Positions 1-64,000 of a stretch of 64,000 nt of DNA are shown in pieces (the stretch's first letter is position 1; every line of letters starts with the position of its first letter). Position numbers and translations under genes: made by a program. The notes under the pieces are model-generated. The model saw only the letters and a list, made by a program, of their open reading frames with translations, did no database searches and had not been told where the DNA came from. Origin of the DNA: Fontisphaera persica (GTDB lineage Bacteria > Verrucomicrobiota > Verrucomicrobiia > Limisphaerales > Fontisphaeraceae); the NCBI RefSeq assembly GCF_024832785.1, contig NZ_CP116615.1:3162001-3226000 (forward strand). The letters are read 5' to 3'.

Positions 1-407
1 AAGCCCTGCGCCCGGATTTCGCCGGCGGCCTCGCCCTCAAACTCCGCCAGCGGCCGCCATTCACCGGCGGCATTTAGGGCCTCGAAGCGGATGGTGTTCA
101 CCGCGCCATAGCGCCGCGCCGAATCATCCAGCGCTTCCACCATGGAATACGCCAGCAGCTTGTGGGGGACGGTCAGATTCAGGCCAATGAACTGCATGCG
201 CCGCGCGCCCGCGATGACCTCCGCCAGATGCTCCGGCCGCACAGCGAAGGCCAGGTAGCGCCAGTTTAATCCCAGCGCGGCCAGCCCCGCATTTTGAAAA
301 GCCGGGGAGGCGCTATGCCGCACGGGCCAGCCCAGCACGGCGCAATAACGGGTGCTGGCATTTATGGGTGATGCATATGAGTCCGGCACGCGCTTGGTTA
401 TAGGCAT
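1..407 (-). CDS. aroE: Shikimate dehydrogenase, N-terminal part (cut by window edge)
   Basis: Reverse-strand reading from the ATG at 407 gives a continuous frame to base 1. It carries the AroE substrate-binding half: YCAVLGWPVRHSASPAFQNA near the start, then LNLTVPHK, whose Lys is the family catalytic lysine, and GAVNTI. The enzyme reduces 3-dehydroshikimate to shikimate with NADPH in the cytoplasm. About 135 residues are visible; the nucleotide-binding domain lies outside. The stretch after GAVNTI (GEWRPLAEFEGEAAGEIRAQ) is longer than usual before the expected NTD motif, which would fall just past the edge. An in-frame stop lies eight codons upstream of the chosen ATG, so the start is well bounded; GTG at codon 7 is a weaker alternative. 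Family assignment is confident. Confidence 0.85.
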   Translation of the reverse strand, partial: MPITKRVPDSYASPINASTRYCAVLGWPVRHSASPAFQNAGLAALGLNWRYLAFAVRPEHLAEVIAGARRMQFIGLNLTVPHKLLAYSMVEALDDSARRYGAVNTIRFEALNAAGEWRPLAEFEGEAAGEIRAQG

Positions 408-616
408 CCTGACGCCACGGACGCAAGCTCAACTCGCCAAAGAGGCTGGATGAGTTGGCCCTGCCCGGCGCTGGCGGATTACGGCCCGGCGCCCTGCCCT
501 AAACATTTTCGGCACCCCGCCGGCGCCACCACCCGCCCGCACCGGGCGCGATTGACAGTTGCGCGGGCGGGGGTCATGCTGGAAGTTACGGAAAGACACA
601 TAGATTGCGCAGGCTT

Positions 617-1495
617 ATGAAAACTAAACTGGCATGGCTGGCCGTGGGGCTGGCGTGGTTTGTACTTCCAAGTCAGGCCGCGGAACGCACGTTGCTGCTC
701 ATCGCGGGGCGCCCGAGTCACCCGCCGGGCATGCACGAGTTCCGGGCGGGGGCGTTGTTGTTGCAAAAATGCCTGGCCTCCGTGCCCGGCCTGACCACCC
801 TGGTGGCCTCCAACGGCTGGCCCACCGAGGCCGAATGGCTGGAGCGCGCGGACGCCATCGTCATCTATGCCGATGGGGGCGGCGGGCACCCCGCCATTCA
901 ACAAGACCGCCTGAAACGGCTCCAAGGGCTGCTGGACAAGGGCGTGGGCTTTGGCGTGATGCACTATGCCTGCGAAGTGCCCAAAGACCGCGGCGGCAAA
1001 GAATTTTTGGACTGGGTGGGCGGTTTTTATGAAGACCGGTACTCCTGCAACCCGATTTGGGAGCCGGAATTCAAAAAGTTCATCAACCACCCCACCACGC
1101 GCGGCGTCCAGCCTTTCAGCATCAAAGATGAGTGGTATTTTTGCATTCGCTTCCGGGAAAACATGGAAGGCATCATCCCCATCCTGGCCGCCACCCCCTC
1201 GGACAAGGTGCGCAATGGCCCTTATGTGTGGCCGGCGGGGCCTTACCCGCACGTGCAGGCCGCCTCCGGCCGTGAGGAAATCATGATGTGGGCGGTGGAG
1301 CGCCCCAATGGCGGACGCAGTTTTGGTTTTACCGGCGGGCATTTTCACTCGAACTGGGGCGACCCCAATTTCCGCAAGGTGGTGCTCAACGCCCTGCTGT
1401 GGGTCAGCAAGGTGGACGTCCCCGCCCAGGGCGTGGCGTCCACGGTGACGGAAGAGGAGCTGAAGCAAAACCTGGACCCCAAGGGGAAGAAATAA
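617..1495 (+). CDS. ThuA-like domain protein, secreted
   Basis: The 292-aa product opens with a signal peptide (MKTKLAWLAVGLAWFVLPSQAA) and continues as a ThuA/trehalose-utilisation-like, class I glutamine-amidotransferase-fold domain. Visible blocks are the TLLLIAGRPSH strand, AIVIYADGGGGHP, GVGFGVMHYACE at the position of the nucleophile elbow, and GRSFGFTGGHFHSNW near the end. ThuA-like proteins are abundant in Verrucomicrobiota and Planctomycetota, usually near carbohydrate genes; their biochemical role is poorly defined, and I infer a periplasmic sugar-related function only. The ATG at 617 is preferred over an upstream TTG at 605 because it begins the signal peptide directly. A response regulator follows after 15 bp, so the two may share a transcript. 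Confidence 0.8.
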   Translation: MKTKLAWLAVGLAWFVLPSQAAERTLLLIAGRPSHPPGMHEFRAGALLLQKCLASVPGLTTLVASNGWPTEAEWLERADAIVIYADGGGGHPAIQQDRLKRLQGLLDKGVGFGVMHYACEVPKDRGGKEFLDWVGGFYEDRYSCNPIWEPEFKKFINHPTTRGVQPFSIKDEWYFCIRFRENMEGIIPILAATPSDKVRNGPYVWPAGPYPHVQAASGREEIMMWAVERPNGGRSFGFTGGHFHSNWGDPNFRKVVLNALLWVSKVDVPAQGVASTVTEEELKQNLDPKGKK

Positions 1496-1510
1496 ACCGG
1501 ACGGCGCGTC

Positions 1511-2137
1511 ATGGCCATTGCCGTAGCGATTGTCGAGGATAATGACCAGTTGCGGGGCACGCTGGCGCGGGTCATTGACCGCGCTGAGGGGTTTCGCTGC
1601 GTGGGCCAGCATGCCAGCGCCGAGGATGCCCTGGCCGCCCTGCCGCAGCAAAAGCCGGACGTGGTGCTCATGGACATCAACCTCCCCGGCCTCAACGGGG
1701 TGGAGTGTGTGCGCCGCCTCAAGCCGCTGCTGCCCCAAACCCAGGTGGTCATGCTGACGGTGTATGAAGACACCGACAACATCTTCAACGCCCTGGCGGC
1801 GGGCGCCAGTGGTTACCTCCTGAAACGCACGTCCCGCGATGAATTGCTGGCCGCCATCAAGGAAGTGCACGCCGGCGGCTCGCCCATGACGGCGCACATT
1901 GCGCGCAAAGTCGTGCAATCCTTCCAACGGGCCGGCCCCTCGCCCCAGCCCGCCGAAAACCTCTCGCCCCGCGAGCAGGAAGTGCTGGACCTCCTGAGCC
2001 AGGGGTTTTTGTACAAGGAAATCGCGGAGCGCCTGGGCGTCAGCTACGAGACCGTGCACACGTACATCCGCCGCATCTACGAAAAATTGCACGTGCGCAC
2101 CCGCACCGAGGCGGTGGCCAAATTCCTGCGGCGCTAG
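1511..2137 (+). CDS. NarL/FixJ-family response regulator
   Basis: The 208-aa product has an N-terminal receiver domain (about residues 1-122) and a C-terminal LuxR-type helix-turn-helix (about 146-208). Receiver landmarks are acidic residues E9/D10, the phospho-acceptor D55 in LMDINLP, T83 and K105. The DNA-binding part shows LSPREQEVLDLLSQG and KEIAERLGVSYETVHTYI, typical of the GerE/LuxR fold. It should act as a cytoplasmic transcription factor switched by phosphorylation. No histidine kinase is encoded nearby, so its partner is unknown. It follows the ThuA-like gene by 15 bp with no terminator between. A strong hairpin terminator stands 190 bp downstream. Confidence 0.9.
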   Translation: MAIAVAIVEDNDQLRGTLARVIDRAEGFRCVGQHASAEDALAALPQQKPDVVLMDINLPGLNGVECVRRLKPLLPQTQVVMLTVYEDTDNIFNALAAGASGYLLKRTSRDELLAAIKEVHAGGSPMTAHIARKVVQSFQRAGPSPQPAENLSPREQEVLDLLSQGFLYKEIAERLGVSYETVHTYIRRIYEKLHVRTRTEAVAKFLRR

Positions 2138-2326
2138 GGGGGGGACAGGCTGTCCCCAGCTTGTCCCCAGAACTGGTGACTGGCACAAAAACCCGCCTCA
2201 AGTACATTAGCAGCGTCATTGCGACGAAATATCGCGGACTGTGTGCAAAGGCGTAAAACCGCGGCGCCACGTCGGATGACAGGTGGTAAGGGCGAGACAG
2301 CGGGTAAAAAGCTTTGTTCTCAACTG
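2138..2326. other. Intergenic stretch before terminator, possible 3' UTR or small RNA
   Basis: Between the response-regulator stop and the plus-strand terminator at 2327 lie about 190 bases with no credible coding frame. GC-rich blocks alternate with AT-rich ones. It could be a long 3' UTR of the regulator gene or a short RNA ended by that terminator. I saw no recognisable riboswitch or tRNA fold. Confidence 0.3.
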
Positions 2327-2360
2327 AAAAGCCGGGTCGCAAAACCCGGCTTTTCGGCTT
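2327..2360 (+). terminator. Rho-independent terminator, plus strand
   Basis: A perfect 11-bp stem (AAAAGCCGGGT at 2327-2337, ACCCGGCTTTT at 2344-2354) with a 6-nt loop is followed by further T residues (CGGCTTTTT). The T tract lies on the plus-strand side, so it ends transcription coming from the response-regulator gene or from a small RNA in the gap. Confidence 0.75.
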
Positions 2361-2430
2361 TTTGGAGGGGTTGGGTTTCCGGGCCAGTCCGGCCTCGGGA
2401 ATGCGCCTGTGGCGGCTCACCAGGGCTTGA

Positions 2431-2464
2431 AAAAAATAAAAAGGGCCGGCGGGAAACCGGCCCT
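2431..2464 (-). terminator. Terminator of araA, minus strand
   Basis: AGGGCCGG (2442-2449) pairs with CCGGCCCT (2457-2464) around a 7-nt loop. On the minus strand the hairpin is followed by a T-rich tract (reverse of AAAAAATAAAAA at 2431-2442). It lies 20 bp after the araA stop, the standard position. Confidence 0.85.
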
Positions 2465-2483
2465 CTGATAAATCGCGCAGGAA

Positions 2484-3995
2484 TTACCGCCCGATGCCCT
2501 GCCGCAGGGCGTAAGCCACGTCATTCCATTCCAGTTCCTGTTTGAACCGGCGCAGGCGGGTCTCAGAATCAATCACCACCACTTCCAGACCGGCCATGGT
2601 GGCGAAGTCCTCGAGCATTTCGGTGGTCACCGCCTGGCTGAACCCGGTGTGATGCGCGCCGCCGGCATAAATCCACGCGGTGGCTGCGGTGGGAAGGTCC
2701 GGCTTGGGCACCCACAGGGCGCGGGCCACGGGCAGCTTGGGCAACGGCTTCTTGGGGGGCACCACATCCACCTCGTTCACCAGCAGGCGGAAACGGTTGC
2801 CCAGGTCAATGATGGAGGCATTGAGCGCCGGGCCGGCCGGGGTGTCAAACACCAGCCGCACCGGGTCGGCCTTGCCGCCAATGCCCAGCGGATGGATTTC
2901 CATGGAGGGCCTGCCTTTGGCAATGGTGGGGCAAATTTCCAGCATGTGGGCGCCCAGCACCTGCATGGAGCGCGGGTCCAGGTGATAGGTGTAGTCTTCC
3001 ATGAAGGACGTGCCGCCTTTGAGGCCCGTGCTCATGACCTTCATGGCGCGCACCAGGGCGGCGGTCTTCCAATCCCCTTCCGCTCCGAAACCGTAACCTT
3101 CGGCCATGAGGCGTTGCACCGCGATGCCGGGCAATTGCTCCAGACCGTGCAAGTCTTCAAACGTGGTCGTGAATCCCTTGAAGTTGCCCTCCTTCAAAAA
3201 CGCCCGCAGGCCTGCTTCGATGCGCGCGGCCTCCCGCAACGAAGCGCGTTGGGCGCCGTTTTTCCGCAGGGCGGGCGCCACGGTGTAAGCAGCCTCGTAC
3301 TCCTCAAGCAGCGCGTCCACTTCGCTTTCTTTGGCCGCGCGCACGCGGGCCACCAAATCGCCCACGCCGTAGCCGTTGACCGAATAACCGAATTGAATTT
3401 CCGCAGCCACCTTGTCGCCCTCGGTCACCGCCACTTCGCGCATGTTGTCGCCAAACCGGCAGAAGCGCGCGCCCTGCCAGTCGTGCCAGGCCGCCGCCGC
3501 CCGGCACCACGCGCCAATTTGCGACTGCACGGCGGCGGATTGCCAGTGGCCGGTCACCACCTTGCGCTGCAGGCGCATGCGGCTCATGATGAAACCGTGC
3601 TCGCGGTCACCATGGGCGGCCTGATTCAGATTCATGAAATCCATGTCAATGCTGGACCATGGAATGTCCCGGTTGAACTGCGTGTGCAGATGCAGGATGG
3701 GCTTGCGAAGGGCCTTCAAGCCGTTAATCCACATCTTGGAGGGCGAGAAGGTGTGGCACCAGGTGATCAGCCCCACGCATTGCGGCGCCAGGTTGGCCTG
3801 CTCGGCCAGGCGCAGCACTTCCGCCGGGGATTTGACCACCGGCTGAAACACCACCCGCACGGGAATGGCAGGCGCCTGGTCAAGCGCGCCGGCGACGGCC
3901 TGGGCATTGGCGGCCACCTGACGCAAAGCTTCGGGTCCATATAAATGCTGGCTGCCGGTCACCAGCCAGACTTCCAAGGATTTAAGGTCTGTCAT
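2484..3995 (-). CDS. araA: L-arabinose isomerase
   Basis: The 503-aa product matches AraA in length (about 500 aa) and in motifs: [15 protein letters not shown] at the N-terminus, TFEDLHGL and [12 protein letters not shown] carrying the catalytic/metal glutamates, MLEICPTIA, and [10 protein letters not shown] near the C-terminus with the second metal histidine. It converts L-arabinose to L-ribulose in the cytoplasm, the first step before AraB and AraD, which are encoded on the opposite strand at 6.9-9.3 kb. The ATG at 3995 is chosen because homology starts at [14 protein letters not shown]; the frame upstream is unrelated. The gene has its own terminator, and trpB2 upstream also ends in a terminator, so araA is probably transcribed alone. 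Confidence 0.96.
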
Positions 3996-4106
3996 AATAA
4001 TTAAGGTTGTTAAGTAATTCCCAGAATTCGGCGCGGGCCGCAAGCAAATTATTTTTCACCCGGCGCCGCATCGTCGGCGGTTTGAAACAGCCGGAGCGTT
4101 GCCCCC

Positions 4107-4138
4107 CCAAAAAAAGCAAGGGCATGCCGTGCATGCCC
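4107..4138 (-). terminator. Terminator of trpB2, minus strand
   Basis: GGGCATGC (4120-4127) and GCATGCCC (4131-4138) form an 8-bp stem with a 3-nt loop. On the minus strand it is followed by TTGCTTTTTTTGGGG. It separates trpB2 from araA and implies independent transcription of araA. Confidence 0.75.
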
Positions 4139-4177
4139 CCGCCTGATGTCCGTGATGGGAGTCAAGTTTTCGCCGGG

Positions 4178-5572
4178 CTAGGCCCACTTGCCCGTCCTGC
4201 GGATTTCGGGTTTGGGGAAGTGGCTGATTTTGGCCACCCAGCGGTCAATGTCCTCCTGCGGCAGGCTGTAATCGGCCAGTTGACCCTGGAAGTACTTGTC
4301 ATAGCCCACCAGGTCCATCAGGCCGTGGCCGGACCAGCAGAACAGAATCACCTTTTCCTTCCCCTCCTCCCGGGCGCGGCGGGCTTCCTCGACCACCGCG
4401 GCGATGGCGTGGGAGGTCTCCGGCGCCGGGATGAAGCCCTCGGTGCGCGCCCAGAGCACGGCGGCCTCATAGCATTTGGTCTGATGCACAGCGCGCGGCT
4501 TGATGAGGCCCTCCACAATGCCCTGGCTGATGAGCGGGGCGATGCCATGGTAGCGCAGCCCGCCGGCATGGATGGGCGGCGGCATGAACTCATGGCCGAG
4601 CGAGTGCATGGGCAGCAACGGCGTCATGCCCGCCGTGTCACCGTGGTCATACGCAAACGGCCCGCGGGTCATCGTGGGGCAGCTTTCCGGCTCCACGGGC
4701 ACGATTTCAATGTTTTCCCCGTGGATTTTGTCACACACAAACGGGAAGGCGATGCCGGCGAAGTTGGAGCCGCCGCCCGCGCAACCGATGACGACATCCG
4801 GTTTCTTTTCGCCCGCCTTGGTCAACTGCTTCTTGGCTTCGAGACCGATGATGGTCTGGTGGAGCATCACGTGATTGAGCACGCTGCCGAGACTGTAGCG
4901 CGTCTTGCCGGTGGGGTCCGTGACGGCGGCCTCCACGGCTTCGCTAATGGCAATGCCGAGCGAGCCGGGGCAGTCCGGGTCTTTTTCCAGAATGGCGCGC
5001 CCGGCGGCGGTTTCGCGCGAGGGACTGGCGACACATTGCGCGCCCCAGGTGGCCATCATCAATTTGCGAAACGGTTTCTGGTCGAAACTGATGCGCACCA
5101 TCCAGACCTTGCACTCCAGGCCGATGAGCGAGCAGGCAAACGCCAGGGCGCTGCCCCACTGGCCGGCGCCGGTCTCGGTGGTCATGCGCTTGATGCCGAA
5201 TTGCTTGTTGTACCACGCCTGCGGGATGGCGGTGTTGGGCTTGTGGCTGCCTGCCGGCGAAACGCCCTCATGCTTGTAGTAAATGCGCGCGGGCGTTTTG
5301 AGCGCCTGCTCCAGCCGCACCGCGCGATAGAGCGGCGTGGGCCGATAGATGGCCAGCAGCTCGAGCACTTCCTCGGGGATGTCAATCCACCGCTGGGTGC
5401 TGACCTCCTGCTCAATGATGTTGTCCGGGAACACCGGGCGCAGCATCTCCGGCGAGACCGGTTTGCCGTCCGGCCCCAGGGGGGGCAGCATGGGGGTGGG
5501 GAGGTCCGCCGCCAGGTTGTACCACTGGCGCGGGATTTCGTGTTCTTCCAATAAGTATTTGATTTGTGCCAT
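4178..5572 (-). CDS. trpB2: Tryptophan synthase beta-like protein, TrpB2 type
   Basis: The 464-aa PLP enzyme carries GSHKPNTA with the Schiff-base lysine, [11 protein letters not shown], and the phosphate-binding [10 protein letters not shown] loop. Its length and the N-terminal extension (about 80 residues before RPTPLYRA) mark it as the TrpB2 subgroup rather than the roughly 400-aa TrpB1 that pairs with TrpA. TrpB2 proteins condense indole with serine (some prefer phosphoserine) and often act without TrpA, as indole salvage enzymes. No other trp gene is in the window. It lies 47 bp downstream of the outer-membrane protein gene on the same strand, so the two may be cotranscribed, although no functional link is obvious. 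Confidence 0.9.
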
Positions 5573-5619
5573 AAAAGTCCTTCGGCCCTGGCAGGGCGCC
5601 AGCGGCGCGTCCAGAGGGA

Positions 5620-6612
5620 TTAGAAGTGATGCACCAGCCGCAATTGGAAACGCATGCCTTCCGTGCGGTTTTCCGCGGCGGTTTCAAAATAAGCGTTAAA
5701 GAACAGGTGCGTGTTCTGGCTGAACGAAAACAGCGCGCCCGGCCCCAGGCCGATGACTTCCTCGCGCCGTTGGGGAATGTTCTGGCCGTTGAGGCGGGTG
5801 TCGGTAATCTGGGTGAGGTAATAACCGTTGAAACCCACGCGCAGGCGTTTCTCAATCAATTCATAGTCGGTGGCAAAGTTCAGATGCAGCGCCTGCCCCG
5901 GTTGCACCTCGTTGCCGCCGGTGGCTTTCCAGAGCGGATGCGCCGTCCAGGTCACATCCGGGTCTTCGTTGCCGTCATTCCAGAGGTAATGCAGGCGGGT
6001 GGACAGCGTGAGCTTGGGGGTGAGGAAGAGCGTGCCCGCCCAGTAGGGATTGAAGCTGAAATGGTTGGCGCCGGGATTGAGCTGGAATTGGGAGTCATAC
6101 CGTCCCACGGGCAGGAGGCATTGAAACTCAATGCGATGCATGAAAATGGGGCCGTTTTTGCCCATGATGGGCTCCCATTGCAGGAATGGCCCCACCAGCA
6201 CATCCCCAAAGCCCGCCCGGTTGGCTCGCAGAGGCGTGCCAGAGATGCCCAGGTCCACCACCGGCACAATCACGTCCAGGCCCGGCTGTGCGCCGAGCAC
6301 CAGTTTTTTGGGGCATTGCGCGATGAATTGGGAAAGGCTAATCCAGGCATCCACCTTGGCGTCGGGGAACACCGGGTTGGGTAAAATCTCCGTGCCGTCC
6401 GTCCCCCGCAGGGATTCGGCGCGATAGTATTGAAAATAGTGGGTGTAATAAAACCCCGGCCCCGCCGGCGGGCCGCCGTCCAGAAAACTGGTGAATCCCA
6501 GATTCACGGCGGGCAGGTCATAAGCCCGGGCTGCGGGAGTCAGGGCGGTGAGCATCCCCAGCGCCAGCACCAGGGCGCTGGTGGCCAACATCTGCTTCCT
6601 GTTTGTTTGCAT
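5620..6612 (-). CDS. Outer-membrane channel protein, phenol MetA/SphA-like
   Basis: The mature part resembles the MetA-pathway of phenol degradation family (Phenol_MetA_deg), outer-membrane beta-barrels predicted to admit hydrophobic or aromatic compounds. The ATG at 6612 gives a clear signal peptide ([20 protein letters not shown], then TALTPAARA). The remainder alternates polar and aromatic residues and ends in RLVHHF, a terminal Phe as expected for a BAM substrate. Length is 330 aa. It is divergent from araB with 298 bp between and precedes trpB2 on the same strand. The substrate cannot be deduced; proximity to arabinose genes may be coincidental. Confidence 0.7.
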
Positions 6613-6814
6613 GATGGATTGCGGTTTCGGGCTGAACTTCCGGGGTGGAAAACTCAGCCGGTTCAGCCGCAAGCTTGTCGCCGATGCCGCGCCGAAAGTC
6701 AAGCGGTCAGGCAGGCTTCCCCCAAGTCCGACGTTTTCCCGGCGGGTTGGGGCAAGGCGAACCCGGCTTAAAAGCGGAAGGCCCTTCTTCAGAGGGGCGC
6801 GGGCTGTCGCATGA

Positions 6815-6842
6815 TTTGACGGCAAAGGTTTTTGTTGTCAAA
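6815..6842. promoter_or_regulatory. 28-bp imperfect dyad upstream of araB, candidate operator
   Basis: Left arm TTTGACGGCAAA (6815-6826) and right arm TTTGTTGTCAAA (6831-6842) are inverted repeats matching at 10 of 12 positions around the centre GGTT. It lies 68 bp upstream of the araB ATG in the divergent gap. I infer a dimeric regulator site; which regulator is unknown. Confidence 0.5.
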
Positions 6843-6910
6843 GCGCCGCGCTTTCCCCCAAATTGGCCCCGCTGCGCCCGCAGAGGGCGCGGCCCAAACA
6901 GAGCACGCTT

Positions 6911-8596
6911 ATGGCCTCAAACTTTACGCTGGGATTGGACTACGGCACCAATTCGGTGCGCGCCCTCATTGTGGAAACTGCCACTGGCCGCGAGGTGGCC
7001 AGCGCCATCACCGTTTATGCGCATGGCGAGCAGGGAGTCATGCTTGACCCGCAAGACCCCAACCTGGCCCGCCAGCATCCGGAAGATTACCTCACCGGTC
7101 TGGAGGCAAGCGTCAAACAGGCCCTCAAACTCGCGGCCAAAGACCGCGAATTCACGCCGGAGCGCATCATCGGCATCGGGGTGGACACCACCGGCAGCAC
7201 GCCGTTGCCAGTGGACAAAAAAGGCCAGCCGCTGGCCATGACCAAAAAATTTGGCAAACACCCGGCCGCCATGGCGTGGCTCTGGAAAGACCACACCGGC
7301 CATGCCGAGGCCGAGGAAATTACCGCTGCCGCGGCGAAGCTCCGCCCGCAATTTCTGGCCAAGTGCGGCGGGCGTTATTCCAGCGAATGGTTTTGGAGCA
7401 AGATTTTGCATTGCGCCCGCACGGCGTCGGAAGTGTTTGAGGCGGCCTACACGTGGGTGGAATGCGCGGACTGGATTCCAGCGGTGCTGACCGGCGCGGA
7501 TGCGCCGGAGCAGTTGAAGCGCGGCGTGTGCGCCGCCGGCCACAAGGCAATGTACCATCGCGCCTGGGGCGGTTACCCGGACGCGGAATTTCTGAGCGGC
7601 CTGGACCCGCGGCTGGTGCGCGTGCGCCAGACCCTGCCCGCCGAGTGTTACCATGTGGGTCAGGCTGCGGGGCAATTGACCCGCGCCTGGGCCAAACGCC
7701 TGGGCCTCAAGCCCGGCATCCCGGTGGCGGTGGGCGCGTTTGACGCGCACCTGGGCGCGGTAGGCTCCGGCATTGCGCCGGGCGTGCTTGTCAAAATCAT
7801 CGGCACGTCCACCTGTGACATCCTCGTGTCCCCCTTGGAGACCGTGTTGCCGGACATTCCCGGGTTGTGCGGCATCGTGCCGGAATCGGTGCTGCCCGGC
7901 ATGTACGGCCTGGAGGCCGGCCAGTCGGCGGTGGGCGACATTTTCAACTGGTTTGTCAATGTCGTCGCCCCGGGCGGGGCGAAGAAAGGCTCGCACGAAG
8001 CGCTGACCCAAGGCGCGGCGGCGTTGAAACCCGGCCAGAGTGGTTTGCTGGGGTTGGACTGGCACAATGGCAACCGCACCATCTTGGTGGACCAGCGCCT
8101 CACCGGCCTGGTGCTCGGGCTGACGCTGCATTCGACGCCGGCGGAAATTTACCGCGCCCTCATTGAGTCCACCGCCTACGGGGCGCGGCGCATCATTGAG
8201 CGCTTCGAGGAGTATGGCGTCAAAGTCGAGCGCGTGGTCAACTGCGGCGGCATCGCGGCCAAGAATCCGCTGGTGATGCAAATCTACGCGGATGTGCTGG
8301 GGCGGCCCATGCAAATCTCCCGCAGCGACCAGACCTGCGCGCTGGGGGCGGCCATGGCGGGGGCGGTGGTGGCCGGCCAGGCGGCGGGTGGTCACGATCA
8401 TTTTGCGGCGGCGGCGCAGGCCATGACGGGCGTGAAGGCGCAGTCCTTCCAGCCGATTCCGGAAAATCAGGCGGTGTATGAAAAACTGTATCAGCTCTAC
8501 CGCCGGCTGCATGATGCCTTTGGCGTGCGCGGCACGCAGGCCGACCTTTCCGGAGTGATGAAAGAATTGTTGAACATTCGCGACGCCACGCGCTAA
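6911..8596 (+). CDS. araB: Ribulokinase (FGGY family)
   Basis: The 561-aa product matches AraB length (about 566 aa in E. coli). FGGY landmarks are LGLDYGTNSVRALIV at the N-terminus, GVDTTGSTPLPVD, the VGAFDAHLGAVGSG segment, IIGTSTCDIL and the C-terminal ATPase-fold VNCGGIAAKNP. It phosphorylates L-ribulose to L-ribulose 5-phosphate using ATP. The start at 6911 is taken because the conserved N-terminus begins there; upstream in-frame codons encode unrelated residues. araD follows after 35 bp on the same strand, forming an araBD operon divergent from the outer-membrane protein gene. A palindromic candidate operator lies 68 bp upstream. Confidence 0.96.
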   Translation: MASNFTLGLDYGTNSVRALIVETATGREVASAITVYAHGEQGVMLDPQDPNLARQHPEDYLTGLEASVKQALKLAAKDREFTPERIIGIGVDTTGSTPLPVDKKGQPLAMTKKFGKHPAAMAWLWKDHTGHAEAEEITAAAAKLRPQFLAKCGGRYSSEWFWSKILHCARTASEVFEAAYTWVECADWIPAVLTGADAPEQLKRGVCAAGHKAMYHRAWGGYPDAEFLSGLDPRLVRVRQTLPAECYHVGQAAGQLTRAWAKRLGLKPGIPVAVGAFDAHLGAVGSGIAPGVLVKIIGTSTCDILVSPLETVLPDIPGLCGIVPESVLPGMYGLEAGQSAVGDIFNWFVNVVAPGGAKKGSHEALTQGAAALKPGQSGLLGLDWHNGNRTILVDQRLTGLVLGLTLHSTPAEIYRALIESTAYGARRIIERFEEYGVKVERVVNCGGIAAKNPLVMQIYADVLGRPMQISRSDQTCALGAAMAGAVVAGQAAGGHDHFAAAAQAMTGVKAQSFQPIPENQAVYEKLYQLYRRLHDAFGVRGTQADLSGVMKELLNIRDATR

Positions 8597-8631
8597 GGTG
8601 GCGGGGGTGGTGCTGGAAACGGAGCAATCAC

Positions 8632-9333
8632 ATGGCATTTGAGCAACTCAAAGAACGGGTCTGGCGGGCCAATCAAGGCCTGATTGAAAATGATTTGGTC
8701 ATCCTGAGCTGGGGCAACGCCAGCGGCATTGACCGGAGCGCCGGCGTGGTGGCCATCAAACCCAGCGGCGTGCCCTACAACAAGCTGCGCGTCGAGGACA
8801 TTGTAGTGTTGTCGCTGGCCACCGGCGAAGTGGTGGAGGGCAAGGCCCGGCCCTCTTCGGATACCGCCACGCATCTGCACTTGTACCGCAGCTTTCCCTC
8901 GATTGGCGGCGTGGTGCATGCCCACAGCGTTTATGCCACCGCCTTCGCTCAATCCGGGCGCGAGCTGCCCTGCCTGGGCACCACCCACGCCGACACCTTT
9001 TACGGCACGGTGCCCCTCACCCGCCAGTTGACGCCGGAGGAAATTGCCGCGGATTATGAGTTGAACACCGGCAAGGTGATTGAGGAAACCTTCCGCACGC
9101 GGCACCTGAATCCGGACCAAATCCCGGCGGTGCTGGTGGTGGGACATGGGCCGTTTGCGTGGGGGCCGACCACGGAAAAGGCGCTGGAAAACGCCTTCAT
9201 CCTCGAAAAAGTGGCGATGATGGCCATCAACACCTATCGGGTCTGCCCCGAGGCCAAGCCCATCCCGCAGGCCTTGCTGGACAAGCATTTCCTGCGCAAA
9301 CACGGACCCACGGCCTATTACGGGCAGCGGTGA
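8632..9333 (+). CDS. araD: L-ribulose-5-phosphate 4-epimerase
   Basis: The 233-aa class II aldolase-family protein converts L-ribulose 5-phosphate to D-xylulose 5-phosphate and feeds the pentose phosphate pathway. Diagnostic segments are SWGNASGID, IKPSGVPYNKL, the zinc ligands in VVHAHS (H96 and H98), THADTFYG, and the later histidine in VVGHGPFAWG. Length equals E. coli AraD (231 aa). A GGAG Shine-Dalgarno stands in front of the ATG. It is the second gene of the araBD pair, and together with araA completes the isomerase pathway for L-arabinose. Confidence 0.96.
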   Translation: MAFEQLKERVWRANQGLIENDLVILSWGNASGIDRSAGVVAIKPSGVPYNKLRVEDIVVLSLATGEVVEGKARPSSDTATHLHLYRSFPSIGGVVHAHSVYATAFAQSGRELPCLGTTHADTFYGTVPLTRQLTPEEIAADYELNTGKVIEETFRTRHLNPDQIPAVLVVGHGPFAWGPTTEKALENAFILEKVAMMAINTYRVCPEAKPIPQALLDKHFLRKHGPTAYYGQR

Positions 9334-9389
9334 GGTGAAGTTGCGCTTTACAAGCGGGCGGGAAGGGGATTATTTTCTACTCAACGCTT

Positions 9390-9830
9390 ATGTGTAATGT
9401 GACTCGCTGGTTGGGCCTTGCCGCCCTGGTGGTGGTCATGGCTGCAGGTTGCGCCGGGCCGGAGAAAAAACTGGGCCGCGGCATGAACAATGCCACGGAA
9501 ATCCTTCGGATGGGCGAGCTCCGCCGCACGGTGGAGCAAACCGCCCTGTTTGACAGCCCGGAATCGGCCTACACCACGGGCTTCCTTCGCGGGATGAACC
9601 GCACGCTGGCGCGCACTGGCATTGGCCTCTACGAAATCATCACCTTCCCCTTCCCCAGCTACGAGCCGGTGTTGACCCACAAGTTTTCGGCCAAACCGGT
9701 CTATCCGGATACCTACCGGCCCAATTTGATTGAAGACCAAACGTTCGCGCCGGATACCTCCCTCGGCTTTGCCGGCGGGGATGTCATCCCCTTTGTCCCG
9801 GGCAGCCGCTTCCGGGTGTTTGACAATTAA
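9390..9830 (+). CDS. Exosortase system-associated lipoprotein, TIGR04073 type
   Basis: The 146-aa protein has a lipoprotein signal peptide ending in VVVMAAGC with the acylated Cys at about residue 21. The rest shows the pattern I recognise from the TIGR04073 family (exosortase system-associated): KLGRGMNNATEILRMGELRR, then GFLRGMNRTLARTGIGLYEI and TFPFPSYEP. Members occur in bacteria that possess PEP-CTERM/exosortase sorting; the molecular function is unknown. A PEP-CTERM protein is encoded at 38.1-38.7 kb, consistent with this. A terminator hairpin follows 17 bp after the stop. The family call is from pattern memory, so confidence is moderate to high. Confidence 0.75.
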   Translation: MCNVTRWLGLAALVVVMAAGCAGPEKKLGRGMNNATEILRMGELRRTVEQTALFDSPESAYTTGFLRGMNRTLARTGIGLYEIITFPFPSYEPVLTHKFSAKPVYPDTYRPNLIEDQTFAPDTSLGFAGGDVIPFVPGSRFRVFDN

Positions 9831-9847
9831 CGGTGCCTGTATCCAGG

Positions 9848-9875
9848 GCGCCAACCTTGCGTTGGCGCTTTTTTT
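9848..9875 (+). terminator. Intrinsic terminator abutting ispE start
   Basis: GCGCCAAC (9848-9855) pairs with GTTGGCGC (9861-9868) around a 5-nt loop, followed by seven T residues (9869-9875). The T run touches the first ATG of the ispE frame at 9876. Confidence 0.8.
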
Positions 9876-9881
9876 ATGCCC

Positions 9882-10763
9882 ATGAACCGCCTGGAGCGCC
9901 TTTCCCCCTGCAAAGTCAATCTCCTGCTCAACATCCTCGGACGCCGCCCCGATGGTTTCCATGAGCTGGAAACGCTTTTTTTTCCGCTGCCGCTCCATGA
10001 CCGGCTGGTCTTTGAAACCACCGCCAGCGGCTCCGGCATCGGCCTGACCTGCACCCACCCGGAGCTGCCCACCGGCCCGGAAAACCTCGTGTACCGCGCC
10101 GCCCAAAGTTTCTTTGCGGCCACGGGCCTGCCGCCGGCCGTGCGCATTCACCTGGAAAAAAACCTGCCGCTGGCGGCCGGTTTGGGCGCGGGCAGCGCCA
10201 ACGCCGCCGTGACGCTGGACACGCTGAATGAAATGCATGGCCGTCCTCTTTCCACAGCGCGCCTGCATGAACTGGCCGCCGCCCTGGGGTCGGATGTCCC
10301 CTTTTTCCTGCAAGGCCGGCCGGCCCTGGCTTTTGGACGCGGTGAACGTCTGGAGTCCCTGCCTGAATTACCGGCTCTGAAAAACCTGGCGGTGCTGCTG
10401 GTGCATCCCGGTTTTGGAGTTTCCACCGCCTGGGCTTATCGGGCCTTGGCTGATTTTCCGGAAGCGTTGAACGGACGTCCCGGCCGCGCCCGCCAACTGG
10501 CGGAGGCCCTGCTTGGCGGCACGCTGGCGGAGGCGGCGCCCCACTTTTACAATGCGCTGGAGGCGCCGGTGCTGCGCAAATACCCCCTGCTGCAATGGTT
10601 TCAGGATTTTTTCCGTGAGCAAGGCGCCGTGGTGGCCCTGATGAGCGGCAGTGGCTCCACCACCTTTGCCCTCCTGCCCACATTGGAGGCCGCAGAAAAA
10701 GCCCGGGCCTCCCTGCAAGCCATTTACCAAGCCCCCTTGTGGTCTGCCATTGTGACGCTCTAA
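9882..10763 (+). CDS. ispE: 4-diphosphocytidyl-2-C-methyl-D-erythritol kinase
   Basis: GHMP-family kinase of the MEP isoprenoid pathway, 293 aa. Landmarks are CKVNLLLNILGRRPDGFHEL at the N-terminus, the ATP-binding glycine loop LPLAAGLGAGSANAA, and the C-terminal MSGSGSTTFAL. It phosphorylates the 2-hydroxyl of CDP-methylerythritol. Two ATGs are possible (9876 and 9882); neither has a Shine-Dalgarno, and the first directly follows the T run of a terminator hairpin. I prefer 9882 because homology begins with MNRLERLSPCKVNL. Transcription may depend on read-through or on a promoter inside the upstream lipoprotein gene. Confidence 0.94.
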   Translation: MNRLERLSPCKVNLLLNILGRRPDGFHELETLFFPLPLHDRLVFETTASGSGIGLTCTHPELPTGPENLVYRAAQSFFAATGLPPAVRIHLEKNLPLAAGLGAGSANAAVTLDTLNEMHGRPLSTARLHELAAALGSDVPFFLQGRPALAFGRGERLESLPELPALKNLAVLLVHPGFGVSTAWAYRALADFPEALNGRPGRARQLAEALLGGTLAEAAPHFYNALEAPVLRKYPLLQWFQDFFREQGAVVALMSGSGSTTFALLPTLEAAEKARASLQAIYQAPLWSAIVTL

Positions 10764-10869
10764 ACCAGTCGCCCGCGCGCATTGTCCGAGGCGGCAATAA
10801 TCCGCGTGGGTCTCGCACTCGCAACGCCGGAGCGGGGCTTGTATGTCAGGTAAGTTCTTGCCGGCGTCT

Positions 10870-12681
10870 TTAAGTGACGCGGTCAGGGAGGGTGCCGGCC
10901 TGCCGGGCCGAAGGCATGACCTCCGTTGTGGCCTGGGCCGGCTTGGCTCCATGACGGGCGTTTTCCAGTGGGCGCGCCTCCGGGAGTCTCTCCTCCTGGC
11001 GGGCAGAAGCGGGTTCAGGCGGCAGACCCAGGATTTCTCGCGCGCGGGCCAGCGCGAGCGCCATGTCAGCGCAGACGTTTTCGCGGCCCAGCCGGTCCAA
11101 AAAGCCTGCCTTGTCCATCATGAACAGCGGTTGCGTGTGCGGCCCGCACAATATCAGATGTTTGCCGCGATGGTGCAACCGCTCATACAAATCCTCCAGG
11201 GCATTCAAACCGGTGGCGTCCATGGCCAGCACATTGCGCATGCGCAATATCAAAACGTCCGGGTCCTTCTTTTCCCGCTTGAGGGCGCTTTCCAGCTTGT
11301 CCGCGGCGCCGAAGAAAAACGCGCCAAACATGCGATAGACCATCACCCCTTCGGGGACCTGGCGGCCGACCAGCGAATGTTGGGAGCCTTCCGTTTCGGT
11401 GGTTTCATCCACGGCCGTAATCTGGCTGGTCTCCGAGACCCGCTTGATGAACAAGACCGCGGCCAGCACCATGCCGACCTCCACCGCCACCGTCAAATCA
11501 ATGGCCACGGTCAGGCCGAAGGTGGTCAGAAATACCGCCGCATCGCTGCGCGGCCAGCGGGCCAGCCGGCTGAAGTTGTGCCATTCGCCCATGTTGAGCG
11601 CCACGTTGACCAGCACCGCGCTCAGCACCGCCAGGGGGATGTGTTTGGCGAGCGGCGCAGCGGCCAGCATGATGACCAGGAGGGTCAGCGCATGAATGAT
11701 GCCTGCGACCGGTGACCGCGCGCCGCATTTGACATTGGTGGCGGTGCGGGCAATGGCACTGGTCGCGGCAATGCCGCCCAACAGCGGCGTCACGATGTTG
11801 GCCACCCCCTGCGCCATCAGTTCCTGGTTGGCGTCGTGCCGGTCATCAATCATGCCATCCGCCACCACGGCACATAGCAGGGACTCAATGGCCGCCAGCA
11901 AGGCAATGGTGGTGGCCGGCTGAAACAGATGCCGCAGCGTTTCCCAGGAAAGCTCGGGGATGTGCAGGCGGGGCAACGTTTGCGGAATGCCCCCAAACCG
12001 GCTGCCAATGGTTTCGACGGGCAGGTCCAGCAGCGCCACCAGCGCCGTGCCCACCACCAGCGCCACGATGGAGCCCGGCACCCGCCGCTGCCATTGCTTG
12101 GGCCAGAAAATGATGACCGCCAGCGAAAAAGCCGCCACCGCCAGCGCCGGCCAGGTGACGGTGTGCGCATGCGCCGCCAACGCGGTCATTTTGGCCACGA
12201 ATTCCACCGGCACCGCCTCCATTTTCAGCCCAAAGAAATCCTTGATTTGCGAAGTGACAATCAACACCGCAATGCCACTGGTAAAGCCCATGGTGACCGG
12301 ATAGGGGATGTATTTAATCATGGTGCCCAACCGCGCCAGGCCCATCACCACCAGAATCACCCCGGCCATCACCGTGCAAATCAGCAGATTGTCCAATCCG
12401 TATTGGGTGCCGATGCCGTACAGAATGACGATGAACGCTCCCGTTGGACCGCCAATGCAAACCCGGGTGCCTCCCAGCGCCGAAATGAGGAATCCGGCCA
12501 CCACCGCCGTGATAATCCCGGCCTCCGGCTTGACCCCGGAGGCAATGGCAAACGCCATCGCCAGCGGCAGCGCGACAATTCCCACCGTCACGCCAGCCGT
12601 CAAATCCGACAGAAAATCCTGCCTCCCATACCCTTTCAAGGTATCCCACAAGCGCGGACGAAATCCCAGGTTGAGTTTCAT
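10870..12681 (-). CDS. SulP-family anion transporter with STAS domain
   Basis: The 603-aa protein carries the SulP transmembrane region (about residues 20-410, ten or more hydrophobic segments) and a C-terminal STAS domain (about 430-550). SulP signatures seen are LTAGVTVGIVALPLAMAFA, IGGPTGAF, and the QGVANIVTPLLGGIAATSA block. In STAS, the loop MDATGLNAL corresponds to the phosphorylatable position of anti-sigma antagonists. SulP proteins move sulfate, bicarbonate or other anions; the substrate cannot be told from sequence. A hydrophilic tail of about 45 residues follows STAS. The ATG at 12681 (MKLNLGFRP) is chosen because preceding codons are not family-like. The gene is convergent with ispE. 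Confidence 0.9.
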   Translation of the reverse strand: MKLNLGFRPRLWDTLKGYGRQDFLSDLTAGVTVGIVALPLAMAFAIASGVKPEAGIITAVVAGFLISALGGTRVCIGGPTGAFIVILYGIGTQYGLDNLLICTVMAGVILVVMGLARLGTMIKYIPYPVTMGFTSGIAVLIVTSQIKDFFGLKMEAVPVEFVAKMTALAAHAHTVTWPALAVAAFSLAVIIFWPKQWQRRVPGSIVALVVGTALVALLDLPVETIGSRFGGIPQTLPRLHIPELSWETLRHLFQPATTIALLAAIESLLCAVVADGMIDDRHDANQELMAQGVANIVTPLLGGIAATSAIARTATNVKCGARSPVAGIIHALTLLVIMLAAAPLAKHIPLAVLSAVLVNVALNMGEWHNFSRLARWPRSDAAVFLTTFGLTVAIDLTVAVEVGMVLAAVLFIKRVSETSQITAVDETTETEGSQHSLVGRQVPEGVMVYRMFGAFFFGAADKLESALKREKKDPDVLILRMRNVLAMDATGLNALEDLYERLHHRGKHLILCGPHTQPLFMMDKAGFLDRLGRENVCADMALALARAREILGLPPEPASARQEERLPEARPLENARHGAKPAQATTEVMPSARQAGTLPDRVT

Positions 12682-13132
12682 AGGAAAATAGGGTTGGCCG
12701 CCGCTTCCACAGAAAGGCGGCAGCAAAAGAAAGGATGGCACGTTAATAAAGACATAAGGAATTGCGGAAGTGGGAAGCGGCTCAGCCGGCGCGTCCGAAA
12801 CCGGGGCCGGCCATCAGCGCATCCATGCCGGGTGGGCACGATGAGCCGCCTCCGTTTTCCCGTTGGGAAAACGGCTGCCATCCACCATGAAAAGACCAGC
12901 GCATGCTGCTGCGGGGGCACTCTGATGCCTTCCACCAGCAGCGCATAAAGCACAAGCCGCGGATGGTTGGGCGGAGTGGTAACCCCCGGACGGCTGTCTT
13001 TAGTGGGGTATCCAGCCGCGCTTGTCAATGCGGAACTCCATCCCGTCCGGCGTGAGTAAATGGGCTGGAGATGGGGGGCGGGCGCTGTTTTTAGGCACGG
13101 TTTTCTTGCTTGACAAAATGACATTATGACAA
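12682..13132. other. 451-bp intergenic region between SulP and Ig-repeat genes
   Basis: This divergent gap should hold promoters for both flanking genes. It contains a perfect 10-bp hairpin (12852-12874) and, near the plus-strand gene, TTGACA at 13110-13115. The TATAAC at 13143-13148 is too far from that TTGACA (27 bp) to make a standard pair. No convincing small gene was seen. Confidence 0.35.
12852..12874. repeat. Perfect 10-bp inverted repeat
   Basis: CCGTTTTCCC (12852-12861) and GGGAAAACGG (12865-12874) flank GTT. No T run follows on either strand, so it is not a standard terminator. It may be an operator or an RNA hairpin. Confidence 0.5.
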
Positions 13133-15874
13133 ATGCTTTTCGGTATAACCAAAAAGAAGCTTGTTATGAAGCTGGCCAGCCTTTCCCATTTCTTTTGCGG
13201 GCGTAATATTAAAGCGTTGACACTCAAAAACCTGCTCCACCCCCTCTGCGCCTGGACAAGCATGGCCGCCTTGCTTGGAGGCGGGCAACTCTCGCCTCTC
13301 CTTGCCCAGGAGCGTACCGCCAGTTATTACCACCACTCTTTGAGCTTGTCTCTTGAGGCTGGCAACAGCCCGAACGGACAGCGGTATTATTTCAGCACTT
13401 ACGATGGGGTGTTCACCTGGGCGCTCGAGGAAAACAACCGGTATAGCGGTGAAATCAAGCCCTCTTCCATGTATTCCCAAACTTATCTTAGCGATTATGA
13501 TGCTTACTATGTGCCGCAGTCTTATTATTATGGCTATGGCACCTTGACCCTCTACATGCCGTCAACCGACTCCGACCAGGATGATTTGCCGGATTTCATA
13601 GACATCCGTAAATCCACTTCGTTATCCATCTCGGGAAGCGTCCGCGAACATCAGGTGGGCGTAGGCACTGCGACCGTCAACATTAATGGCTCCTTATCCC
13701 GCTCTGCCAACACCTATCGGGGCTCCTATAGTGTCACTTCCAGTGAAGGGGTTAATGTCAGCGGTCCCTTTAACAGCGTGGGGACCCAGGGAACGATTCG
13801 TTACAACCCCACCACCAGAACGGTCACCATCTCCGGCGTGCAATTTGATGGCGCAGTGACGGTCAGCGGCACGGCCACCTATCAAATTAACAGTGCCAAT
13901 CAAATCAGCGTGGCCTCATTTCAAATGAGCAACAGCACGGGGAAAAGCACCACGGTCTATGCTTTTACCCTCAACCGGCGCGGCAACACCTACTACGGCC
14001 GATTCACCATGAGCGATGGGAATACCGCCACCTGGTGGGTGGATTATGAATACAATCATATCCTGGTCATTGATAATAACGACACCGATGGCGACGGCAT
14101 CCCCGACTTGTCCGACACCGTCAACGCCACGCCGCCGGTCATCACGCAGGCGCCCCAAAGTCAAACCATTGGCACGGGGCAGACGGTTTCTTTCAGCGTG
14201 CAGGTCAGCGGGGTGGGGCCGTTTACTTATCAATGGCTCAAGGACGGAGTGCCCATCGCCGGGGCCATCAGCAGCACCTACACCATTGCGGGGGTAAACC
14301 CGCAGCATCAAGGCAACTACACCGTGCAGGTCAGCAATGCGGGTGGCACGGTAACCAGTGCCGCCGCCACGCTCACCGTGTTGACGCCGCCGCAATTGAC
14401 CAGCTCCCTGCAAAACCTCACCGTGGACGTGGGCCAGACCGCCGTTTTCTCCGTCACCGCCAGCGGCTCCGCCCCGCTGAGCTATCAGTGGTACAAAGAC
14501 GGAAATCCCATCACCGGTGCCACTGCGGCCAGCTATCAAATTGCCTCGGTGCGCCTGGAGGACGGCGGCCGGTATAGCGTGCGGGTCAGCAACTCCGTGG
14601 GCAGCGCGCAGTCGGGCGAGGCGCTGTTGATTGTCAGGGCGCCGCCCGTATTTGTGAGCCAGCCCCAAACGGCCACCGTCGTGCGCGGCATGTCACTGAA
14701 CCTGCAGGCTTCCGTACAGGGTGGCCTGCCTTTGTCGTATGTGTGGTATAAGAATGGAGCGGTCCTGCCGGGTGTCTCCACCTCGTCCTATGTGGTGCCG
14801 GTGGTGGACCTGCCGCATGCCGGCGCGTATTACCTGGTGGCCAGCAATCAATTCGGCCGGGCCACCAGTCAGGTGGCGCAAATCACCGTGCTGGAGCATG
14901 GCAACCTTTCCCGCTTTGCCGTGGAACTGCCCACCACCAACGCATACGTGGGCCAACCGCTCAACCTGCGCGTCACGGCACTGGACGATTGGCACAACCG
15001 GGTTATGACGTTCAATGGGGCGGCGAATGTCACGGCGGCGGGATGGACCCAGGTCACCACGAATATGTTGGGAAACGTGCCGCACACGGCTTCTTTGAAC
15101 GCGGCCGGGTTGACCCTGGGTTATTCCTTCACGCCCACCAATAACTTGTGGGTGAACCGCGTTCGCCATTATTGCGGCTCGCAGGTTTCAGTTTGGAATC
15201 AACAAGGCACCCTGCTGTTTTCCCAGGCGGTCACCAGCCAAAATGGCGTATGGAGGGAAACTGCCCTGGCCCAGCCGGTTTTACTCGCCAGCGGACAAAC
15301 CTACCGCGTGGGGGTGTATATCAACACGGGGCAGGGATACTATCGCACGGATTTGTCGGGCAGTTTTCCCTTCGGCTCCATCCATTCCGCTTACCTGGGC
15401 AATGGCAATGTTTTCCCCAACACCGCCGCCAGCAACTTGAAGTGGCCATTGGTGGACCTCGTGGTCACCGGTGACAAGCTCTCCCCCCTGCCCGTCACCC
15501 TGCAATTCCCGGCACAATTTTCCAAGGGGCTGCTGGTGGGCTCCATCACGGTGGGCCAGCCGGCCAGCGCCGTCCAGGTGCGGGTGGAGGATGGGCAGGG
15601 CCACGAGGGGACCAGTCCCTTGTTCAAAGTTTTCACCGCCGTCCGGTTGCACTCCCCTGGGGAGCTGGCGGAGCGCCAGCAAATCCGTTCCCAGGGTTTT
15701 CGCCTGCGTTTGGCACTGGCCCCCAACAAGGCTTACACCATTCAGTATTCAGAGGATTTGGCCCAATGGCACACGTGGACCAATTTCACCGCCGCGGAAA
15801 GCAGTGTTGAACTGTTGGATGCTGCGGCAGCGGCGCGGCCACGGCGGTTTTACCGGGCCCTCACGCAAGATTAG
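13133..15874 (+). CDS. Large secreted protein with three Ig-like domains and DUF4082-like module
   Basis: About 913 aa. After an N-terminal signal region (hydrophobic stretch around WTSMAALLGGGQLSPLLA) comes a Tyr/Ser/Thr-rich beta region with an acidic calcium-like loop (NDTDGDGIPDLSD, about residue 320). Three tandem bacterial Ig-like domains follow (about 335-418, 420-502, 503-588), each with the YQW.KDG or YVWYKNG strand and a GNYTV/GRYSV/GAYYL strand. A DUF4082-like segment (about 640-760) and a C-terminal module ending RRFYRALTQD, common in verrucomicrobial secreted proteins, complete it. It is probably cell-surface or extracellular; the ligand is unknown. The start may be the ATG at 13133 or at 13166 (MKLASLSHF), the latter having a weak AGAAG upstream. 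Confidence 0.8.
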   Translation: MLFGITKKKLVMKLASLSHFFCGRNIKALTLKNLLHPLCAWTSMAALLGGGQLSPLLAQERTASYYHHSLSLSLEAGNSPNGQRYYFSTYDGVFTWALEENNRYSGEIKPSSMYSQTYLSDYDAYYVPQSYYYGYGTLTLYMPSTDSDQDDLPDFIDIRKSTSLSISGSVREHQVGVGTATVNINGSLSRSANTYRGSYSVTSSEGVNVSGPFNSVGTQGTIRYNPTTRTVTISGVQFDGAVTVSGTATYQINSANQISVASFQMSNSTGKSTTVYAFTLNRRGNTYYGRFTMSDGNTATWWVDYEYNHILVIDNNDTDGDGIPDLSDTVNATPPVITQAPQSQTIGTGQTVSFSVQVSGVGPFTYQWLKDGVPIAGAISSTYTIAGVNPQHQGNYTVQVSNAGGTVTSAAATLTVLTPPQLTSSLQNLTVDVGQTAVFSVTASGSAPLSYQWYKDGNPITGATAASYQIASVRLEDGGRYSVRVSNSVGSAQSGEALLIVRAPPVFVSQPQTATVVRGMSLNLQASVQGGLPLSYVWYKNGAVLPGVSTSSYVVPVVDLPHAGAYYLVASNQFGRATSQVAQITVLEHGNLSRFAVELPTTNAYVGQPLNLRVTALDDWHNRVMTFNGAANVTAAGWTQVTTNMLGNVPHTASLNAAGLTLGYSFTPTNNLWVNRVRHYCGSQVSVWNQQGTLLFSQAVTSQNGVWRETALAQPVLLASGQTYRVGVYINTGQGYYRTDLSGSFPFGSIHSAYLGNGNVFPNTAASNLKWPLVDLVVTGDKLSPLPVTLQFPAQFSKGLLVGSITVGQPASAVQVRVEDGQGHEGTSPLFKVFTAVRLHSPGELAERQQIRSQGFRLRLALAPNKAYTIQYSEDLAQWHTWTNFTAAESSVELLDAAAAARPRRFYRALTQD

Positions 15875-15989
15875 GCAGGGGGCGCAACCTGTCACAGGCG
15901 GGGGGAGGGGTGGCCCTGAGGCGGGGCAGGTATCCGGTCCAGCGCGGCCTGCCCCTGCCGGCTTTACAAAGTGGCGGGCAGGCCGCAGG

Positions 15990-17624
15990 ATGCAGCGCAT
16001 GAGCGCCGATGCGGAAGGCGGGGCGGAGATGCCCGCCTGTTTTAATTTTGCCACGGATGTTTTTGATGCCTGGGCCCGCGTGCAACCGGAAGCCCTGGCC
16101 CTTTGGCACGTGCAAGCCGGTCATCCGCAGGAGACCCGGCTGACCTTCACCCAACTCAGCGCCCTGAGCCGGCAGGCGGCGCATTTTCTGGCCCAATGCG
16201 GCATTGCGCCGGGGGATCGCGTGCTGCTGATGCTGCCGCGCATGCCACAATGGTGGGTGGCCATGCTGGCCCTTACCCGTCTGGGAGCCGTGCCGGTGCC
16301 CGCCACCCTGCAATTGACGGCGCGCGAGGTGAATTACCGCCTGGCCCTGGCCCAAATCCGGGCCGTATTGACCTGCCCTTCGCAGGTGGAAAAGTTTTCC
16401 TCGTTTGCGGGTTTGCGGCTGGTGTGTGGCGGGGATGAGTCCGGCTGGATTGCTTTTGACGAGGGCCTGCAAAAAGGCCGGCCCGATTTCAGCGCGCCGC
16501 CCACCCCCGCCCAGGCGCCGGCCATCATGTACTTCACCAGCGCCACCACGGGGGAGCCGAAGATGGTGCTGCACAACCAGGTCTCTTACGGCCTGGCGCA
16601 TAAAATCACCGGCGAGTTATGGCTCGATTTGCAGCCCGGCGATTTGCATTGGAATCTCTCCGATTTGGGCTGGGCCAAGGCGGCTTGGTCCAGCTTTTAT
16701 GGGCCGTGGCATCAGGGGGCGGGGTTGTTTGTCTTTGATTTTCACGGGCGTTTTGAGCCGCAATCCATTCTCTCCGCGCTAGCGCATTATCCCGTGACCA
16801 CCTGGTGCGCGCCGCCCACCGCCCTGCGCCTGCTGGTGCGCGAAGATTTGGGCCGCTGGCGCTTCCCCCACCTGCGGCACTGCGTCACCGCCGGCGAGCC
16901 GCTGAATCCGGAAGTTTTGAATCTCTGGCGACAGGCCACGGGACTGACGATTTATGAGGGCTACGGGCAAACCGAAACGGTGGCCTTGATTGCCAATCTG
17001 CGCCGCTCCGGACGCCCCGTCAAACCCGGCTCCATGGGCCTGCCCACGCCGGGTTTTGAAGTCGCGCTACTGGACGACCAACTGCAGCCCCTGACCGGCC
17101 CGCATCAGGAAGGCGAAATCGCCATTCGCGTCAAACCCCGCCGGCCGTTGGGGCTGTTTGTGGAGTACTGGAATAATCCGGAGGAAACCGCCCGCCAATT
17201 TCAGGCCGACTGGTATCTTACGGGGGACAAGGCAGTGCGGGACGAGGAGGGTTATTTCTATTTTTTGGGGCGCAAGGATGACGTCATCAAAAGCTCCGGC
17301 TACCGCATCGGTCCCTTTGAGGTGGAAAGCACCTTGCTGGAGCATCCGGCGGTGCTCGAAGCGGGCGTGGTGGGCAAGCCCGACGCCATTCGCGGACAAA
17401 TCGTCAAGGCTTACGTGGTGTTGCGCCGCGGCTATGCGGCGAGTGAAGAGTTGAAACATCAGATTCAACATCATTGCCGGCAACTGGCGGCGCCATACAA
17501 ATATCCCCGCGAAATTGAGTTTGTGGCCGAGCTGCCCAAGACCATCAGCGGCAAAATCCGGCGCCTCGAATTGCGACAGCGCGCCGCAAGCGAGGACGGC
17601 ATTACGGCCAAGCCCCCATGCTGA
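15990..17624 (+). CDS. Acyl-CoA synthetase, medium-chain (ACSM)-like AMP-binding enzyme
   Basis: The 544-aa adenylate-forming enzyme activates a carboxylic acid to an acyl-CoA through an acyl-AMP. Core motifs are MYFTSATTGEPKMVLH (P-loop-like A3), YEGYGQTETV (A5), WYLTGDKA (A7), GRKDDVIKSSGYRIGPFEVE (A8 hinge) and the catalytic lysine in PKTISGKIRR (A10). The A5 and A8 forms and DLGWAKAAWSSFYGPW resemble the ACSM and acetyl-CoA-synthetase-like subgroup. Substrate chain length is an inference. ATGs at 15990 and 15999 are both plausible: an AGGA at 15987 suits 15999, a GGGCAGG suits 15990. The gene stands alone after the Ig-repeat gene. Confidence 0.87.
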   Translation: MQRMSADAEGGAEMPACFNFATDVFDAWARVQPEALALWHVQAGHPQETRLTFTQLSALSRQAAHFLAQCGIAPGDRVLLMLPRMPQWWVAMLALTRLGAVPVPATLQLTAREVNYRLALAQIRAVLTCPSQVEKFSSFAGLRLVCGGDESGWIAFDEGLQKGRPDFSAPPTPAQAPAIMYFTSATTGEPKMVLHNQVSYGLAHKITGELWLDLQPGDLHWNLSDLGWAKAAWSSFYGPWHQGAGLFVFDFHGRFEPQSILSALAHYPVTTWCAPPTALRLLVREDLGRWRFPHLRHCVTAGEPLNPEVLNLWRQATGLTIYEGYGQTETVALIANLRRSGRPVKPGSMGLPTPGFEVALLDDQLQPLTGPHQEGEIAIRVKPRRPLGLFVEYWNNPEETARQFQADWYLTGDKAVRDEEGYFYFLGRKDDVIKSSGYRIGPFEVESTLLEHPAVLEAGVVGKPDAIRGQIVKAYVVLRRGYAASEELKHQIQHHCRQLAAPYKYPREIEFVAELPKTISGKIRRLELRQRAASEDGITAKPPC

Positions 17625-17676
17625 CCATTCCGCCAGCGGATGGGCGTGCAACACCCTCTGAGAGGAAATGAAGCGG

Positions 17677-18084
17677 TCAGGAGGCTGACTTGGGCAGGCG
17701 GCCCGCTGGCGCTTTTCCGGATTCAGACGCCGGGCGGCCGGGCTTTTTGCGGGCATCCCACAGGAGGTGCAACAAGGCCAGGAGGGGATGATGCCGGAGC
17801 ATCTGGGGGCCAGCTCGGCGCATGACCGCCCGCACGCGCTGTTGCATGAGGGGGCTGTAGCAATGGGTCACACAATTTTTACAAGTGGGCTTGTTCTCCC
17901 CGTAAGGGCACTTGTCAATGCGCCGCAGGCAATAATCGAGGTCCCGCTGACAATCCGCGCACAGGGTGGCGTCCACGCCATGCTCCTGCCGGCAATAGAT
18001 GCGGTACATCGCGGCAATGGTGGCACGCTCCCGCCGCAGGCGGGCATGAGTGGCCGCGGTGGATTGGGCCGCGCTCGGCTCCAT
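17677..18084 (-). CDS. YgbA-family (nitrous oxide-stimulated promoter family) protein
   Basis: The 135-aa Cys-rich protein matches the YgbA_NO family: IAAMYRIYCRQEHG, LCADCQRDLDYCLRRIDKCP, PTCKNCVTHCYSPLM, then MRRAGPQMLRHHP. The spaced cysteines suggest metal or cluster binding. In Escherichia coli ygbA is induced by nitric oxide through NsrR, but its biochemical role is not firmly established. I chose the ATG at 18084, which gives a family-like length; a longer frame to 18252 would run through a TTGAC-N4-GTCAA palindrome at 18137-18150 that looks like a regulatory site. The C-terminal tail is basic and variable. Confidence 0.85.
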   Translation of the reverse strand: MEPSAAQSTAATHARLRRERATIAAMYRIYCRQEHGVDATLCADCQRDLDYCLRRIDKCPYGENKPTCKNCVTHCYSPLMQQRVRAVMRRAGPQMLRHHPLLALLHLLWDARKKPGRPASESGKAPAGRLPKSAS

Positions 18085-18136
18085 GCCCTCAAGATACTCC
18101 AAACCAGACGCTTCCCAAGCAAGTGCGGCTAAAAAG

Positions 18137-18150
18137 TTGACCGGGGTCAA
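18137..18150. promoter_or_regulatory. TTGAC-N4-GTCAA box, CRP/FNR-family (NNR/DNR-like) candidate
   Basis: TTGAC (18137-18141), four bases, GTCAA (18146-18150) is a perfect dyad of the type bound by NO- or oxygen-sensing CRP/FNR-family regulators. Its centre is about 60 bp upstream of the YgbA-family start codon on the minus strand. Confidence 0.5.
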
Positions 18151-18298
18151 AAGGGCCGCGCCCCGTGCTTCTTGCATGGGCCGCAGGAAGCGGGCGACAG
18201 GGAAACCACGGGGGGCGAGGTAAAAGCCCATCTGCCATGAGAAATGGCCCATGCCTTGACATCACCCCGGACCTGCGCCACTTTGCGGGTGGTGCCTT

Positions 18299-18466
18299 AT
18301 GACTTTAGCGTGGCTTAGTCTGGATTTGGTGGTGATTGTGCTGTTCGCCTTCTCGCTGCCGGCGGTTTTTCTTTACGTCATCCGCCGCTGGCTGGAGAAC
18401 AGCGAGCGGGCCGAGCCGTCCGCGGAACACCGCTCGCCGGACGCCACCCGGCCGCCTCATTCCTGA
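18299..18466 (+). CDS. Possible 55-aa single-pass membrane protein
   Basis: An ATG at 18299 opens a 55-aa frame with one hydrophobic helix (LVVIVLFAFSLPAVFLYVI, about residues 10-28) followed by basic RRW and a hydrophilic tail. Upstream only a weak GGGTGG precedes it. It lies between divergent-facing minus-strand genes and ends 22 bp before the 3' end of the CxxCH protein gene. Topology is plausible for a small inner-membrane protein, but I do not recognise a family and it could be chance. Confidence 0.35.
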   Translation: MTLAWLSLDLVVIVLFAFSLPAVFLYVIRRWLENSERAEPSAEHRSPDATRPPHS

Positions 18467-18488
18467 AGCCCCGCCCGTCTCACTGGCT

Positions 18489-20015
18489 TTATTGCGCGGC
18501 TCCCCGTGTGCCCTGGCGGCCGGAAGGAGGATGCACCGGGTCCAGTTTCGGTTCAATTTTCTGCGGCGGTTGCAAGACGGCCCGCGCCAGGTCAGCCGGC
18601 GCCACATTGAGGGGCGCCCGGACAAATTCGGGCAGGTTGAAATTTTTGAGTGTGGTGGCGTAGTAGTCCGGGTCTTTTTGGGGGAGCAAAAAAGGCTTGG
18701 AGAAATGGCCCGCGGCATCCACATGCGTCAAATGGGGAAAGGAGAAAACGCCGTCGCGGCGTTTGCTGCTGAACACCACCCAGCGGCTGTTGCTGGACCA
18801 GCAGTGCCAGGAATCGGTCTGAGGGCTGTTGATTTCCAGCGGCCGCATCTGGCGGCTGGCCAGGTCTATGAGGCATAAATCGGCGCTGGTCTGGTACACG
18901 GGAAAATTGCCATAGCGCGAGGCGGTAAAGAGCAGCCAGCGCCCATCGGGCGAGACGCGCGGTTGGGTGGCCGAAAGCTCCAATTGCTGGCCGGAAACCA
19001 CCAGCTCCGGCGTCCCCCACTGGTTTTTATCCACGTCATAGGCAATGCGCATCAGGTCATAGCGAATTTCGCGAAAACGCTCCATGGGACGGGGGACAGC
19101 GCTGGAATAATACAGGTAACGGCCATCGGGTGACCAGGAAGGCCAGGTCTCCAGGCGGTTGGTCAGGGCAATCGGCGGCGGCGCCTCCACCGTGTTGTCC
19201 GCCAGACGATACACGTTCAGGTCCGAATCTGCGTCATAGACATCGCGGGTGTTGCCGCGAGTGTGATAAAAAAGCGAGAGTTTGTTCACGGAATACACCA
19301 TCAGGCGGCCGCTGGGATGCCATGAGGCATAACCGGCGGTGCGCGCAATCTGTTTCCAGTCCTGGCCCTCGCGCATGAGGATGGGGTTGCCCTTCACGCC
19401 CCGCAGATGGAAGAACATGCGCTCGGGGGAGTGATTCAGGAAGGTATGGCAATTCAGGCAGCCGCCATGGAAGCGATGGTTTTCCAGCACTTCGACTTCC
19501 TCAAAGGAGCTGAGCTGCCGCTGGTAAAGCCCCATTTGGGCATAGAGGTTGTAGAGCGGCCCCAGCCGCCGGTACACCAGGTAATCATCCACCGGGGCGG
19601 TGGCGATGAAATTGGTGACGGGCGGCAGGGCCAGCCAGGGACCGGAGGGTTGCCGCACTGCAGCTTCCCAAATCAACGGTTGCCCGGCATTTTGGCGCAG
19701 CAATTCGCGCCATGGCCGTTCAGGAAATTGGATGCGGCCATGCCGGTTTTCCACCGTAAGGGCCTGGCCCGCGGGGGCGCGCGCCACGACGCGATAAGCC
19801 GTGCCGGTGGCCAGGAGGCGGAAGTTGAGCGGGGCGATGTTCGGCGGCAAGGTGATGCCTGCGTAATCCGGCTGCATCCAGGTTGGGGACGGCGCGGGCG
19901 CCGGGGTGTCCTGCCCCAGAGGCGCCCCGGCTGAACAGAGACCGCGCAGAAGGAGCCCCAGCGCCAGCCCGAGGCAGGCGGCAGGGCGTGAGGCATGGCA
20001 AAGGCGCAGATTCAT
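18489..20015 (-). CDS. Beta-propeller (WD40-like/TolB-like) protein with CxxCH motif
   Basis: The 508-aa protein has a signal peptide, a roughly 150-residue N-terminal domain, one c-type heme motif CLNCH (C186, C189, H190), then PD40-type propeller repeats recognisable by ASWHPSGRLMVYSV, WPSWSPDGRYLYYSS, PRVSPDGRWLLFTA and WHCWSSNSRWVVFSS. It is likely periplasmic, possibly a monoheme protein. It ends a three-gene minus-strand operon: its ATG overlaps the stop of the membrane-protein gene by ATGA at 20012-20015. Similar propeller proteins sit next to DUF6057-type membrane proteins in Bacteroidota as I recall, but the function is not established. Confidence 0.75.
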   Translation of the reverse strand: MNLRLCHASRPAACLGLALGLLLRGLCSAGAPLGQDTPAPAPSPTWMQPDYAGITLPPNIAPLNFRLLATGTAYRVVARAPAGQALTVENRHGRIQFPERPWRELLRQNAGQPLIWEAAVRQPSGPWLALPPVTNFIATAPVDDYLVYRRLGPLYNLYAQMGLYQRQLSSFEEVEVLENHRFHGGCLNCHTFLNHSPERMFFHLRGVKGNPILMREGQDWKQIARTAGYASWHPSGRLMVYSVNKLSLFYHTRGNTRDVYDADSDLNVYRLADNTVEAPPPIALTNRLETWPSWSPDGRYLYYSSAVPRPMERFREIRYDLMRIAYDVDKNQWGTPELVVSGQQLELSATQPRVSPDGRWLLFTASRYGNFPVYQTSADLCLIDLASRQMRPLEINSPQTDSWHCWSSNSRWVVFSSKRRDGVFSFPHLTHVDAAGHFSKPFLLPQKDPDYYATTLKNFNLPEFVRAPLNVAPADLARAVLQPPQKIEPKLDPVHPPSGRQGTRGAAQ

Positions 20016-21937
20016 GGTTTTTTTCCGCCGGCGGACGGGTCCCAACGGGCCGACCGGCCGTACAAATAAAAATACCAGTAAGTGTCCCCAAACTCGGCGG
20101 CCAGCCGCGGGCGCACGGCTTCCAAATCGTTCAGGTGGGCACGGGTGACTTCATCAAACCGGGCAAAGCGCTGGCGTAAAGTCGGGGAAATCGGGAAGCC
20201 AGCCACCTCGGCGGCTGGCTGCGGCCGGCTGCGGCCCCACAAGAGCGCCGCTTCGGCCAGATGCCGGGGCAGAGCGGCATAACCCAGGCGGGGGTCTGCC
20301 AGGCGTTCCGCATACTCCATCACCTTGTCCAGTTGCAGGCTGATTAAGTAATGGGCCAGCAGAAATTCATACGCCATGCGATTGGTGGGATTGGTGTGCA
20401 GCAATTGCTGCATCAAAGGCGCGGTAGGATTGTCGGGATGCGGATAATCGGTGCTGACCATCACGGCCCGGATGGCATTGAGGCGCGGCTCGCGCGCCTG
20501 GAGCGGGTCCTCCGCCAACTGCGCCAGCCAGCGCGTGGCGGCGGCGTGGTGGAAGGGCTGGCGCTGCAGCGCGCGCAAGTAATTGCCCGCCGCCACGGGA
20601 TGCCCCTTGAGCACGTTCACCTGCGCCAGCACTTCCAGCAGCTCCGGGCGCTGTCCCAAAATTTCCAGGGCCTCGGAGGCGAAGCGTTCCGCATGATTCA
20701 CCTGGCCCAGGTTCAGCATCACGCGGCTCATGACCGCATAAGCCGCCGGCCCGTGGGCCACGTTGGGCAACAGCTCGTCCTGCCGCACAACGGGAAAGGC
20801 AAACCACTCGTCCAACAACCGGCCGCTGTGGTACAGCGCCAGCACCAGCTCCAGGCGGGAGGCTGGCTCCAACGCCGGTTGCTGGCGCGCCATTTCCAGG
20901 AACTCCGGCCAGCGTTCACGCAGGGCGCACTCACGCAATTGGAGAGTGGCCCGCTGGGGGCGGTCCACCACGACCAGCATCAGCGCCACGCCCGCCGCCA
21001 TGCCCGCCAGCCACAGTACTCTGGCCCGAGCTGTTGGCCCGGCGGCTCCGGCGAGGGGCGCTGTCCCTTTTTTCCGGGCTGCCGAGACGGTTTGCTGCTC
21101 GCTGGCTTGACTGACCAGCCGCCGGGTCAGCAGTCCCACGACCATCCACCAGACCGCCAGCCCCAAGGCCGCCATCAGCCATCCCCAGGAGTGCCAGGGG
21201 GAAAACAGGGATGACAACGATTTTCGCCACCATCCTAATTCGGCAATTCCGGCCAGTCCGATGACCGCCAGCCCCCACAAGCCCAGGGCCCAGAAGCGGT
21301 GGACCCCCACGAATCCCGCAGCAACTACCCATATTACCAGAAACCCCAGAAGACCCCCCGCACCGGCCCCGCCATAGGCCAGGGCCGCTGCCAGGGAGGG
21401 CGCGAGCCAGCGCCAAACACGGCCTTTCAGGGAGAACCCCAAGGCCATAAGCGCAAGCACTGCCGCCAGGCACCATGCCCAAACAAACGCCGCGCTTGCC
21501 TCGTCGTACCTTCCGAATACCGCCAACAGCGGAGGAGCCAGCAGCCATTGGGCCGCCCGTGGCCAATGCCCGGCCCCCCGCCGCCAGAGGGCACCCGCTG
21601 CCAGACAGAATAGCCACACAAGGAACGCTCCCAGCACTGCTCCCAGAGCGGGTAATTGGCAGAGTTGGAGGCTCCAAGCCGTCAAACGCTGCAAACCGCG
21701 CCCCGGCGGGAGCAGTTCGGCCACGCTGAAAGCCGGCAGGTTGAACACCTCCGCCCCCGCATTGAGGTGGAGCAGGCGCGGCTGAATCCAGAAGAAAAAG
21801 GTGAGAAACAAGGCCGCCAGAAAAACCGCCTCCGCGATGGCCTGCCTGGTCCACGGCGGCCAGGCGATGGCCGTGGCTGGGGGGGCGGGTGAAGGCTTGC
21901 GTTGCTTGTGAACCATGGTCAAAACGGGGTGGGCCAT
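20012..21937 (-). CDS. Polytopic membrane protein with C-terminal helical repeats (DUF6057-like)
   Basis: The 641-aa product has about 8-10 hydrophobic helices in its first 330 residues, beginning AIAEAVFLAALFLTFFFW, and then a soluble helical repeat region (from about residue 335) with TPR-like ARF..EALEILGQRP and GNYLRALQ segments. It resembles DUF6057-type proteins by architecture. The tail ends YWYFYLYGRSARWDPSAGGK. It lies between the SGNH/TPR gene (24-bp gap) and the CxxCH propeller gene (4-bp overlap), so the three products probably act together at the envelope. Start is either GTG at 21952 or ATG at 21937; I prefer the ATG, with GGA seven bases upstream. Confidence 0.65.
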   Translation of the reverse strand: MAHPVLTMVHKQRKPSPAPPATAIAWPPWTRQAIAEAVFLAALFLTFFFWIQPRLLHLNAGAEVFNLPAFSVAELLPPGRGLQRLTAWSLQLCQLPALGAVLGAFLVWLFCLAAGALWRRGAGHWPRAAQWLLAPPLLAVFGRYDEASAAFVWAWCLAAVLALMALGFSLKGRVWRWLAPSLAAALAYGGAGAGGLLGFLVIWVVAAGFVGVHRFWALGLWGLAVIGLAGIAELGWWRKSLSSLFSPWHSWGWLMAALGLAVWWMVVGLLTRRLVSQASEQQTVSAARKKGTAPLAGAAGPTARARVLWLAGMAAGVALMLVVVDRPQRATLQLRECALRERWPEFLEMARQQPALEPASRLELVLALYHSGRLLDEWFAFPVVRQDELLPNVAHGPAAYAVMSRVMLNLGQVNHAERFASEALEILGQRPELLEVLAQVNVLKGHPVAAGNYLRALQRQPFHHAAATRWLAQLAEDPLQAREPRLNAIRAVMVSTDYPHPDNPTAPLMQQLLHTNPTNRMAYEFLLAHYLISLQLDKVMEYAERLADPRLGYAALPRHLAEAALLWGRSRPQPAAEVAGFPISPTLRQRFARFDEVTRAHLNDLEAVRPRLAAEFGDTYWYFYLYGRSARWDPSAGGKKP

Positions 21938-21961
21938 TCGTTCCACACTCACTCCGCTTTT

Positions 21962-24337
21962 TCACGGGGCCGGGGCGTTCTGGCCCGCCGCCCGCAAGGC
22001 TCGCGCCTCGGCCAGCCGCTGTTGGGCTGCCGGATGCCCGGGGTGCGCCGCCAGAAACGCCTCCAGATGCGCAATGGCCTCGTCCCACTGTTTCAGGGTC
22101 AGGAGGGCGTTGGCCAGATTCAGGCGCGCTTCGGCGTTATCCGGTTCGTAGCGCAAGGTCTGGCGGAATTGCTCCACCGCCTCGGCGGGGCGCCGGAGGC
22201 GCAAGAGCGCCAGTCCGTAATTATTGCGAGCGCGCGCATGGTCAGGGGCGTGTTGCAGGAGGGTTTGCAACTCCTTTTCCGCTTCGGCCCACTGGCCCTG
22301 CCGGATGAGCAGATTGGCCAGATTGTAACGCGCACTGGTGTGCTCCGGGGCCATCGCCAGCGCCTGCCGGTAACAGGCCATGGCGTCATGGGTGCGGCTG
22401 GCCCGGGCGTGGACAATGGCTTTGTTGTAGTGGAAATCGGCGTCCGTCGGGCGCCGGGCCAGGGCCTTGTCAAAACTGGCCAGCGCCTCGGCCAGCCGGC
22501 CTTCGTCCATTTCGCAGAGTCCCAAACCATTCCACGCCTCGGCGACATTGGGCCGGAGCTGCAAAACGCGCTGGAAATGCTCGCGCGCCCGCTCCAGCCT
22601 GCCCAGATTCCGCCAGAGCAACCCCTGAAAATATTCCGCTTGATAGTCATGGGGCAGCAGGCCGCCGACTTTTTCCCACTGCTGAAGAGCGCCATTCAAG
22701 TCCCCTGCCTCCTCCAACAAACGGGCGTATCGCGCCAGCAGGGTGGCATCGTTGGGGCGTCTGGCCAGGGCCTGCTGATACACACTGGCCTGTGGCGGCA
22801 GCCCCTGGGTGACGCTGGTCTGCGGACGCAAGGCGGCGATTTGCTCGTCCACCCATTGGATTTGCGCCGTATGATTCAACTGCTGCGTAAACGGCGGCCG
22901 TTGCAGCCGCCGGCGCATCTCCCGCCACACCTGCAACTGGTCAAAAGCCGTGGCTGCCAGGCGGTCCTGGGCTTCCTGCGGCGCCAACCATGAGGTGCGC
23001 CCCGCAGGGGCCAGGGCCGCCGCGATGGGCGCGGCGATTGCCCGGGCGAGGGCGTAATTGCCGGCGAAATTAAGATGCACATGGTCGTAAAACAACTCCC
23101 GGCCGGGCGTTTGGTTGGGCGCGGCGCGGCTCAAGACCCGCTCGGCGTCCACCAGATAAACGTTTTGATTGGTCCTGCTCCCCGCCACGGCGCGGGTGAT
23201 TTCGTTGAGGCGGGTGTCCACCCGGAAACGCAGCGCATCCATGTCGCGCGCCCATTGATAGTAGCCGCGCGCCTCCCGAAACTGCTTCAAGGCCCATTTG
23301 GCTTCGGCAATGCGGTATTCCAGCTCCGCATGGTCCCGGTCCAGTTCATACGCTTCTTGGAAATGGGCCAGCGCCTGCTGATGCTGCCCCGCGGCGGCCA
23401 GCCGCGCCCCTTCGCGCACGGCGTTTTGCCACACCTCCAATTCCGCCGCTGTCATGTCGCTGCGATGCAACGAGGCAAACGGCGCGCAATCTTTCCAATT
23501 CGCGCTCACCGTGGAGACCACCACGCGCGCGCCCGCCCGCCGTCCGGTTTCCAGAATGTCCGTCAGGTTGTTTTCAAAATGCCGGTACACCCGCTGCATG
23601 CGGGGGTCATCGGGGGCCAGTTTGTGTTCGAGAAACATCTCCAGCCCGCCCCACTCGGCCTGCGCCGCGCGGCCTGCGCGAAGTTGCTGCAGACAGGCCT
23701 CCGCCAGTTGGCCTGTCTTGAGCGTGCGAAAGAACAGCGCTGCGCGAATCAGGGGCAGGTCAGGCGCCTGCCGGCCAAATACCGTGCCCGAGCCATACGG
23801 CCCCACCACCTCATTGTTGCCCATGTAAAGCACCCAAAAATCGGCGTCCAGTTTGACGCAATCCCGGGCAATCAGCCGGATGACGTGCGAGTTGATGGCG
23901 GTCATGGCCGCGTTGATGACCTCAAATTTCTTGTCGGGAAAGGCCTCGCTTAACAATACCTCCAAGTACCGGCCAAAACCATAAGCCGGCTCGGGGTCCC
24001 CCATGGCGGCCGATTCACCCAAAATCACAATCCGCACCGTGCCGGGCGGCTTGACCTGGTCCACTACCATCGGCTGCGGCGCCCGCGCGATGCGCGGCGG
24101 GAAAAACCGCCAGCCAAACTGGTGATTTTCCACCCAGACCGGCCGGCCTTGCACGACGGCGGGCAGGAAAAAATCCGTGGGATGGCCATAACCCACCAGG
24201 CGCAGCACAGCTTCCAGGGCCAGGAAAACCAGCAACGGCAGCGCCATGACCAGGATTTTGATTCCCAGCCGGCGGCGCGCAGGCCTGGCCAGGTTGGACC
24301 CGGACGCGGCGGCAGACTGCGGCTTCGGTTTGGGCAT
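21962..24337 (-). CDS. Membrane-anchored SGNH hydrolase-like protein with TPR repeats
   Basis: The 791-aa protein has a cytoplasmic basic N-terminus, one transmembrane helix (IKILVMALPLLVFLALEAVL), an SGNH/GDSL-like domain (about residues 75-390) and a C-terminal TPR array (about 480-770). SGNH landmarks are VILGESAAMGDPEPAYG (block I), NAAMTAINSHV (block II), YMGNNEVVG (block III) and YDHVHLN (block V with the catalytic His). TPR consensus is clear in WNGLGLCEMDEGRLAEAL and ARNNYGLALLRLRRPAEAVE. I infer an acyl- or sugar-esterase-like periplasmic domain with a protein-docking scaffold. It is first in the three-gene operon; the ATG at 24337 begins the conserved basic segment. Confidence 0.8.
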   Translation of the reverse strand: MPKPKPQSAAASGSNLARPARRRLGIKILVMALPLLVFLALEAVLRLVGYGHPTDFFLPAVVQGRPVWVENHQFGWRFFPPRIARAPQPMVVDQVKPPGTVRIVILGESAAMGDPEPAYGFGRYLEVLLSEAFPDKKFEVINAAMTAINSHVIRLIARDCVKLDADFWVLYMGNNEVVGPYGSGTVFGRQAPDLPLIRAALFFRTLKTGQLAEACLQQLRAGRAAQAEWGGLEMFLEHKLAPDDPRMQRVYRHFENNLTDILETGRRAGARVVVSTVSANWKDCAPFASLHRSDMTAAELEVWQNAVREGARLAAAGQHQQALAHFQEAYELDRDHAELEYRIAEAKWALKQFREARGYYQWARDMDALRFRVDTRLNEITRAVAGSRTNQNVYLVDAERVLSRAAPNQTPGRELFYDHVHLNFAGNYALARAIAAPIAAALAPAGRTSWLAPQEAQDRLAATAFDQLQVWREMRRRLQRPPFTQQLNHTAQIQWVDEQIAALRPQTSVTQGLPPQASVYQQALARRPNDATLLARYARLLEEAGDLNGALQQWEKVGGLLPHDYQAEYFQGLLWRNLGRLERAREHFQRVLQLRPNVAEAWNGLGLCEMDEGRLAEALASFDKALARRPTDADFHYNKAIVHARASRTHDAMACYRQALAMAPEHTSARYNLANLLIRQGQWAEAEKELQTLLQHAPDHARARNNYGLALLRLRRPAEAVEQFRQTLRYEPDNAEARLNLANALLTLKQWDEAIAHLEAFLAAHPGHPAAQQRLAEARALRAAGQNAPAP

Positions 24338-24520
24338 AGTTGATGCCGGAATATTAGCTTGGGGAAAAAACGGGTGCACTTCAAATTTTCGGCCACTGCT
24401 GACTGCGCGGCCTCCCTGCGAAGCCAGTAACAATATTGCCGGCCATTGCGTCCAATGAGCAGGCAGATGAAACTTTCGCTTACGCGCGGATACAGTTACA
24501 GTTAGATTAAAGCAACGCCC

Positions 24521-26326
24521 ATGAAATATCTGGCAATCGTGGCAGGACTCCTTGGCCTGTTGGCGTCCGGGCCGGCCGAGGGCGCGTTTGGACCCGCTGA
24601 ACGGGCGGAGCGCCAGGCGCGGCGCGCCCAGGCCCGGGAAGTGGCTCTGTTGCTGCGCGAACTCCAGGGCCGCCCGGTGCGACTGGCAGCCAACCCGCCT
24701 GCGGCCAGCCCCGCGCGGCCGGCGGTCACCAACAAGGCTGTCCCGCCTGCGCCACCGCCCAAAACTGCCGCCCGCCCGGCCACCAACGCGCCGCCGCCCC
24801 TGCCGGTTTCGGCCGCCAACCCTTACGAGGCGCCGCATCTCAAATTGCCGGTGACGCCCCTGGATGAAATTGTCCAGCGGCACTGGCAGAAATGGGGGAT
24901 TAGTCCGGCGCAGCCGTGCTCGGATGCCGTCTTTGTGCGTCGGGTATATCTGGATGTGATTGGCACTCTGCCCACGGCGCTGGAGGCGCGCGAATTTTTG
25001 CTGGACCGCAACCCCAACAAACGCAAGCTGCTGATTGACCGCCTGCTGGAGCGCGAGGAATTTGCCGACTACTGGACCATGAAATGGGCGGATTTGCTCC
25101 GCGTCAAAGCCGAATTTCCCATCAACCTCTGGCCCAACGCCGTGCAGGCCTACCATCGCTACCTTTACACCAGCCTGCGCGACAACAAGCCCTACGACCA
25201 GTTCGCCCGGGAGCTGCTCACCTCCAGCGGCAGCAACTTCCGCGTGGGCCAGGTCAACTTCTACCGCGCCGTGCAGGACAAAACCCCCGAGGGCATCGCC
25301 CGCGCCGTCGCCCTGACTTTTCTGGGCGAGCGCGCAGACCACTGGCCGCCGGAGAAACTGGCCGGGCTGGCGGGATTCTTTGCCCATGTCAATTTCAAGA
25401 GCACCACGGAATGGAAGGAGGAAATTGTATATTTTGACCCCCTCCTGCAACCCACCCAAAAAATCGCCGGCCTGGAGTTAAAACCAGTATTCCCGGATGG
25501 CGCCACACCCCGCATCCTCCCCGCGGAAGACCCCCGCGAGGTGTTTGCGCGCTGGCTCATCCGGCCCCAAAACCCGTGGTTTGCGCGCACGCTGGCCAAT
25601 CGCGCCTGGTATTGGTTCATGGGCCGTGGCATCATCCACGAGCCGGATGACGCGCGCCCGGACAACCCGCCCTCCAACCCTGAGCTGCTGGCGTACCTGG
25701 AAAAAGAGCTGGTGGCCGCCAAGTATGACATCAAACAGCTTTTCCGTCTCATTCTGAACTCGCGCACCTACCAGCTTTCCGCCCTGCTGCCCAACCCCCA
25801 CCCCAAAGCCGCCGAGCAATTTGCGTATTATCCCATGCGCCGGCTGGAGGCCGAAGTCTTGATTGACGCGCTCAATCAAATTACCGGCACCACCGAGAAA
25901 TATTCCAGCCCCATTCCCGAGCCGTTCACGTTCATCCCGGAGAACCAGCGCTCCATCGCCCTGGCGGATGGAAGCATCACCAGCCCGTTTCTGGAGCTGT
26001 TTGGCCGCCCGCCCCGCGACACCGGGCTGGAAAGCGAGCGCAACAACCGCCTCACCGCCTCGCAACGGCTGCACCTGCTTAATTCCAGCCACATTCAGCG
26101 CAAACTCGAACGCAGCCAGATGATTGCCTACCAGATGCAGGGCAACCGCCCCATGCGCGAAATCATCAGCAACCTCTATTTGGGCATCCTCTCCCGGTGG
26201 CCCACGGAGCAGGAGCTGCGCACCTTCGAGCAATACGTGCAAAAAGCCGGCCTCAAGCCGCGCGACGCCGCCCTGGACCTCTCGTGGTCCCTCATCAACA
26301 GCAGTGAATTTCTGTTCCGCCACTGA
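24521..26326 (+). CDS. DUF1549 and DUF1553 domain protein
   Basis: The 601-aa exported protein starts with a signal peptide (MKYLAIVAGLLGLLASGPA) and an Ala/Pro-rich linker (about residues 55-100). DUF1549 follows (DAVFVRRVYLDVIGTLPT, REEFADYWTMKWADLLRV) and then DUF1553 (AEDPREVFARWLIRPQNPWFARTLANRAW, FMGRGIIHEPDDARPDNPPS, YYPMRRLEAEVLIDALNQITG). This pair is a hallmark of Planctomycetota and Verrucomicrobiota and is normally followed by a DUF1501 partner. No DUF1501 gene and no cytochrome c PSD1 domain are present here, making it a solitary, short version. Function is unknown. It is divergent from the SGNH/TPR operon with 183 bp between. Confidence 0.9.
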   Translation: MKYLAIVAGLLGLLASGPAEGAFGPAERAERQARRAQAREVALLLRELQGRPVRLAANPPAASPARPAVTNKAVPPAPPPKTAARPATNAPPPLPVSAANPYEAPHLKLPVTPLDEIVQRHWQKWGISPAQPCSDAVFVRRVYLDVIGTLPTALEAREFLLDRNPNKRKLLIDRLLEREEFADYWTMKWADLLRVKAEFPINLWPNAVQAYHRYLYTSLRDNKPYDQFARELLTSSGSNFRVGQVNFYRAVQDKTPEGIARAVALTFLGERADHWPPEKLAGLAGFFAHVNFKSTTEWKEEIVYFDPLLQPTQKIAGLELKPVFPDGATPRILPAEDPREVFARWLIRPQNPWFARTLANRAWYWFMGRGIIHEPDDARPDNPPSNPELLAYLEKELVAAKYDIKQLFRLILNSRTYQLSALLPNPHPKAAEQFAYYPMRRLEAEVLIDALNQITGTTEKYSSPIPEPFTFIPENQRSIALADGSITSPFLELFGRPPRDTGLESERNNRLTASQRLHLLNSSHIQRKLERSQMIAYQMQGNRPMREIISNLYLGILSRWPTEQELRTFEQYVQKAGLKPRDAALDLSWSLINSSEFLFRH

Positions 26327-26529
26327 GGCCGCGGCCGCGAGGCGAGAGCGCCGGCACGCCGCTGGTCTGCAGGGGGCATCTGGTGTTCAGTCCCGGCAGT
26401 GATTGCGGATGGCGGACGGGGAGGCGGAATAAAAGGCGGCGGCCTGGCCTTTCCGAAGGCGGTGGATGATTTGAAGTTCCAAGCTGGGGATGGCGCGGAG
26501 ACCTTGTGCCCGGCGTGTCCCCGACAAGA

Positions 26530-26561
26530 AAAAAAAGAGCCACGCCATTGGCGCATGGCTC
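26530..26561 (-). terminator. Second of two tandem terminators after RRM gene
   Basis: GAGCCA-C-GCC (26537-26546) pairs with GGCG-CA-TGGCTC (26550-26561), a slightly bulged stem with a 3-nt loop, followed on the minus strand by eight T residues (reverse of 26529-26536). It lies about 8 bp beyond the first hairpin. Confidence 0.65.
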
Positions 26562-26569
26562 CTGCCAAT

Positions 26570-26603
26570 AAAAAAACCGGTGGCAGTCGGCCTGCCACCG
26601 GTT
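26570..26603 (-). terminator. First terminator after RRM gene, minus strand
   Basis: ACCGGTGGCAG (26576-26586) and CTGCCACCGGT (26592-26602) make a perfect 11-bp stem with a 5-nt loop, followed on the minus strand by a T run. It starts 12 bp after the RRM gene stop. Confidence 0.85.
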
Positions 26604-26614
26604 GAACACTTGGA

Positions 26615-26953
26615 TTAGTAACGATTACCGCGGCGGCCGCCGAAATCACGGCGCGGGCCGCGATCGCGTCCACCACCGCCGCCACCACCACCGGGCGGGC
26701 GTTCCTCGCGCGGGCGGGCGATATTGACGGTCAGGTTGCGGCCATCCAGCGATGCGCCGTGCATCGCTTCGATGGCGCGCTGGGCTTCCTCCGGCGTGCT
26801 CATCGTCACAAAGGCAAATCCCCGGGAGCGGCCGCTCATGCGGTCCACCATCAGGTTGGCTTCGACGACTGTGCCGTGGGCGGCAAAGGCGTCATGCAGA
26901 TCGTTTTCCGTGGTGTTATAGGAGAGATTTCCCACGAAGAGTTTGGTGCTCAT
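26615..26953 (-). CDS. RRM-type RNA-binding protein with Gly/Arg-rich tail
   Basis: The 112-aa protein has one RNA recognition motif (residues 1-82) with RNP2 LFVGNLSY and RNP1 RGFAFVTM, followed by a Gly/Arg tail ([18 protein letters not shown]). This is the architecture of cyanobacterial Rbp proteins and of many bacterial glycine-rich RNA-binding proteins, often linked to cold or stress response. It probably binds single-stranded RNA in the cytoplasm. It is a single-gene unit ended by two tandem terminators, which suggests strong expression. The 329-bp region upstream is the likely promoter/leader. Confidence 0.92.
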
Positions 26954-27282
26954 GTAACTGTGCTGTGCTAACGGGCAACCTGCCTGGGCCGAAACTGTTC
27001 CCGACCGCCGGGTTTCAAATCATCACTGAACAACTGCGTTCACTTGCTGATTCACCATGTTTGGGACGCGACAGGTTATCACTATCCGCCGCAAAGTTGG
27101 CCTAAATTTCCGGATTAGCAAGCACTTTCGTAAAAAAATTGGCGGCTTTTCCCGGCCCTGCCCGCCCGGCCCGCGGGCCGGAGGGCGCCGCGCGGCGGGT
27201 CTGGCCAGTCCCGCGCGGCCGCCCCTTCCGCCTGCAATTTTGTTTTCGCGAGCCGATTTTTCTGGCAGGCTGGGGTGACGTT
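26954..27282. other. 329-bp divergent gap between RRM gene and pgi
   Basis: It must contain promoters for both genes. The half near the RRM gene is AT-richer and could hold a long 5' leader; the half near pgi is very GC-rich. I could not assign a confident promoter or a structured RNA. Confidence 0.3.
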
Positions 27283-28914
27283 ATGAATGGAAAACAAGCA
27301 AGTTTGTGGCAGCGGTTTCAGCAATATTACTCGGAATACCCGGAGCTGGGCCTGGCGGTGGATTTGAGCCGCATGGCCTTTTCGCCGGATTTCCTGGCCA
27401 AGTTGGAGCCGGCCCTGCAGCGGGCCTACCAGGAAATGCAGGCGCTGGAGCAGGGGGCGCTGGCCAATGCGGATGAGCAGCGCATGGTGGGGCATTACTG
27501 GCTGCGCGCCCCGCATCGGGTGCCCAAAAAACACCGGGCGCTGGCGCGGGAAATCACCCAGACGATTGCCGACCTCAAGGCCTTCGCCCGCGACGTGCAC
27601 GAGGGCCGCGTGGCCGGCGAGCGGGGGCCATTCAAAAACCTGCTGGTCATCGGCATTGGCGGCTCGGCTCTGGGGCCGCAATTCATCGCCCACGCGCTGG
27701 GGCATCCGCTGACCGACAAGATGAATGTTTATTTCTTCGACAACACCGACCCGGACGGCATGGACCGTGTGATGGCGCCGCTGCTCATGGAGCTGGGACA
27801 GACCCTGTGCCTGGTTATTTCCAAATCCGGCGGCACCAAGGAAACGCGCAACGGGATGGTGGAAGCGGCCGCGGCCTATGCGCGGGCCGGACTGCGGTTT
27901 GGCGCGCATGCGGTGGCCATCACCGCCCGCGGGTTGAACAGCCAGTTGGAGAAACTGGCGCAGGAGGAGCGCTGGCTGCGCATCTTCCCGATGTGGGACT
28001 GGGTGGGCGGCCGCACCAGCGTGACGTCCGCCGTGGGATTGCTGCCCGCCGCCTTGCAGGGGCTGGACATTGACGCCCTCCTGGCCGGCGCGCAGGCGTG
28101 TGATGAAGTCACGCGCGAGCCCAACACCGCGCGCAATCCGGCGGCGCAACTGGCGGCCATGTGGTATTACGCCGGCCAGGGCCGCGGCGCGCGCGACATG
28201 GTGGTGCTGCCCTACAAAGACCGGCTGGAGCTGTTCTCCAAGTATTTGCAGCAACTGGTGATGGAATCGCTGGGCAAGGAGCTGGACCGCGACGGCCGGC
28301 TGGTCTGCCAGGGGTTGACGGTGTACGGCAACAAAGGTTCCACCGACCAGCATGCCTATGTGCAGCAATTGCGGGACGGCCTCAACAACTTCTTTGTCAC
28401 GTTCATTGAAGTGTTGCGCGACCGCCAGGGCGAAAGCATCGCCGTGGAAGGCTCCGCCACCACCGGCGACTTTCTCCAGGGCTTCCTGCTGGGCACGCGC
28501 CAGGCCTTGTGGGAAAATGGGCGCGAGTCCATCACGCTGACCCTGCAGGAAGTCTCACCGTTCACGGTGGGCGTGCTGATTGCCCTCTTTGAGCGGGCGG
28601 TGGGGCTTTATGCCTCCCTCATCAACCTCAACGCCTACCATCAACCGGGGGTGGAGGCCGGCAAAAAAGCGGCTGGGCAGGTCCTGGCTTTGCAGGAAAA
28701 AGTCCTCCAATTCCTGGGGCGGCGTCCGGGTCGGCCGCAAACGCTGGCCGCCATTGCCCGCGGCCTGCAGGCCGAGGAACACATCGAAACGATTTTCAAG
28801 GTTTGCGAGCACCTCGCCGCCAACCCCGACCGCGGGTTGACGAAAAAAGCCGGGCCGTCCCTGCCCGAAACTGCCTATGCGCTGGCCGCCAAAAACAAGG
28901 CACGGAAGGATTAG
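27283..28914 (+). CDS. pgi: Glucose-6-phosphate isomerase
   Basis: The 543-aa enzyme interconverts glucose 6-phosphate and fructose 6-phosphate. Family blocks are [41 protein letters not shown], and the active-site [18 protein letters not shown] (D355/H357 region). The ATG at 27283 is preferred because the preceding frame is a Pro/Arg-rich translation of GC-rich leader sequence. The C-terminus is about 60 residues longer than in short bacterial PGIs and ends Lys-rich. It stands alone at the head of a plus-strand run continuing with the glycosyltransferase gene, 135 bp away. Confidence 0.93.
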
Positions 28915-29049
28915 GGCCGGGCGGGGGGTGGAAGCAGGGCTGGCGCCCGCCTGCGCGGCCTGCGCGATTTTTCCCCTCGCCTTGTCCACTCCCTTCTCGG
29001 GCGGACGGGTCAGGGTGTGCAGTGAGCTGCGCGGGCGCCTGAAGGGAAC

Positions 29050-30189
29050 ATGAATCTGGTGGTGTGGATATTCGCCGGTCTGGCGGGGCTGAGCCTGGTA
29101 TTGCTGCTCTGGCAGTGGCTGGCCGCCTGGCGCTTTCCGCTGCATCAGCGCATCGCGCGCCCGGGCTTTGCCCCTGGCGTTACGCTGTTCAAACCGCTCA
29201 AGGGCTGCGACAGCGAGACGCGCGCCTGTCTGGAGAGCTGGCTCAAGCAGGATTACGCCGGGCCGGTGCAGGTGTTGTTTGGGGTGGCCTCGGAGCTGGA
29301 CCCGGTGGTAATGGTGGTGCGCGAGCTGTTGAAGGAGCATCCCCAACGAGATGCGCGGCTGGTCATCTGCCGGGAATCCCTGGGTGCCAATGCCAAAGTC
29401 TCCACGCTCCTGCAACTTGCCCCGGAAGCGCGGCATGATTTGTGGATTATCAGCGACGCCGATGTGCGCGTGCCGCCGGATTTTCTGGCCAACGTCGTGG
29501 CGCCGTTTCACGTGCGCGAGACCGGGCTGGTGACCTGTTTCTACGAGCTGGCCAATCCAGCCACGCTGGCCATGCGCTGCGAGGCGGTGGCCATCAATGG
29601 GGATTTCTGGAGCCAGGTGCTGCAATCCAACACCCTGCGGCCCATGCAGTTTGCGCTGGGGGCCGTCATGGCCGTCCGCCGTCGCGCGCTGGAGGAGGCG
29701 GGCGGGTTCGCGGCGCTGAAAGATTTGCTGGCCGATGATTATCACCTGGGCCGGCGGGTGGCCGAGCGCGGCTGGCGCATTGAGTTGTGCCCGGTGGTGG
29801 TGAGCTGTTTCGAGTCCCCCCAGGGCTGGGGCCAGGTCTTCCGTCATCAACTGCGCTGGGCGCGGACCATCCGTGCCTGCCAGCCGGCACCGTATTTTTT
29901 CAGCATCCTCAGCAACGGCACCCTGTGGCCCGTGTTGATGATGCTGGCCGGCTGGAGTTTGCCCTGGACCGGCGTCGGCTGCCTTATGATTGCCGTGCGG
30001 GCCGCCGCCAGTCTTTGGCTGCAACACCGCCTCACCCGGCAGCGCAGGCATCTTTTTTATGACTTCCTGGTGGTGGTGAAAGACTTCCTGCAGGCCGCTG
30101 TGTGGCTGCTGGCATTCACCGGCAACACCATCGAATGGCGCGGCCAGAAGGCGCGGGTCACGCGCGACGGCCGCTTGATTGCAACTTGA
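29050..30189 (+). CDS. HpnI/ceramide glucosyltransferase-like family 21 glycosyltransferase
   Basis: The 379-aa membrane protein has an N-terminal helix (VVWIFAGLAGLSLVLLLWQWL), a GT-A catalytic domain and three or so C-terminal helices. Family motifs are TLFKPLKGCD (D1), WIISDADVRV (D2), LLADDYHLG (D3) and RHQLRWARTI (QxxRW-like). This pattern fits GT21 enzymes, including HpnI, which adds N-acetylglucosamine to bacteriohopanetetrol, and ceramide glucosyltransferases. No other hopanoid or sphingolipid gene is present, so the lipid acceptor is open. The next gene follows after 31 bp and is likely cotranscribed. Confidence 0.82.
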   Translation: MNLVVWIFAGLAGLSLVLLLWQWLAAWRFPLHQRIARPGFAPGVTLFKPLKGCDSETRACLESWLKQDYAGPVQVLFGVASELDPVVMVVRELLKEHPQRDARLVICRESLGANAKVSTLLQLAPEARHDLWIISDADVRVPPDFLANVVAPFHVRETGLVTCFYELANPATLAMRCEAVAINGDFWSQVLQSNTLRPMQFALGAVMAVRRRALEEAGGFAALKDLLADDYHLGRRVAERGWRIELCPVVVSCFESPQGWGQVFRHQLRWARTIRACQPAPYFFSILSNGTLWPVLMMLAGWSLPWTGVGCLMIAVRAAASLWLQHRLTRQRRHLFYDFLVVVKDFLQAAVWLLAFTGNTIEWRGQKARVTRDGRLIAT

Positions 30190-30220
30190 CGCGCCTGCAC
30201 CGGCGACGCAAGTTACCGGC

Positions 30221-31789
30221 ATGCAAAGAACAGCCCTCGCCCGTTCCCCGTTTTCCCGGCGTCTTTTCGTCTCCCGCGTGCTGCAAACGGGCGCGCTGGT
30301 GCTGGCGGGGCCGGGGCTGGCGCGCTCCGGCGCCGCGGCGGTTTTGGAGGGCGGCCGCCCGGTCATCACGCACGGCATTGCCAGCGGCGATGTGACGCCA
30401 TACACCGCCGTCATTTGGAGCCGCACCGACCGCCCCGCCCGCATGTACGTGGAATGGAGCACGGTGGAATCTCTGGCGCAGGCCCGCCGGGTGATTGGGC
30501 CACTGGCTCTGTCCTACACCGATTTTACCGCCAAAACCCTGCTGACCGACCTGCCGCCCGGGCAGCGGATTTTCTATCGGGTGACCTTTGTCTCCCCGGA
30601 GGGCGCCACCAGCGAGCCGGTGCGCGGCCAGTTCGTGACGGCGCCGCTGGACCGGCGCTCCGTGCGTCTGGTCTGGTCCGGTGACACCTGCGGGCAGGGC
30701 TATGGGATTGATGAATCTCGCGGCGGCTTTATTGCGTACCGCACGATGTTGGAGCTGCAGCCGGATGTTTTCATCCACAGCGGCGACTGGATTTATGCCG
30801 ACAACCCGCTGGAGCCGCAGCGCAAGCTCCCGAGCGGCGGCCTCTGGCGGAACCTCGTGGCCGAGGGCAAGGAGAAGGTGGCCGAAACGCTGGAGGAATT
30901 CCGCGGCAATTACCGGTACAACCTGCTGGACAAACATTACCGCGCCTTTCACGCCGCGGTGGCCACCCTGGGACAGTGGGATGACCATGAAGTGCGCAAC
31001 AACTGGTACCCGGGCCAGATTCTGGACGACAAACGCTATACCGAGAAAAACGTGGACCGCCTTTTCCGCCGCGCCCAGCGCGCCTTCTGGGAGTATGTGC
31101 CCCTGCGGCCGGACGCGGAGTGGCGCATTTACCGCCACATCCCGCGCGGGCCGTTGTGCGATGTTTTCCTGCTCGACTGCCGCACCTACCGCGGCCCCAA
31201 CGGCCCCAACCGCCAGACCGAGCGCAGCGCGGAAAGCGCCTTTCTGGGGGACGCCCAACTGGAGTGGCTCAAACGCGCGTTGCAGGCCAGCCGCGCGACC
31301 TGGAAAATCATCGCCAACGACATGCCCATCGGCATGTTAATCCCCGACGCGCGCGGCACGTATGAAAACTGCTCCAATGGCAACGGCCCGCCGCTGGGCC
31401 GGGAGTTGGAATTTGCCGAGCTGTTGCGGTTCTTGAAGGAACAGCGCATCCGCAATGTGGTGTGGCTTACCGCCGATGTGCATCATGCCATCACCCACCA
31501 TTATCATCCGGATCGGGCGGTGTTCAAAGACTTCGATTCTTTCTGGGAATTTGTCAGCGGCCCGCTCCATGCCGGCACCTACGGGCCGGGGCAGTTGGAC
31601 AACACTTTCGGCCCCAAAGTGGAGTGGAATTCGCGCGCCCCGGGCGCGCCGGAGGCCGGGCCGTTCAATGACCAGCAGTTCATTGGGGTGGTGGACATTG
31701 AGGGCGCCAGCGGCCGGTTGACGGTGACCCATTACAATCGCGACGGCCAGGCTCTGGCCAAAACCACCCTGGAGCCGGCATTGGCCTAA
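30221..31789 (+). CDS. PhoD-family alkaline phosphatase, Tat-exported
   Basis: The 522-aa protein starts with a twin-arginine signal (SRRLFVSRVLQTGALVLAGP), then a PhoD N-terminal Ig-like domain (THGIASGDVTPYTAVIWSRT) and the metallophosphatase domain. Metal-site motifs are VWSGDTCGQGYG, IHSGDWIYADNP, GQWDDHEVRNNW, ANDMPIG and DVHHAITHHY. PhoD enzymes are calcium/iron phosphodiesterases and monoesterases of the periplasm. The ATG at 30221 is chosen because it precedes the Tat motif closely. It lies 31 bp after the glycosyltransferase gene and 7 bp before addB. Confidence 0.9.
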   Translation: MQRTALARSPFSRRLFVSRVLQTGALVLAGPGLARSGAAAVLEGGRPVITHGIASGDVTPYTAVIWSRTDRPARMYVEWSTVESLAQARRVIGPLALSYTDFTAKTLLTDLPPGQRIFYRVTFVSPEGATSEPVRGQFVTAPLDRRSVRLVWSGDTCGQGYGIDESRGGFIAYRTMLELQPDVFIHSGDWIYADNPLEPQRKLPSGGLWRNLVAEGKEKVAETLEEFRGNYRYNLLDKHYRAFHAAVATLGQWDDHEVRNNWYPGQILDDKRYTEKNVDRLFRRAQRAFWEYVPLRPDAEWRIYRHIPRGPLCDVFLLDCRTYRGPNGPNRQTERSAESAFLGDAQLEWLKRALQASRATWKIIANDMPIGMLIPDARGTYENCSNGNGPPLGRELEFAELLRFLKEQRIRNVVWLTADVHHAITHHYHPDRAVFKDFDSFWEFVSGPLHAGTYGPGQLDNTFGPKVEWNSRAPGAPEAGPFNDQQFIGVVDIEGASGRLTVTHYNRDGQALAKTTLEPALA

Positions 31790-31796
31790 CCCCGCC

Positions 31797-34700
31797 ATGA
31801 CTGCGCCACACAGGTCCATTCGTTTTCTGCTGGGTCCGGCAGGCAGCGGCAAGACCTGGCGTTGTGTCGAGGAAATCCGGCAGGAATTGCTCCGCGACCC
31901 CGCCGGTCCTCCCTTGATTTTGCTGGCGCCGCGCCAGGCCACTTTCCAGTTGGAGCGCCAGTTGCTGGCGGAGGGAAAGCTGCAGGGGTACACGCGGCTT
32001 TCCATTCTTTCGTTTGCGCGGCTCGCCACCCACCTGCTCGACCACCTGGGCACGGGAAGGCCGCGGCTGCTCTCCGAGGAAGGGCGGGTCATGGTGTTGC
32101 GGACGCTGCTGAAAAAGCATGGGGGGAGCCTGCGCATTTTCCACTCGACCGCGCAACTGCCTGGCTTTGCCGCCGAGCTGAGCCGCTGGTTGCGGGAGCT
32201 GCAACAGCAGCAAATCACCCCGCAAACCTTGAGCGAGGCGGCCGACCGATTGAAGCACCTGCCCGGTCTGGCGGCCAAGCTGCAGGATACCGCCCTGTTG
32301 TATCAGGCCTTTCAACAATGGCTGGAGGACCATGCGCTGGAGGATGCCGATGGCCTGCTGGGACTGGCCACAAAACGATTGCGCCAGGTCTATCAGCAAG
32401 GCACCCCCCTGGGGATTGGCGGATTATGGATGGATGGCTTTGCGGAATTGACGCCGCAGGAAGTGACTTTTTTGGAGGCTCTGGCCTTGCATTGCCGGCA
32501 AATGACACTGGCCTTTTGTGTGGAGAACAAGCCGGATGAATGTGTGAACAACAAGCCAGGCGTGGACAACAAGCCGGCTGAAGCGCTGCCGGATTGGCAT
32601 CCCCAAGCCGTGGTGGCACGCACGCTCCAGCGCTGCGCCGAGCAATTGAGCGCACTGGAGGGCGCGGTCCTTCAATATGAGGTGTTGCAACGGGACACCG
32701 AACGCTCCCGCTTTGCCCGGGCGCCCGCATTGGCGCATCTGGAATGCCATTGGGCCGAGCTCATGCCGCCGCCGTTTGCGGAGACGACCCCGGCGGTGCG
32801 ACTGGTGGCCTGCGCCCATCCGGAAGCTGAGGTGACCTTTGCCGCGCGCGAAATCGTGCGCCACGTGCGCGGCGGCGGGCGTTTTCGCGAAGTGGCCGTG
32901 CTCGTGCGGCGACTGGAAACCCATGCCGCCCTGCTGAAGCGCATTTTCCGGCAATATGAAATTCCCTTCTTCCTGGACCAGCGCGAGTCCATGGCTCATC
33001 ACCCGCTGGCCGAGTTGACGCGTTACACCCTGCGGGTGATGGCGCATGGCTGGCAAAATGCCGACTGGCTGGGCGCGTTGAAAACCGGCCTGGCGCCCAT
33101 CGAGCCGGAGGAGCTGGACGAGCTGGAAAATCTGGTGCTGGAGCTGGGGCTGGACGGGGAGCGGTGGCTGCAGTCCTGGGGGGAGGCAGCCAGCCCGGCC
33201 GCGGAGTGGGAGTCGTGCCGAAGCAAGCTGGTGGACCCCTTCAAAGCTCTGCGCAAGACTCTGACCAGCTCTCCCGGCGGGGTGAATGGGGAGCAGATAG
33301 CCTGCGGCCTGCGGCAATTCTTCGACGACTTGAAAGTGGCCGAAACCCTGCAACAATGGGCGCAAAATCAAACGCCCGGCGCGGGAGATTTGCCCCCCGC
33401 CGCTCATCTCACCGTCTGGGAAGCGGTGGAGGAATGGCTGGATACGCTGGAGCTGGCGCTGGGCGACCATGCTCTGCCGCTGGCGGAGTGGCTGCCCATT
33501 CTGGAATCCGGCCTCAGCCAGCTCAGTGTGGGCGTGATTCCCCCGGCCCTGGACCAGGTGCTGGTCGGCGCAGTGGACCGCTCCCGCCAGCCGGACTTGC
33601 ATACTTTGTTCATTCTGGGCATGAACGAGGGTCTGTTTCCCGCGCCGCCCACTCTGCCCGCGTTGCTTTCTGAAGAAGAGCGCGCCTTGTTGGAACACGA
33701 GGGCAAACTCATTTTGGGCCTGGGCGCCATGGTCCATCAGGGCGCGGAAAGGTATTTGGGCTACATTGCCTGCACCCGGCCCGCGGTGTGTCTGGTGGTC
33801 TGCCGCGCCGAAGCGCAGGCGGCTGGCCAGCCGCTGAATCCGTCCCTGTTTTACCTGCGCCTGCAACAGATGTTTCCGCAAGTCCAGGAGGAAGCATTCA
33901 CCGGCGAGTTTCCGCCGAAGGACAGCGTGCATTGGTCGGAGCTGCTGCCCGAGCTGGTGAGGGCGCAGGCATTGCCGGAGGAGCTGCTGGCACAGGTTCC
34001 GCTTCAGGTGCGCCGGTTAAAACAATATGCGCCCGACGAGCAGCTCAGCGCCGGCGTGGTGGACAAGCTTTTTAAGAAGCAATTAGTTACCAGCATCAGC
34101 GCCCTGGAAACCTACGCGGCCTGTCCGTTCCGCTATTTCGTGGAGCGCGTCCTGCGGGCGCAGGAGCGGCCCTTGTTTGCCGTGGATGCGGCACGGCGCG
34201 GTTCTTTCCTCCATCAAGTGCTGGCGGCCTTCCACCAGGCTGTCGTCCGGCAGGGCCGGCGCTGGCGGGATTTATCCCCCGAGGAGGCCCAACAGTTGCT
34301 GGAACAGGTGGCGCAAGAGGTGTCCGAGCAGTTTCAGTATGGCGTGATGAAAGCCAACGTGCGCCATGATTTTGCCCGCGAATTGCTGGTGGAGCGCTTG
34401 AAAGCTTACGTGGCGCAGGCGGTGCAATGGATGAGCGTCTATCAACTGAACCCCTGGAAGGTGGAAGTGGCCTTCGGCATGGAAGGGGACCCGCAAGACA
34501 ACCAGAAATTGCCGGCATGGTGTCTGCCCTTGGATGACGGCAGCAAGCTCTGCCTGGTGGGGCGTATTGACCGGGTGGATGTTTGTCAACCAACAAAAGA
34601 TTCACCACCGCTGGCGGTCGTCATAGATTATAAATCGAGCGAGAAAAAAATGGACGCCACCAAATTGCACCACGGTTGCGACCTTCAGCTCATGGCCTAT

Positions 34701-35225
34701 CTGAATGTGGTGTGTTCCCTGCCCGACCTGGCCAGGGCGGCGCAAGCCAATGCTTTGCAACCGGTGGGCGCTTTTTACCTCAGCCTCACCGCCTCCGAAT
34801 CCGGAGTTAGCCAGCGTGAAAAGGCGTGGGGGGAAATCTCGCCGCGCGACCAATTTCCCCATCACGGTCGCTTCGACCAGGCACACTGGGAAGTCTTGGA
34901 CGCCAAGGCCAAACAGGGCAAAGCCACCGGGCCGGTGGCCTTTGGTTTTAAGAAGGGAGCCTCCACCCCATCCGGGGCCGATGTATTGGCCAGCCAGGAT
35001 TGGCAGAATCTTCTGCAACAAAATCAGCAACACCTGCGCGCGTTTGGCTCGCGCATCCTGAGCGGGGACATGCGGGTGTCCCCCTGCCAAATCAAAAAAA
35101 AGAAGGCCTGCGAGTACTGTCCCTGCCGCGAAGTGTGCCGGTTTGATCCGTGGCATCATGAATTCCGGCGGCTGGCCGCGCCGCCCAAATCGGGAAACAC
35201 AGCGGAGGAAGCAACCGGGGCATGA
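31797..35225 (+). CDS. addB: AddB-like ATP-dependent nuclease/helicase subunit
   Basis: The 1142-aa protein matches the AddB subunit of AddAB double-strand-break repair complexes. It has Walker A GPAGSGKT (residues about 12-19), degenerate helicase-like blocks including DRSRQPDLHTLFILGMNEG, and a C-terminal RecB-type nuclease with VVIDYKSSEKK (about residue 941). A four-Cys iron-sulfur site is suggested by CPFRYF (C776) plus the C-terminal CEYCPCREVC. AddB resects DNA ends together with AddA. No addA lies in the window, so the partner must be elsewhere or just not linked. A repeated NNKP-type insertion (EQ..ENKPDECVNNKPGVDNKP, about residue 240-262) is unusual. gluQ overlaps by ATGA. Confidence 0.82.
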   Translation: MTAPHRSIRFLLGPAGSGKTWRCVEEIRQELLRDPAGPPLILLAPRQATFQLERQLLAEGKLQGYTRLSILSFARLATHLLDHLGTGRPRLLSEEGRVMVLRTLLKKHGGSLRIFHSTAQLPGFAAELSRWLRELQQQQITPQTLSEAADRLKHLPGLAAKLQDTALLYQAFQQWLEDHALEDADGLLGLATKRLRQVYQQGTPLGIGGLWMDGFAELTPQEVTFLEALALHCRQMTLAFCVENKPDECVNNKPGVDNKPAEALPDWHPQAVVARTLQRCAEQLSALEGAVLQYEVLQRDTERSRFARAPALAHLECHWAELMPPPFAETTPAVRLVACAHPEAEVTFAAREIVRHVRGGGRFREVAVLVRRLETHAALLKRIFRQYEIPFFLDQRESMAHHPLAELTRYTLRVMAHGWQNADWLGALKTGLAPIEPEELDELENLVLELGLDGERWLQSWGEAASPAAEWESCRSKLVDPFKALRKTLTSSPGGVNGEQIACGLRQFFDDLKVAETLQQWAQNQTPGAGDLPPAAHLTVWEAVEEWLDTLELALGDHALPLAEWLPILESGLSQLSVGVIPPALDQVLVGAVDRSRQPDLHTLFILGMNEGLFPAPPTLPALLSEEERALLEHEGKLILGLGAMVHQGAERYLGYIACTRPAVCLVVCRAEAQAAGQPLNPSLFYLRLQQMFPQVQEEAFTGEFPPKDSVHWSELLPELVRAQALPEELLAQVPLQVRRLKQYAPDEQLSAGVVDKLFKKQLVTSISALETYAACPFRYFVERVLRAQERPLFAVDAARRGSFLHQVLAAFHQAVVRQGRRWRDLSPEEAQQLLEQVAQEVSEQFQYGVMKANVRHDFARELLVERLKAYVAQAVQWMSVYQLNPWKVEVAFGMEGDPQDNQKLPAWCLPLDDGSKLCLVGRIDRVDVCQPTKDSPPLAVVIDYKSSEKKMDATKLHHGCDLQLMAYLNVVCSLPDLARAAQANALQPVGAFYLSLTASESGVSQREKAWGEISPRDQFPHHGRFDQAHWEVLDAKAKQGKATGPVAFGFKKGASTPSGADVLASQDWQNLLQQNQQHLRAFGSRILSGDMRVSPCQIKKKKACEYCPCREVCRFDPWHHEFRRLAAPPKSGNTAEEATGA

Positions 35226-36127
35226 GCGGTGTAAATCTTTATCGCGGGCGGTTGGCGCCTTCCCCCACCGGCTACCTTCATCTGGGCCATGCGCGGACGT
35301 TTTGGGTGGCCTGGCACCGCGCCCGCCAGCACGCGGGCACGCTCGTTTTGCGCAACGAGGACCTCGACCGCGACCGCTGCCGCCCGGAGTACGTCACCGC
35401 CATGGTGGAGGATTTGCGCTGGCTGGGACTGGACTGGCAGGAAGGGCCGGATTGCGGCGGGCCGCATGCTCCCTACGACCAGAGCCGCCGCCATGCCTGG
35501 CACGTAGCTGTGTTTGAACAGTTGCGCTCCAGTGGTTGCGTGTACCCCTGCGTTTGCTCGCGTAAAGATGTGCTCCAGGCCCTGGGCGCCCCCCATGCGG
35601 GCGAGGAGGAGCCGGTGTACCCCGGCACGTGCCGTCCGGAAAAACGCCCCCAACCCATCGTGGTGACCGACCCCGCCCGCCTGCGCCATCGCGATGCCCA
35701 CGGCCGCCGGGTGAACTGGCGTTTCCGCGTGCCGGACGGCGAGCGCATCACGTTTGCGGACGGCGCTGCCGGCCCCCAGGAATTTGTCGCCGGGCGCGAC
35801 TTTGGCGACTTCGTGGTGTGGCGCCATGATGATGTGCCGGCGTATCAGCTTGCGGTGGTGGCTGACGACCATGCCATGGGCATCACCGAAGTCGTGCGCG
35901 GCGCGGACCTCCTCCTTTCCACCGCCCGCCAGCTCCTGCTGTACCACGCCCTGGGTTGGACGCCGCCGCAGTTTTTCCATGTGCCATTGATGACCGATGA
36001 ACGCGGCACGCGCCTGGCCAAGCGCCATGATGCCCTGAGCTTGCGCGCCCTGCGCGCGGCGGGCGCCCATCCGGCGGAGTGGGGGGCGGAATGGGAGGCG
36101 TGGCTCGCGCAAACGCTGCCTGCCTGA
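35222..36127 (+). CDS. gluQ: Glutamyl-Q tRNA(Asp) synthetase
   Basis: The 301-aa protein is a truncated glutamyl-tRNA synthetase without an anticodon-binding domain. Class I signatures are RGRLAPSPTGYLHLGHA (HLGH as HIGH) and TRLAKRHDA in place of KMSKS. Zinc ligands are in CVYPCVC and YPGTC. GluQ attaches glutamate to queuosine in tRNA(Asp), in the cytoplasm. Its start ATG overlaps the addB stop (ATGA, 35222-35225), so the two are translationally coupled although functionally unrelated. Family length is about 300 aa, matching. Confidence 0.94.
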   Translation: MSGVNLYRGRLAPSPTGYLHLGHARTFWVAWHRARQHAGTLVLRNEDLDRDRCRPEYVTAMVEDLRWLGLDWQEGPDCGGPHAPYDQSRRHAWHVAVFEQLRSSGCVYPCVCSRKDVLQALGAPHAGEEEPVYPGTCRPEKRPQPIVVTDPARLRHRDAHGRRVNWRFRVPDGERITFADGAAGPQEFVAGRDFGDFVVWRHDDVPAYQLAVVADDHAMGITEVVRGADLLLSTARQLLLYHALGWTPPQFFHVPLMTDERGTRLAKRHDALSLRALRAAGAHPAEWGAEWEAWLAQTLPA

Positions 36128-36157
36128 AAGGCCATCAAAAAAGCATGCGCCGCTTTT

Positions 36158-37255
36158 TCAGAGCCGCTCCCTGAACCAACGCCGCGTCTTTTCCCACATG
36201 GCCGGAGTGTACACGTGGCCAAGGCCGGTGATGATTTCATTCTCAAAATCCGCTTCCGCCCGGTACAGGCGGTACACCGGCCGGACGGCGGCGTCAATCG
36301 CGCGGATGCCTGCCACGGGCGAGCCGGCGTCCTGCTCGCCGGTCATGAACAACATCGGCCGCGGAGCGGCCAGCGCCACAATGGCCTCGGTGTCAAAGTG
36401 CCGCAACAGGCCCGGTACGTAGTAATAAATCCCGTGGTATTTCAGGCCTTCGGCGGCGATGAGGTCCTGGTACCGCGTCAAACAAGCCACCGCCACGCCG
36501 GTCTTGGGCCGGTCATCCAGCGCCATAATCCACCACGTGCGCGTGGCGCCCATGCTGATGCCAGTGACCCCAATCCGCGCTGCGTCCACCTCCGGGCGTG
36601 TGCATAAATAATCCAGCGCCATCAAATCATCCCGCACCATCATCCCCCACAAGGAGCGCCCATACCACAAATTGAACTTGCTCGCTGACAATTCCCCCGC
36701 GCCGCCACGCTCGCCGGCGCCCCCGGGCCCACGGCCATTGCGCTCCCCGAAGCAATACGCATCTATGGCTAGCACCACAAAGCCCTCCCGCACCAGGGCC
36801 GGGCCGGGCGGCTCCGGCAGGGCATTGGTGCGAAACAGCTCCTCTTTGCCCACGTCGTATTGCCCGCCGTGCCAGTGGCAGTAGAGAATGGCTGGCTTGC
36901 GGGCGGGACCGCTCTTGGGCAGCAGCAGGTAGCCGGGCACCGTGTCCCCGGCGCCATTGTCAAAACTGAAGCGCTCCAGCGTGTAATATCCGCGGTCTTC
37001 GCGGCTCAAGGTTTGCGCCACCGGCGCTTTGGGACGGGGCGGCAAATCCCCCAGCGCCGCCCACGCCGTGGCCCGAATCTGGCGCCGCTGTTTTTCCCAG
37101 GTTTTGAGGGTGGCGGGCGCCTTGAAGGCCGGCACTGGCGGCGCCGCGGCCAGCCAGCGTGGTCCGGCGGAAGATTGGGTTTGTGCCATAAGCGGGAAAT
37201 AATTCTGGCCGCCCCATGCAATCAAAAGGGCCGCTGCGATTCCACGGAGTTGCAT
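36158..37255 (-). CDS. Secreted alpha/beta-hydrolase, acetyl xylan esterase/dienelactone hydrolase-like
   Basis: The 365-aa product has a signal peptide (MQLRGIAAALLIAWGGQNYF) and an alpha/beta-hydrolase domain. Landmarks are GYLLLPKSGPARKPAILYCH, a nucleophile elbow GVTGISMGATRTW, PRPMLFMTGEQDAGSP and the late GLGHVY histidine. Proteins of this type act on acetylated polysaccharides or remain uncharacterised. The start at 37255 begins the signal peptide; the frame upstream is not family-like. It is convergent with gluQ (30 bp between stops). Confidence 0.82.
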   Translation of the reverse strand: MQLRGIAAALLIAWGGQNYFPLMAQTQSSAGPRWLAAAPPVPAFKAPATLKTWEKQRRQIRATAWAALGDLPPRPKAPVAQTLSREDRGYYTLERFSFDNGAGDTVPGYLLLPKSGPARKPAILYCHWHGGQYDVGKEELFRTNALPEPPGPALVREGFVVLAIDAYCFGERNGRGPGGAGERGGAGELSASKFNLWYGRSLWGMMVRDDLMALDYLCTRPEVDAARIGVTGISMGATRTWWIMALDDRPKTGVAVACLTRYQDLIAAEGLKYHGIYYYVPGLLRHFDTEAIVALAAPRPMLFMTGEQDAGSPVAGIRAIDAAVRPVYRLYRAEADFENEIITGLGHVYTPAMWEKTRRWFRERL

Positions 37256-37312
37256 GGCCCGACGATAAATGCTCCCTTGCGCCAGGCAACCCAAAAACCG
37301 CGCGGCGCCCCT

Positions 37313-37717
37313 TCATGCGTCCGGCAGCAGGCCACGCAACTGCCGGCGCTGTTTCTTGGTGGGGCGTCCCATGCCCTTGGGCCAGAGCACCAGCGGCTGG
37401 CGCTCCACGGCATGGCGTTTTTGATACTCCTCCGGCGGGGTCAAATCTTCCACATATTGGCGGGCCACGGCCGCTCCCACCCGCCGCTCCAACAAGCCCA
37501 GCACGCGCAAGGTGCGCGTAATTTCCCCCTGTTGCACCGTCAAATGCATCCCCACCCGCACGGGGTGCGCGGGCTTGAGCGCCATGCCCTCGCATTTGAC
37601 GTGACCCGCGCGGCAGGCCTCGGCGGCCAGCGTCCGTGTCTTGTACACGCGCGCCGCCCAAAGCCATTTGTCCAGCCGCACGTTGCCGCCGGTTTCCATG
37701 GTGCTTGTGGTAGGCAT
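37313..37717 (-). CDS. hslR: S4-domain RNA-binding protein, Hsp15-like
   Basis: The 134-aa protein carries an N-terminal S4 domain (VRLDKWLWAARVYKTRTLAA, then AGHVKCEGMALKPAHPVRVG) and a basic C-terminus (GRPTKKQRRQLRG), the Hsp15 architecture. Hsp15 binds 50S subunits with stalled nascent chains and helps recycling. ATGs at 37717 and 37699 are possible; the first has a GGGGA Shine-Dalgarno about 4 bases upstream. A 57-bp gap separates its stop from the esterase start on the same strand, allowing cotranscription. Confidence 0.87.
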   Translation of the reverse strand: MPTTSTMETGGNVRLDKWLWAARVYKTRTLAAEACRAGHVKCEGMALKPAHPVRVGMHLTVQQGEITRTLRVLGLLERRVGAAVARQYVEDLTPPEEYQKRHAVERQPLVLWPKGMGRPTKKQRRQLRGLLPDA

Positions 37718-38059
37718 TTTCCCCGGACAAAGCAAGGTCAGAAACAACGCAGGCCAGCCGCCGTTGGCGAAACAGGGGGCCCTTGCTTCCCTTTTCCAAA
37801 ACGCAATGCCTTGCCGCGCCAAGCCAGGCCCCTCCCTGCCTGGGGCTGGAGATTGAGACGATGAAAACCTCGTGAACTAGAATATGGGCTGGGCGGATTT
37901 TTGCTGGACTCCACCCTGTTTTTTGCGTAATTTTCGCTATGAAGAGGGGCCGAAAAATGGCCAAAAAAATTTTGTAAAAAGAGGTTGACGCTTAAGGGGT
38001 TTTATGCAAAATTAAGGGCGTTGAAAGTGAAATAACCAGCGAACATAAGGGTAGAACCT

Positions 38060-38679
38060 ATGAAAAAGATACTCATCGCTCTCGGTCTGTGCGCCGCCCT
38101 CGGCGTGCAAGCGGCAATCATCAATTCGAGTTTTGAGACGGGTAGTTACTCCACGGATTGGACGCGTTATCGAAACTGGTCTGGTGGCTACCCGAATGGG
38201 TCGCCGGTGGTGACTGGTACTCCATTACCTAATACTGTAGTGGTGACTTCGGATGGTTCTTTGACGCCTTTCTACGGCCTGTCAACGTATTACAATCCCG
38301 ATAGTGGTGGTGACTACTTCGTGAAAATTACCACCACGTCAGCCAACCAACACCAAGGCATCTTTCAGTCATTCTATTGGAGTGGCGGAAACCCGATTTA
38401 TGGATGGTTTACTGCGGCTAGCGGTGCACCGACCATTATGGATTGAAAACTTTCAGTGGCACGCCCATGACATGGAAAGAGTGGGATTTTGGAATAGTGC
38501 CGGCAGGTAATTACACCCTGTATTTCGACGTTTACGGCACAACTGCCGGTTTGACGGGTTATTTTGATATGTCCGTCGTCCCTGAACCGCGTGGCTGGTT
38601 GATGGGCGGGGCCCTGCTGGGGATGCTGGGCGTGAGTGAATTCCTGCGTCGGCGTCGTGCCCAGAAGGCCAACGCCTGA
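38060..38679 (+). pseudogene. PEP-CTERM sorting-domain protein split by a frameshift
   Basis: Two overlapping frames together make one PEP-CTERM protein. The first (38060-38446) has a signal peptide MKKILIALGLCAALGVQAA and a beta-rich domain starting IINSSFETGS, then ends at a TGA. The second (38443-38679) continues with TFSGTPMTWKEWDFGIVPAGN and ends with the sorting signal VPEP, a hydrophobic helix and FLRRRR. One missing base between 38422 and 38446 restores a frame of about 206 aa; an extra G in the TTGAAAAC tract would give D-W-K-T. AAGGG precedes the start. If the shift is real, the exported fragment lacks its sorting tail. It may also be an assembly error. Confidence 0.75.
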
Positions 38680-38701
38680 GGCGTTTCACTTTCAACTCTG
38701 T

Positions 38702-38735
38702 AAAAAGGCCAGGTTTTCCGGGCCTTTTTCTTTTC
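38702..38735 (+). terminator. Terminator after PEP-CTERM gene
   Basis: AAAAAGGCC (38702-38710) pairs with GGCCTTTTT (38721-38729), a 9-bp stem with a 10-nt loop, followed by CTTTTC. It is 23 bp after the stop of the second frame. Confidence 0.8.
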
Positions 38736-39006
38736 CCAAGCCCATCCCGCATTGGCGCTACGGCAAGGTGCAAGAGCAATCCTTGACCAGCAGCCCAGGA
38801 CCCATTTCCCAACTTTACAGCCCGGCGCAAACCATTCTCCGAAAGTCACAGAATGAATCATGAAGAATGGTTGCAGGCGCCGGCTACGTTCATTCGACTT
38901 TCAGACGGTGGGAGGGCAAGTGATGGAGGATGATTAACGGGGCGCGGTGATTATGGCTGAAAATTCGCGCTATCCATTCCGGGCCGGAAAAACACAACTT
39001 TGCGCC
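38736..39006. other. Intergenic region between converging genes
   Basis: Between the PEP-CTERM terminator and the 3' end of the cotH gene. No credible gene, terminator for cotH or repeat was found. Confidence 0.3.
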
Positions 39007-40662
39007 TCACAACTTTTTGACCAGCCGCAAGCTCGGCACATCAAACCATACCTCCCCGCCCTTGGCGCGCAGTTCGCAGACCAGTTCAACTTCCTCCCAG
39101 TCCAGTGTCACGGCAAAATCATACGTCATCATCTGCCAATCGGCGGTGCCCTCCAGCCCTTTTTCCCGCGCGGGCCTGCCTGCGACCCATAGCCCCGCCC
39201 CGGCCCCCCATTGGGATTTGACGGCCTGCACATTGGCCGTGCGCAGGCGACCCTCGAAGCGGTACCGGCCTGCCGGCAACATCAGGCGGCTGCGGAAACC
39301 GGGCGCGCCGCCGTGGCCGGCACGGATGTAAAGGGCAAGCGGCTGGCGCTGGATTTTGAGGTCGGCGCCCCCCTCATAAATGGGCGTCCATTGCGTCACC
39401 GGACACACCCCCTCCTTGTCAAACCGCGCCTGTCGCTGGGCCAATTCCAAGGTTTGTTTGCGGGCCGTCTCGGCGCGCACGGCCAAAGCCCGCAACAGTT
39501 CGCGCTCGCGCGCCTCGACTTCGCGCAAAGTGCGGACATCGTTGACGGCCTGCAACGCTTCCTTAAGCCGGAAGGCCGTTTGCACGACACGATTGGAGAG
39601 GTCCGGATAATGAAAAATATTGGTGGCAATGTAACACGAGCGCCGCAAAAACAACTGGCGGGCCTGCGGAGTTTGCAGGATGGACTTGGTCACCAGCCCG
39701 TTGTCGCCCGGGTCAAAGATGGAATGCCCCGGGTCGCGAAACAACTGGTCCAAATCGTTGGGCAAAAAGACCAGGCGGCCCGTGACCGGCTCGGCATAGA
39801 TGCGGAAGTTGTTGCGATTGCGGCTGTAACCGTCCCAATGCGCCGCCAGGGCTTCAATGGCCATCATGGAAACAAAGCGCTCCACGTCCACCGCGGCTTT
39901 GAGCTTCTCCCAGCGGGCTTCCGGATGGGGCTCCTGACAGGCGGCCACGGCGGCCTTGAGGTCTGCTTTGTCCGGCAGGCCATTGCCGAAGTCCAGGGTC
40001 AGTTCCTGATTGATGTCACGCCCGGGCTTGATGTCATAAAGATTGCCGGTGGCGGGGCGGAAATATCGCTTGAGGAAGTCATCGTGAAAATCCTCCTTGA
40101 GCACATACATGCCCAACAGGCGCCCGTTCAGCTCCACAATGGCATGGCCGGTGCGCGGTGAGGGCACGCCGGCGAGGCGAAAAAGGTAACCGCAGATTTT
40201 CTCGTTAAGATAACTGGGGTCTTGCACCGAATTGTTGAGCATGACTTTGAGCATGCCGTGGAATCGCTGGTCCGGCGTATGCCGGCCAAAGTGGAGCATC
40301 ATGCCCGGTTTGTTGTCCACGGGACGAAAACTTCCAGCCGCCCCTTTGAGATGCAGGGCCACGTTCAAGTAGGTTTTGCCGCCTTCTTTCACTGTGGCGC
40401 TGACATTTTGGCGGGGATTGCGCCGGAGACTTTCGTAGGCTTCGCGGCTGATTTCGATTTGAATGCGCGGGATGGGGCCGTTGGTGAACAGGTTGGCGCC
40501 GGGACGGGACAACTCATCCGGGTCCAGCACCAGCGGCGCCGTCGGAGGCCGGGTTGCCGGCTTGGACGCAGGTGCGGACGCAGGCGCGGTGGACCCTATG
40601 CTGCCTGCGGACAGCACGAGAATCCACCCCAAAACAGCCAGGCGGCCCAGCCAGGTTCGCAT
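39007..40662 (-). CDS. CotH kinase family protein, secreted
   Basis: The 551-aa product starts with a signal peptide (MRTWLGRLAVLGWILVLSA) and a Pro/Ala-rich linker. The CotH kinase-like domain (about residues 60-340) shows NVALHLKGAAGSF, the KEDFHDDFL...GNLYD block, HWDGYSRNRNNFRIY and RLVFLPNDLDQLF, where the final acidic pair is expected to coordinate metal. A coiled region rich in Arg/Glu follows, then a C-terminal beta domain (about 425-545). CotH is an atypical spore-coat protein kinase; in Verrucomicrobiota and Planctomycetota such proteins are secreted and uncharacterised. The gene is divergent from GH43; a 28-bp dyad lies 20 bp upstream of its ATG. Confidence 0.86.
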   Translation of the reverse strand: MRTWLGRLAVLGWILVLSAGSIGSTAPASAPASKPATRPPTAPLVLDPDELSRPGANLFTNGPIPRIQIEISREAYESLRRNPRQNVSATVKEGGKTYLNVALHLKGAAGSFRPVDNKPGMMLHFGRHTPDQRFHGMLKVMLNNSVQDPSYLNEKICGYLFRLAGVPSPRTGHAIVELNGRLLGMYVLKEDFHDDFLKRYFRPATGNLYDIKPGRDINQELTLDFGNGLPDKADLKAAVAACQEPHPEARWEKLKAAVDVERFVSMMAIEALAAHWDGYSRNRNNFRIYAEPVTGRLVFLPNDLDQLFRDPGHSIFDPGDNGLVTKSILQTPQARQLFLRRSCYIATNIFHYPDLSNRVVQTAFRLKEALQAVNDVRTLREVEARERELLRALAVRAETARKQTLELAQRQARFDKEGVCPVTQWTPIYEGGADLKIQRQPLALYIRAGHGGAPGFRSRLMLPAGRYRFEGRLRTANVQAVKSQWGAGAGLWVAGRPAREKGLEGTADWQMMTYDFAVTLDWEEVELVCELRAKGGEVWFDVPSLRLVKKL

Positions 40663-40984
40663 GGATATCACGATGAATGGACGCTTGAATGTAAGCTTAT
40701 GTTCAAGCGGAGTCAGCCGGAAACTGCTGCGCCCGGGGCACGAAAACTATTTACCCATTTTGGCAGGTGGCCCCCACGTGCAGATGCCACAGTCCCTTCA
40801 TCCCGCCTGTGGCCCACGTGTAACAAGGGGCCGGAGCATAAAAAACCCATTGTGTTTCACGCGGGGCCACCTTCAAAAATGCAGGCCAGCGCTTTCCCGC
40901 ACAAGCGCGTTCGCCTCGCGCGCCGAGCGCGGCGCAACCGATTTGGCTTTTCGGCGGTTTTGTTTCGGCGTACATCCCAAAGGC
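40663..40984. other. 322-bp divergent promoter region, cotH/GH43
   Basis: It holds a 28-bp near-perfect dyad (40682-40709) close to cotH, and two copies of CCCACGTG (around 40770 and 40813) embedded in similar GTGGCC-containing context. These could be regulator sites. No coding frame with a start signal was found other than the GH43 gene. Confidence 0.4.
40682..40709. promoter_or_regulatory. 28-bp dyad upstream of cotH and GH43
   Basis: Outer arms CGCTTGAA (40682-40689) and TTCAAGCG (40702-40709) and the core palindrome TAAGCTTA (40692-40699) are all symmetric; only the two TG dinucleotides between them break the DNA symmetry, and as RNA these would be G-U pairs. It sits 20 bp before the cotH ATG. 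Candidate operator or hairpin in the cotH leader. Confidence 0.55.
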
Positions 40985-41941
40985 ATGCAAACAATTTTTT
41001 GGCGGCAATGGCCGGCCCTCCTCCTGGGGGCGGTAATAATCCTGGCAGGACGTCCGGGAATGGCAGCGGAAGAGGAAGGGGAGTTGTTGTTCACTTCCTT
41101 CCGCCGCAACGGGGAGGATGGCCTGCACTTGCTGCACAGCAAGGACGGCTACACCTGGACCGCGTTGAAAAAGGACCAGTCCTTCCTGCGCCCGCAGGTG
41201 GGAGGCAAATTGATGCGCGACCCCTCGCTGGCGCAGGGGCCGGATGGCACGTTTCACCTCGTCTGGACCACGGCGTGGAACAAACATGGCGCAGGTTATG
41301 CCTCGTCCAAAGATTTAATCCACTGGTCTGAGCAGCGGTTGTTGGACGTGATGGCACACGAGCCACAGACGCGCAATGTGTGGGCGCCCGAGCTTTTTTA
41401 CGACACGGCGCAGCAGGAATGGCTCATCGTCTGGTCGAGCACCATTCCGGGACGGTTTCCCCAGACGGAAAAAGCGGGGGACGACGGCTACAATCACCGG
41501 CTTTATTTCACCACCACGAAAAATTTTCAGACGCTGGCACCCACGCGGCTGTTGTACGATCCGGGCTTCAACTGCATTGACGCCGTGATTTTCCGGGACG
41601 GCGCGCGGCACGTGATGATTCTCAAAGATGAAACGCGGCATCCGCCGGCGAAAAACTTGCGCGTGGCTTTCAGCGAGCGCGCCACCGGGCCCTACGGGCC
41701 GGCCTCGGCCCCCATCACCGGCAATTACTGGGCCGAAGGGCCGACGGTGATTAAAATTGGCGGGAAATGGTTTGTCTATTTCGACCGGTACACCGAGCAC
41801 CGGTACGGCCTGGTGACGTCCACGGATTTGCAAACGTGGACGGATGAATCGGACAAGGTGCGTTTTCCCAAAGACCACCGCCACGGCACGGTGTTGCGTG
41901 TCCCGCGGGCGGTGCTCGAGCGACTGCAGGCGGAACCATGA
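40985..41941 (+). CDS. Glycoside hydrolase family 43-like protein
   Basis: The 318-aa protein has a signal peptide (WPALLLGAVIILAGRPGMAA) and a single five-bladed-propeller-type domain. GH43 catalytic candidates are the Asp of MRDPSLAQG, the Asp of NCIDAVIFRDG and the Glu of YWAEGPTVIK, matching the base, pKa modulator and acid pattern. VWAPELFYD and YASSKDLIHW are further family marks. Activity is probably arabinosidase or xylosidase-like, consistent with the nearby GH51, GH127 and arabinose genes; exact specificity is an inference. An AAAGG precedes the ATG at 40985; the longer open frame upstream is not family-like. The protein lacks carbohydrate-binding modules. Confidence 0.8.
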   Translation: MQTIFWRQWPALLLGAVIILAGRPGMAAEEEGELLFTSFRRNGEDGLHLLHSKDGYTWTALKKDQSFLRPQVGGKLMRDPSLAQGPDGTFHLVWTTAWNKHGAGYASSKDLIHWSEQRLLDVMAHEPQTRNVWAPELFYDTAQQEWLIVWSSTIPGRFPQTEKAGDDGYNHRLYFTTTKNFQTLAPTRLLYDPGFNCIDAVIFRDGARHVMILKDETRHPPAKNLRVAFSERATGPYGPASAPITGNYWAEGPTVIKIGGKWFVYFDRYTEHRYGLVTSTDLQTWTDESDKVRFPKDHRHGTVLRVPRAVLERLQAEP

Positions 41942-42015
41942 TTTCCCATGAGTTGGCACCACCCTTCAACCTCCTTCCGGTCTGCCTGCGCACTTTGATT
42001 TAAGGAGCCGCCCCC

Positions 42016-42666
42016 GTGCCCAAGTGGGTCAAATTCATTGCGGCCTGGTTGCTGCTGCCCTTCTGCCTGGGGGCAGCCTCGGCCTTGTGGCGCGTGGCGC
42101 GCGCGGCGGGTGGCGCGGATACGGTATGGGTGCCCATGCTGGCCGGGGCGGCCTGCTGGGTGGTGATTTATCTGCTGCTGCCCCGGCCCATGTGGCTGTA
42201 CGTCTTCGGCCATGAACTGACGCATGCCTTGTGGACATGGCTGTTTGGCGGGCGGGTGAAACGCTTCAAGGCCAGCGCCCACGGCGGGCACGTCCTGGTC
42301 ACCAAGCACAATTTCCTCATCATTCTGGCGCCGTATTTTTTTCCGTTATATGCCGTCCTGGTGGCGCTGGTGTACGCGGCGGGTCATGCGGTGTGGGACT
42401 GGAGCGGTGGGCGGCCTTGGTTTCATCTGCTGCTGGGCGCGGCGTATGCCTTCCACGTCACCCTCACCGGCCACGTGCTGCACACCCGGCAGACCGATAT
42501 TACTTCGCAGGGTTATTTTTTCAGCGCGGTGATCATTTTCCTGGGCAACGCGCTGGTGTTGCTGGTGGCCCTGCCGCTGTTGTCCGGCCAGAGTGTGATG
42601 CGCGCATTGGGAGCATGGCTGCGCCTCACAGGCGATATGTGGATACGATCGTCTCAGTGGTTTTGA
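42016..42666 (+). CDS. M50-like membrane metalloprotease
   Basis: The 216-aa integral membrane protein shows HEXXH zinc-protease motif GHELTHALW in a membrane segment, as in the M50B family, with about five hydrophobic helices (AAWLLLPFCLGAASALW, MLAGAACWVVIYLLL, FLIILAPYFFPLYAVLVALV and others). The start is GTG at 42016, fixed by a full TAAGGAG Shine-Dalgarno at 42001-42007 with 8 bases of spacing. It could perform intramembrane proteolysis; no substrate such as an anti-sigma factor is encoded nearby. It lies 74 bp after GH43 on the same strand and is followed by a long noncoding stretch. Confidence 0.8.
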   Translation: MPKWVKFIAAWLLLPFCLGAASALWRVARAAGGADTVWVPMLAGAACWVVIYLLLPRPMWLYVFGHELTHALWTWLFGGRVKRFKASAHGGHVLVTKHNFLIILAPYFFPLYAVLVALVYAAGHAVWDWSGGRPWFHLLLGAAYAFHVTLTGHVLHTRQTDITSQGYFFSAVIIFLGNALVLLVALPLLSGQSVMRALGAWLRLTGDMWIRSSQWF

Positions 42667-43092
42667 GGGAAAACAGCACAGGTCCATGCCGGCACGCCGC
42701 CATTAATTTCGACGCAATATCTTCGAATGCTTTCGCTGTTACCCGGCAAACGCGACTGCCGCACAGATTTTTTTGCAAAGCCAGCGCAGCCATTCAACGC
42801 GCGGCGGCCGACGCAGCAAATCCTGACACCACGCGCTACACGGCACACGCGTCAGGATGATTCCGGGCAGCGCAACGAAAAAAATATTGCAGATTTTTTT
42901 GAACGACAGTTGACGAAAGCGCTCAAGCATGTCATATAAATGGCATGGCACACCATCAGCAGTCTGTGCGGCACATGTCACAGAGCGCAGGATGGTTTGT
43001 CTCTTCTGGTTCCTCCGTTGGCATTCAAGGAAGCGTGATTTTCTCTCCTCTCTCTCCCGGTGCATTTCTGCCCAGAAAGGAGGTGAAACACG
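42667..43092. other. 426-bp leader/promoter region of the Lys/Ala peptide gene
   Basis: The first half is AT-richer than the window average and has no supported gene. A promoter-like pair stands at 42910-42940. The remaining roughly 150 nt up to the peptide start would be a long 5' UTR; it has a pyrimidine tract (TTCTCTCCTCTCTCTCCC, 43041-43058) able to pair imperfectly with the Shine-Dalgarno region. Confidence 0.4.
42910..42940 (+). promoter_or_regulatory. Promoter-like element for the Lys/Ala peptide gene
   Basis: TTGACG (42910-42915) as -35 and TATAAA (42935-42940) as -10, spacing 19 bp (17 if CATATA is used). It is the best sigma70-like match in the gap. Confidence 0.45.
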
Positions 43093-43158
43093 ATGGCCGA
43101 TAAGAAGGCGAAGAAAGCGCCTGCCAAGAAGAAGGCAGCCGCCAAGAAGAAGAAATAA
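43093..43158 (+). CDS. 21-aa Lys/Ala-rich basic peptide, histone H1-tail-like
   Basis: The frame from ATG 43093 to TAA 43158 codes 21 residues: 11 Lys, 7 Ala, one Pro, one Asp and the Met, with KKAPAKKK in the middle as in histone H1/HU tails. The Shine-Dalgarno is exceptional: AAAGGAGGTG at 43077-43086, seven bases before the ATG. A promoter-like pair lies 150 bp upstream and a long terminator hairpin starts 20 bp downstream, so it forms a complete transcription unit. The likely property is nucleic-acid binding; the function is unknown. Too short for similarity searches; it could instead be a leader peptide, but no gene follows within the transcript. Confidence 0.7.
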   Translation: MADKKAKKAPAKKKAAAKKKK

Positions 43159-43177
43159 CCCAAACCTTTAACCCCAC

Positions 43178-43237
43178 AAGCCAGAGTTACATGGTTTTGG
43201 CTTAACCGAGGTCCATTTAACTCTGGCTTTTGCTTTT
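43178..43237 (+). terminator. Long-stem terminator after the Lys/Ala peptide gene
   Basis: AAGCCAGAGTTA (43178-43189) and TAACTCTGGCTT (43218-43229) form a perfect 12-bp stem. The 28-nt loop includes ATGG/CCAT pairing. TTTGCTTTT follows on the plus side. Confidence 0.75.
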
Positions 43238-43325
43238 CTGGTATGCTTGAAAAATATCCTCCCCCGCCAGCAGGGTGGCTGGCTCATGAACCATGCGCCC
43301 TCGCGCCAAGGTGGGAGAAAGCCGC

Positions 43326-44522
43326 ATGGAAACAGCCGTAAACATTGCTGCGCTGGAAAAGGAACGCCGCCGCCAGGTGGCCTTGATTGTCGAAACTTCG
43401 GTGGTCTATGGCCGCCAGATTCTGAGCGGCATTGCGCGGTACTTGCGGCAATATCCCGGCTGGTCTGTGTTTCTGGATGAACGCGAGCTGCGCGCGCCGC
43501 CGCCCGACTGGCTGGCAACCTGGCCGGGCGATGGCATCATCTGCCGCTCCACCACGCCGGAATGGGCGGAGATTTTCCGCCAGCGCCGGGTGCCGGTGGT
43601 GGATTTGAATGACCAATACGTGGATTTGGGTTTGCCGCGCGTGGCTTCGGACATGCCGGCCATCGGGCGGCTGGCCGCCGAGCATCTTTTGCAGCGAGGT
43701 TTTTCGCATCTGGCTTTTTGCGGTTTTTTGGGTGAGACGTGGTCTTTCCAGCGGCGCCAGGGATTTGCGGAAGTGGCCGGCGACAAATTGAAGCTGGAGC
43801 ACGTGCTGGAAACGCGGTGGATGTCCTTGCGCGAGCGGCCTTATGAGGAGGAGCGCAACCGGATTGCGTTGTGGCTGCAAACTCTGCCCCTGCCGGTGGG
43901 CATCATGGCCTGCAATGATGTCCGCGCCCAGCACGTCCTCGACGCCTGCCGCCAACTCGGGCTGGACGTGCCCCGGCAGGTCGCCGTGGTGGGCGTGGAC
44001 AACGCGGAAACCTTTTGCGAGCTGTGCGAGCCGCCGCTCTCCAGCGTGGTGCCCGATGCCGAACGCATAGGCTATGAAGCGGCAGCTTTGCTGGACCGCT
44101 TGATGGCGGGCAAACCTGCGCCCGCCCGGCCGCTCCTGCTGCCGCCCCAGGGTCTGGTGACGCGCCGCTCCACCGATGTTTATGCCTTTGCGGAGCCGGT
44201 GGTGGCCCGGGCCATGGAGTTCATCCGCCAAAATGCCTGCCAGGGCATCCGGGTGCGGGATGTGCTGCGCCATGTGAATTGCTCGCGTTCGTGGCTGGAG
44301 CGGGTCTTTCGCTATTACGTGGGTCATTCCCCGCGAGTGGAAATTCGCTCCGTGCAGTTGCAAAAAGCTCGCGAGCTGCTCCTGACCACCGATTGGAAAC
44401 TGCCGCAAATTGCCGGGGCCGTGGGCATGGAAAACACCGCCTATTTCGTGAATCTCTTCCGGCGGTTTTACGGCCAGCCGCCCGCCCGCTACCGCCGCCG
44501 CCATCGCGTGGACCATCCCTGA
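43326..44522 (+). CDS. XylR-type AraC-family transcriptional regulator
   Basis: The 398-aa regulator combines an N-terminal LacI-like periplasmic-binding-protein domain (about residues 15-280: QVALIVETSVVYGRQILSGIARYL, VGIMACNDVRAQHVLDACR, VAVVGVDNAETFCEL) with a C-terminal AraC double helix-turn-helix (about 295-392: VRDVLRHVNCSRSWLERVF, LPQIAGAVGMENTAYFVNLF). This is the architecture of xylose activator XylR. By position, just before the GH127 and GH51 arabinofuranosidase genes, I infer it senses a pentose and controls arabinose release. The ATG at 43326 follows a GGGAG; an earlier ATG at 43293 is less likely. The first gene target downstream starts 127 bp after its stop. Confidence 0.88.
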   Translation: METAVNIAALEKERRRQVALIVETSVVYGRQILSGIARYLRQYPGWSVFLDERELRAPPPDWLATWPGDGIICRSTTPEWAEIFRQRRVPVVDLNDQYVDLGLPRVASDMPAIGRLAAEHLLQRGFSHLAFCGFLGETWSFQRRQGFAEVAGDKLKLEHVLETRWMSLRERPYEEERNRIALWLQTLPLPVGIMACNDVRAQHVLDACRQLGLDVPRQVAVVGVDNAETFCELCEPPLSSVVPDAERIGYEAAALLDRLMAGKPAPARPLLLPPQGLVTRRSTDVYAFAEPVVARAMEFIRQNACQGIRVRDVLRHVNCSRSWLERVFRYYVGHSPRVEIRSVQLQKARELLLTTDWKLPQIAGAVGMENTAYFVNLFRRFYGQPPARYRRRHRVDHP

Positions 44523-44570
44523 GGCTGTCCCCCGCGGCAGGCCGCGGGCATGGCTGATGCGTGGAAAATA

Positions 44571-44585
44571 TCTGAATTATTCAGA
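44571..44585. promoter_or_regulatory. 15-bp perfect palindrome upstream of GH127
   Basis: TCTGAAT (44571-44577), central T, ATTCAGA (44579-44585). It is 64 bp before the GH127 ATG and 48 bp after the XylR-type gene. Candidate operator for that regulator. Confidence 0.45.
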
Positions 44586-44649
44586 CAAAAGATGAGAACC
44601 CTTCCCGCCGGGGCTGTGGTAAGGTCTTGAGTCTCGGTGACATTGGCAA

Positions 44650-47076
44650 ATGAAACGCGCAATCAAATTCGCAGGGCTCTGGATGATGTTGGGAATCGTG
44701 CATGCGATGGGCGCGCCCGGAGTGGCGCATGCCCGTCTCACCCCGGTCCCCCTCTCCCAGGTAACCTTGGAAGACAGTTTCTGGTCTCCCAAATTCAAGG
44801 TCTGGCGTTCAATCACCATCCCGGATTGCTTCGCCAAGTTCGAGAAGGACGGGGCGCTGGCCAATTTTGACAAAGTCCGCGACGGCACCGGCGGCAAACA
44901 TGCCGGCCCGCCCTGGTACGACGGCTTGATTTACGAGATGATTCGCGCCAGCGCGGATTTTCTGGCGATGCAGCGGGACGCGGCGCTGGAAGCGCGGCTC
45001 GAGGGTTACCTCGAGCGCATCGTGGCGGCGCAGGCTGTCCACCCCCAAGGTTATCTCAATACTTACACGCAACTGGAGCGCCCCCATCAACCTTGGGGGT
45101 TGAACGGCGGCGACGACAACTGGCAGCACGACGTTTATAACGCCGGCGCCCTGGTGGAAGCCGCCGTGCATTATTATCGTGCCACCGGCAAAACGCGCCT
45201 GCTGGAAGCCGCCGTCCGCCTTGCCAATCACATGGCCGAGGTCATGGGACCGCCCCCCAAACAAAACGTGGTGCCGGGACACTCGCTGCCCGAGGAGGCG
45301 CTGGTCAAGTTGTATGAGTTGTTTCTGGAGCAGCCTGCTTTGAAATCACGCCTGACTGTGCCCGTGGATGAGCGCCGCTATCTCCAACTGGTGGAGTTTT
45401 GGATTGAAAATCGCGGCCATCACACCGGCCGGAAGAGTTTTGGGGCGTATGGGCAGGACCATCGGCCCGTTTTGGAGCAGGAAACGCTCGAAGGCCACGC
45501 CGTGCGGGCCACTTTGCTGTGCGCCGGGCTGGTGGCGGCCGCGCAGGCCAATGGGCGCGCAGATTACCTGGCGGCGGCCACGCGGTTGTGGAGCAACATG
45601 GTGCATCGCCGCATGTATGTCACCGGCGGTCTGGGCGCCGTGGCGCAACATGAAGGCTTTGGCGGCGATTATGATTTGCCCAATGAAGGCTACCTCGAGA
45701 CCTGCGCCGCGGTGGGGGCGGGCTTTTTCCATCACCAGTTGAATCTGGCCCGAGGGGAGGCGCAATATGTGGATGAACTGGAACGGGTGCTGTACAACGC
45801 CATCCTCACCGGCGTTTCACTCCAAGGTAACACCTATTTTTATGACAACCCCCTCGCCGCCGGCCCCCAACGCCAGCGCTGGTCATGGCATGGCTGCCCC
45901 TGTTGCCCGCCGATGTTTCTCAAAATCATGGGCGCGCTGCCGGGTTACATTTACGCGCAGGCGCCGGGTGAAGTGTATGTCAATTTATTCATCGGCAGCC
46001 AGGCCACCGTGCAGGTGAACGGGGTCAAACTTCACCTGCGTCAAACAACTCGCTATCCGTGGGACGGAGAAATCAGGCTGACCGTGACGCCTGAGCGCCC
46101 GGTGGATTTTGTTTTATATGTGCGCCTGCCGGCTTGGTGTGAGCAGCCGCGCCTACGGCTGAACGGGCGGGTCCTCTCTTCCTTTGAGCCCGTGCGGGGT
46201 TATGCGCGGCTGCAGCGCCCCTGGCGGCGCGGCGATGTCGTGGAGCTTTCCCTCCCCATGCCGCCCGCGCGCATCAAGGCCCACCCCAAGGTGGAGGCCA
46301 ACCGTGGGCGCGTGGCATTGCAGCGCGGGCCTTTGGTTTACTGCCTTGAAGGCGTGGACCACGGGGGCCAGGTGCGGCATCTGGTGATTCCGCCCACAAC
46401 CATCCTGCGCGCGGAGCATCAACCGGCGCTGCTGGGCGGGGTGACCGTCATCCACGGCGACGCGCAAGCCGTGCATCGGGCCGAGTGGCCTGACACGCTT
46501 TACCTTCCCTCATCCCGCGCGCCAGGGCTGTCCAACACGACTTTTATGGCCATTCCCTATTTCGCTCACGCCAACCGCCAACCCTCGGAAATGCGCGTCT
46601 GGCTGGCCGAGACGCCCTTGGTGGCCGAGCCGCTGCCCCGCCCCACTGTGGCCAGCCGCGCCCAACCCTCAGCCTCCCATTGTTTTGCAAGGGACACGGT
46701 GGCGGCGCTGAATGACCAGGTGGAACCGTCGGCTTCGGACGATGCCAAAATCCCGCGCTTTACCTGGTGGGACCATCGCGGCACCACCGAGTGGGTGCAG
46801 TATGACTTTGCGGCGCCCACCCGGGTGCAGGCGGTGGAGGTCTATTGGTGGGACGAACGGCGCATCAACGCCCATTGCCGCGTCCCGCAAACGTGGCGCT
46901 TGCTCTATCGTGACGGCCAGGAATGGCGGCCGGTGCGCGGCGCCTCGGCCTGCGGCACGGAGATGGACCGGTTTAACCGGGTGACTTTCGAGCCGGTGGC
47001 CACCACGGCATTGCGGTTGGAAGTCCAACTGCAGCCGGGCTGGTCTGGCGGCATTTTGGAATGGCGCGTTCAGTAA
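44650..47076 (+). CDS. GH127 beta-L-arabinofuranosidase-like protein
   Basis: The 808-aa product has a signal peptide and an alpha/alpha-barrel typical of GH127 (DUF1680). Zinc/catalytic residues line up with HypBA1 of Bifidobacterium longum: E350 and C352 in GYLETCAAVG, and C418/C419 in WHGCPCCPP; the second Cys of the pair is the expected nucleophile. WNGGD-type GLNGGDDNWQHDVYNAG and HAVRATLLCAGL are further marks. A C-terminal beta-sandwich (about 670-805, FTWWDHRGTTEWVQYDF) resembles an F5/8 discoidin module. It should cleave beta-L-arabinofuranosides outside the cytoplasm. It follows the XylR-type gene by 127 bp and precedes GH51 by 104 bp. Confidence 0.9.
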   Translation: MKRAIKFAGLWMMLGIVHAMGAPGVAHARLTPVPLSQVTLEDSFWSPKFKVWRSITIPDCFAKFEKDGALANFDKVRDGTGGKHAGPPWYDGLIYEMIRASADFLAMQRDAALEARLEGYLERIVAAQAVHPQGYLNTYTQLERPHQPWGLNGGDDNWQHDVYNAGALVEAAVHYYRATGKTRLLEAAVRLANHMAEVMGPPPKQNVVPGHSLPEEALVKLYELFLEQPALKSRLTVPVDERRYLQLVEFWIENRGHHTGRKSFGAYGQDHRPVLEQETLEGHAVRATLLCAGLVAAAQANGRADYLAAATRLWSNMVHRRMYVTGGLGAVAQHEGFGGDYDLPNEGYLETCAAVGAGFFHHQLNLARGEAQYVDELERVLYNAILTGVSLQGNTYFYDNPLAAGPQRQRWSWHGCPCCPPMFLKIMGALPGYIYAQAPGEVYVNLFIGSQATVQVNGVKLHLRQTTRYPWDGEIRLTVTPERPVDFVLYVRLPAWCEQPRLRLNGRVLSSFEPVRGYARLQRPWRRGDVVELSLPMPPARIKAHPKVEANRGRVALQRGPLVYCLEGVDHGGQVRHLVIPPTTILRAEHQPALLGGVTVIHGDAQAVHRAEWPDTLYLPSSRAPGLSNTTFMAIPYFAHANRQPSEMRVWLAETPLVAEPLPRPTVASRAQPSASHCFARDTVAALNDQVEPSASDDAKIPRFTWWDHRGTTEWVQYDFAAPTRVQAVEVYWWDERRINAHCRVPQTWRLLYRDGQEWRPVRGASACGTEMDRFNRVTFEPVATTALRLEVQLQPGWSGGILEWRVQ

Positions 47077-47180
47077 CCAAGGAGGAATGCCTTGCTCAAT
47101 CAACCATGGCCTCAGCCCTCTCCCAGCCCCACAACTCTCCTGAAACCTATGCACCCCCCGCCAACCGGCGGGACGAACCA

Positions 47181-49682
47181 ATGAAATCCCAACCCCCTTC
47201 TTCTTGTGACATGAAACCCGGCGTGTGGATGCTTGGCGGTTTTGTGGCGTTGATTGCCGCCGCGGTGAACGCTCAGGAGGCCGTCATCACGGTGGACGCC
47301 GCCGCCCGCGCCCATCGCATTTCTCCCTACCTTACCGGCGCATGTTTGGAGGATGTGAATCATGAGGTGTACGGGGGGCTGGACAGCCAGATGATTTTTG
47401 GCGAGAGCTTTGCCGAGCCGCCGCTGCCGCTGCCCCTGCGTGGCATGACCGCCTACGGTGGAAATTGGACCGTGCAGGACGGCGTGCTGCATGCCCCCGC
47501 CGGGGATGGGCCCAAGCTCTTGTGCGACATGCCGCCCATGAATGAGGGCGAGGTCAGCGTGGAAATATTTTTTCCCGACCGCGGCCCCGGCAACGCCGGT
47601 TTGATTGTCAAGGTCAGCCAGCCAGGGGTGGGAGCCGACCGCTTCACCGGTTATGAAATTGCGCTCGAACCTGCCGGCCGGCTGGTGCTGGGGCGGCATC
47701 GGCAAAATTGGGAGCCAATCCGGAATGTGCCTTGTGAAGTGCAGGTTGGCCAATGGAACCAGCTTACGGTGCGCCTGCAGGGCGCGGCGCTGGAGGTGCT
47801 TGTCAATGACCGCACTATCATCCGCTTTGAAGACACCCAGCACCCGCTGGGGCCGGGGGTGGTGGGACTGCGCACGTGGCAGCGCGAGGCGCGTTACCGC
47901 AACCTCCGCCTCACCACCGGCGGCGCCACCCGCCAGGTGGAGCTGGCGTATGCCGATGCCACGCAGTGGGGGCGCGGCGTCAGCGGCATGTGGCGCCCGC
48001 TGCGCCGGGGCGAGGTGAAAGGTGAGTTTGGCCTCGAAACCCAAAATCCCTTTTCCGGCCCTCAAAGCCAGCGCCTCACCTTCACCAGCGGGCAGGGGGA
48101 AATCGGTATTGAGAATCAAGGGCTGAACCGCCAGGGCCTGCACGTTCAGCGCGGCAAGGTGTACGAGGGTTTTGTGGTGGTGCGCGCCCCTGCGCCCACC
48201 GCATTTTACGTGGCCCTGGAAAGCCGGGACGGCGCTCAAATCTACGCCGAGCGGCGGCTGACGGCTCCCGCCGGGGATTGGCAGCGTCTGGATTTCAAAC
48301 TCACGCCCAATGCCACCGACACCACCGCGCGCTTTGCGCTCAAATTGAAACAGCCCGGCACATTGACAGTGGGCTATGCCTTTTTGCAGCCCGGCGCCTG
48401 GGGACGCTTCAAGGGCCTGCCCGTCCGCCGCGATGTCGCCGAGGCCCTCATCGCCCAGGGCCTGACCGTCTTGCGCTACGGCGGCTGCATGGTCAACGCG
48501 CCGGAGTATCGCTGGAAAAAAATGATTGGCCCCCGCGAGCAGCGCCCCCCTTACCGAGGTTGGTGGTATCCCCACTCCTCCAACGGCTGGGGCATTTTCG
48601 ATTTCCTCAACTTTTGCGAAGCCGCCGGCTTCCTGGCCATCCCGGCGGTGAACATGGGCGAATCCCCGCAGGACATGGCGGATTTCATCGAGTACGTCAA
48701 CGGCTCGCCGGAGACGCCCTGGGGCCGGCGCCGCGCGGCCGACGGCCATCGCGCGCCATATCGTTTGAAACACTTGCAACTGGGCAACGAAGAGCGCGTG
48801 GATGAAGCCTACTTTGCCAAATTCAAAGCCCTGGCCGAAGTCATTTGGGCGCGTGACCCGGAAATCATTCTGGTGGTGGGCGACTTCCAGTATGACGAGG
48901 TCATCACCCAGCCGCAGGCGGTTCGCGGGGCCGCCTCCCGTATCACCACCTTGAACGCCCAGCGCCAAATCCTGGAGCTGGCGCGCCAGCATCAGCGCGA
49001 GGTGTGGTTTGATGTGCATGTCTGGACCGACGGTCCACGCCCCACCGCTTCTCTGGAAGGCGCGCTGAGCTTCCGCGATGCCCTGGAAAAAATGGTGCCC
49101 GGCGCGCGGTTCCGGCTGGCCATCTTTGAGTTGAACGCCAATAACCACGCCCAGCGTCGCGCCCTGGCCAATGCGCTGGCCATCCAGCGTTTTCAACGCG
49201 ACGGCCGCGTGCCCGTGGTCTGCTCCGCCAACTGCCTGCAACCGGACGGCCAGAATGACAACGGCTGGGACCAGGGGCTGTTATTTCTGAATCCCGCGCA
49301 GGTCTGGCTGCAACCGCCTGGGTATGTCACCCGCTTCTTTGCCCACCATTATCAACCCTGGGCGGTGCGCGCCCAAGTGCAAGGCGCGGGGGATGCCCTG
49401 AACGTTACGGCGGCGGTGAGCGAGAACGGGAAAAACCTGGTTTTGTACATTGTGAATGGGAGCGACCGCGAGGTGCCGGCACATTTGGTTTGGGCCAATT
49501 TCAAACCCGCCCAACCCACCGCCCTGGTGGAAGAATTGACCGGCCCGCTGGATGCCCGCAACACGGCCGCAGCGCCGCGGCAAATAACGCCGCAAATGAA
49601 GTCCTGGCGGTATGCCGCGAGCGGCCAGCCCCTGCGGTGGGTTTTTGCCCCCCATTCCGTCACCGTAATGACATTTCGGTGA
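47181..49682 (+). CDS. GH51 alpha-L-arabinofuranosidase-like protein with inserted LamG/DUF1080-type domain
   Basis: The 833-aa secreted protein begins with a signal peptide (MKPGVWMLGGFVALIAAAVNA). GH51-type N-terminal sequence (RISPYLTGACLEDVNHEVYGG) is interrupted by a beta-sandwich insert of about 150 residues (about 75-240) resembling DUF1080/LamG (YEIALEPAGRLVLGRHRQNW, FEDTQHPLGPGVVGLRTW). The barrel follows, with acid/base candidate E537 in LQLGNEERVD and nucleophile candidate E650 in AIFELNANN. It likely releases alpha-L-arabinofuranose from arabinan or arabinoxylan, complementing GH127 and GH43. ATG 47181 precedes the signal; 47211 is an alternative start. It is downstream of GH127 on the same strand, probably in one operon. 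Confidence 0.85.
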   Translation: MKSQPPSSCDMKPGVWMLGGFVALIAAAVNAQEAVITVDAAARAHRISPYLTGACLEDVNHEVYGGLDSQMIFGESFAEPPLPLPLRGMTAYGGNWTVQDGVLHAPAGDGPKLLCDMPPMNEGEVSVEIFFPDRGPGNAGLIVKVSQPGVGADRFTGYEIALEPAGRLVLGRHRQNWEPIRNVPCEVQVGQWNQLTVRLQGAALEVLVNDRTIIRFEDTQHPLGPGVVGLRTWQREARYRNLRLTTGGATRQVELAYADATQWGRGVSGMWRPLRRGEVKGEFGLETQNPFSGPQSQRLTFTSGQGEIGIENQGLNRQGLHVQRGKVYEGFVVVRAPAPTAFYVALESRDGAQIYAERRLTAPAGDWQRLDFKLTPNATDTTARFALKLKQPGTLTVGYAFLQPGAWGRFKGLPVRRDVAEALIAQGLTVLRYGGCMVNAPEYRWKKMIGPREQRPPYRGWWYPHSSNGWGIFDFLNFCEAAGFLAIPAVNMGESPQDMADFIEYVNGSPETPWGRRRAADGHRAPYRLKHLQLGNEERVDEAYFAKFKALAEVIWARDPEIILVVGDFQYDEVITQPQAVRGAASRITTLNAQRQILELARQHQREVWFDVHVWTDGPRPTASLEGALSFRDALEKMVPGARFRLAIFELNANNHAQRRALANALAIQRFQRDGRVPVVCSANCLQPDGQNDNGWDQGLLFLNPAQVWLQPPGYVTRFFAHHYQPWAVRAQVQGAGDALNVTAAVSENGKNLVLYIVNGSDREVPAHLVWANFKPAQPTALVEELTGPLDARNTAAAPRQITPQMKSWRYAASGQPLRWVFAPHSVTVMTFR

Positions 49683-49799
49683 GCACCGCGCCACGCCACC
49701 CACGGCAAACGTGCCTTGGCCAGCGCATCCTCCGCGCGGCCTCCCCGTTGCGCTGGCTCAGGGGACGTTGCTCACGAGGTTGGAGAGGAGTGGCAAACG

Positions 49800-50396
49800 T
49801 TACCCGCCCCCAAAGACCTCCGCCACGGTGCGCCGGGTTTCCTCCAGCCAGGCAGCCCGTTGCTCAGGGCTGCTGGTGATGACCGGCGCAAATATCAGGC
49901 GACGCACGTTGGGAATGCCGCAGATGCCAAACACCACTTTTTTCCAGAACACCTCCAGCGGGTCGCCATACAGCTCCACCTCCCGCTCCTGCGGGTTGTT
50001 GGCGGTGGTAATGACCAGCACGGCCTGCAACTTCAGCAGCCCCACCGCCTTGCCGCCGCCCTTGCCGTCGGGCACAAAGTTATACGCCCGGCCCGGGCGT
50101 AACACCCGGTCCACCCAGCCTTTAAGAATGGCGGGCGGCTGGCACCACCAATTCGGATGGACGATAATCATTCCCCCCGCCTGCTCCAGCTCCGCCGCGT
50201 AGCGCTCCACCGGAGGGGGAATGACTGCGCCGCGGGGGATTTCATCGGCGCCCATGACCGGGTCGAACCGCTCCTGATATAAATCATGATAGAGACATTC
50301 ATGCCCCCGGGCCGCCACCGTCTCCCGTGCCGCCGCCGCCAGGGCATGATTAAAACTGCCCGGATTCGGATGCCCTAAAATCAATGGTATCTTCAT
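49800..50396 (-). CDS. Flavodoxin-fold NAD(P)H oxidoreductase
   Basis: The 198-aa protein belongs to the Flavodoxin_2 family (KefF/NQO/MdaB-like). It has the FMN/FAD phosphate loop LGHPNPGSFNHALA and the flavin-edge motif IIVHPNWWCQPPAILKGWVDRV, then GRAYNF. It probably reduces quinones or related electrophiles with NAD(P)H in the cytoplasm. The ATG at 50396 is chosen because homology starts MKIPLILGHP. It is convergent with GH51 (117-bp gap, no clear terminator) and divergent from the porin gene. Confidence 0.87.
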   Translation of the reverse strand: MKIPLILGHPNPGSFNHALAAAARETVAARGHECLYHDLYQERFDPVMGADEIPRGAVIPPPVERYAAELEQAGGMIIVHPNWWCQPPAILKGWVDRVLRPGRAYNFVPDGKGGGKAVGLLKLQAVLVITTANNPQEREVELYGDPLEVFWKKVVFGICGIPNVRRLIFAPVITSSPEQRAAWLEETRRTVAEVFGGG

Positions 50397-50973
50397 GTCA
50401 ATGGATTCACCGTTCATTCCGCCAGCCCGGCTGGCATGACCGGCCGTGGTCCGGCGGCGTGGATTATGAGTTTTTACCGTCTGCTGACAAGATTCTATTA
50501 CCCTTCCTAATCCAAATCTCAGCCCTTGGCCGGCTTGGGCAAGTGCAGCCTATTCACCCTGTGAATGAAAGGTCGAGGCGACTTTCCCTCGCCCTCGTGA
50601 AGGGAAGGCGGGACATACAGATTATTAATAAGCCAATAAAGCTGCGCTTATGCTGTAGATTTACCTTTGATTTACGTGATTTTTTCGCAGCATGCAATTT
50701 TTGTCTGGGCAAAAACCTTCATTTTTTGGGCATTTTTCGCGATTTTTTAGGGGTGGAGGGGCGGCGGCAAGGAATATTATATTTTCATAAAATGCTGATT
50801 ATCAATAGGTTATAGTATGTTTTGATGGCCTCCAAAAAACCGCAAAAAAAATGTTGCCAAACTTTTGGCCTTTGCCTAACCTCTTGTCACGTGCACCGAT
50901 TGGTGTGTTGGGGCAAACGGGATTTGCCCGCGGTACAACGCATAAAACGCAACAATGTAATCCGGAGGAACAC
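50397..50973. other. 577-bp AT-rich intergenic region upstream of porin gene
   Basis: From about 50600 to 50860 the DNA is markedly AT-rich, with runs such as TTTTTTCG, TTATATTTTC and AAAAAAAA, against a GC-rich genome background. A TATAGT at 50811-50816 could be a -10, although no good -35 stands at 17 bp. A GGGCAAA/TTTGCCC hairpin (50911-50929) and a CGGAGGAA ribosome site (50963-50970) follow. It is probably a strong promoter/UP-type region and leader for the porin. Confidence 0.4.
50911..50929 (+). other. Hairpin in the porin 5' leader
   Basis: GGGCAAA (50911-50917) pairs with TTTGCCC (50923-50929), a 7-bp stem with a 5-nt loop, 44 bp upstream of the porin ATG. It has no T run, so it may stabilise or regulate the mRNA rather than terminate it. 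Confidence 0.4.
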
Positions 50974-52236
50974 ATGAAGTTTAACAAATGGACCCTGGGT
51001 CTGGCCGCCATCGGCGTGGTCAGCCTGGCAAGTGCAGTGCAAGCCGAAGAGCGGGACAACCCCGTGATGACGGCGCTGTCCTCTACCAGCATCAGCGGTT
51101 ATGTGGATACCGCTGCGGTATGGCGGTTTGGCAATAACACCAGCAAGGCGGGCGCTGGCACGGGCTGGCTGGTGCCTGGCGCGGTGAACGCCAATCCGGC
51201 GACCGCGGCTGCCTACCAGAACAAGGCGGACATCTTCAACCTCAACGCCGTGGGGTTGACCCTTGAGAAGCCGCTGGATGAAGCCGAATGGTCCGCGGGT
51301 TACCGGGTGGACATGGTTTATGGTCCCGACATCGTGGGCTGGAACCCCTCGGTGAACTCGTTTGGCGTGTCTGATTTTGGTTTGAAGCAGGCGTACATCG
51401 TCCTGCGCGCCCCGGTGGGCAATGGCTTGGACTTCAAGCTCGGCACCTTCGACACCGTGGTGGGCTTTGAATCCTTTGAAGCCTACAAGAACCCCCACTG
51501 GACCCGCTCCTATGGTTGGGAAATTCAGCCGACCCAGCACACCGGCGCGACGGTGAGCTATCGGTTCAATGAGATGGTCGCCCTGAGCGCGGGCGTGGCC
51601 AACACGGCGGCTACGGGCATCAATGCTCGTCCGGCCCGTGCGGGTTTGCCTCCTGGGCAGATTGTGTCCGAGACGGAGAAGACCTACCTGGCCAGCCTCA
51701 CCCTGACCGCTCCGGAGAGCCTCGGCTTCCTGGCCGGCTCCACCCTGAACGCGGGCGTGGTGAATGGTCTGGCGGGCGGTGTCAGTGACACCACCTGGGT
51801 GTATGTGGGCGGCGTGATGAACACCCCGCTGGAAGGCCTGAAGCTGGGCGCGGCTTATGACTACCGCATGACCAGCCACAAGGGTGACATTACCTCCCCG
51901 GCTTATGTGCCTGGCACCCATGCTTACACCATCGCCGGTTACCTGATGTACCAGGCCACGGAGAAGCTGAACCTGGCGGCCCGCGTGGACTATGCCAAGG
52001 GCACCGCTGGCACGTGGTACTTCATCGGTGGTGGCGAGAGCGATCCCAAGAACCAACTGCTGGGCATCACCGGCACGGTGGATTACAAACTGTGGGAAAA
52101 CGTGATCACCCGCTTGGAGTTCCGCTGGGACCACGAGTTGACCGGTCAGAAGTCCTCGGCCAGCACCCCTGGTCCGTTTGGCTTCGACGACAACAACAAC
52201 TACCTGTTGGCGTTGAACGTCATCTACCGGTTCTAA
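50974..52236 (+). CDS. Outer-membrane beta-barrel porin, OmpL-like (BBP2)
   Basis: The 420-aa protein has a signal peptide (MKFNKWTLGLAAIGVVSLAS, then AVQA) and a barrel built of alternating strands (WSAGYRVDMVYG, LDFKLGTFDTVVGFE, RLEFRWDHELT), ending in NVIYRF with C-terminal Phe. It fits the putative beta-barrel porin-2 family. FDTVVGFESFEAYKNPHWTRSY is characteristic of OmpL-like members. It should be a general diffusion channel. Expression is likely high: a CGGAGGAA Shine-Dalgarno sits four bases before the ATG, codon choice is strongly biased to G/C-ending and a few repeated codons, and a strong terminator follows. It is a single-gene unit. Confidence 0.85.
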   Translation: MKFNKWTLGLAAIGVVSLASAVQAEERDNPVMTALSSTSISGYVDTAAVWRFGNNTSKAGAGTGWLVPGAVNANPATAAAYQNKADIFNLNAVGLTLEKPLDEAEWSAGYRVDMVYGPDIVGWNPSVNSFGVSDFGLKQAYIVLRAPVGNGLDFKLGTFDTVVGFESFEAYKNPHWTRSYGWEIQPTQHTGATVSYRFNEMVALSAGVANTAATGINARPARAGLPPGQIVSETEKTYLASLTLTAPESLGFLAGSTLNAGVVNGLAGGVSDTTWVYVGGVMNTPLEGLKLGAAYDYRMTSHKGDITSPAYVPGTHAYTIAGYLMYQATEKLNLAARVDYAKGTAGTWYFIGGGESDPKNQLLGITGTVDYKLWENVITRLEFRWDHELTGQKSSASTPGPFGFDDNNNYLLALNVIYRF

Positions 52237-52254
52237 GCTATAGCAGCTTGACCC

Positions 52255-52289
52255 AACCCCCGCTGGACGAAAAACCAGCGGGGGTTTTT
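52255..52289 (+). terminator. Terminator of porin gene
   Basis: AACCCCCGCTGG (52255-52266) and CCAGCGGGGGTT (52275-52286) make a perfect 12-bp stem with an 8-nt loop, followed by TTTTTG. It lies 18 bp after the stop. Confidence 0.9.
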
Positions 52290-52445
52290 GTTTGCCGCGA
52301 AAAAGGACGGCCTAATCCGTCCAATGGGACGAATCTGACTTATGCCTAAAGTCCGGATGAAGATTCAAAACGCCGGCGTTTTTTAATGCAAGACGGCCAG
52401 GCAGAAGGTATATTGCGGCGCGCATAAACCTGACGAAATAAAGCT

Positions 52446-53384
52446 ATGTCCAACCCGGTAAACCGCAGAGAATTTATGGGTGCCGCTGGTGCCCTGGCGG
52501 GCATCCTAACCCTCGGCAGCACGGCGCCACTCGGGGCACAAACGGCCCCGGCGGGTGGTTTCAAATTCAGCCTCAATACGGCCACCATTCGCGGCCAGAA
52601 ACTGCCGCTGCCGGAGCAATTCGACGTGGCCGCCAAGGCCGGTTACGACTACATCGAGCCTTGGCTGGGGGACGTAGCCAAATACGCGGAAAGCAACAGC
52701 CTCAAAGATTTGCGCCGACGGGCCGAGGACCAGGGACTCAAGGTCATCAGCGGCATTGGCTTCCCGGAATGGGCCGTGAATGACGACGCTCGCCGCGCCC
52801 GGGCCATGGAGCAGCTCAAGCGGGAAATGGACCTCATGGCCCAACTGGGCGCGCCGCACATTGCCGCTCCACCTGCAGGCATTTACGGCAAGGAAGTCAA
52901 AATCGAGTTGGACCGGCTGGCCGAGCGTTACCGCGCCGTGCTGGAGCTGGGCCGCCAGATGCAGGTCACCCCCATGCTCGAAATCTGGGGCGCCTCCGCC
53001 AACCTCAACAACCTGGCCGATGCCACCTATGTCATCACCAAGGCCGCGCATCCCGATGCCTGCCTGCTGGCGGACGTGTATCATATCTATCGGGGCGGCT
53101 CCGACTTTGCCTCGCTGCGGGTCCTTGGTCCCACCTCCCTGCGCGTGTTTCACATGAATGATTACCCTGCCACCCCGCCGCGGGAATCTTTGCGCGACAG
53201 CGACCGCATCTGGCCCGGGGATGGTCTGGCGCCTATGAAGGAGATTTTTGGGCATTTCCTGGCCAACGGCAGCCGGCCGGTGTTGTCGCTGGAGCTGTTC
53301 AATAACGAGTACTACAAGCTCCCCGCCCTCGATGCGGCCCGCACCGGTCTGGTCAAAATGAAGGCGTGTGTGGGGAGCGCTTGA
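52446..53384 (+). CDS. Tat-exported sugar phosphate isomerase/epimerase-like TIM-barrel protein
   Basis: The 312-aa product starts with a twin-arginine-like signal NRREFMGAAGALAGILTLGS, followed by an AP-endonuclease-2/xylose-isomerase-like TIM barrel: FKFSLNTATIRG, GYDYIEPWLGDVAKY, MLEIWGASANLNNLADATYVI, LLADVYHIYRGGSDF, VFHMNDYPATPP and LSLELFNNEYY. The acidic and His residues in these strands are the usual metal ligands. Its substrate is unknown; such exported enzymes are common in Verrucomicrobiota near Gfo/Idh oxidoreductases, one of which is at 56-57 kb. Confidence 0.85.
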   Translation: MSNPVNRREFMGAAGALAGILTLGSTAPLGAQTAPAGGFKFSLNTATIRGQKLPLPEQFDVAAKAGYDYIEPWLGDVAKYAESNSLKDLRRRAEDQGLKVISGIGFPEWAVNDDARRARAMEQLKREMDLMAQLGAPHIAAPPAGIYGKEVKIELDRLAERYRAVLELGRQMQVTPMLEIWGASANLNNLADATYVITKAAHPDACLLADVYHIYRGGSDFASLRVLGPTSLRVFHMNDYPATPPRESLRDSDRIWPGDGLAPMKEIFGHFLANGSRPVLSLELFNNEYYKLPALDAARTGLVKMKACVGSA

Positions 53385-53550
53385 CCCAGCCCAACCCGGA
53401 CTGAAGGCCAGGCGATAAACAACTTCCGCGGACAGCCCCCAGGCGTCCTGAGTCCGGCGCGGTAAAGGGTTTGGCCGGAACAATGACCTGCCTTTGGCGT
53501 GTTGCCATTATTTCCCCTGCGAGGCGGAAAAATTGCGCTAAGTTAGGGCC

Positions 53551-53898
53551 ATGCGTTGCCGCAGCCATGACAACTCAGGCCCGCCCGCCGGCCGGTGGGG
53601 TGCGGCGGCGCTGGCGCTGCTGCTCGCCGGCTCTCACGCCCTTGCCGATGGCGCCACTTTATTCGTAAAAAATTGCGCTCCCTGTCACGGACCCAAGGGC
53701 AAACCCAACGCCAAAATCGCTCGCCTGCTGGGCGTGCGCGATTTAACCCAAAGCCGCATCTCCGCGGCTGAAATTGAGCGGCAAATCCTGGAAGGCCGCC
53801 AGGAAGGCGCGCGTCAGGTCATGCCCGCCTTCAAGGAAAGCCTGAAGCAAGAGGAAGTGCAGGCGCTCGTGCAGCACGTGCTGCGCCTGCGCAAGTAA
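53551..53898 (+). CDS. Small c-type cytochrome
   Basis: The 115-aa protein has an N-terminal hydrophobic export segment (WGAAALALLLAGSHALA) and a single class I cytochrome c domain: heme motif CAPCHG and distal Met in RQVMPAFKE, followed by a helix EEVQALVQHVLRLRK. It is likely a periplasmic electron carrier. The TIM-barrel gene is 166 bp upstream; the next genes are on the opposite strand. Heme attachment needs a Ccm/Ccs system elsewhere. Confidence 0.88.
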   Translation: MRCRSHDNSGPPAGRWGAAALALLLAGSHALADGATLFVKNCAPCHGPKGKPNAKIARLLGVRDLTQSRISAAEIERQILEGRQEGARQVMPAFKESLKQEEVQALVQHVLRLRK

Positions 53899-53986
53899 GC
53901 AGGGACCGCAGCGCGGTGGCAGGGGAAAGTGGCTTCCCCATTTCCACCGGGGAAGCTGGCCAAGGCTCCCGCCCCAACGACAACTC

Positions 53987-55945
53987 TTACAAACCGCGCA
54001 GGGCCTTTTGTGCCTGGCGTTTGGTCTGCTCGTTGGCGGACTTGTCCACCACCCATTGCAACGCCTTGCGCCGCAGCTCCACTGGCGCATCCGCCAGATC
54101 CTTGCGCGCCGCCAGCCCCGCCAGGGCCGAACAGGCATCCTCCTTGAGCGCGTCGTCCGCCCCCAGCTCCATCAACTGCTCGAGGGCGCGCCCGCTGGGA
54201 ATGCTGCCCAGCACCGTCATGGCCAGCCGCCGCTCTTCCGGCCGATTGAGCAGCGGGTAAACCGCATTGAGTTTTTCCAGCTTCGCCTGCGGCGTCAATT
54301 TGGGATCGCCTTGCAAGTATTGCAAATACCCGCGCGCGCCCAGCACTTGATGCAGCGTCTTTTTGCCCTCGCGCGCCAGCGTTAACAAAGGCTCGGCCAC
54401 CGCGGCATCCTCCGGCCAGCTATTGGGCCACGTCGAGAGGGTCCGCACGGCTTCATCCTGCACCGAGGCATCCGCGTCCTGCAGCGCCGTGCGCACTGCC
54501 GCCAGGGCGGTGGCTCCGCCTACACTGGCCATGGTATGCAGGCCAATTTTGCGCAGGGCTGGCTTCTGGCTTTGCATCAACACCATGAAATGTGGCAGGC
54601 AGGCGGCGCGCTCGCGCGCACTGATGGCCAGCAGGGCCTTTTCAATTTCCGCCTCCTCGGCGCCGGGCTGGCCCAGACGTTGCACCAGTTGTCCGGCATG
54701 TTGGGCGCTGCCCAGCAACCCGGCGGCCCCGATGGCCGCCACCCGCGTGGCGGCATCGGCATCGTTGATGGCGGCCATGATGGCCGGCAGCGCCGCGGTG
54801 GTTTGCCGCTGCCCGGCCAGCTCAATCAACGCCAGCCGCAGCCGGCCCGTGGCCTTGGCGAGGCGCGCCGTCAATTGCTGATCCACTTCCTTCCCCGGAA
54901 TGCGCGCCAGCGCCACCCGCGCCGCCTTGGCCAGGTCCGCGTCTTCCTCGCCGGTCAAATCCAGCAACGTGGGCACTGCGCCAAGGTGGCCCATGCGGTC
55001 CAGCGCGGTTATCGCCGCCAGCCGCACGGATTTGGGGCCGCTCAACGCCGCCTTTTGCACCGTGGGCAGCGCGGAGGCATCCGCGCGGTCCGCCAGCACC
55101 AGCAGCAGCATCGGTTTGCGGGCCTCCGGCGTTTTTTCCAGTTCCGCCGCAATCGCCTCCGTCACCTTGCGCCCGGGCAGCTCGCGCGCGGCCACCAGCC
55201 CGATGTGGAAAAACGCCCGCTCGGGCGAGCGCAGTTGCTCCAGCAACAGCGGCAGCCCGCCGGCGCCCCGCGCCAGAATGGCGCCGCGAGTGGCCTCGAG
55301 CAACCGCTGCTGCGAGACCGGCGCCTTGCGAATTTGATCATAGAGCCGCACCGCTTCGCTGGCGTTGCCGGCGGCCAGCAGCCGTTCCGCGCACACCACC
55401 GCGCCCTCGGCAATGTCGGTTTTGAGCGCCAGTGGCGCCTGGTCCAGGGCTTGGGACAACGCCTTCGCCGCCGCCGCGCCGCCGATGTTGCCCAGCGCTG
55501 CCGCCGCCGCGGAAACCACTTCGGGGTCGGCCTCTTTGAGTTTCGGCGCCAGCACCGTCACGGCCTGCACGTCGCGCCGGCGGTTGATGGAATTAATCAC
55601 GCCCACCAGCAGCCGTCCCTGCAACCGGCCGGCGGCCTCGCGCAACGCGGCGTCCGCGGTGGAATCGGGAATGGCCTCCAGCGCAATCCGCGCCCACGAG
55701 GCCAGCTCCTTGTCCGCCAGCAAGGGCGCCAGCGCCGGCACCGCCTCGCGCGTGCCCTTGATGGCCAGAAACTTGCAGGCGATGGCCTTGTCCGCCGGCG
55801 GCGCGTCCGAGCGCAGCGTGCGGATTAAATCCGCCTCCGGCGGAATGACCGCCGCCCGCACGGCAGCCAGGGTGAAAAACGCGGCCCCCAGGGCCAGAGT
55901 CAGCAGCAAACGTTTCATAAGCTTTGGCGACATTTGGATATTCAT
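53987..55945 (-). CDS. Exported HEAT-repeat protein
   Basis: The 652-aa protein has a signal peptide (LMKRLLLTLALGAAFFTLAA) and then consists almost entirely of HEAT/PBS-lyase-type helical repeats, for example AVPALAPLLADKELASWARI, AVTVLAPKLKEADPEVVSAA, PTLLDLTGEEDADLAKAARV and AVRTALQDADASVQDEAVRT. It is expected to be a periplasmic scaffold. Start could be 55945, 55933 or 55918; none has a strong ribosome site. It follows the Gfo/Idh gene by 38 bp on the same strand, a pairing seen in Verrucomicrobiota/Planctomycetota, so cotranscription is likely. Confidence 0.82.
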   Translation of the reverse strand: MNIQMSPKLMKRLLLTLALGAAFFTLAAVRAAVIPPEADLIRTLRSDAPPADKAIACKFLAIKGTREAVPALAPLLADKELASWARIALEAIPDSTADAALREAAGRLQGRLLVGVINSINRRRDVQAVTVLAPKLKEADPEVVSAAAAALGNIGGAAAAKALSQALDQAPLALKTDIAEGAVVCAERLLAAGNASEAVRLYDQIRKAPVSQQRLLEATRGAILARGAGGLPLLLEQLRSPERAFFHIGLVAARELPGRKVTEAIAAELEKTPEARKPMLLLVLADRADASALPTVQKAALSGPKSVRLAAITALDRMGHLGAVPTLLDLTGEEDADLAKAARVALARIPGKEVDQQLTARLAKATGRLRLALIELAGQRQTTAALPAIMAAINDADAATRVAAIGAAGLLGSAQHAGQLVQRLGQPGAEEAEIEKALLAISARERAACLPHFMVLMQSQKPALRKIGLHTMASVGGATALAAVRTALQDADASVQDEAVRTLSTWPNSWPEDAAVAEPLLTLAREGKKTLHQVLGARGYLQYLQGDPKLTPQAKLEKLNAVYPLLNRPEERRLAMTVLGSIPSGRALEQLMELGADDALKEDACSALAGLAARKDLADAPVELRRKALQWVVDKSANEQTKRQAQKALRGL

Positions 55946-55983
55946 TTCAACTCATTTCCCTCATTCACGGTCATGGCCTGTTT

Positions 55984-57300
55984 TTACACCCGCCACGGCT
56001 CGCGCAGCGCTTCGGAGCGCAGCCGGTTGGCTTCCTCATCATTGATAAACTCGTTCTTTTTGGGGTCATAGCGCACCTTGCGATTGAGAAAGAGCGAGAT
56101 GTTCCCCGCGTGACAGGTGATGTGCGACCAGCACGCCGCTTCGGCGTTGGCCCGCGTGCGCCCGCGCGACTTCACACAATCCAGAAAATCGCGCACATGA
56201 AAATCCGCCGGGTAACCACCAATCTTCGCGCCGCGCCCCACCAGCAACGTTTCCGAGCTGGCGACGATGTCGCCGCTGTCGGCCGTTTCCACCCAGCCCG
56301 TGCTGCCCTCGAAACGCACCGGGCAGGAGCCGAGCGGCAGCCAGCCTTCGTTGCGCACAATCAATTTCACTCCGTTGGGATAGAGGGCGTGGAGCTGGCC
56401 ATTCTTGGGCTCGTATTCGATGGCGGCCGTGTTGTCGCAATCCGCCGCCAACTGGCACAAGTCCACGCAATGCGAGCCCCACTCGAGGCAGCCGCCGCCC
56501 ACCAGCCCACCGCCTTTCTCGAAGTTAAAACCATCGAGCAAACGCCGGTTGTAAGGCCGCCACGCCGCCGGCCCCAGATACAAATCCCAGTCCACCTCCT
56601 CCTTGTCCGGCTCAGGCTCCGCCGGCAGCCAGCCGCTGGTCTTGGTCTCCAGCCCCATGGGATGCGCGTGCACGGTGTGCAACTTGCCCAGCTTGCCCTG
56701 CCGCGCGAGGTCAATACAGAACACAAAATTGGGGAGGCTGCGCCGTTGGGTGCCCGCCTGGAAGATGCGGCCGGTGCGCTTGAACACCTCCGCCAGCGCC
56801 AGGCTCTCATCAATGTTCTTGGTGCACGGCTTTTCGCAATACACATCCTTGCCCGCCCGCGCGGCCAGCGAGGAGGCTGCCGCATGCCAGTTGGGGCCGG
56901 TGGCAATGAGCACGGCGTCAATGTCCTGCCGCGCCAGCAGCTCGCGCAAATCGCGGTAGGTCGCGCAATCATTGGCCTGGTAATGGGCGTCCACCCGCTT
57001 CTTCACCGCGTCGCGCCGGGCGGCTTTCACATCGGCCACCGCCAGGAACCGGACATCCGGTTGATGCAGAAACACCCCCAGCACGTAATTGCCGCGGTTG
57101 CCGATGCCAATGCCGCCCATGACAATCCGTTCGCTGGGCGCCACGCCGCCGTCCCGGCCGACCGTGGCGCCGGGCACAACCTGGGGCGCGGCCAGCAGCA
57201 CCGCCCCGGCCTTGAGGGAGGTGCCCAAAAATTGACGACGATTCACCGCAAGGCGCGCCGACGCGCCGCCTTGCCTCGGGGAGACATGTGATTGCTTCAT
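55984..57300 (-). CDS. Tat-exported Gfo/Idh/MocA-family oxidoreductase
   Basis: The 438-aa protein has a Tat signal NRRQFLGTSLKAGAVLLAAP, a Rossmann domain (IVMGGIGIGNRGNYVLGVF; VRFLAVADVKAARRDA), the EKPCTKN motif (KDVYCEKPCTKNIDE) with the catalytic Lys, and the C-terminal alpha/beta domain with a WGSHCVDLCQLA segment. It likely oxidises or epimerises a sugar or polyol with a tightly held NAD(P). The substrate is unknown. The HEAT-repeat gene follows after 38 bp. The ATG at 57300 begins MKQSHVSP; 57330 is an alternative. Confidence 0.9.
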   Translation of the reverse strand: MKQSHVSPRQGGASARLAVNRRQFLGTSLKAGAVLLAAPQVVPGATVGRDGGVAPSERIVMGGIGIGNRGNYVLGVFLHQPDVRFLAVADVKAARRDAVKKRVDAHYQANDCATYRDLRELLARQDIDAVLIATGPNWHAAASSLAARAGKDVYCEKPCTKNIDESLALAEVFKRTGRIFQAGTQRRSLPNFVFCIDLARQGKLGKLHTVHAHPMGLETKTSGWLPAEPEPDKEEVDWDLYLGPAAWRPYNRRLLDGFNFEKGGGLVGGGCLEWGSHCVDLCQLAADCDNTAAIEYEPKNGQLHALYPNGVKLIVRNEGWLPLGSCPVRFEGSTGWVETADSGDIVASSETLLVGRGAKIGGYPADFHVRDFLDCVKSRGRTRANAEAACWSHITCHAGNISLFLNRKVRYDPKKNEFINDEEANRLRSEALREPWRV

Positions 57301-57587
57301 AGGAGATGCGTTAAAATCCACGGGCGCCATGATGGTTGCTCAATGAATAAATCCGACTGCCCATGCGTCATTTATCGTTGCCGGTGGCTGAACACAACAA
57401 CATCATTTTTGAGACGCCGCCACTTGTCAAATCATTCAACACTCTTAAAGTGGCGCGGGTATGCTTTTTGCCCCGGGCAGGCGCACGCAACCTGGCGCAC
57501 GATGGGTTGGCCTGCCTCCCCTCCCGACAACCGCAACTGCCCGAAAGATCGTGCCTTCGGGCCCGTTCCGCATTAGACTGAACTGCC

Positions 57588-58142
57588 ATGAAACCGACAT
57601 GCTGTGCAACCGCAACGCAGGAAAGGTTACGCCGGGCCCGCGGTGGTTTGTCCGTGCGCGCCGTTGCCCTGCTCATTGTGGTGGCGGCCGCGGTGGTGGG
57701 CGGCACTGCCGGCTATTTTTATTACCGCGAGTATTTCACCACCCCTGCCAGCACCGAACCGGAGCCGCCCAACGTCTCTTATAAAAAGTGGGAAAAAACC
57801 AGCAACCTTTACGTCAAAATTGAACCCACTCCCTGGGAGCGCCGCCTCGGCCGCAATTTGCATCGCACAGCCTACCAGGCCGCCACCAACTTGGTCTGCC
57901 AGACCCTGGCCCGGCCGGAAACCGCCCGCTTTCAACCCTATGCCCGGGCCAAAATCACCGGCGTGGACTGGCGCTTCCTCGTCAAATGCGACTACACTGC
58001 CGTCAATAAATCCGGCGAATTCCACCAGTACGACTTCCGCGCCTTCCTCAAGCGCGATACCAACGAAGTCTGGACGCTGGAATACCTGGACAAGGACAAG
58101 GAGGACGGCACCAAGAAACCCAAATCCACAAGCAGCGAATAA
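57588..58142 (+). CDS. Hypothetical membrane-anchored protein
   Basis: The 184-aa product has one N-terminal transmembrane helix (VRAVALLIVVAAAVVGGTAG) after a basic cytoplasmic tip and an external domain of about 130 residues with YYREYF, VYVKIEP-like SNLYVKIEPTPWERRLGRN and FLVKCDYTAVNKSGEFHQYD. The C-terminus is Lys-rich (DKDKEDGTKKPKSTSSE). I do not recognise a family; the fold may be a small beta-rich (NTF2-like) domain, unproven. It lies 59 bp upstream of trmB, possibly cotranscribed. A GCCCGAA/TTCGGGC hairpin (57539-57562) precedes it. Confidence 0.6.
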   Translation: MKPTCCATATQERLRRARGGLSVRAVALLIVVAAAVVGGTAGYFYYREYFTTPASTEPEPPNVSYKKWEKTSNLYVKIEPTPWERRLGRNLHRTAYQAATNLVCQTLARPETARFQPYARAKITGVDWRFLVKCDYTAVNKSGEFHQYDFRAFLKRDTNEVWTLEYLDKDKEDGTKKPKSTSSE

Positions 58143-58201
58143 TCCACCGCCCCCGCCGCAGACGGCCTCGGCTTTGGAGCCAGATTTACTCGCACCCCTT
58201 C

Positions 58202-58846
58202 ATGGATTCTAACGCCATTCCCGCCACGGCCTGGCTGGACCCTACCCGGCCCAGCCTCTTCCACCCCATTACCAGCCTCATTGAACGGCTGGACTGGCGG
58301 CAGCTTTTCCTCACCCCGCAGCCGGTGGAAGTTGAGCTGGGCAGCGGTGATGGCTCCTTTCTGGCCCAATACGCCCGGTTGCATCCAGAGCGGAATTTCC
58401 TCGGGGTCGAGCGCCTGCTGGGCCGCGCCCGCAAGCTCGAACGCAAAGCCCTTCGCGCCGGGCTGACCAACCTGCGCATCATTCGGCTCGAAGCCAGCTA
58501 TCTCACGGAGTATCTTTTACCCCACCATTCTGTGGAGGTTTTTCACATTTATTTCCCCGACCCCTGGCCCAAGAAAAAACATCACAAAAACCGGCTGGTC
58601 AACGAGCGCTTTGTGCAGTTGCTGGGCCGCGTCCTCACCCCCGGCGGCTGGGTGCACCTGCGCACCGATGACCAGGGATACTTTTCCTGGATGCAGGATG
58701 CCTTCGCCGCCCATCCCGCTTTCCTTTCGCGCACGCCCCCGCCGGAATTGCTTGCCCTTAAAACCGACTTCGAGCTGGAGTTCAATCAGAAGGGCATTCC
58801 CACGCTGGCGCTTTCTTATCAATGGCAGGGAGACAAGGCCTGCTGA
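58202..58846 (+). CDS. trmB: tRNA (guanine-N7-)-methyltransferase
   Basis: The 214-aa SAM-dependent enzyme forms m7G at position 46 of tRNAs. Landmarks are VELGSGDGSFLAQYA (SAM site), NFLGVERLLGRARKLER, the signature IYFPDPWPKKKHHKNRLV, and HLRTDDQGYFSWM. Length matches the family (210-240 aa). Start ATG at 58202. It probably forms a short transcript with the hypothetical gene upstream. Confidence 0.95.
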   Translation: MDSNAIPATAWLDPTRPSLFHPITSLIERLDWRQLFLTPQPVEVELGSGDGSFLAQYARLHPERNFLGVERLLGRARKLERKALRAGLTNLRIIRLEASYLTEYLLPHHSVEVFHIYFPDPWPKKKHHKNRLVNERFVQLLGRVLTPGGWVHLRTDDQGYFSWMQDAFAAHPAFLSRTPPPELLALKTDFELEFNQKGIPTLALSYQWQGDKAC

Positions 58847-59003
58847 CCCGCCCCTCCCTCACGGCAGCCAATCCCCCGCCGTGAAAATGCTGGAAAATGC
58901 GCGCCAGCGCTCTTTCTTCGCCTTGTTGGGATTGCCTCAATCCTTGGCGTGTGTCCTGCTCCGTACTTCGGAGAGGGGGCCGGCCTGGCGCGCGCTTGAA
59001 CTC

Positions 59004-59462
59004 TTAAACGTCAATCACCGGCCCGCCGCGGTCATCACTGCCGGAGCGGTCTTCCCGGCGGCGGGCCCGGCTGAAACGCACCCGGGTGTTGCCCGTGCCG
59101 GTGAGGCTGTTAAGCAACAGACTCAACACGGCAATCACCAGCGCCCCTTTGAACGCCGCCCAAAATCCGGCCACGTGAAAGCCTTTGACCAGCTCGCCCA
59201 CCAGCCACAGCAGGCCGGCATTGATGACCAGTGTGAACAGGCCCAGCGTCAACAACAACAAGGGCAGCGAGAGCAACATCAGGATGGGCCGCACAAACGC
59301 ATTCAACAAACCCAGCAGCAACGTGGCCACCACCAAATCCACCCACCCCTCGTAGGTGATGCCATCCACCACGTGCGCCGCCACCAGCACGCCCACCATG
59401 GTGATGATCCAGGCCTGCACAAAGGCCTTTAATTTCTCAGGGACGATGGGAGCTGCCTGCAT
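59004..59462 (-). CDS. Phage holin family (PF04020-like) membrane protein
   Basis: The 152-aa protein has four hydrophobic helices (AWIITMVGVLVAAHVVDGI, LVVATLLLGLLNAFVRPILM, LLSLPLLLLTLGLFTLVINAGLLWLV, FKGALVIAVLSLLLNSL) and the LLGLLNAFVRPIL motif of the phage-holin-4-like family. In bacterial chromosomes this family is a common small inner-membrane protein of unknown function, unrelated to lysis. A charged tail (FSRARRREDRSGSDDRGG) follows. It is 30 bp downstream of lpxD's stop on the same strand, thus likely in the panD-lpxD operon. Confidence 0.85.
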   Translation of the reverse strand: MQAAPIVPEKLKAFVQAWIITMVGVLVAAHVVDGITYEGWVDLVVATLLLGLLNAFVRPILMLLSLPLLLLTLGLFTLVINAGLLWLVGELVKGFHVAGFWAAFKGALVIAVLSLLLNSLTGTGNTRVRFSRARRREDRSGSDDRGGPVIDV

Positions 59463-59492
59463 GATGCTTCCCCAAGGGCGGTGGTTCAGAGC

Positions 59493-60548
59493 CTACGGCG
59501 CCGGGTCAGACGCCCGTTGCGCCTCCGCTCCCTCGCCCATTTTTTCCAACTTCTGTTCCAGCTCGCGCACACGCCGGATTAAATCCGGCAACTGTGTAAT
59601 GGCGATGAGCTGCCGTTTGGTCTGGCGGTCCGGTTGCGCCGGACTGCCCAGCCATTTCTGGCCGTCGGGGATGTCGTGCATGACCCCAGACTGCGCCGCC
59701 ACGGTGACCTGGTTGCCAATCTTCAAATGCCCGGCTATGCCCACCTGCCCTGCCAGCACCACGTAATTGCCCAGCGAGGTGCTCCCGGCAATCCCCACCT
59801 GCGCCACGATGATGCAATGCTCGCCGATGGTCACGTTGTGCGCAATCTGCACCAGATTATCAATCTTCGTGCCCCGCCCAATCACCGTCGGCCCCAGCGC
59901 CCCCCGGTCAATCGTCACATTCGCCCCAATCTCCACATCATCATGGATGATCACCGTCCCAATTTGGGGCACCTTCAAATGCTTCCCCTCATCCATCACA
60001 TACCCAAATCCGTCCGAGCCAATCACCGTGCCCGCGTGCACTCGCACCCGCTGCCCCAACTGCACCCCCGGATACAGCGTCACATGCGGAAACAACCGGC
60101 AATCGGCCCCCACCCGCGCGCCTTCGCCCACATGCACATGGCTTTCCAAGATGGTCCCCGGCCCAATAATCGCCCCCGCCGCCACCACGCAATAAGGTCC
60201 CACCGCCGCCGTGGCATCCACCTGCGCCCCCGCCGCCACCACCGCCGTGGGATGCACCCCCGCCGGCGGACGGCGCTCGGGGAAAAACAAGGGCAGCACC
60301 CGCGCAAAAGCCACCCGCGCATTCTTCACCTTGATGAGCGTTTTGTCCCCGGCCGGGTAATCCGCCGCCACCAGAATGGCACTGGCCGCGCTCTGCCGCG
60401 CCGCCTCAAAATATTCGTCATTCTCGGCAAACGTCAGGTCTCCAGTTTTGGCCGCTTTCGCTGGCGCAAAGCCGGTTAATTCAATGTCAGGATTGCCCGC
60501 CACCTCTCCCTGCAGGTGCGCGGCGATTTGGGCAGCAGTCCAAGGCAT
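59493..60548 (-). CDS. lpxD: UDP-3-O-acylglucosamine N-acyltransferase
   Basis: The 351-aa left-handed beta-helix enzyme transfers a hydroxyacyl chain in lipid A synthesis. N-terminal uridine-binding domain ([36 protein letters not shown]), hexapeptide repeats ([20 protein letters not shown]) and catalytic His in [12 protein letters not shown] (H237; H239 in E. coli) are all visible. A C-terminal coiled helix ([13 protein letters not shown]) ends it. The ATG at 60548 is 10 bp after the panD stop, indicating an operon. It shows a Gram-negative envelope. Confidence 0.95.
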
Positions 60549-60558
60549 GGGATGTTTC

Positions 60559-60915
60559 CTACTTGCGGGCCACGATGCGGTTGTTTTCCCCCAGCACAAT
60601 GACCGTGGGATGCCAGTCGGCCGCCTGCGCGGCGTCCACTTCCGTAAAACTCATGATGGTCAGGCGGTCGCCCGCCTTGCCGCAATGGGCGGCGGCGCCG
60701 TTCAGCACAATTTGCCCCGAGCCCCGCGGTCCTTTGATGACATACGTTTCAAAGCGCGCCCCGTTGGCCATGTTGCTGCATAAAATTTTTTCATACGGAT
60801 GCAACCCCGCGGCCTCCATCAAATCCTCCGCAATCGTCAGGCTGCCCTCGTAATCGAGGCTGCCGCCGGTGACTTGCGCCCGGTGAATCTTCGACTTCAA
60901 GAGATGTACGAGCAT
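60559..60915 (-). CDS. panD: Aspartate 1-decarboxylase
   Basis: The 118-aa pyruvoyl enzyme makes beta-alanine for pantothenate. The self-cleavage site Gly24-Ser25 is in [14 protein letters not shown], with [20 protein letters not shown] in front and [16 protein letters not shown] later. Start ATG 60915 restores the family N-terminus exactly. It leads the panD-lpxD-holin-like run on the minus strand, with 10 bp to lpxD. Confidence 0.95.
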
Positions 60916-61084
60916 AAATGACGGTTGGTGACCACCGTTAGACCTCCCAATATACCCTACCGCCGCCCCCATTCAATACCAAACCCCCGACCGGCAAAAG
61001 CACGGCCGCCGACACAATAAAGCCCGACGCCGGCGCCAGCCATCCTGCTCCCATTGTAACCTTTTTTACCGCAGCGGCTCTTTG

Positions 61085-61090
61085 TATAGT
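61085..61090 (+). promoter_or_regulatory. Possible -10 element before the Sua5-type gene
   Basis: TATAGT at 61085-61090 lies nine bases upstream of the ATG at 61100, so transcription would begin at or just before the start codon. No -35 match stands at the usual distance (TTTTTT at 61062). Confidence 0.35.
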
Positions 61091-61099
61091 GGTCGGGGC

Positions 61100-62137
61100 A
61101 TGGTGAATCTGTCACAAACTGAAATCTTGCCGCTGCACTCGCCGCAGGCTTTTGCCGCAGCCGTGGAGCGGGCGGCCGCTTTGCTCCAGGCAGGCGAAGT
61201 GGTGGCCGTGCCCACCGAAACCGTTTACGGCCTGGCCGCCAACGCCCTGGACCCCCGCGCCGTGGCCGCGATTTACGCCGTCAAGGGACGCCCCGCCCGC
61301 AATCCCATCATCGTGCATGTGGCCAGTGAAACCATGGCCCGCGCCTGTGTGGCCGACTGGCCGGCTTCCGCGGCGGCACTCGCCCACTCCTTCTGGCCCG
61401 GCCCGCTGACCCTCGTGCTGCCCAAAGCCCCCCACATCCCGGACGTCGTCACCGCCGGCGGCCCGACGGTGGGCGTGCGCTGGCCGCGCCATCCGTTCAT
61501 GCAGGCCCTGATTCAACGCTGCGGTTTCCCCCTGGCTGCCCCCAGCGCGAATTTGTCCAACCGTGTTTCCCCCACCACGGCGGCGCATGTGCGCCATCAT
61601 CTGGAAGGGCGCATCCCGCTCATCGTGGACGGCGGCCCGTGCCCGGTGGGCATTGAGTCCACCGTGGTGGCCCTGGCAGGCCCCTCGTTCCGCGTGTTGC
61701 GGCCGGGCATCATTCATGAGGCCTCCCTGGCGGCCGTGTTGGGGGTGGAGTCTGCCCCCGCCGCAGGGCCGGAAGACGCGCAAGCCCCCCTGGCCAGTCC
61801 GGGCCGCTTACCCCGGCATTACGCCCCACGCGCCCAGGTTTTAATCTGGAAATGGGCAGACGAAACGGATTTGCGGGCGCGCCTGGCCCAGCTCAACGCC
61901 CGGCCGGAGCAAACGTACGTCCTCGCTCACGCCTGCGTCCCCCAGCAGGCCGGCTGGCTCGAAGTTAGCGTGGCGCCACACGATGCCGAGGCGTACGCAC
62001 GGGCGCTCTACGCCGAGCTGCATCGCGCCGATGCCCGGCACGCCCGCTGGCTGGCGGTGGAGCAACCGCCGGAGGACGCCCCCTGGCAGGCCATCCACGA
62101 CCGCTTGCGCCGGGCGGCACAGCAGGAAAAAACATGA
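61100..62137 (+). CDS. L-threonylcarbamoyladenylate synthase, Sua5 long form
   Basis: The 345-aa enzyme makes threonylcarbamoyl-AMP, the first step of t6A37 tRNA modification. YrdC/Sua5 landmarks are GEVVAVPTETVYGLAANA, AVKGRPARNPIIVHV, WPGPLTLVLPK, VGVRWPRHP and APSANLSNRVSPT; the C-terminal Sua5 domain follows (LPRHYAPRAQVLIW, about residue 235 onward). Start: ATG at 61100, with GTG at 61103 also possible; no Shine-Dalgarno. The tolC-like gene begins 84 bp downstream on the same strand. Confidence 0.94.
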   Translation: MVNLSQTEILPLHSPQAFAAAVERAAALLQAGEVVAVPTETVYGLAANALDPRAVAAIYAVKGRPARNPIIVHVASETMARACVADWPASAAALAHSFWPGPLTLVLPKAPHIPDVVTAGGPTVGVRWPRHPFMQALIQRCGFPLAAPSANLSNRVSPTTAAHVRHHLEGRIPLIVDGGPCPVGIESTVVALAGPSFRVLRPGIIHEASLAAVLGVESAPAAGPEDAQAPLASPGRLPRHYAPRAQVLIWKWADETDLRARLAQLNARPEQTYVLAHACVPQQAGWLEVSVAPHDAEAYARALYAELHRADARHARWLAVEQPPEDAPWQAIHDRLRRAAQQEKT

Positions 62138-62220
62138 ATTTGCGGGCAGATATTGATTGCACTGCCCGAAATGCGTTACGATGGTTTGACGTTTTGGGAA
62201 AAAACTTGCAAGCTCGACCA

Positions 62221-63759
62221 ATGACACGACTGGGAATCATCTTGGGTCTGGTGGCCGCCTGGAGCGGCATCGCCTGGGGCCAAACCAATGGCCTGACCGA
62301 ACGCGCCATTTCGCTGGACGAATGCCTGGAGATGGCGCTGCAAAACAATTTCACCCTCCGCATCGAGCGCCACAACATCGAGCAGGCCCGCTTTGACCTG
62401 CGCCGCGCGCAAACCGCCTATGACCCGCTGCTGGTCTTTGGCCTCACCCGCGCCGAGAATACGGGCCTGAACCAGACGTTTGACCGCTCTGGCAACCGCT
62501 CCGAAAGCTCCTCCCGCAACACCGTGGACACCCTCCAATACGGTATCAGCGGCCTGGGCCCCATGGGCTTTGAATACTCCGTGCCCGTGCGATTCACCCG
62601 CAGCTTTGGCGACGGCTACCGGTACAACGTCCTGGACTTGAACACCTTCACCTTTGTGCCCGTGGGCTACGATGAATATGCCGCCCGCTTAAACATCGAG
62701 ATGAGGCAACCCCTCCTGCGTAACTTCGCCGTGGACGGCGTCCGCCGCACCATCCAGGTCAACCGCAAGCTGCTCAAAATGTCCGAGCACCAATACGAAG
62801 CCCGCCTCATGGAAGTTATGACCCTGGTGGAGCTGGCCTATTACGAGCTGATATTCGCCCGCGAAAATGTGAAAGTCCAGGAACAGGCCCTTAAACTGGC
62901 GGAAAAACTCCTGGACAACAACCGCAAGAGTTTCAACGTCGGCAGCATGGCCATCCTCGAAGTGCATCGCGCCGAATCCCTGGTGGCCAGCACGCGGGCC
63001 GATTTGCTGGCCGCCCAGCAATTGGTCAAAGTCCAGGAAAACGTCCTCAAAAACCTCATCACCAAAGATTTGCCCGAATGGAAGCAAGTCTCCTTGGCCC
63101 CCTCGGAGCCCCTGATGGCGGTCCCCCAAGCCCTCGATGTGCGCGAAAGCTGGCGTACCGGCTTGAGCAAACGCCCCGACCTGGCCCAGTTGCGCGTGGA
63201 CTTGGAACGCCAGGACATTGACATCCGCTACTTCAAAAATCAGACCCTGCCCAACTTGAACCTGGTGGGCTCCTACGGTCGCGACGCCCTGGGCACCGGT
63301 TTCGAAAATACCTGGTCCGACCTGCATTTCCGCGATAAAGCCGTGGACTACTACTACGGCATCGAACTCAGCTTTCCCTGGGGCCGCCGTGAAGCCAAAT
63401 ACCGCCTGGCTCAAGAAAAAGACCAGCGCTTGCAAAAAGAGCTTATCCTCCAAAAATTGCAGCAAGATATCCTGGTCCAAATTGACGACGCCATCGAGGC
63501 CGTCAAAACCAGCTACGACCGCATCGCCGCCACCCGCCAGGCCGCTGCCTTTGCCCAAAAAGTGCTCGAATCCGAAGAATCCCTCATGCGTGTGGGCATG
63601 AGCACCTCCTTCATGATTATGCAATATCAGCGCGACCTCACTGCCGCCCGCTCTGAGGAAGTCCGCGCCATTGTTGACTACAACAAAAACCTCGCCCGCC
63701 TCGCTCAGGCCGAAGGCAGCACCTTGGAGCGCCGCAAAATAAAACTCCAGTTCAAATAA
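62221..63759 (+). CDS. TolC-family outer-membrane efflux protein
   Basis: The 512-aa protein has a signal peptide (MTRLGIILGLVAAWSGIAWG) and two OEP-type halves (about residues 25-270 and 290-505), each with long amphipathic helices. Examples are SLDECLEMALQNNFTLRIER, VELAYYELIFARENVKVQEQ, LAEKLLDNNRKSFNVGSMAILEV and VQIDDAIEAVKTSYDRIAAT. It should form a trimeric outer-membrane exit duct for an efflux pump or type I secretion. No membrane-fusion or inner-membrane pump gene is inside the window; they may follow beyond 64 kb. Its ATG at 62221 begins the signal. Confidence 0.88.
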   Translation: MTRLGIILGLVAAWSGIAWGQTNGLTERAISLDECLEMALQNNFTLRIERHNIEQARFDLRRAQTAYDPLLVFGLTRAENTGLNQTFDRSGNRSESSSRNTVDTLQYGISGLGPMGFEYSVPVRFTRSFGDGYRYNVLDLNTFTFVPVGYDEYAARLNIEMRQPLLRNFAVDGVRRTIQVNRKLLKMSEHQYEARLMEVMTLVELAYYELIFARENVKVQEQALKLAEKLLDNNRKSFNVGSMAILEVHRAESLVASTRADLLAAQQLVKVQENVLKNLITKDLPEWKQVSLAPSEPLMAVPQALDVRESWRTGLSKRPDLAQLRVDLERQDIDIRYFKNQTLPNLNLVGSYGRDALGTGFENTWSDLHFRDKAVDYYYGIELSFPWGRREAKYRLAQEKDQRLQKELILQKLQQDILVQIDDAIEAVKTSYDRIAATRQAAAFAQKVLESEESLMRVGMSTSFMIMQYQRDLTAARSEEVRAIVDYNKNLARLAQAEGSTLERRKIKLQFK

Positions 63760-63856
63760 CCAGGAGCAGGACAACAAATCAAATCTCCCGCCTCCCCCGA
63801 GGCCACGCCCCCACACCTGCCTTCCCTTTCCCTGGCGCAGGCCTCCCCGATGTAGC

Positions 63857-63900
63857 GCAGGCGACTCGCCTGCGGGTTCACGGAGCCTCCCGGCTCCGTG
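63857..63900. repeat. Double palindromic intergenic element
   Basis: Two adjacent perfect inverted repeats: GCAGGCGA-C-TCGCCTGC (63857-63873) and CACGGAGCC/GGCTCCGTG (63879-63887, 63892-63900) with a 4-nt loop. No second copy was seen in the window. It resembles REP-like dispersed units by form. Confidence 0.5.
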
Positions 63901-64000
63901 ATTACAGAAATGCCGTCGTCAAACAGACGCGCCTGTAAGCACCAAGCCGCACTTCAATCTCGCAGTAGCCATAACGCATGGCGTCCCGTCCCGCGAAGCG

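Follow-up and report, generated by a model that had tools for sequence, protein, structure and literature searches.

A 21-residue Lys/Ala peptide gene of Fontisphaera persica and its relation to a length-variable, H1-like family in the order Limisphaerales

A micro-protein gene in an arabinose-utilization region

Positions 39007-47076 of the window (the whole stretch of 64,000 nucleotides analyzed here) are an arabinose-utilization region, where genes for a CotH-like kinase, a GH43-like arabinosidase, an M50B-like membrane protein, a XylR-like regulator (AraC-type HTH) and a GH127 beta-L-arabinofuranosidase are found. Among these genes lies a very short ORF accompanied by its own expression signals:

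42910-42940, forward strand: promoter-like pair, TTGACG (42910-42915) and TATAAA (42935-42940) 19 nt apart, with hexamers and spacing identical in the nearest relative (G001)
42941-43073, forward strand: pyrimidine-rich 5' leader of about 130 nt
43074-43086, forward strand: extended Shine-Dalgarno (SD) sequence AGAAAGGAGGTGA, complementary to the 16S 3' end of its own genome over 13 nt
43093-43158, forward strand: ORF for MADKKAKKAPAKKKAAAKKKK with its stop codon, 21 residues, including 11 Lys, 7 Ala, 1 Pro and 1 Asp
43178-43237, forward strand: terminator with a 12-bp stem (AAGCCAGAGTTA/TAACTCTGGCTT) and a T-rich tail, the stem being kept in G001

The coordinates, reading frame, length and Lys and Ala counts given for this ORF in an earlier note on the same DNA are correct, and the encoded peptide, MADKKAKKAPAKKKAAAKKKK, has a charge of approximately +11 over its 21 residues. 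The SD sequence itself contributes a TGA that forms an in-frame stop two codons 5' of the ATG, which makes the ORF free-standing, with no upstream extension. Pairing of AGAAAGGAGGTGA with the 16S 3' end of the genome (GGATCACCTCCTTTCT; L194) is perfect over 13 nt (duplex energy -23.5 kcal/mol), which makes the extended SD stronger than first stated. The sequence AAAGGAGGTGA is rare, occurring three times in the 4.73 Mb genome: at the window ORF, 5' of an ORF starting MASEPENTG and as the antisense of the 16S. A chance origin of the SD and Lys/Ala ORF is ruled out by reversed-pattern controls and by shuffling: none of 100 shuffled versions of the window matched the pattern of SD, ATG and first codons.

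The terminator that had been proposed right after the ORF is evident in the sequence, with a stem of exactly 12 bp (43178-43189 pairing with 43218-43229) followed by TTGCTTTTCT. The hexamers of the promoter-like pair are present and kept in G001, but the 19-nt spacing falls outside the 16-18 nt spacers of the sigma-70 scan, which for this reason returned no promoter match. The leader contains TTCCTCC and CTCTCCTCTCTCTCCC runs able to pair with the SD (window 43000-43092), and a hairpin including the SD is predicted both in the genome of the window (G000) and in G001, with an apex that differs but stays paired. Shuffled leaders left the SD at least as buried in 6 of 10 cases for G000 and 8 of 10 for G001; a leader hairpin that sequesters the SD is not claimed, predicted burial being no greater than with shuffled leaders.

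Searches of Pfam, NCBIfam, PHROGs and PDB gave nothing significant, no known RNA family in Rfam matched, and literature searches produced nothing specific on free Lys/Ala peptides of this kind.

Conservation within Limisphaerales

From SD to stop, the window and G001, a genome of the same genus, are identical at 80 of 80 nt. The 350-bp unit bounded by the -35 hexamer and the terminator is 88.6% identical and the downstream xylR-like gene 77% identical, and the two genomes do not share the upstream gene. Loss of the frame with retention of the surrounding RNA would, according to the earlier note, have refuted the gene; the comparison gave no such refutation, the frame being conserved nucleotide for nucleotide.

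The 320 genomes of the order were searched for a strict pattern made up of GGAGGTGA, an ATG and Lys in codons 4-5, and for a reversed pattern as control. It matched 65 genomes, once each, compared to a single match for the control. All of the 63 matches read were open Lys/Ala(/Pro) frames of 13 to over 130 aa. Among them are a short class of 13-30 aa, the shortest being MAAKKKAAKKKKK, and a long class of 60-134 aa with H1-like AAPKRKAKKK repeats, which the longest forms carry. An earlier query with GGAGG alone yielded 13 matches, 12 of which nevertheless had GGAGGTGA, indicating that the extended SD belongs to the family itself and was not imposed by the query.

Genomic context connects the two length classes. 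A gene starting MATLVFDIET, which from its look we take to encode an RNase-H-like exonuclease, lies downstream in 40 of the 63 loci, with divergent mutS upstream in 24 and apgM upstream in nine; these neighbors were named by recognizing their sequences, without profile searches. Both length classes are found at one syntenic locus, with mutS or apgM 5' and the exonuclease gene 3', suggesting a length-variable H1-like family with the tiny peptide at its short end. Judged by this synteny, the order family is orthologous to the longer H1-like repeat proteins, which supports the description of the product as a free and H1-like peptide. Among 29 genomes that lack a strict match and have the exonuclease gene, 14 contain a Lys/Ala ORF immediately 5' of that gene, either preceded by a variant SD or initiated at GTG, and in three the flank is too short to judge. 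In the genome of the window the exonuclease gene is elsewhere (C1:4013100-4013816). The window copy is therefore at a different locus from the ancestral one of the order, and its membership of the family rests on shared SD, sequence and single-copy status. In one genus of family f7 (L259-L265), Lys/Ala ORFs of 27-85 aa occur with no mutS, apgM or exonuclease gene within 1.5 kb.

Selection on the frame was estimated from 32 paired loci, giving pS of 0.39, pN of 0.09 and a ratio of 0.24, indicative of purifying selection. Pairs were required to have equal peptide length, similar flanks and at least 60% identity, a choice that favors a low ratio, and two of the 32 (L076.1/L076.2 and L103.1/L103.2) are tandem copies within one locus. 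The pairs L220/L222 and L164/L165 are clear examples of synonymous change with the frame kept. Some pairs, including that of the window, have no synonymous changes at all, and hence codon choice or the RNA may also be constrained. A stop codon followed by a stem of at least 10 bp and a T-run was found in 34 of 55 order members (62%; shuffles 0.7%) and in 33 of 100 others (shuffles 0.5%).

The monocistronic gene is real. It meets the criteria for a protein-coding gene, with a conserved frame, purifying selection and translation and termination signals of its own, and computation demonstrates its existence, the conservation of its frame and Lys/Ala composition and its own terminator.

Occurrence in other phyla and viruses

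A scan of named genomes, with a pattern that ties the end stop to no frame, returned at least 119 stretches, at least 100 of which contained free ORFs of 11-42 aa (at least 107 ORFs). Among the matches listed, these ORFs are 57% Lys and 23% Ala and mostly 11-21 aa long, and the stop at the pattern end is in frame in 94, out of frame in 12 (frame 1) and never in frame 2. More than ten phyla are represented among the matches listed, which come from Rokubacteria, Methylomirabilota, Chloroflexi, Eisenbacteria, Planctomycetota, Acidobacteria, Nitrospirae, Zixibacteria, Omnitrophota, Levybacteria, Magasanikbacteria, Eremiobacteria and others. Searches of 26 genomes from other phyla gave 34 matches and no control matches; these genomes were preselected for a match, and the informative part is therefore the absence of controls. 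In a class with a Rokubacteria match, 45 of 80 genomes matched, again with no controls, though a few of the matching sequences begin with MAHKK or MAGKK and could belong to other proteins.

Tandem micro-ORFs, each with its own full SD, occur as three copies in L076 (4306-4603) and as two in L079, L095, L103, L107 and L149. No neighboring gene was found to be constant across phyla, neighbors being conserved within groups only. In several Levybacteria-type genomes (L106, L118, L138, L153, L171 and L181), the micro-ORF lies near a serS-like gene upstream and a secA-like gene downstream. Given the low complexity of the sequences, homology across phyla cannot be proven, and common descent and convergence cannot be told apart. 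The earlier view that such Lys/Ala sequences are normally tails of larger proteins has to be amended, as free ultra-short versions are common both in the order and in other phyla.

A viral origin was considered and rejected: a viral scan gave 10 matches, most of which were unrelated ORFs and one or two of which were similar peptides. Short, free, Lys-rich ORFs resembling that of the window are present on the viral contigs L199 and L201 (MAKKKKGSKKLKDGKK and MATKKPAKGKAAPAKKKK).

These matches may represent an overlooked class of free Lys/Ala micro-proteins of 11-25 residues, with a near-perfect SD and often their own terminator, spread over more than ten phyla and among the smallest conserved protein types, that would condense DNA or RNA as a genetically encoded counterpart of polyamines (or would be part of the ribosome). 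This generalization is tentative, and we would not yet bet on it.

Proposed function and alternative explanations

We favor the reading that the gene encodes a free, highly translated polycation that binds DNA or RNA and forms the short end of an H1-like family, with a probability of roughly 0.6; that it is strongly expressed, that it binds polyanions and that its chief partner would be DNA and not RNA or polyphosphate is inferred. The near-perfect SD would drive translation at a high rate, and the 21-mer, predicted to be disordered, may serve as an abundant, sequence-independent counter-ion or condensing ligand of nucleoid DNA or RNA, acting in the manner of the Lys/Ala tails of Hc2, BpH1, AlgP or H1. 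By analogy, its composition, charge, absence of a domain and repeat-length variation match Hc2 and the AlgP tail, which would favor a nucleic-acid-binding polycation. The terms 'highly translated' and 'nucleoid- or RNA-binding' remain inferences from SD and charge, and the function is argued from composition, a trait common to many polyanion ligands, in the absence of expression or binding data.

Small ribosomal proteins in the 11-21-aa size range exist, and the product could be a ribosome-associated mini-protein on rRNA comparable to bTHX, bL37 or L41e, small and basic proteins that are disordered in isolation and very strongly translated. Its size (11-21 aa), Lys richness, near-perfect SD and single copy in every order genome with a strict match are consistent with this role. 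Yet lengths at a single locus span 13 to more than 130 aa, tandem copies occur in other phyla, and the family has neither a fixed sequence motif nor ribosomal neighbors; no PDB chain matched, a test limited by low complexity. Such freedom in length, copy number and sequence fits non-specific polyanion binding better, and a ribosomal role is unlikely, if still worth keeping in mind.

It is also possible, at similarly low odds, that the peptide is a ligand of polyphosphate granules or RNA condensates instead of the chromosome. AlgP, with similar Lys/Ala(/Pro) composition, is located on polyphosphate granules and needed for their spacing (PMC9239181), and the affinity of Hc2 for RNA is higher than that of Hc1 (PMC2848022). 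There is no constant neighbor with a polyphosphate or RNA function, and the present data do not separate one polyanion from another.

The position of a small ORF and terminator 5' of a same-strand gene, with the same exonuclease gene next in most order members, is reminiscent of a leader peptide and attenuator, in which the ribosome senses Lys codons and controls the terminator and the downstream gene. This is very improbable: the next gene is the xylR-like regulator in the window and G001 and looks like secA, uvrA or recG in other phyla, the exonuclease gene of the genome of the window is elsewhere, orthologues exceed 130 aa and tandem copies occur. The constant downstream target that an attenuator calls for is lacking, the gene that follows being xylR-like in G000 and G001, the exonuclease gene in most of the order and others elsewhere. 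A structured or regulatory RNA with an incidental Lys/Ala frame could account for the 80/80 nt identity to G001, synonymous sites included, and for the conserved leader, but can be given scant credence when synonymous sites elsewhere change with the frame kept (pS 0.39 vs pN 0.09), all matches are open Lys/Ala frames, Rfam has no match and SD burial is not above that of shuffled leaders.

The H1-like Lys/Ala sequences known so far are either tails or proteins longer than about 100 residues. The gene described here consists of nothing but the tail. It is conserved across the order and recurs in many uncultured phyla, with an ORF short enough to escape the size range that gene callers usually report. 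It offers a minimal natural system for asking what a lone Lys/Ala tail does, and suggests that a potentially abundant cationic peptide goes unannotated in many genomes.

Comparison with known systems

The peptide resembles the small ribosomal proteins bTHX, bL37 and L41e in size class, charge and inferred strong translation, but differs in having no fixed sequence, wide length variation and no ribosomal context. With the C-terminal tail of eukaryotic linker histone H1 it shares composition and a presumed diffuse use of polycation, though it is bacterial, only 21 aa long and without a globular domain. It is also similar to the C-terminal KPAA domains of AlgP and PhaF of Pseudomonas, Lys/Ala/Pro low-complexity tails that in the case of AlgP bind DNA as C-terminal peptides (PMC9239181). 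In AlgP and PhaF the tail follows an alpha-helical N-terminal domain within a larger protein, whereas here it is a free peptide of mainly Lys and Ala; their architecture is absent, the ORF being only tail-like, with an in-frame stop 5' and no structured N-terminal domain.

There are also parallels with two H1-like nucleoproteins, Bordetella BpH1 and chlamydial Hc2 (HctB). Hc2 is a ligand of both DNA and RNA, and Lys-rich repeats account for its variation in length (PMC2848022). The 21-mer had no match to the NCBIfam model for histone H1-like proteins of the Burkholderiales type (NF038053), against which long homologues from other phyla also fell far short, a 60-aa one scoring 8.8 bits where the cut-off is 80, and neither the 21-mer nor three long orthologues (104-134 aa) matched any Pfam family, HC2 included, at E<=1. 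Hc2 (165-237 aa) and BpH1 (182-206 aa) are far longer than the 21 aa here, and the order-wide syntenic locus beside mutS or apgM and the exonuclease gene sets the present family apart from them. Like Hc2 and BpH1, it has Lys/Ala-rich repeats with dispersed positive charge and varies in length by repeat number with the frame kept. The HC2-type trait of a Lys/Ala repeat protein whose repeat number varies in frame is seen at the syntenic locus, where lengths run from 13 to over 130 aa; the 21-mer qualifies only by standing at the short end of that series.
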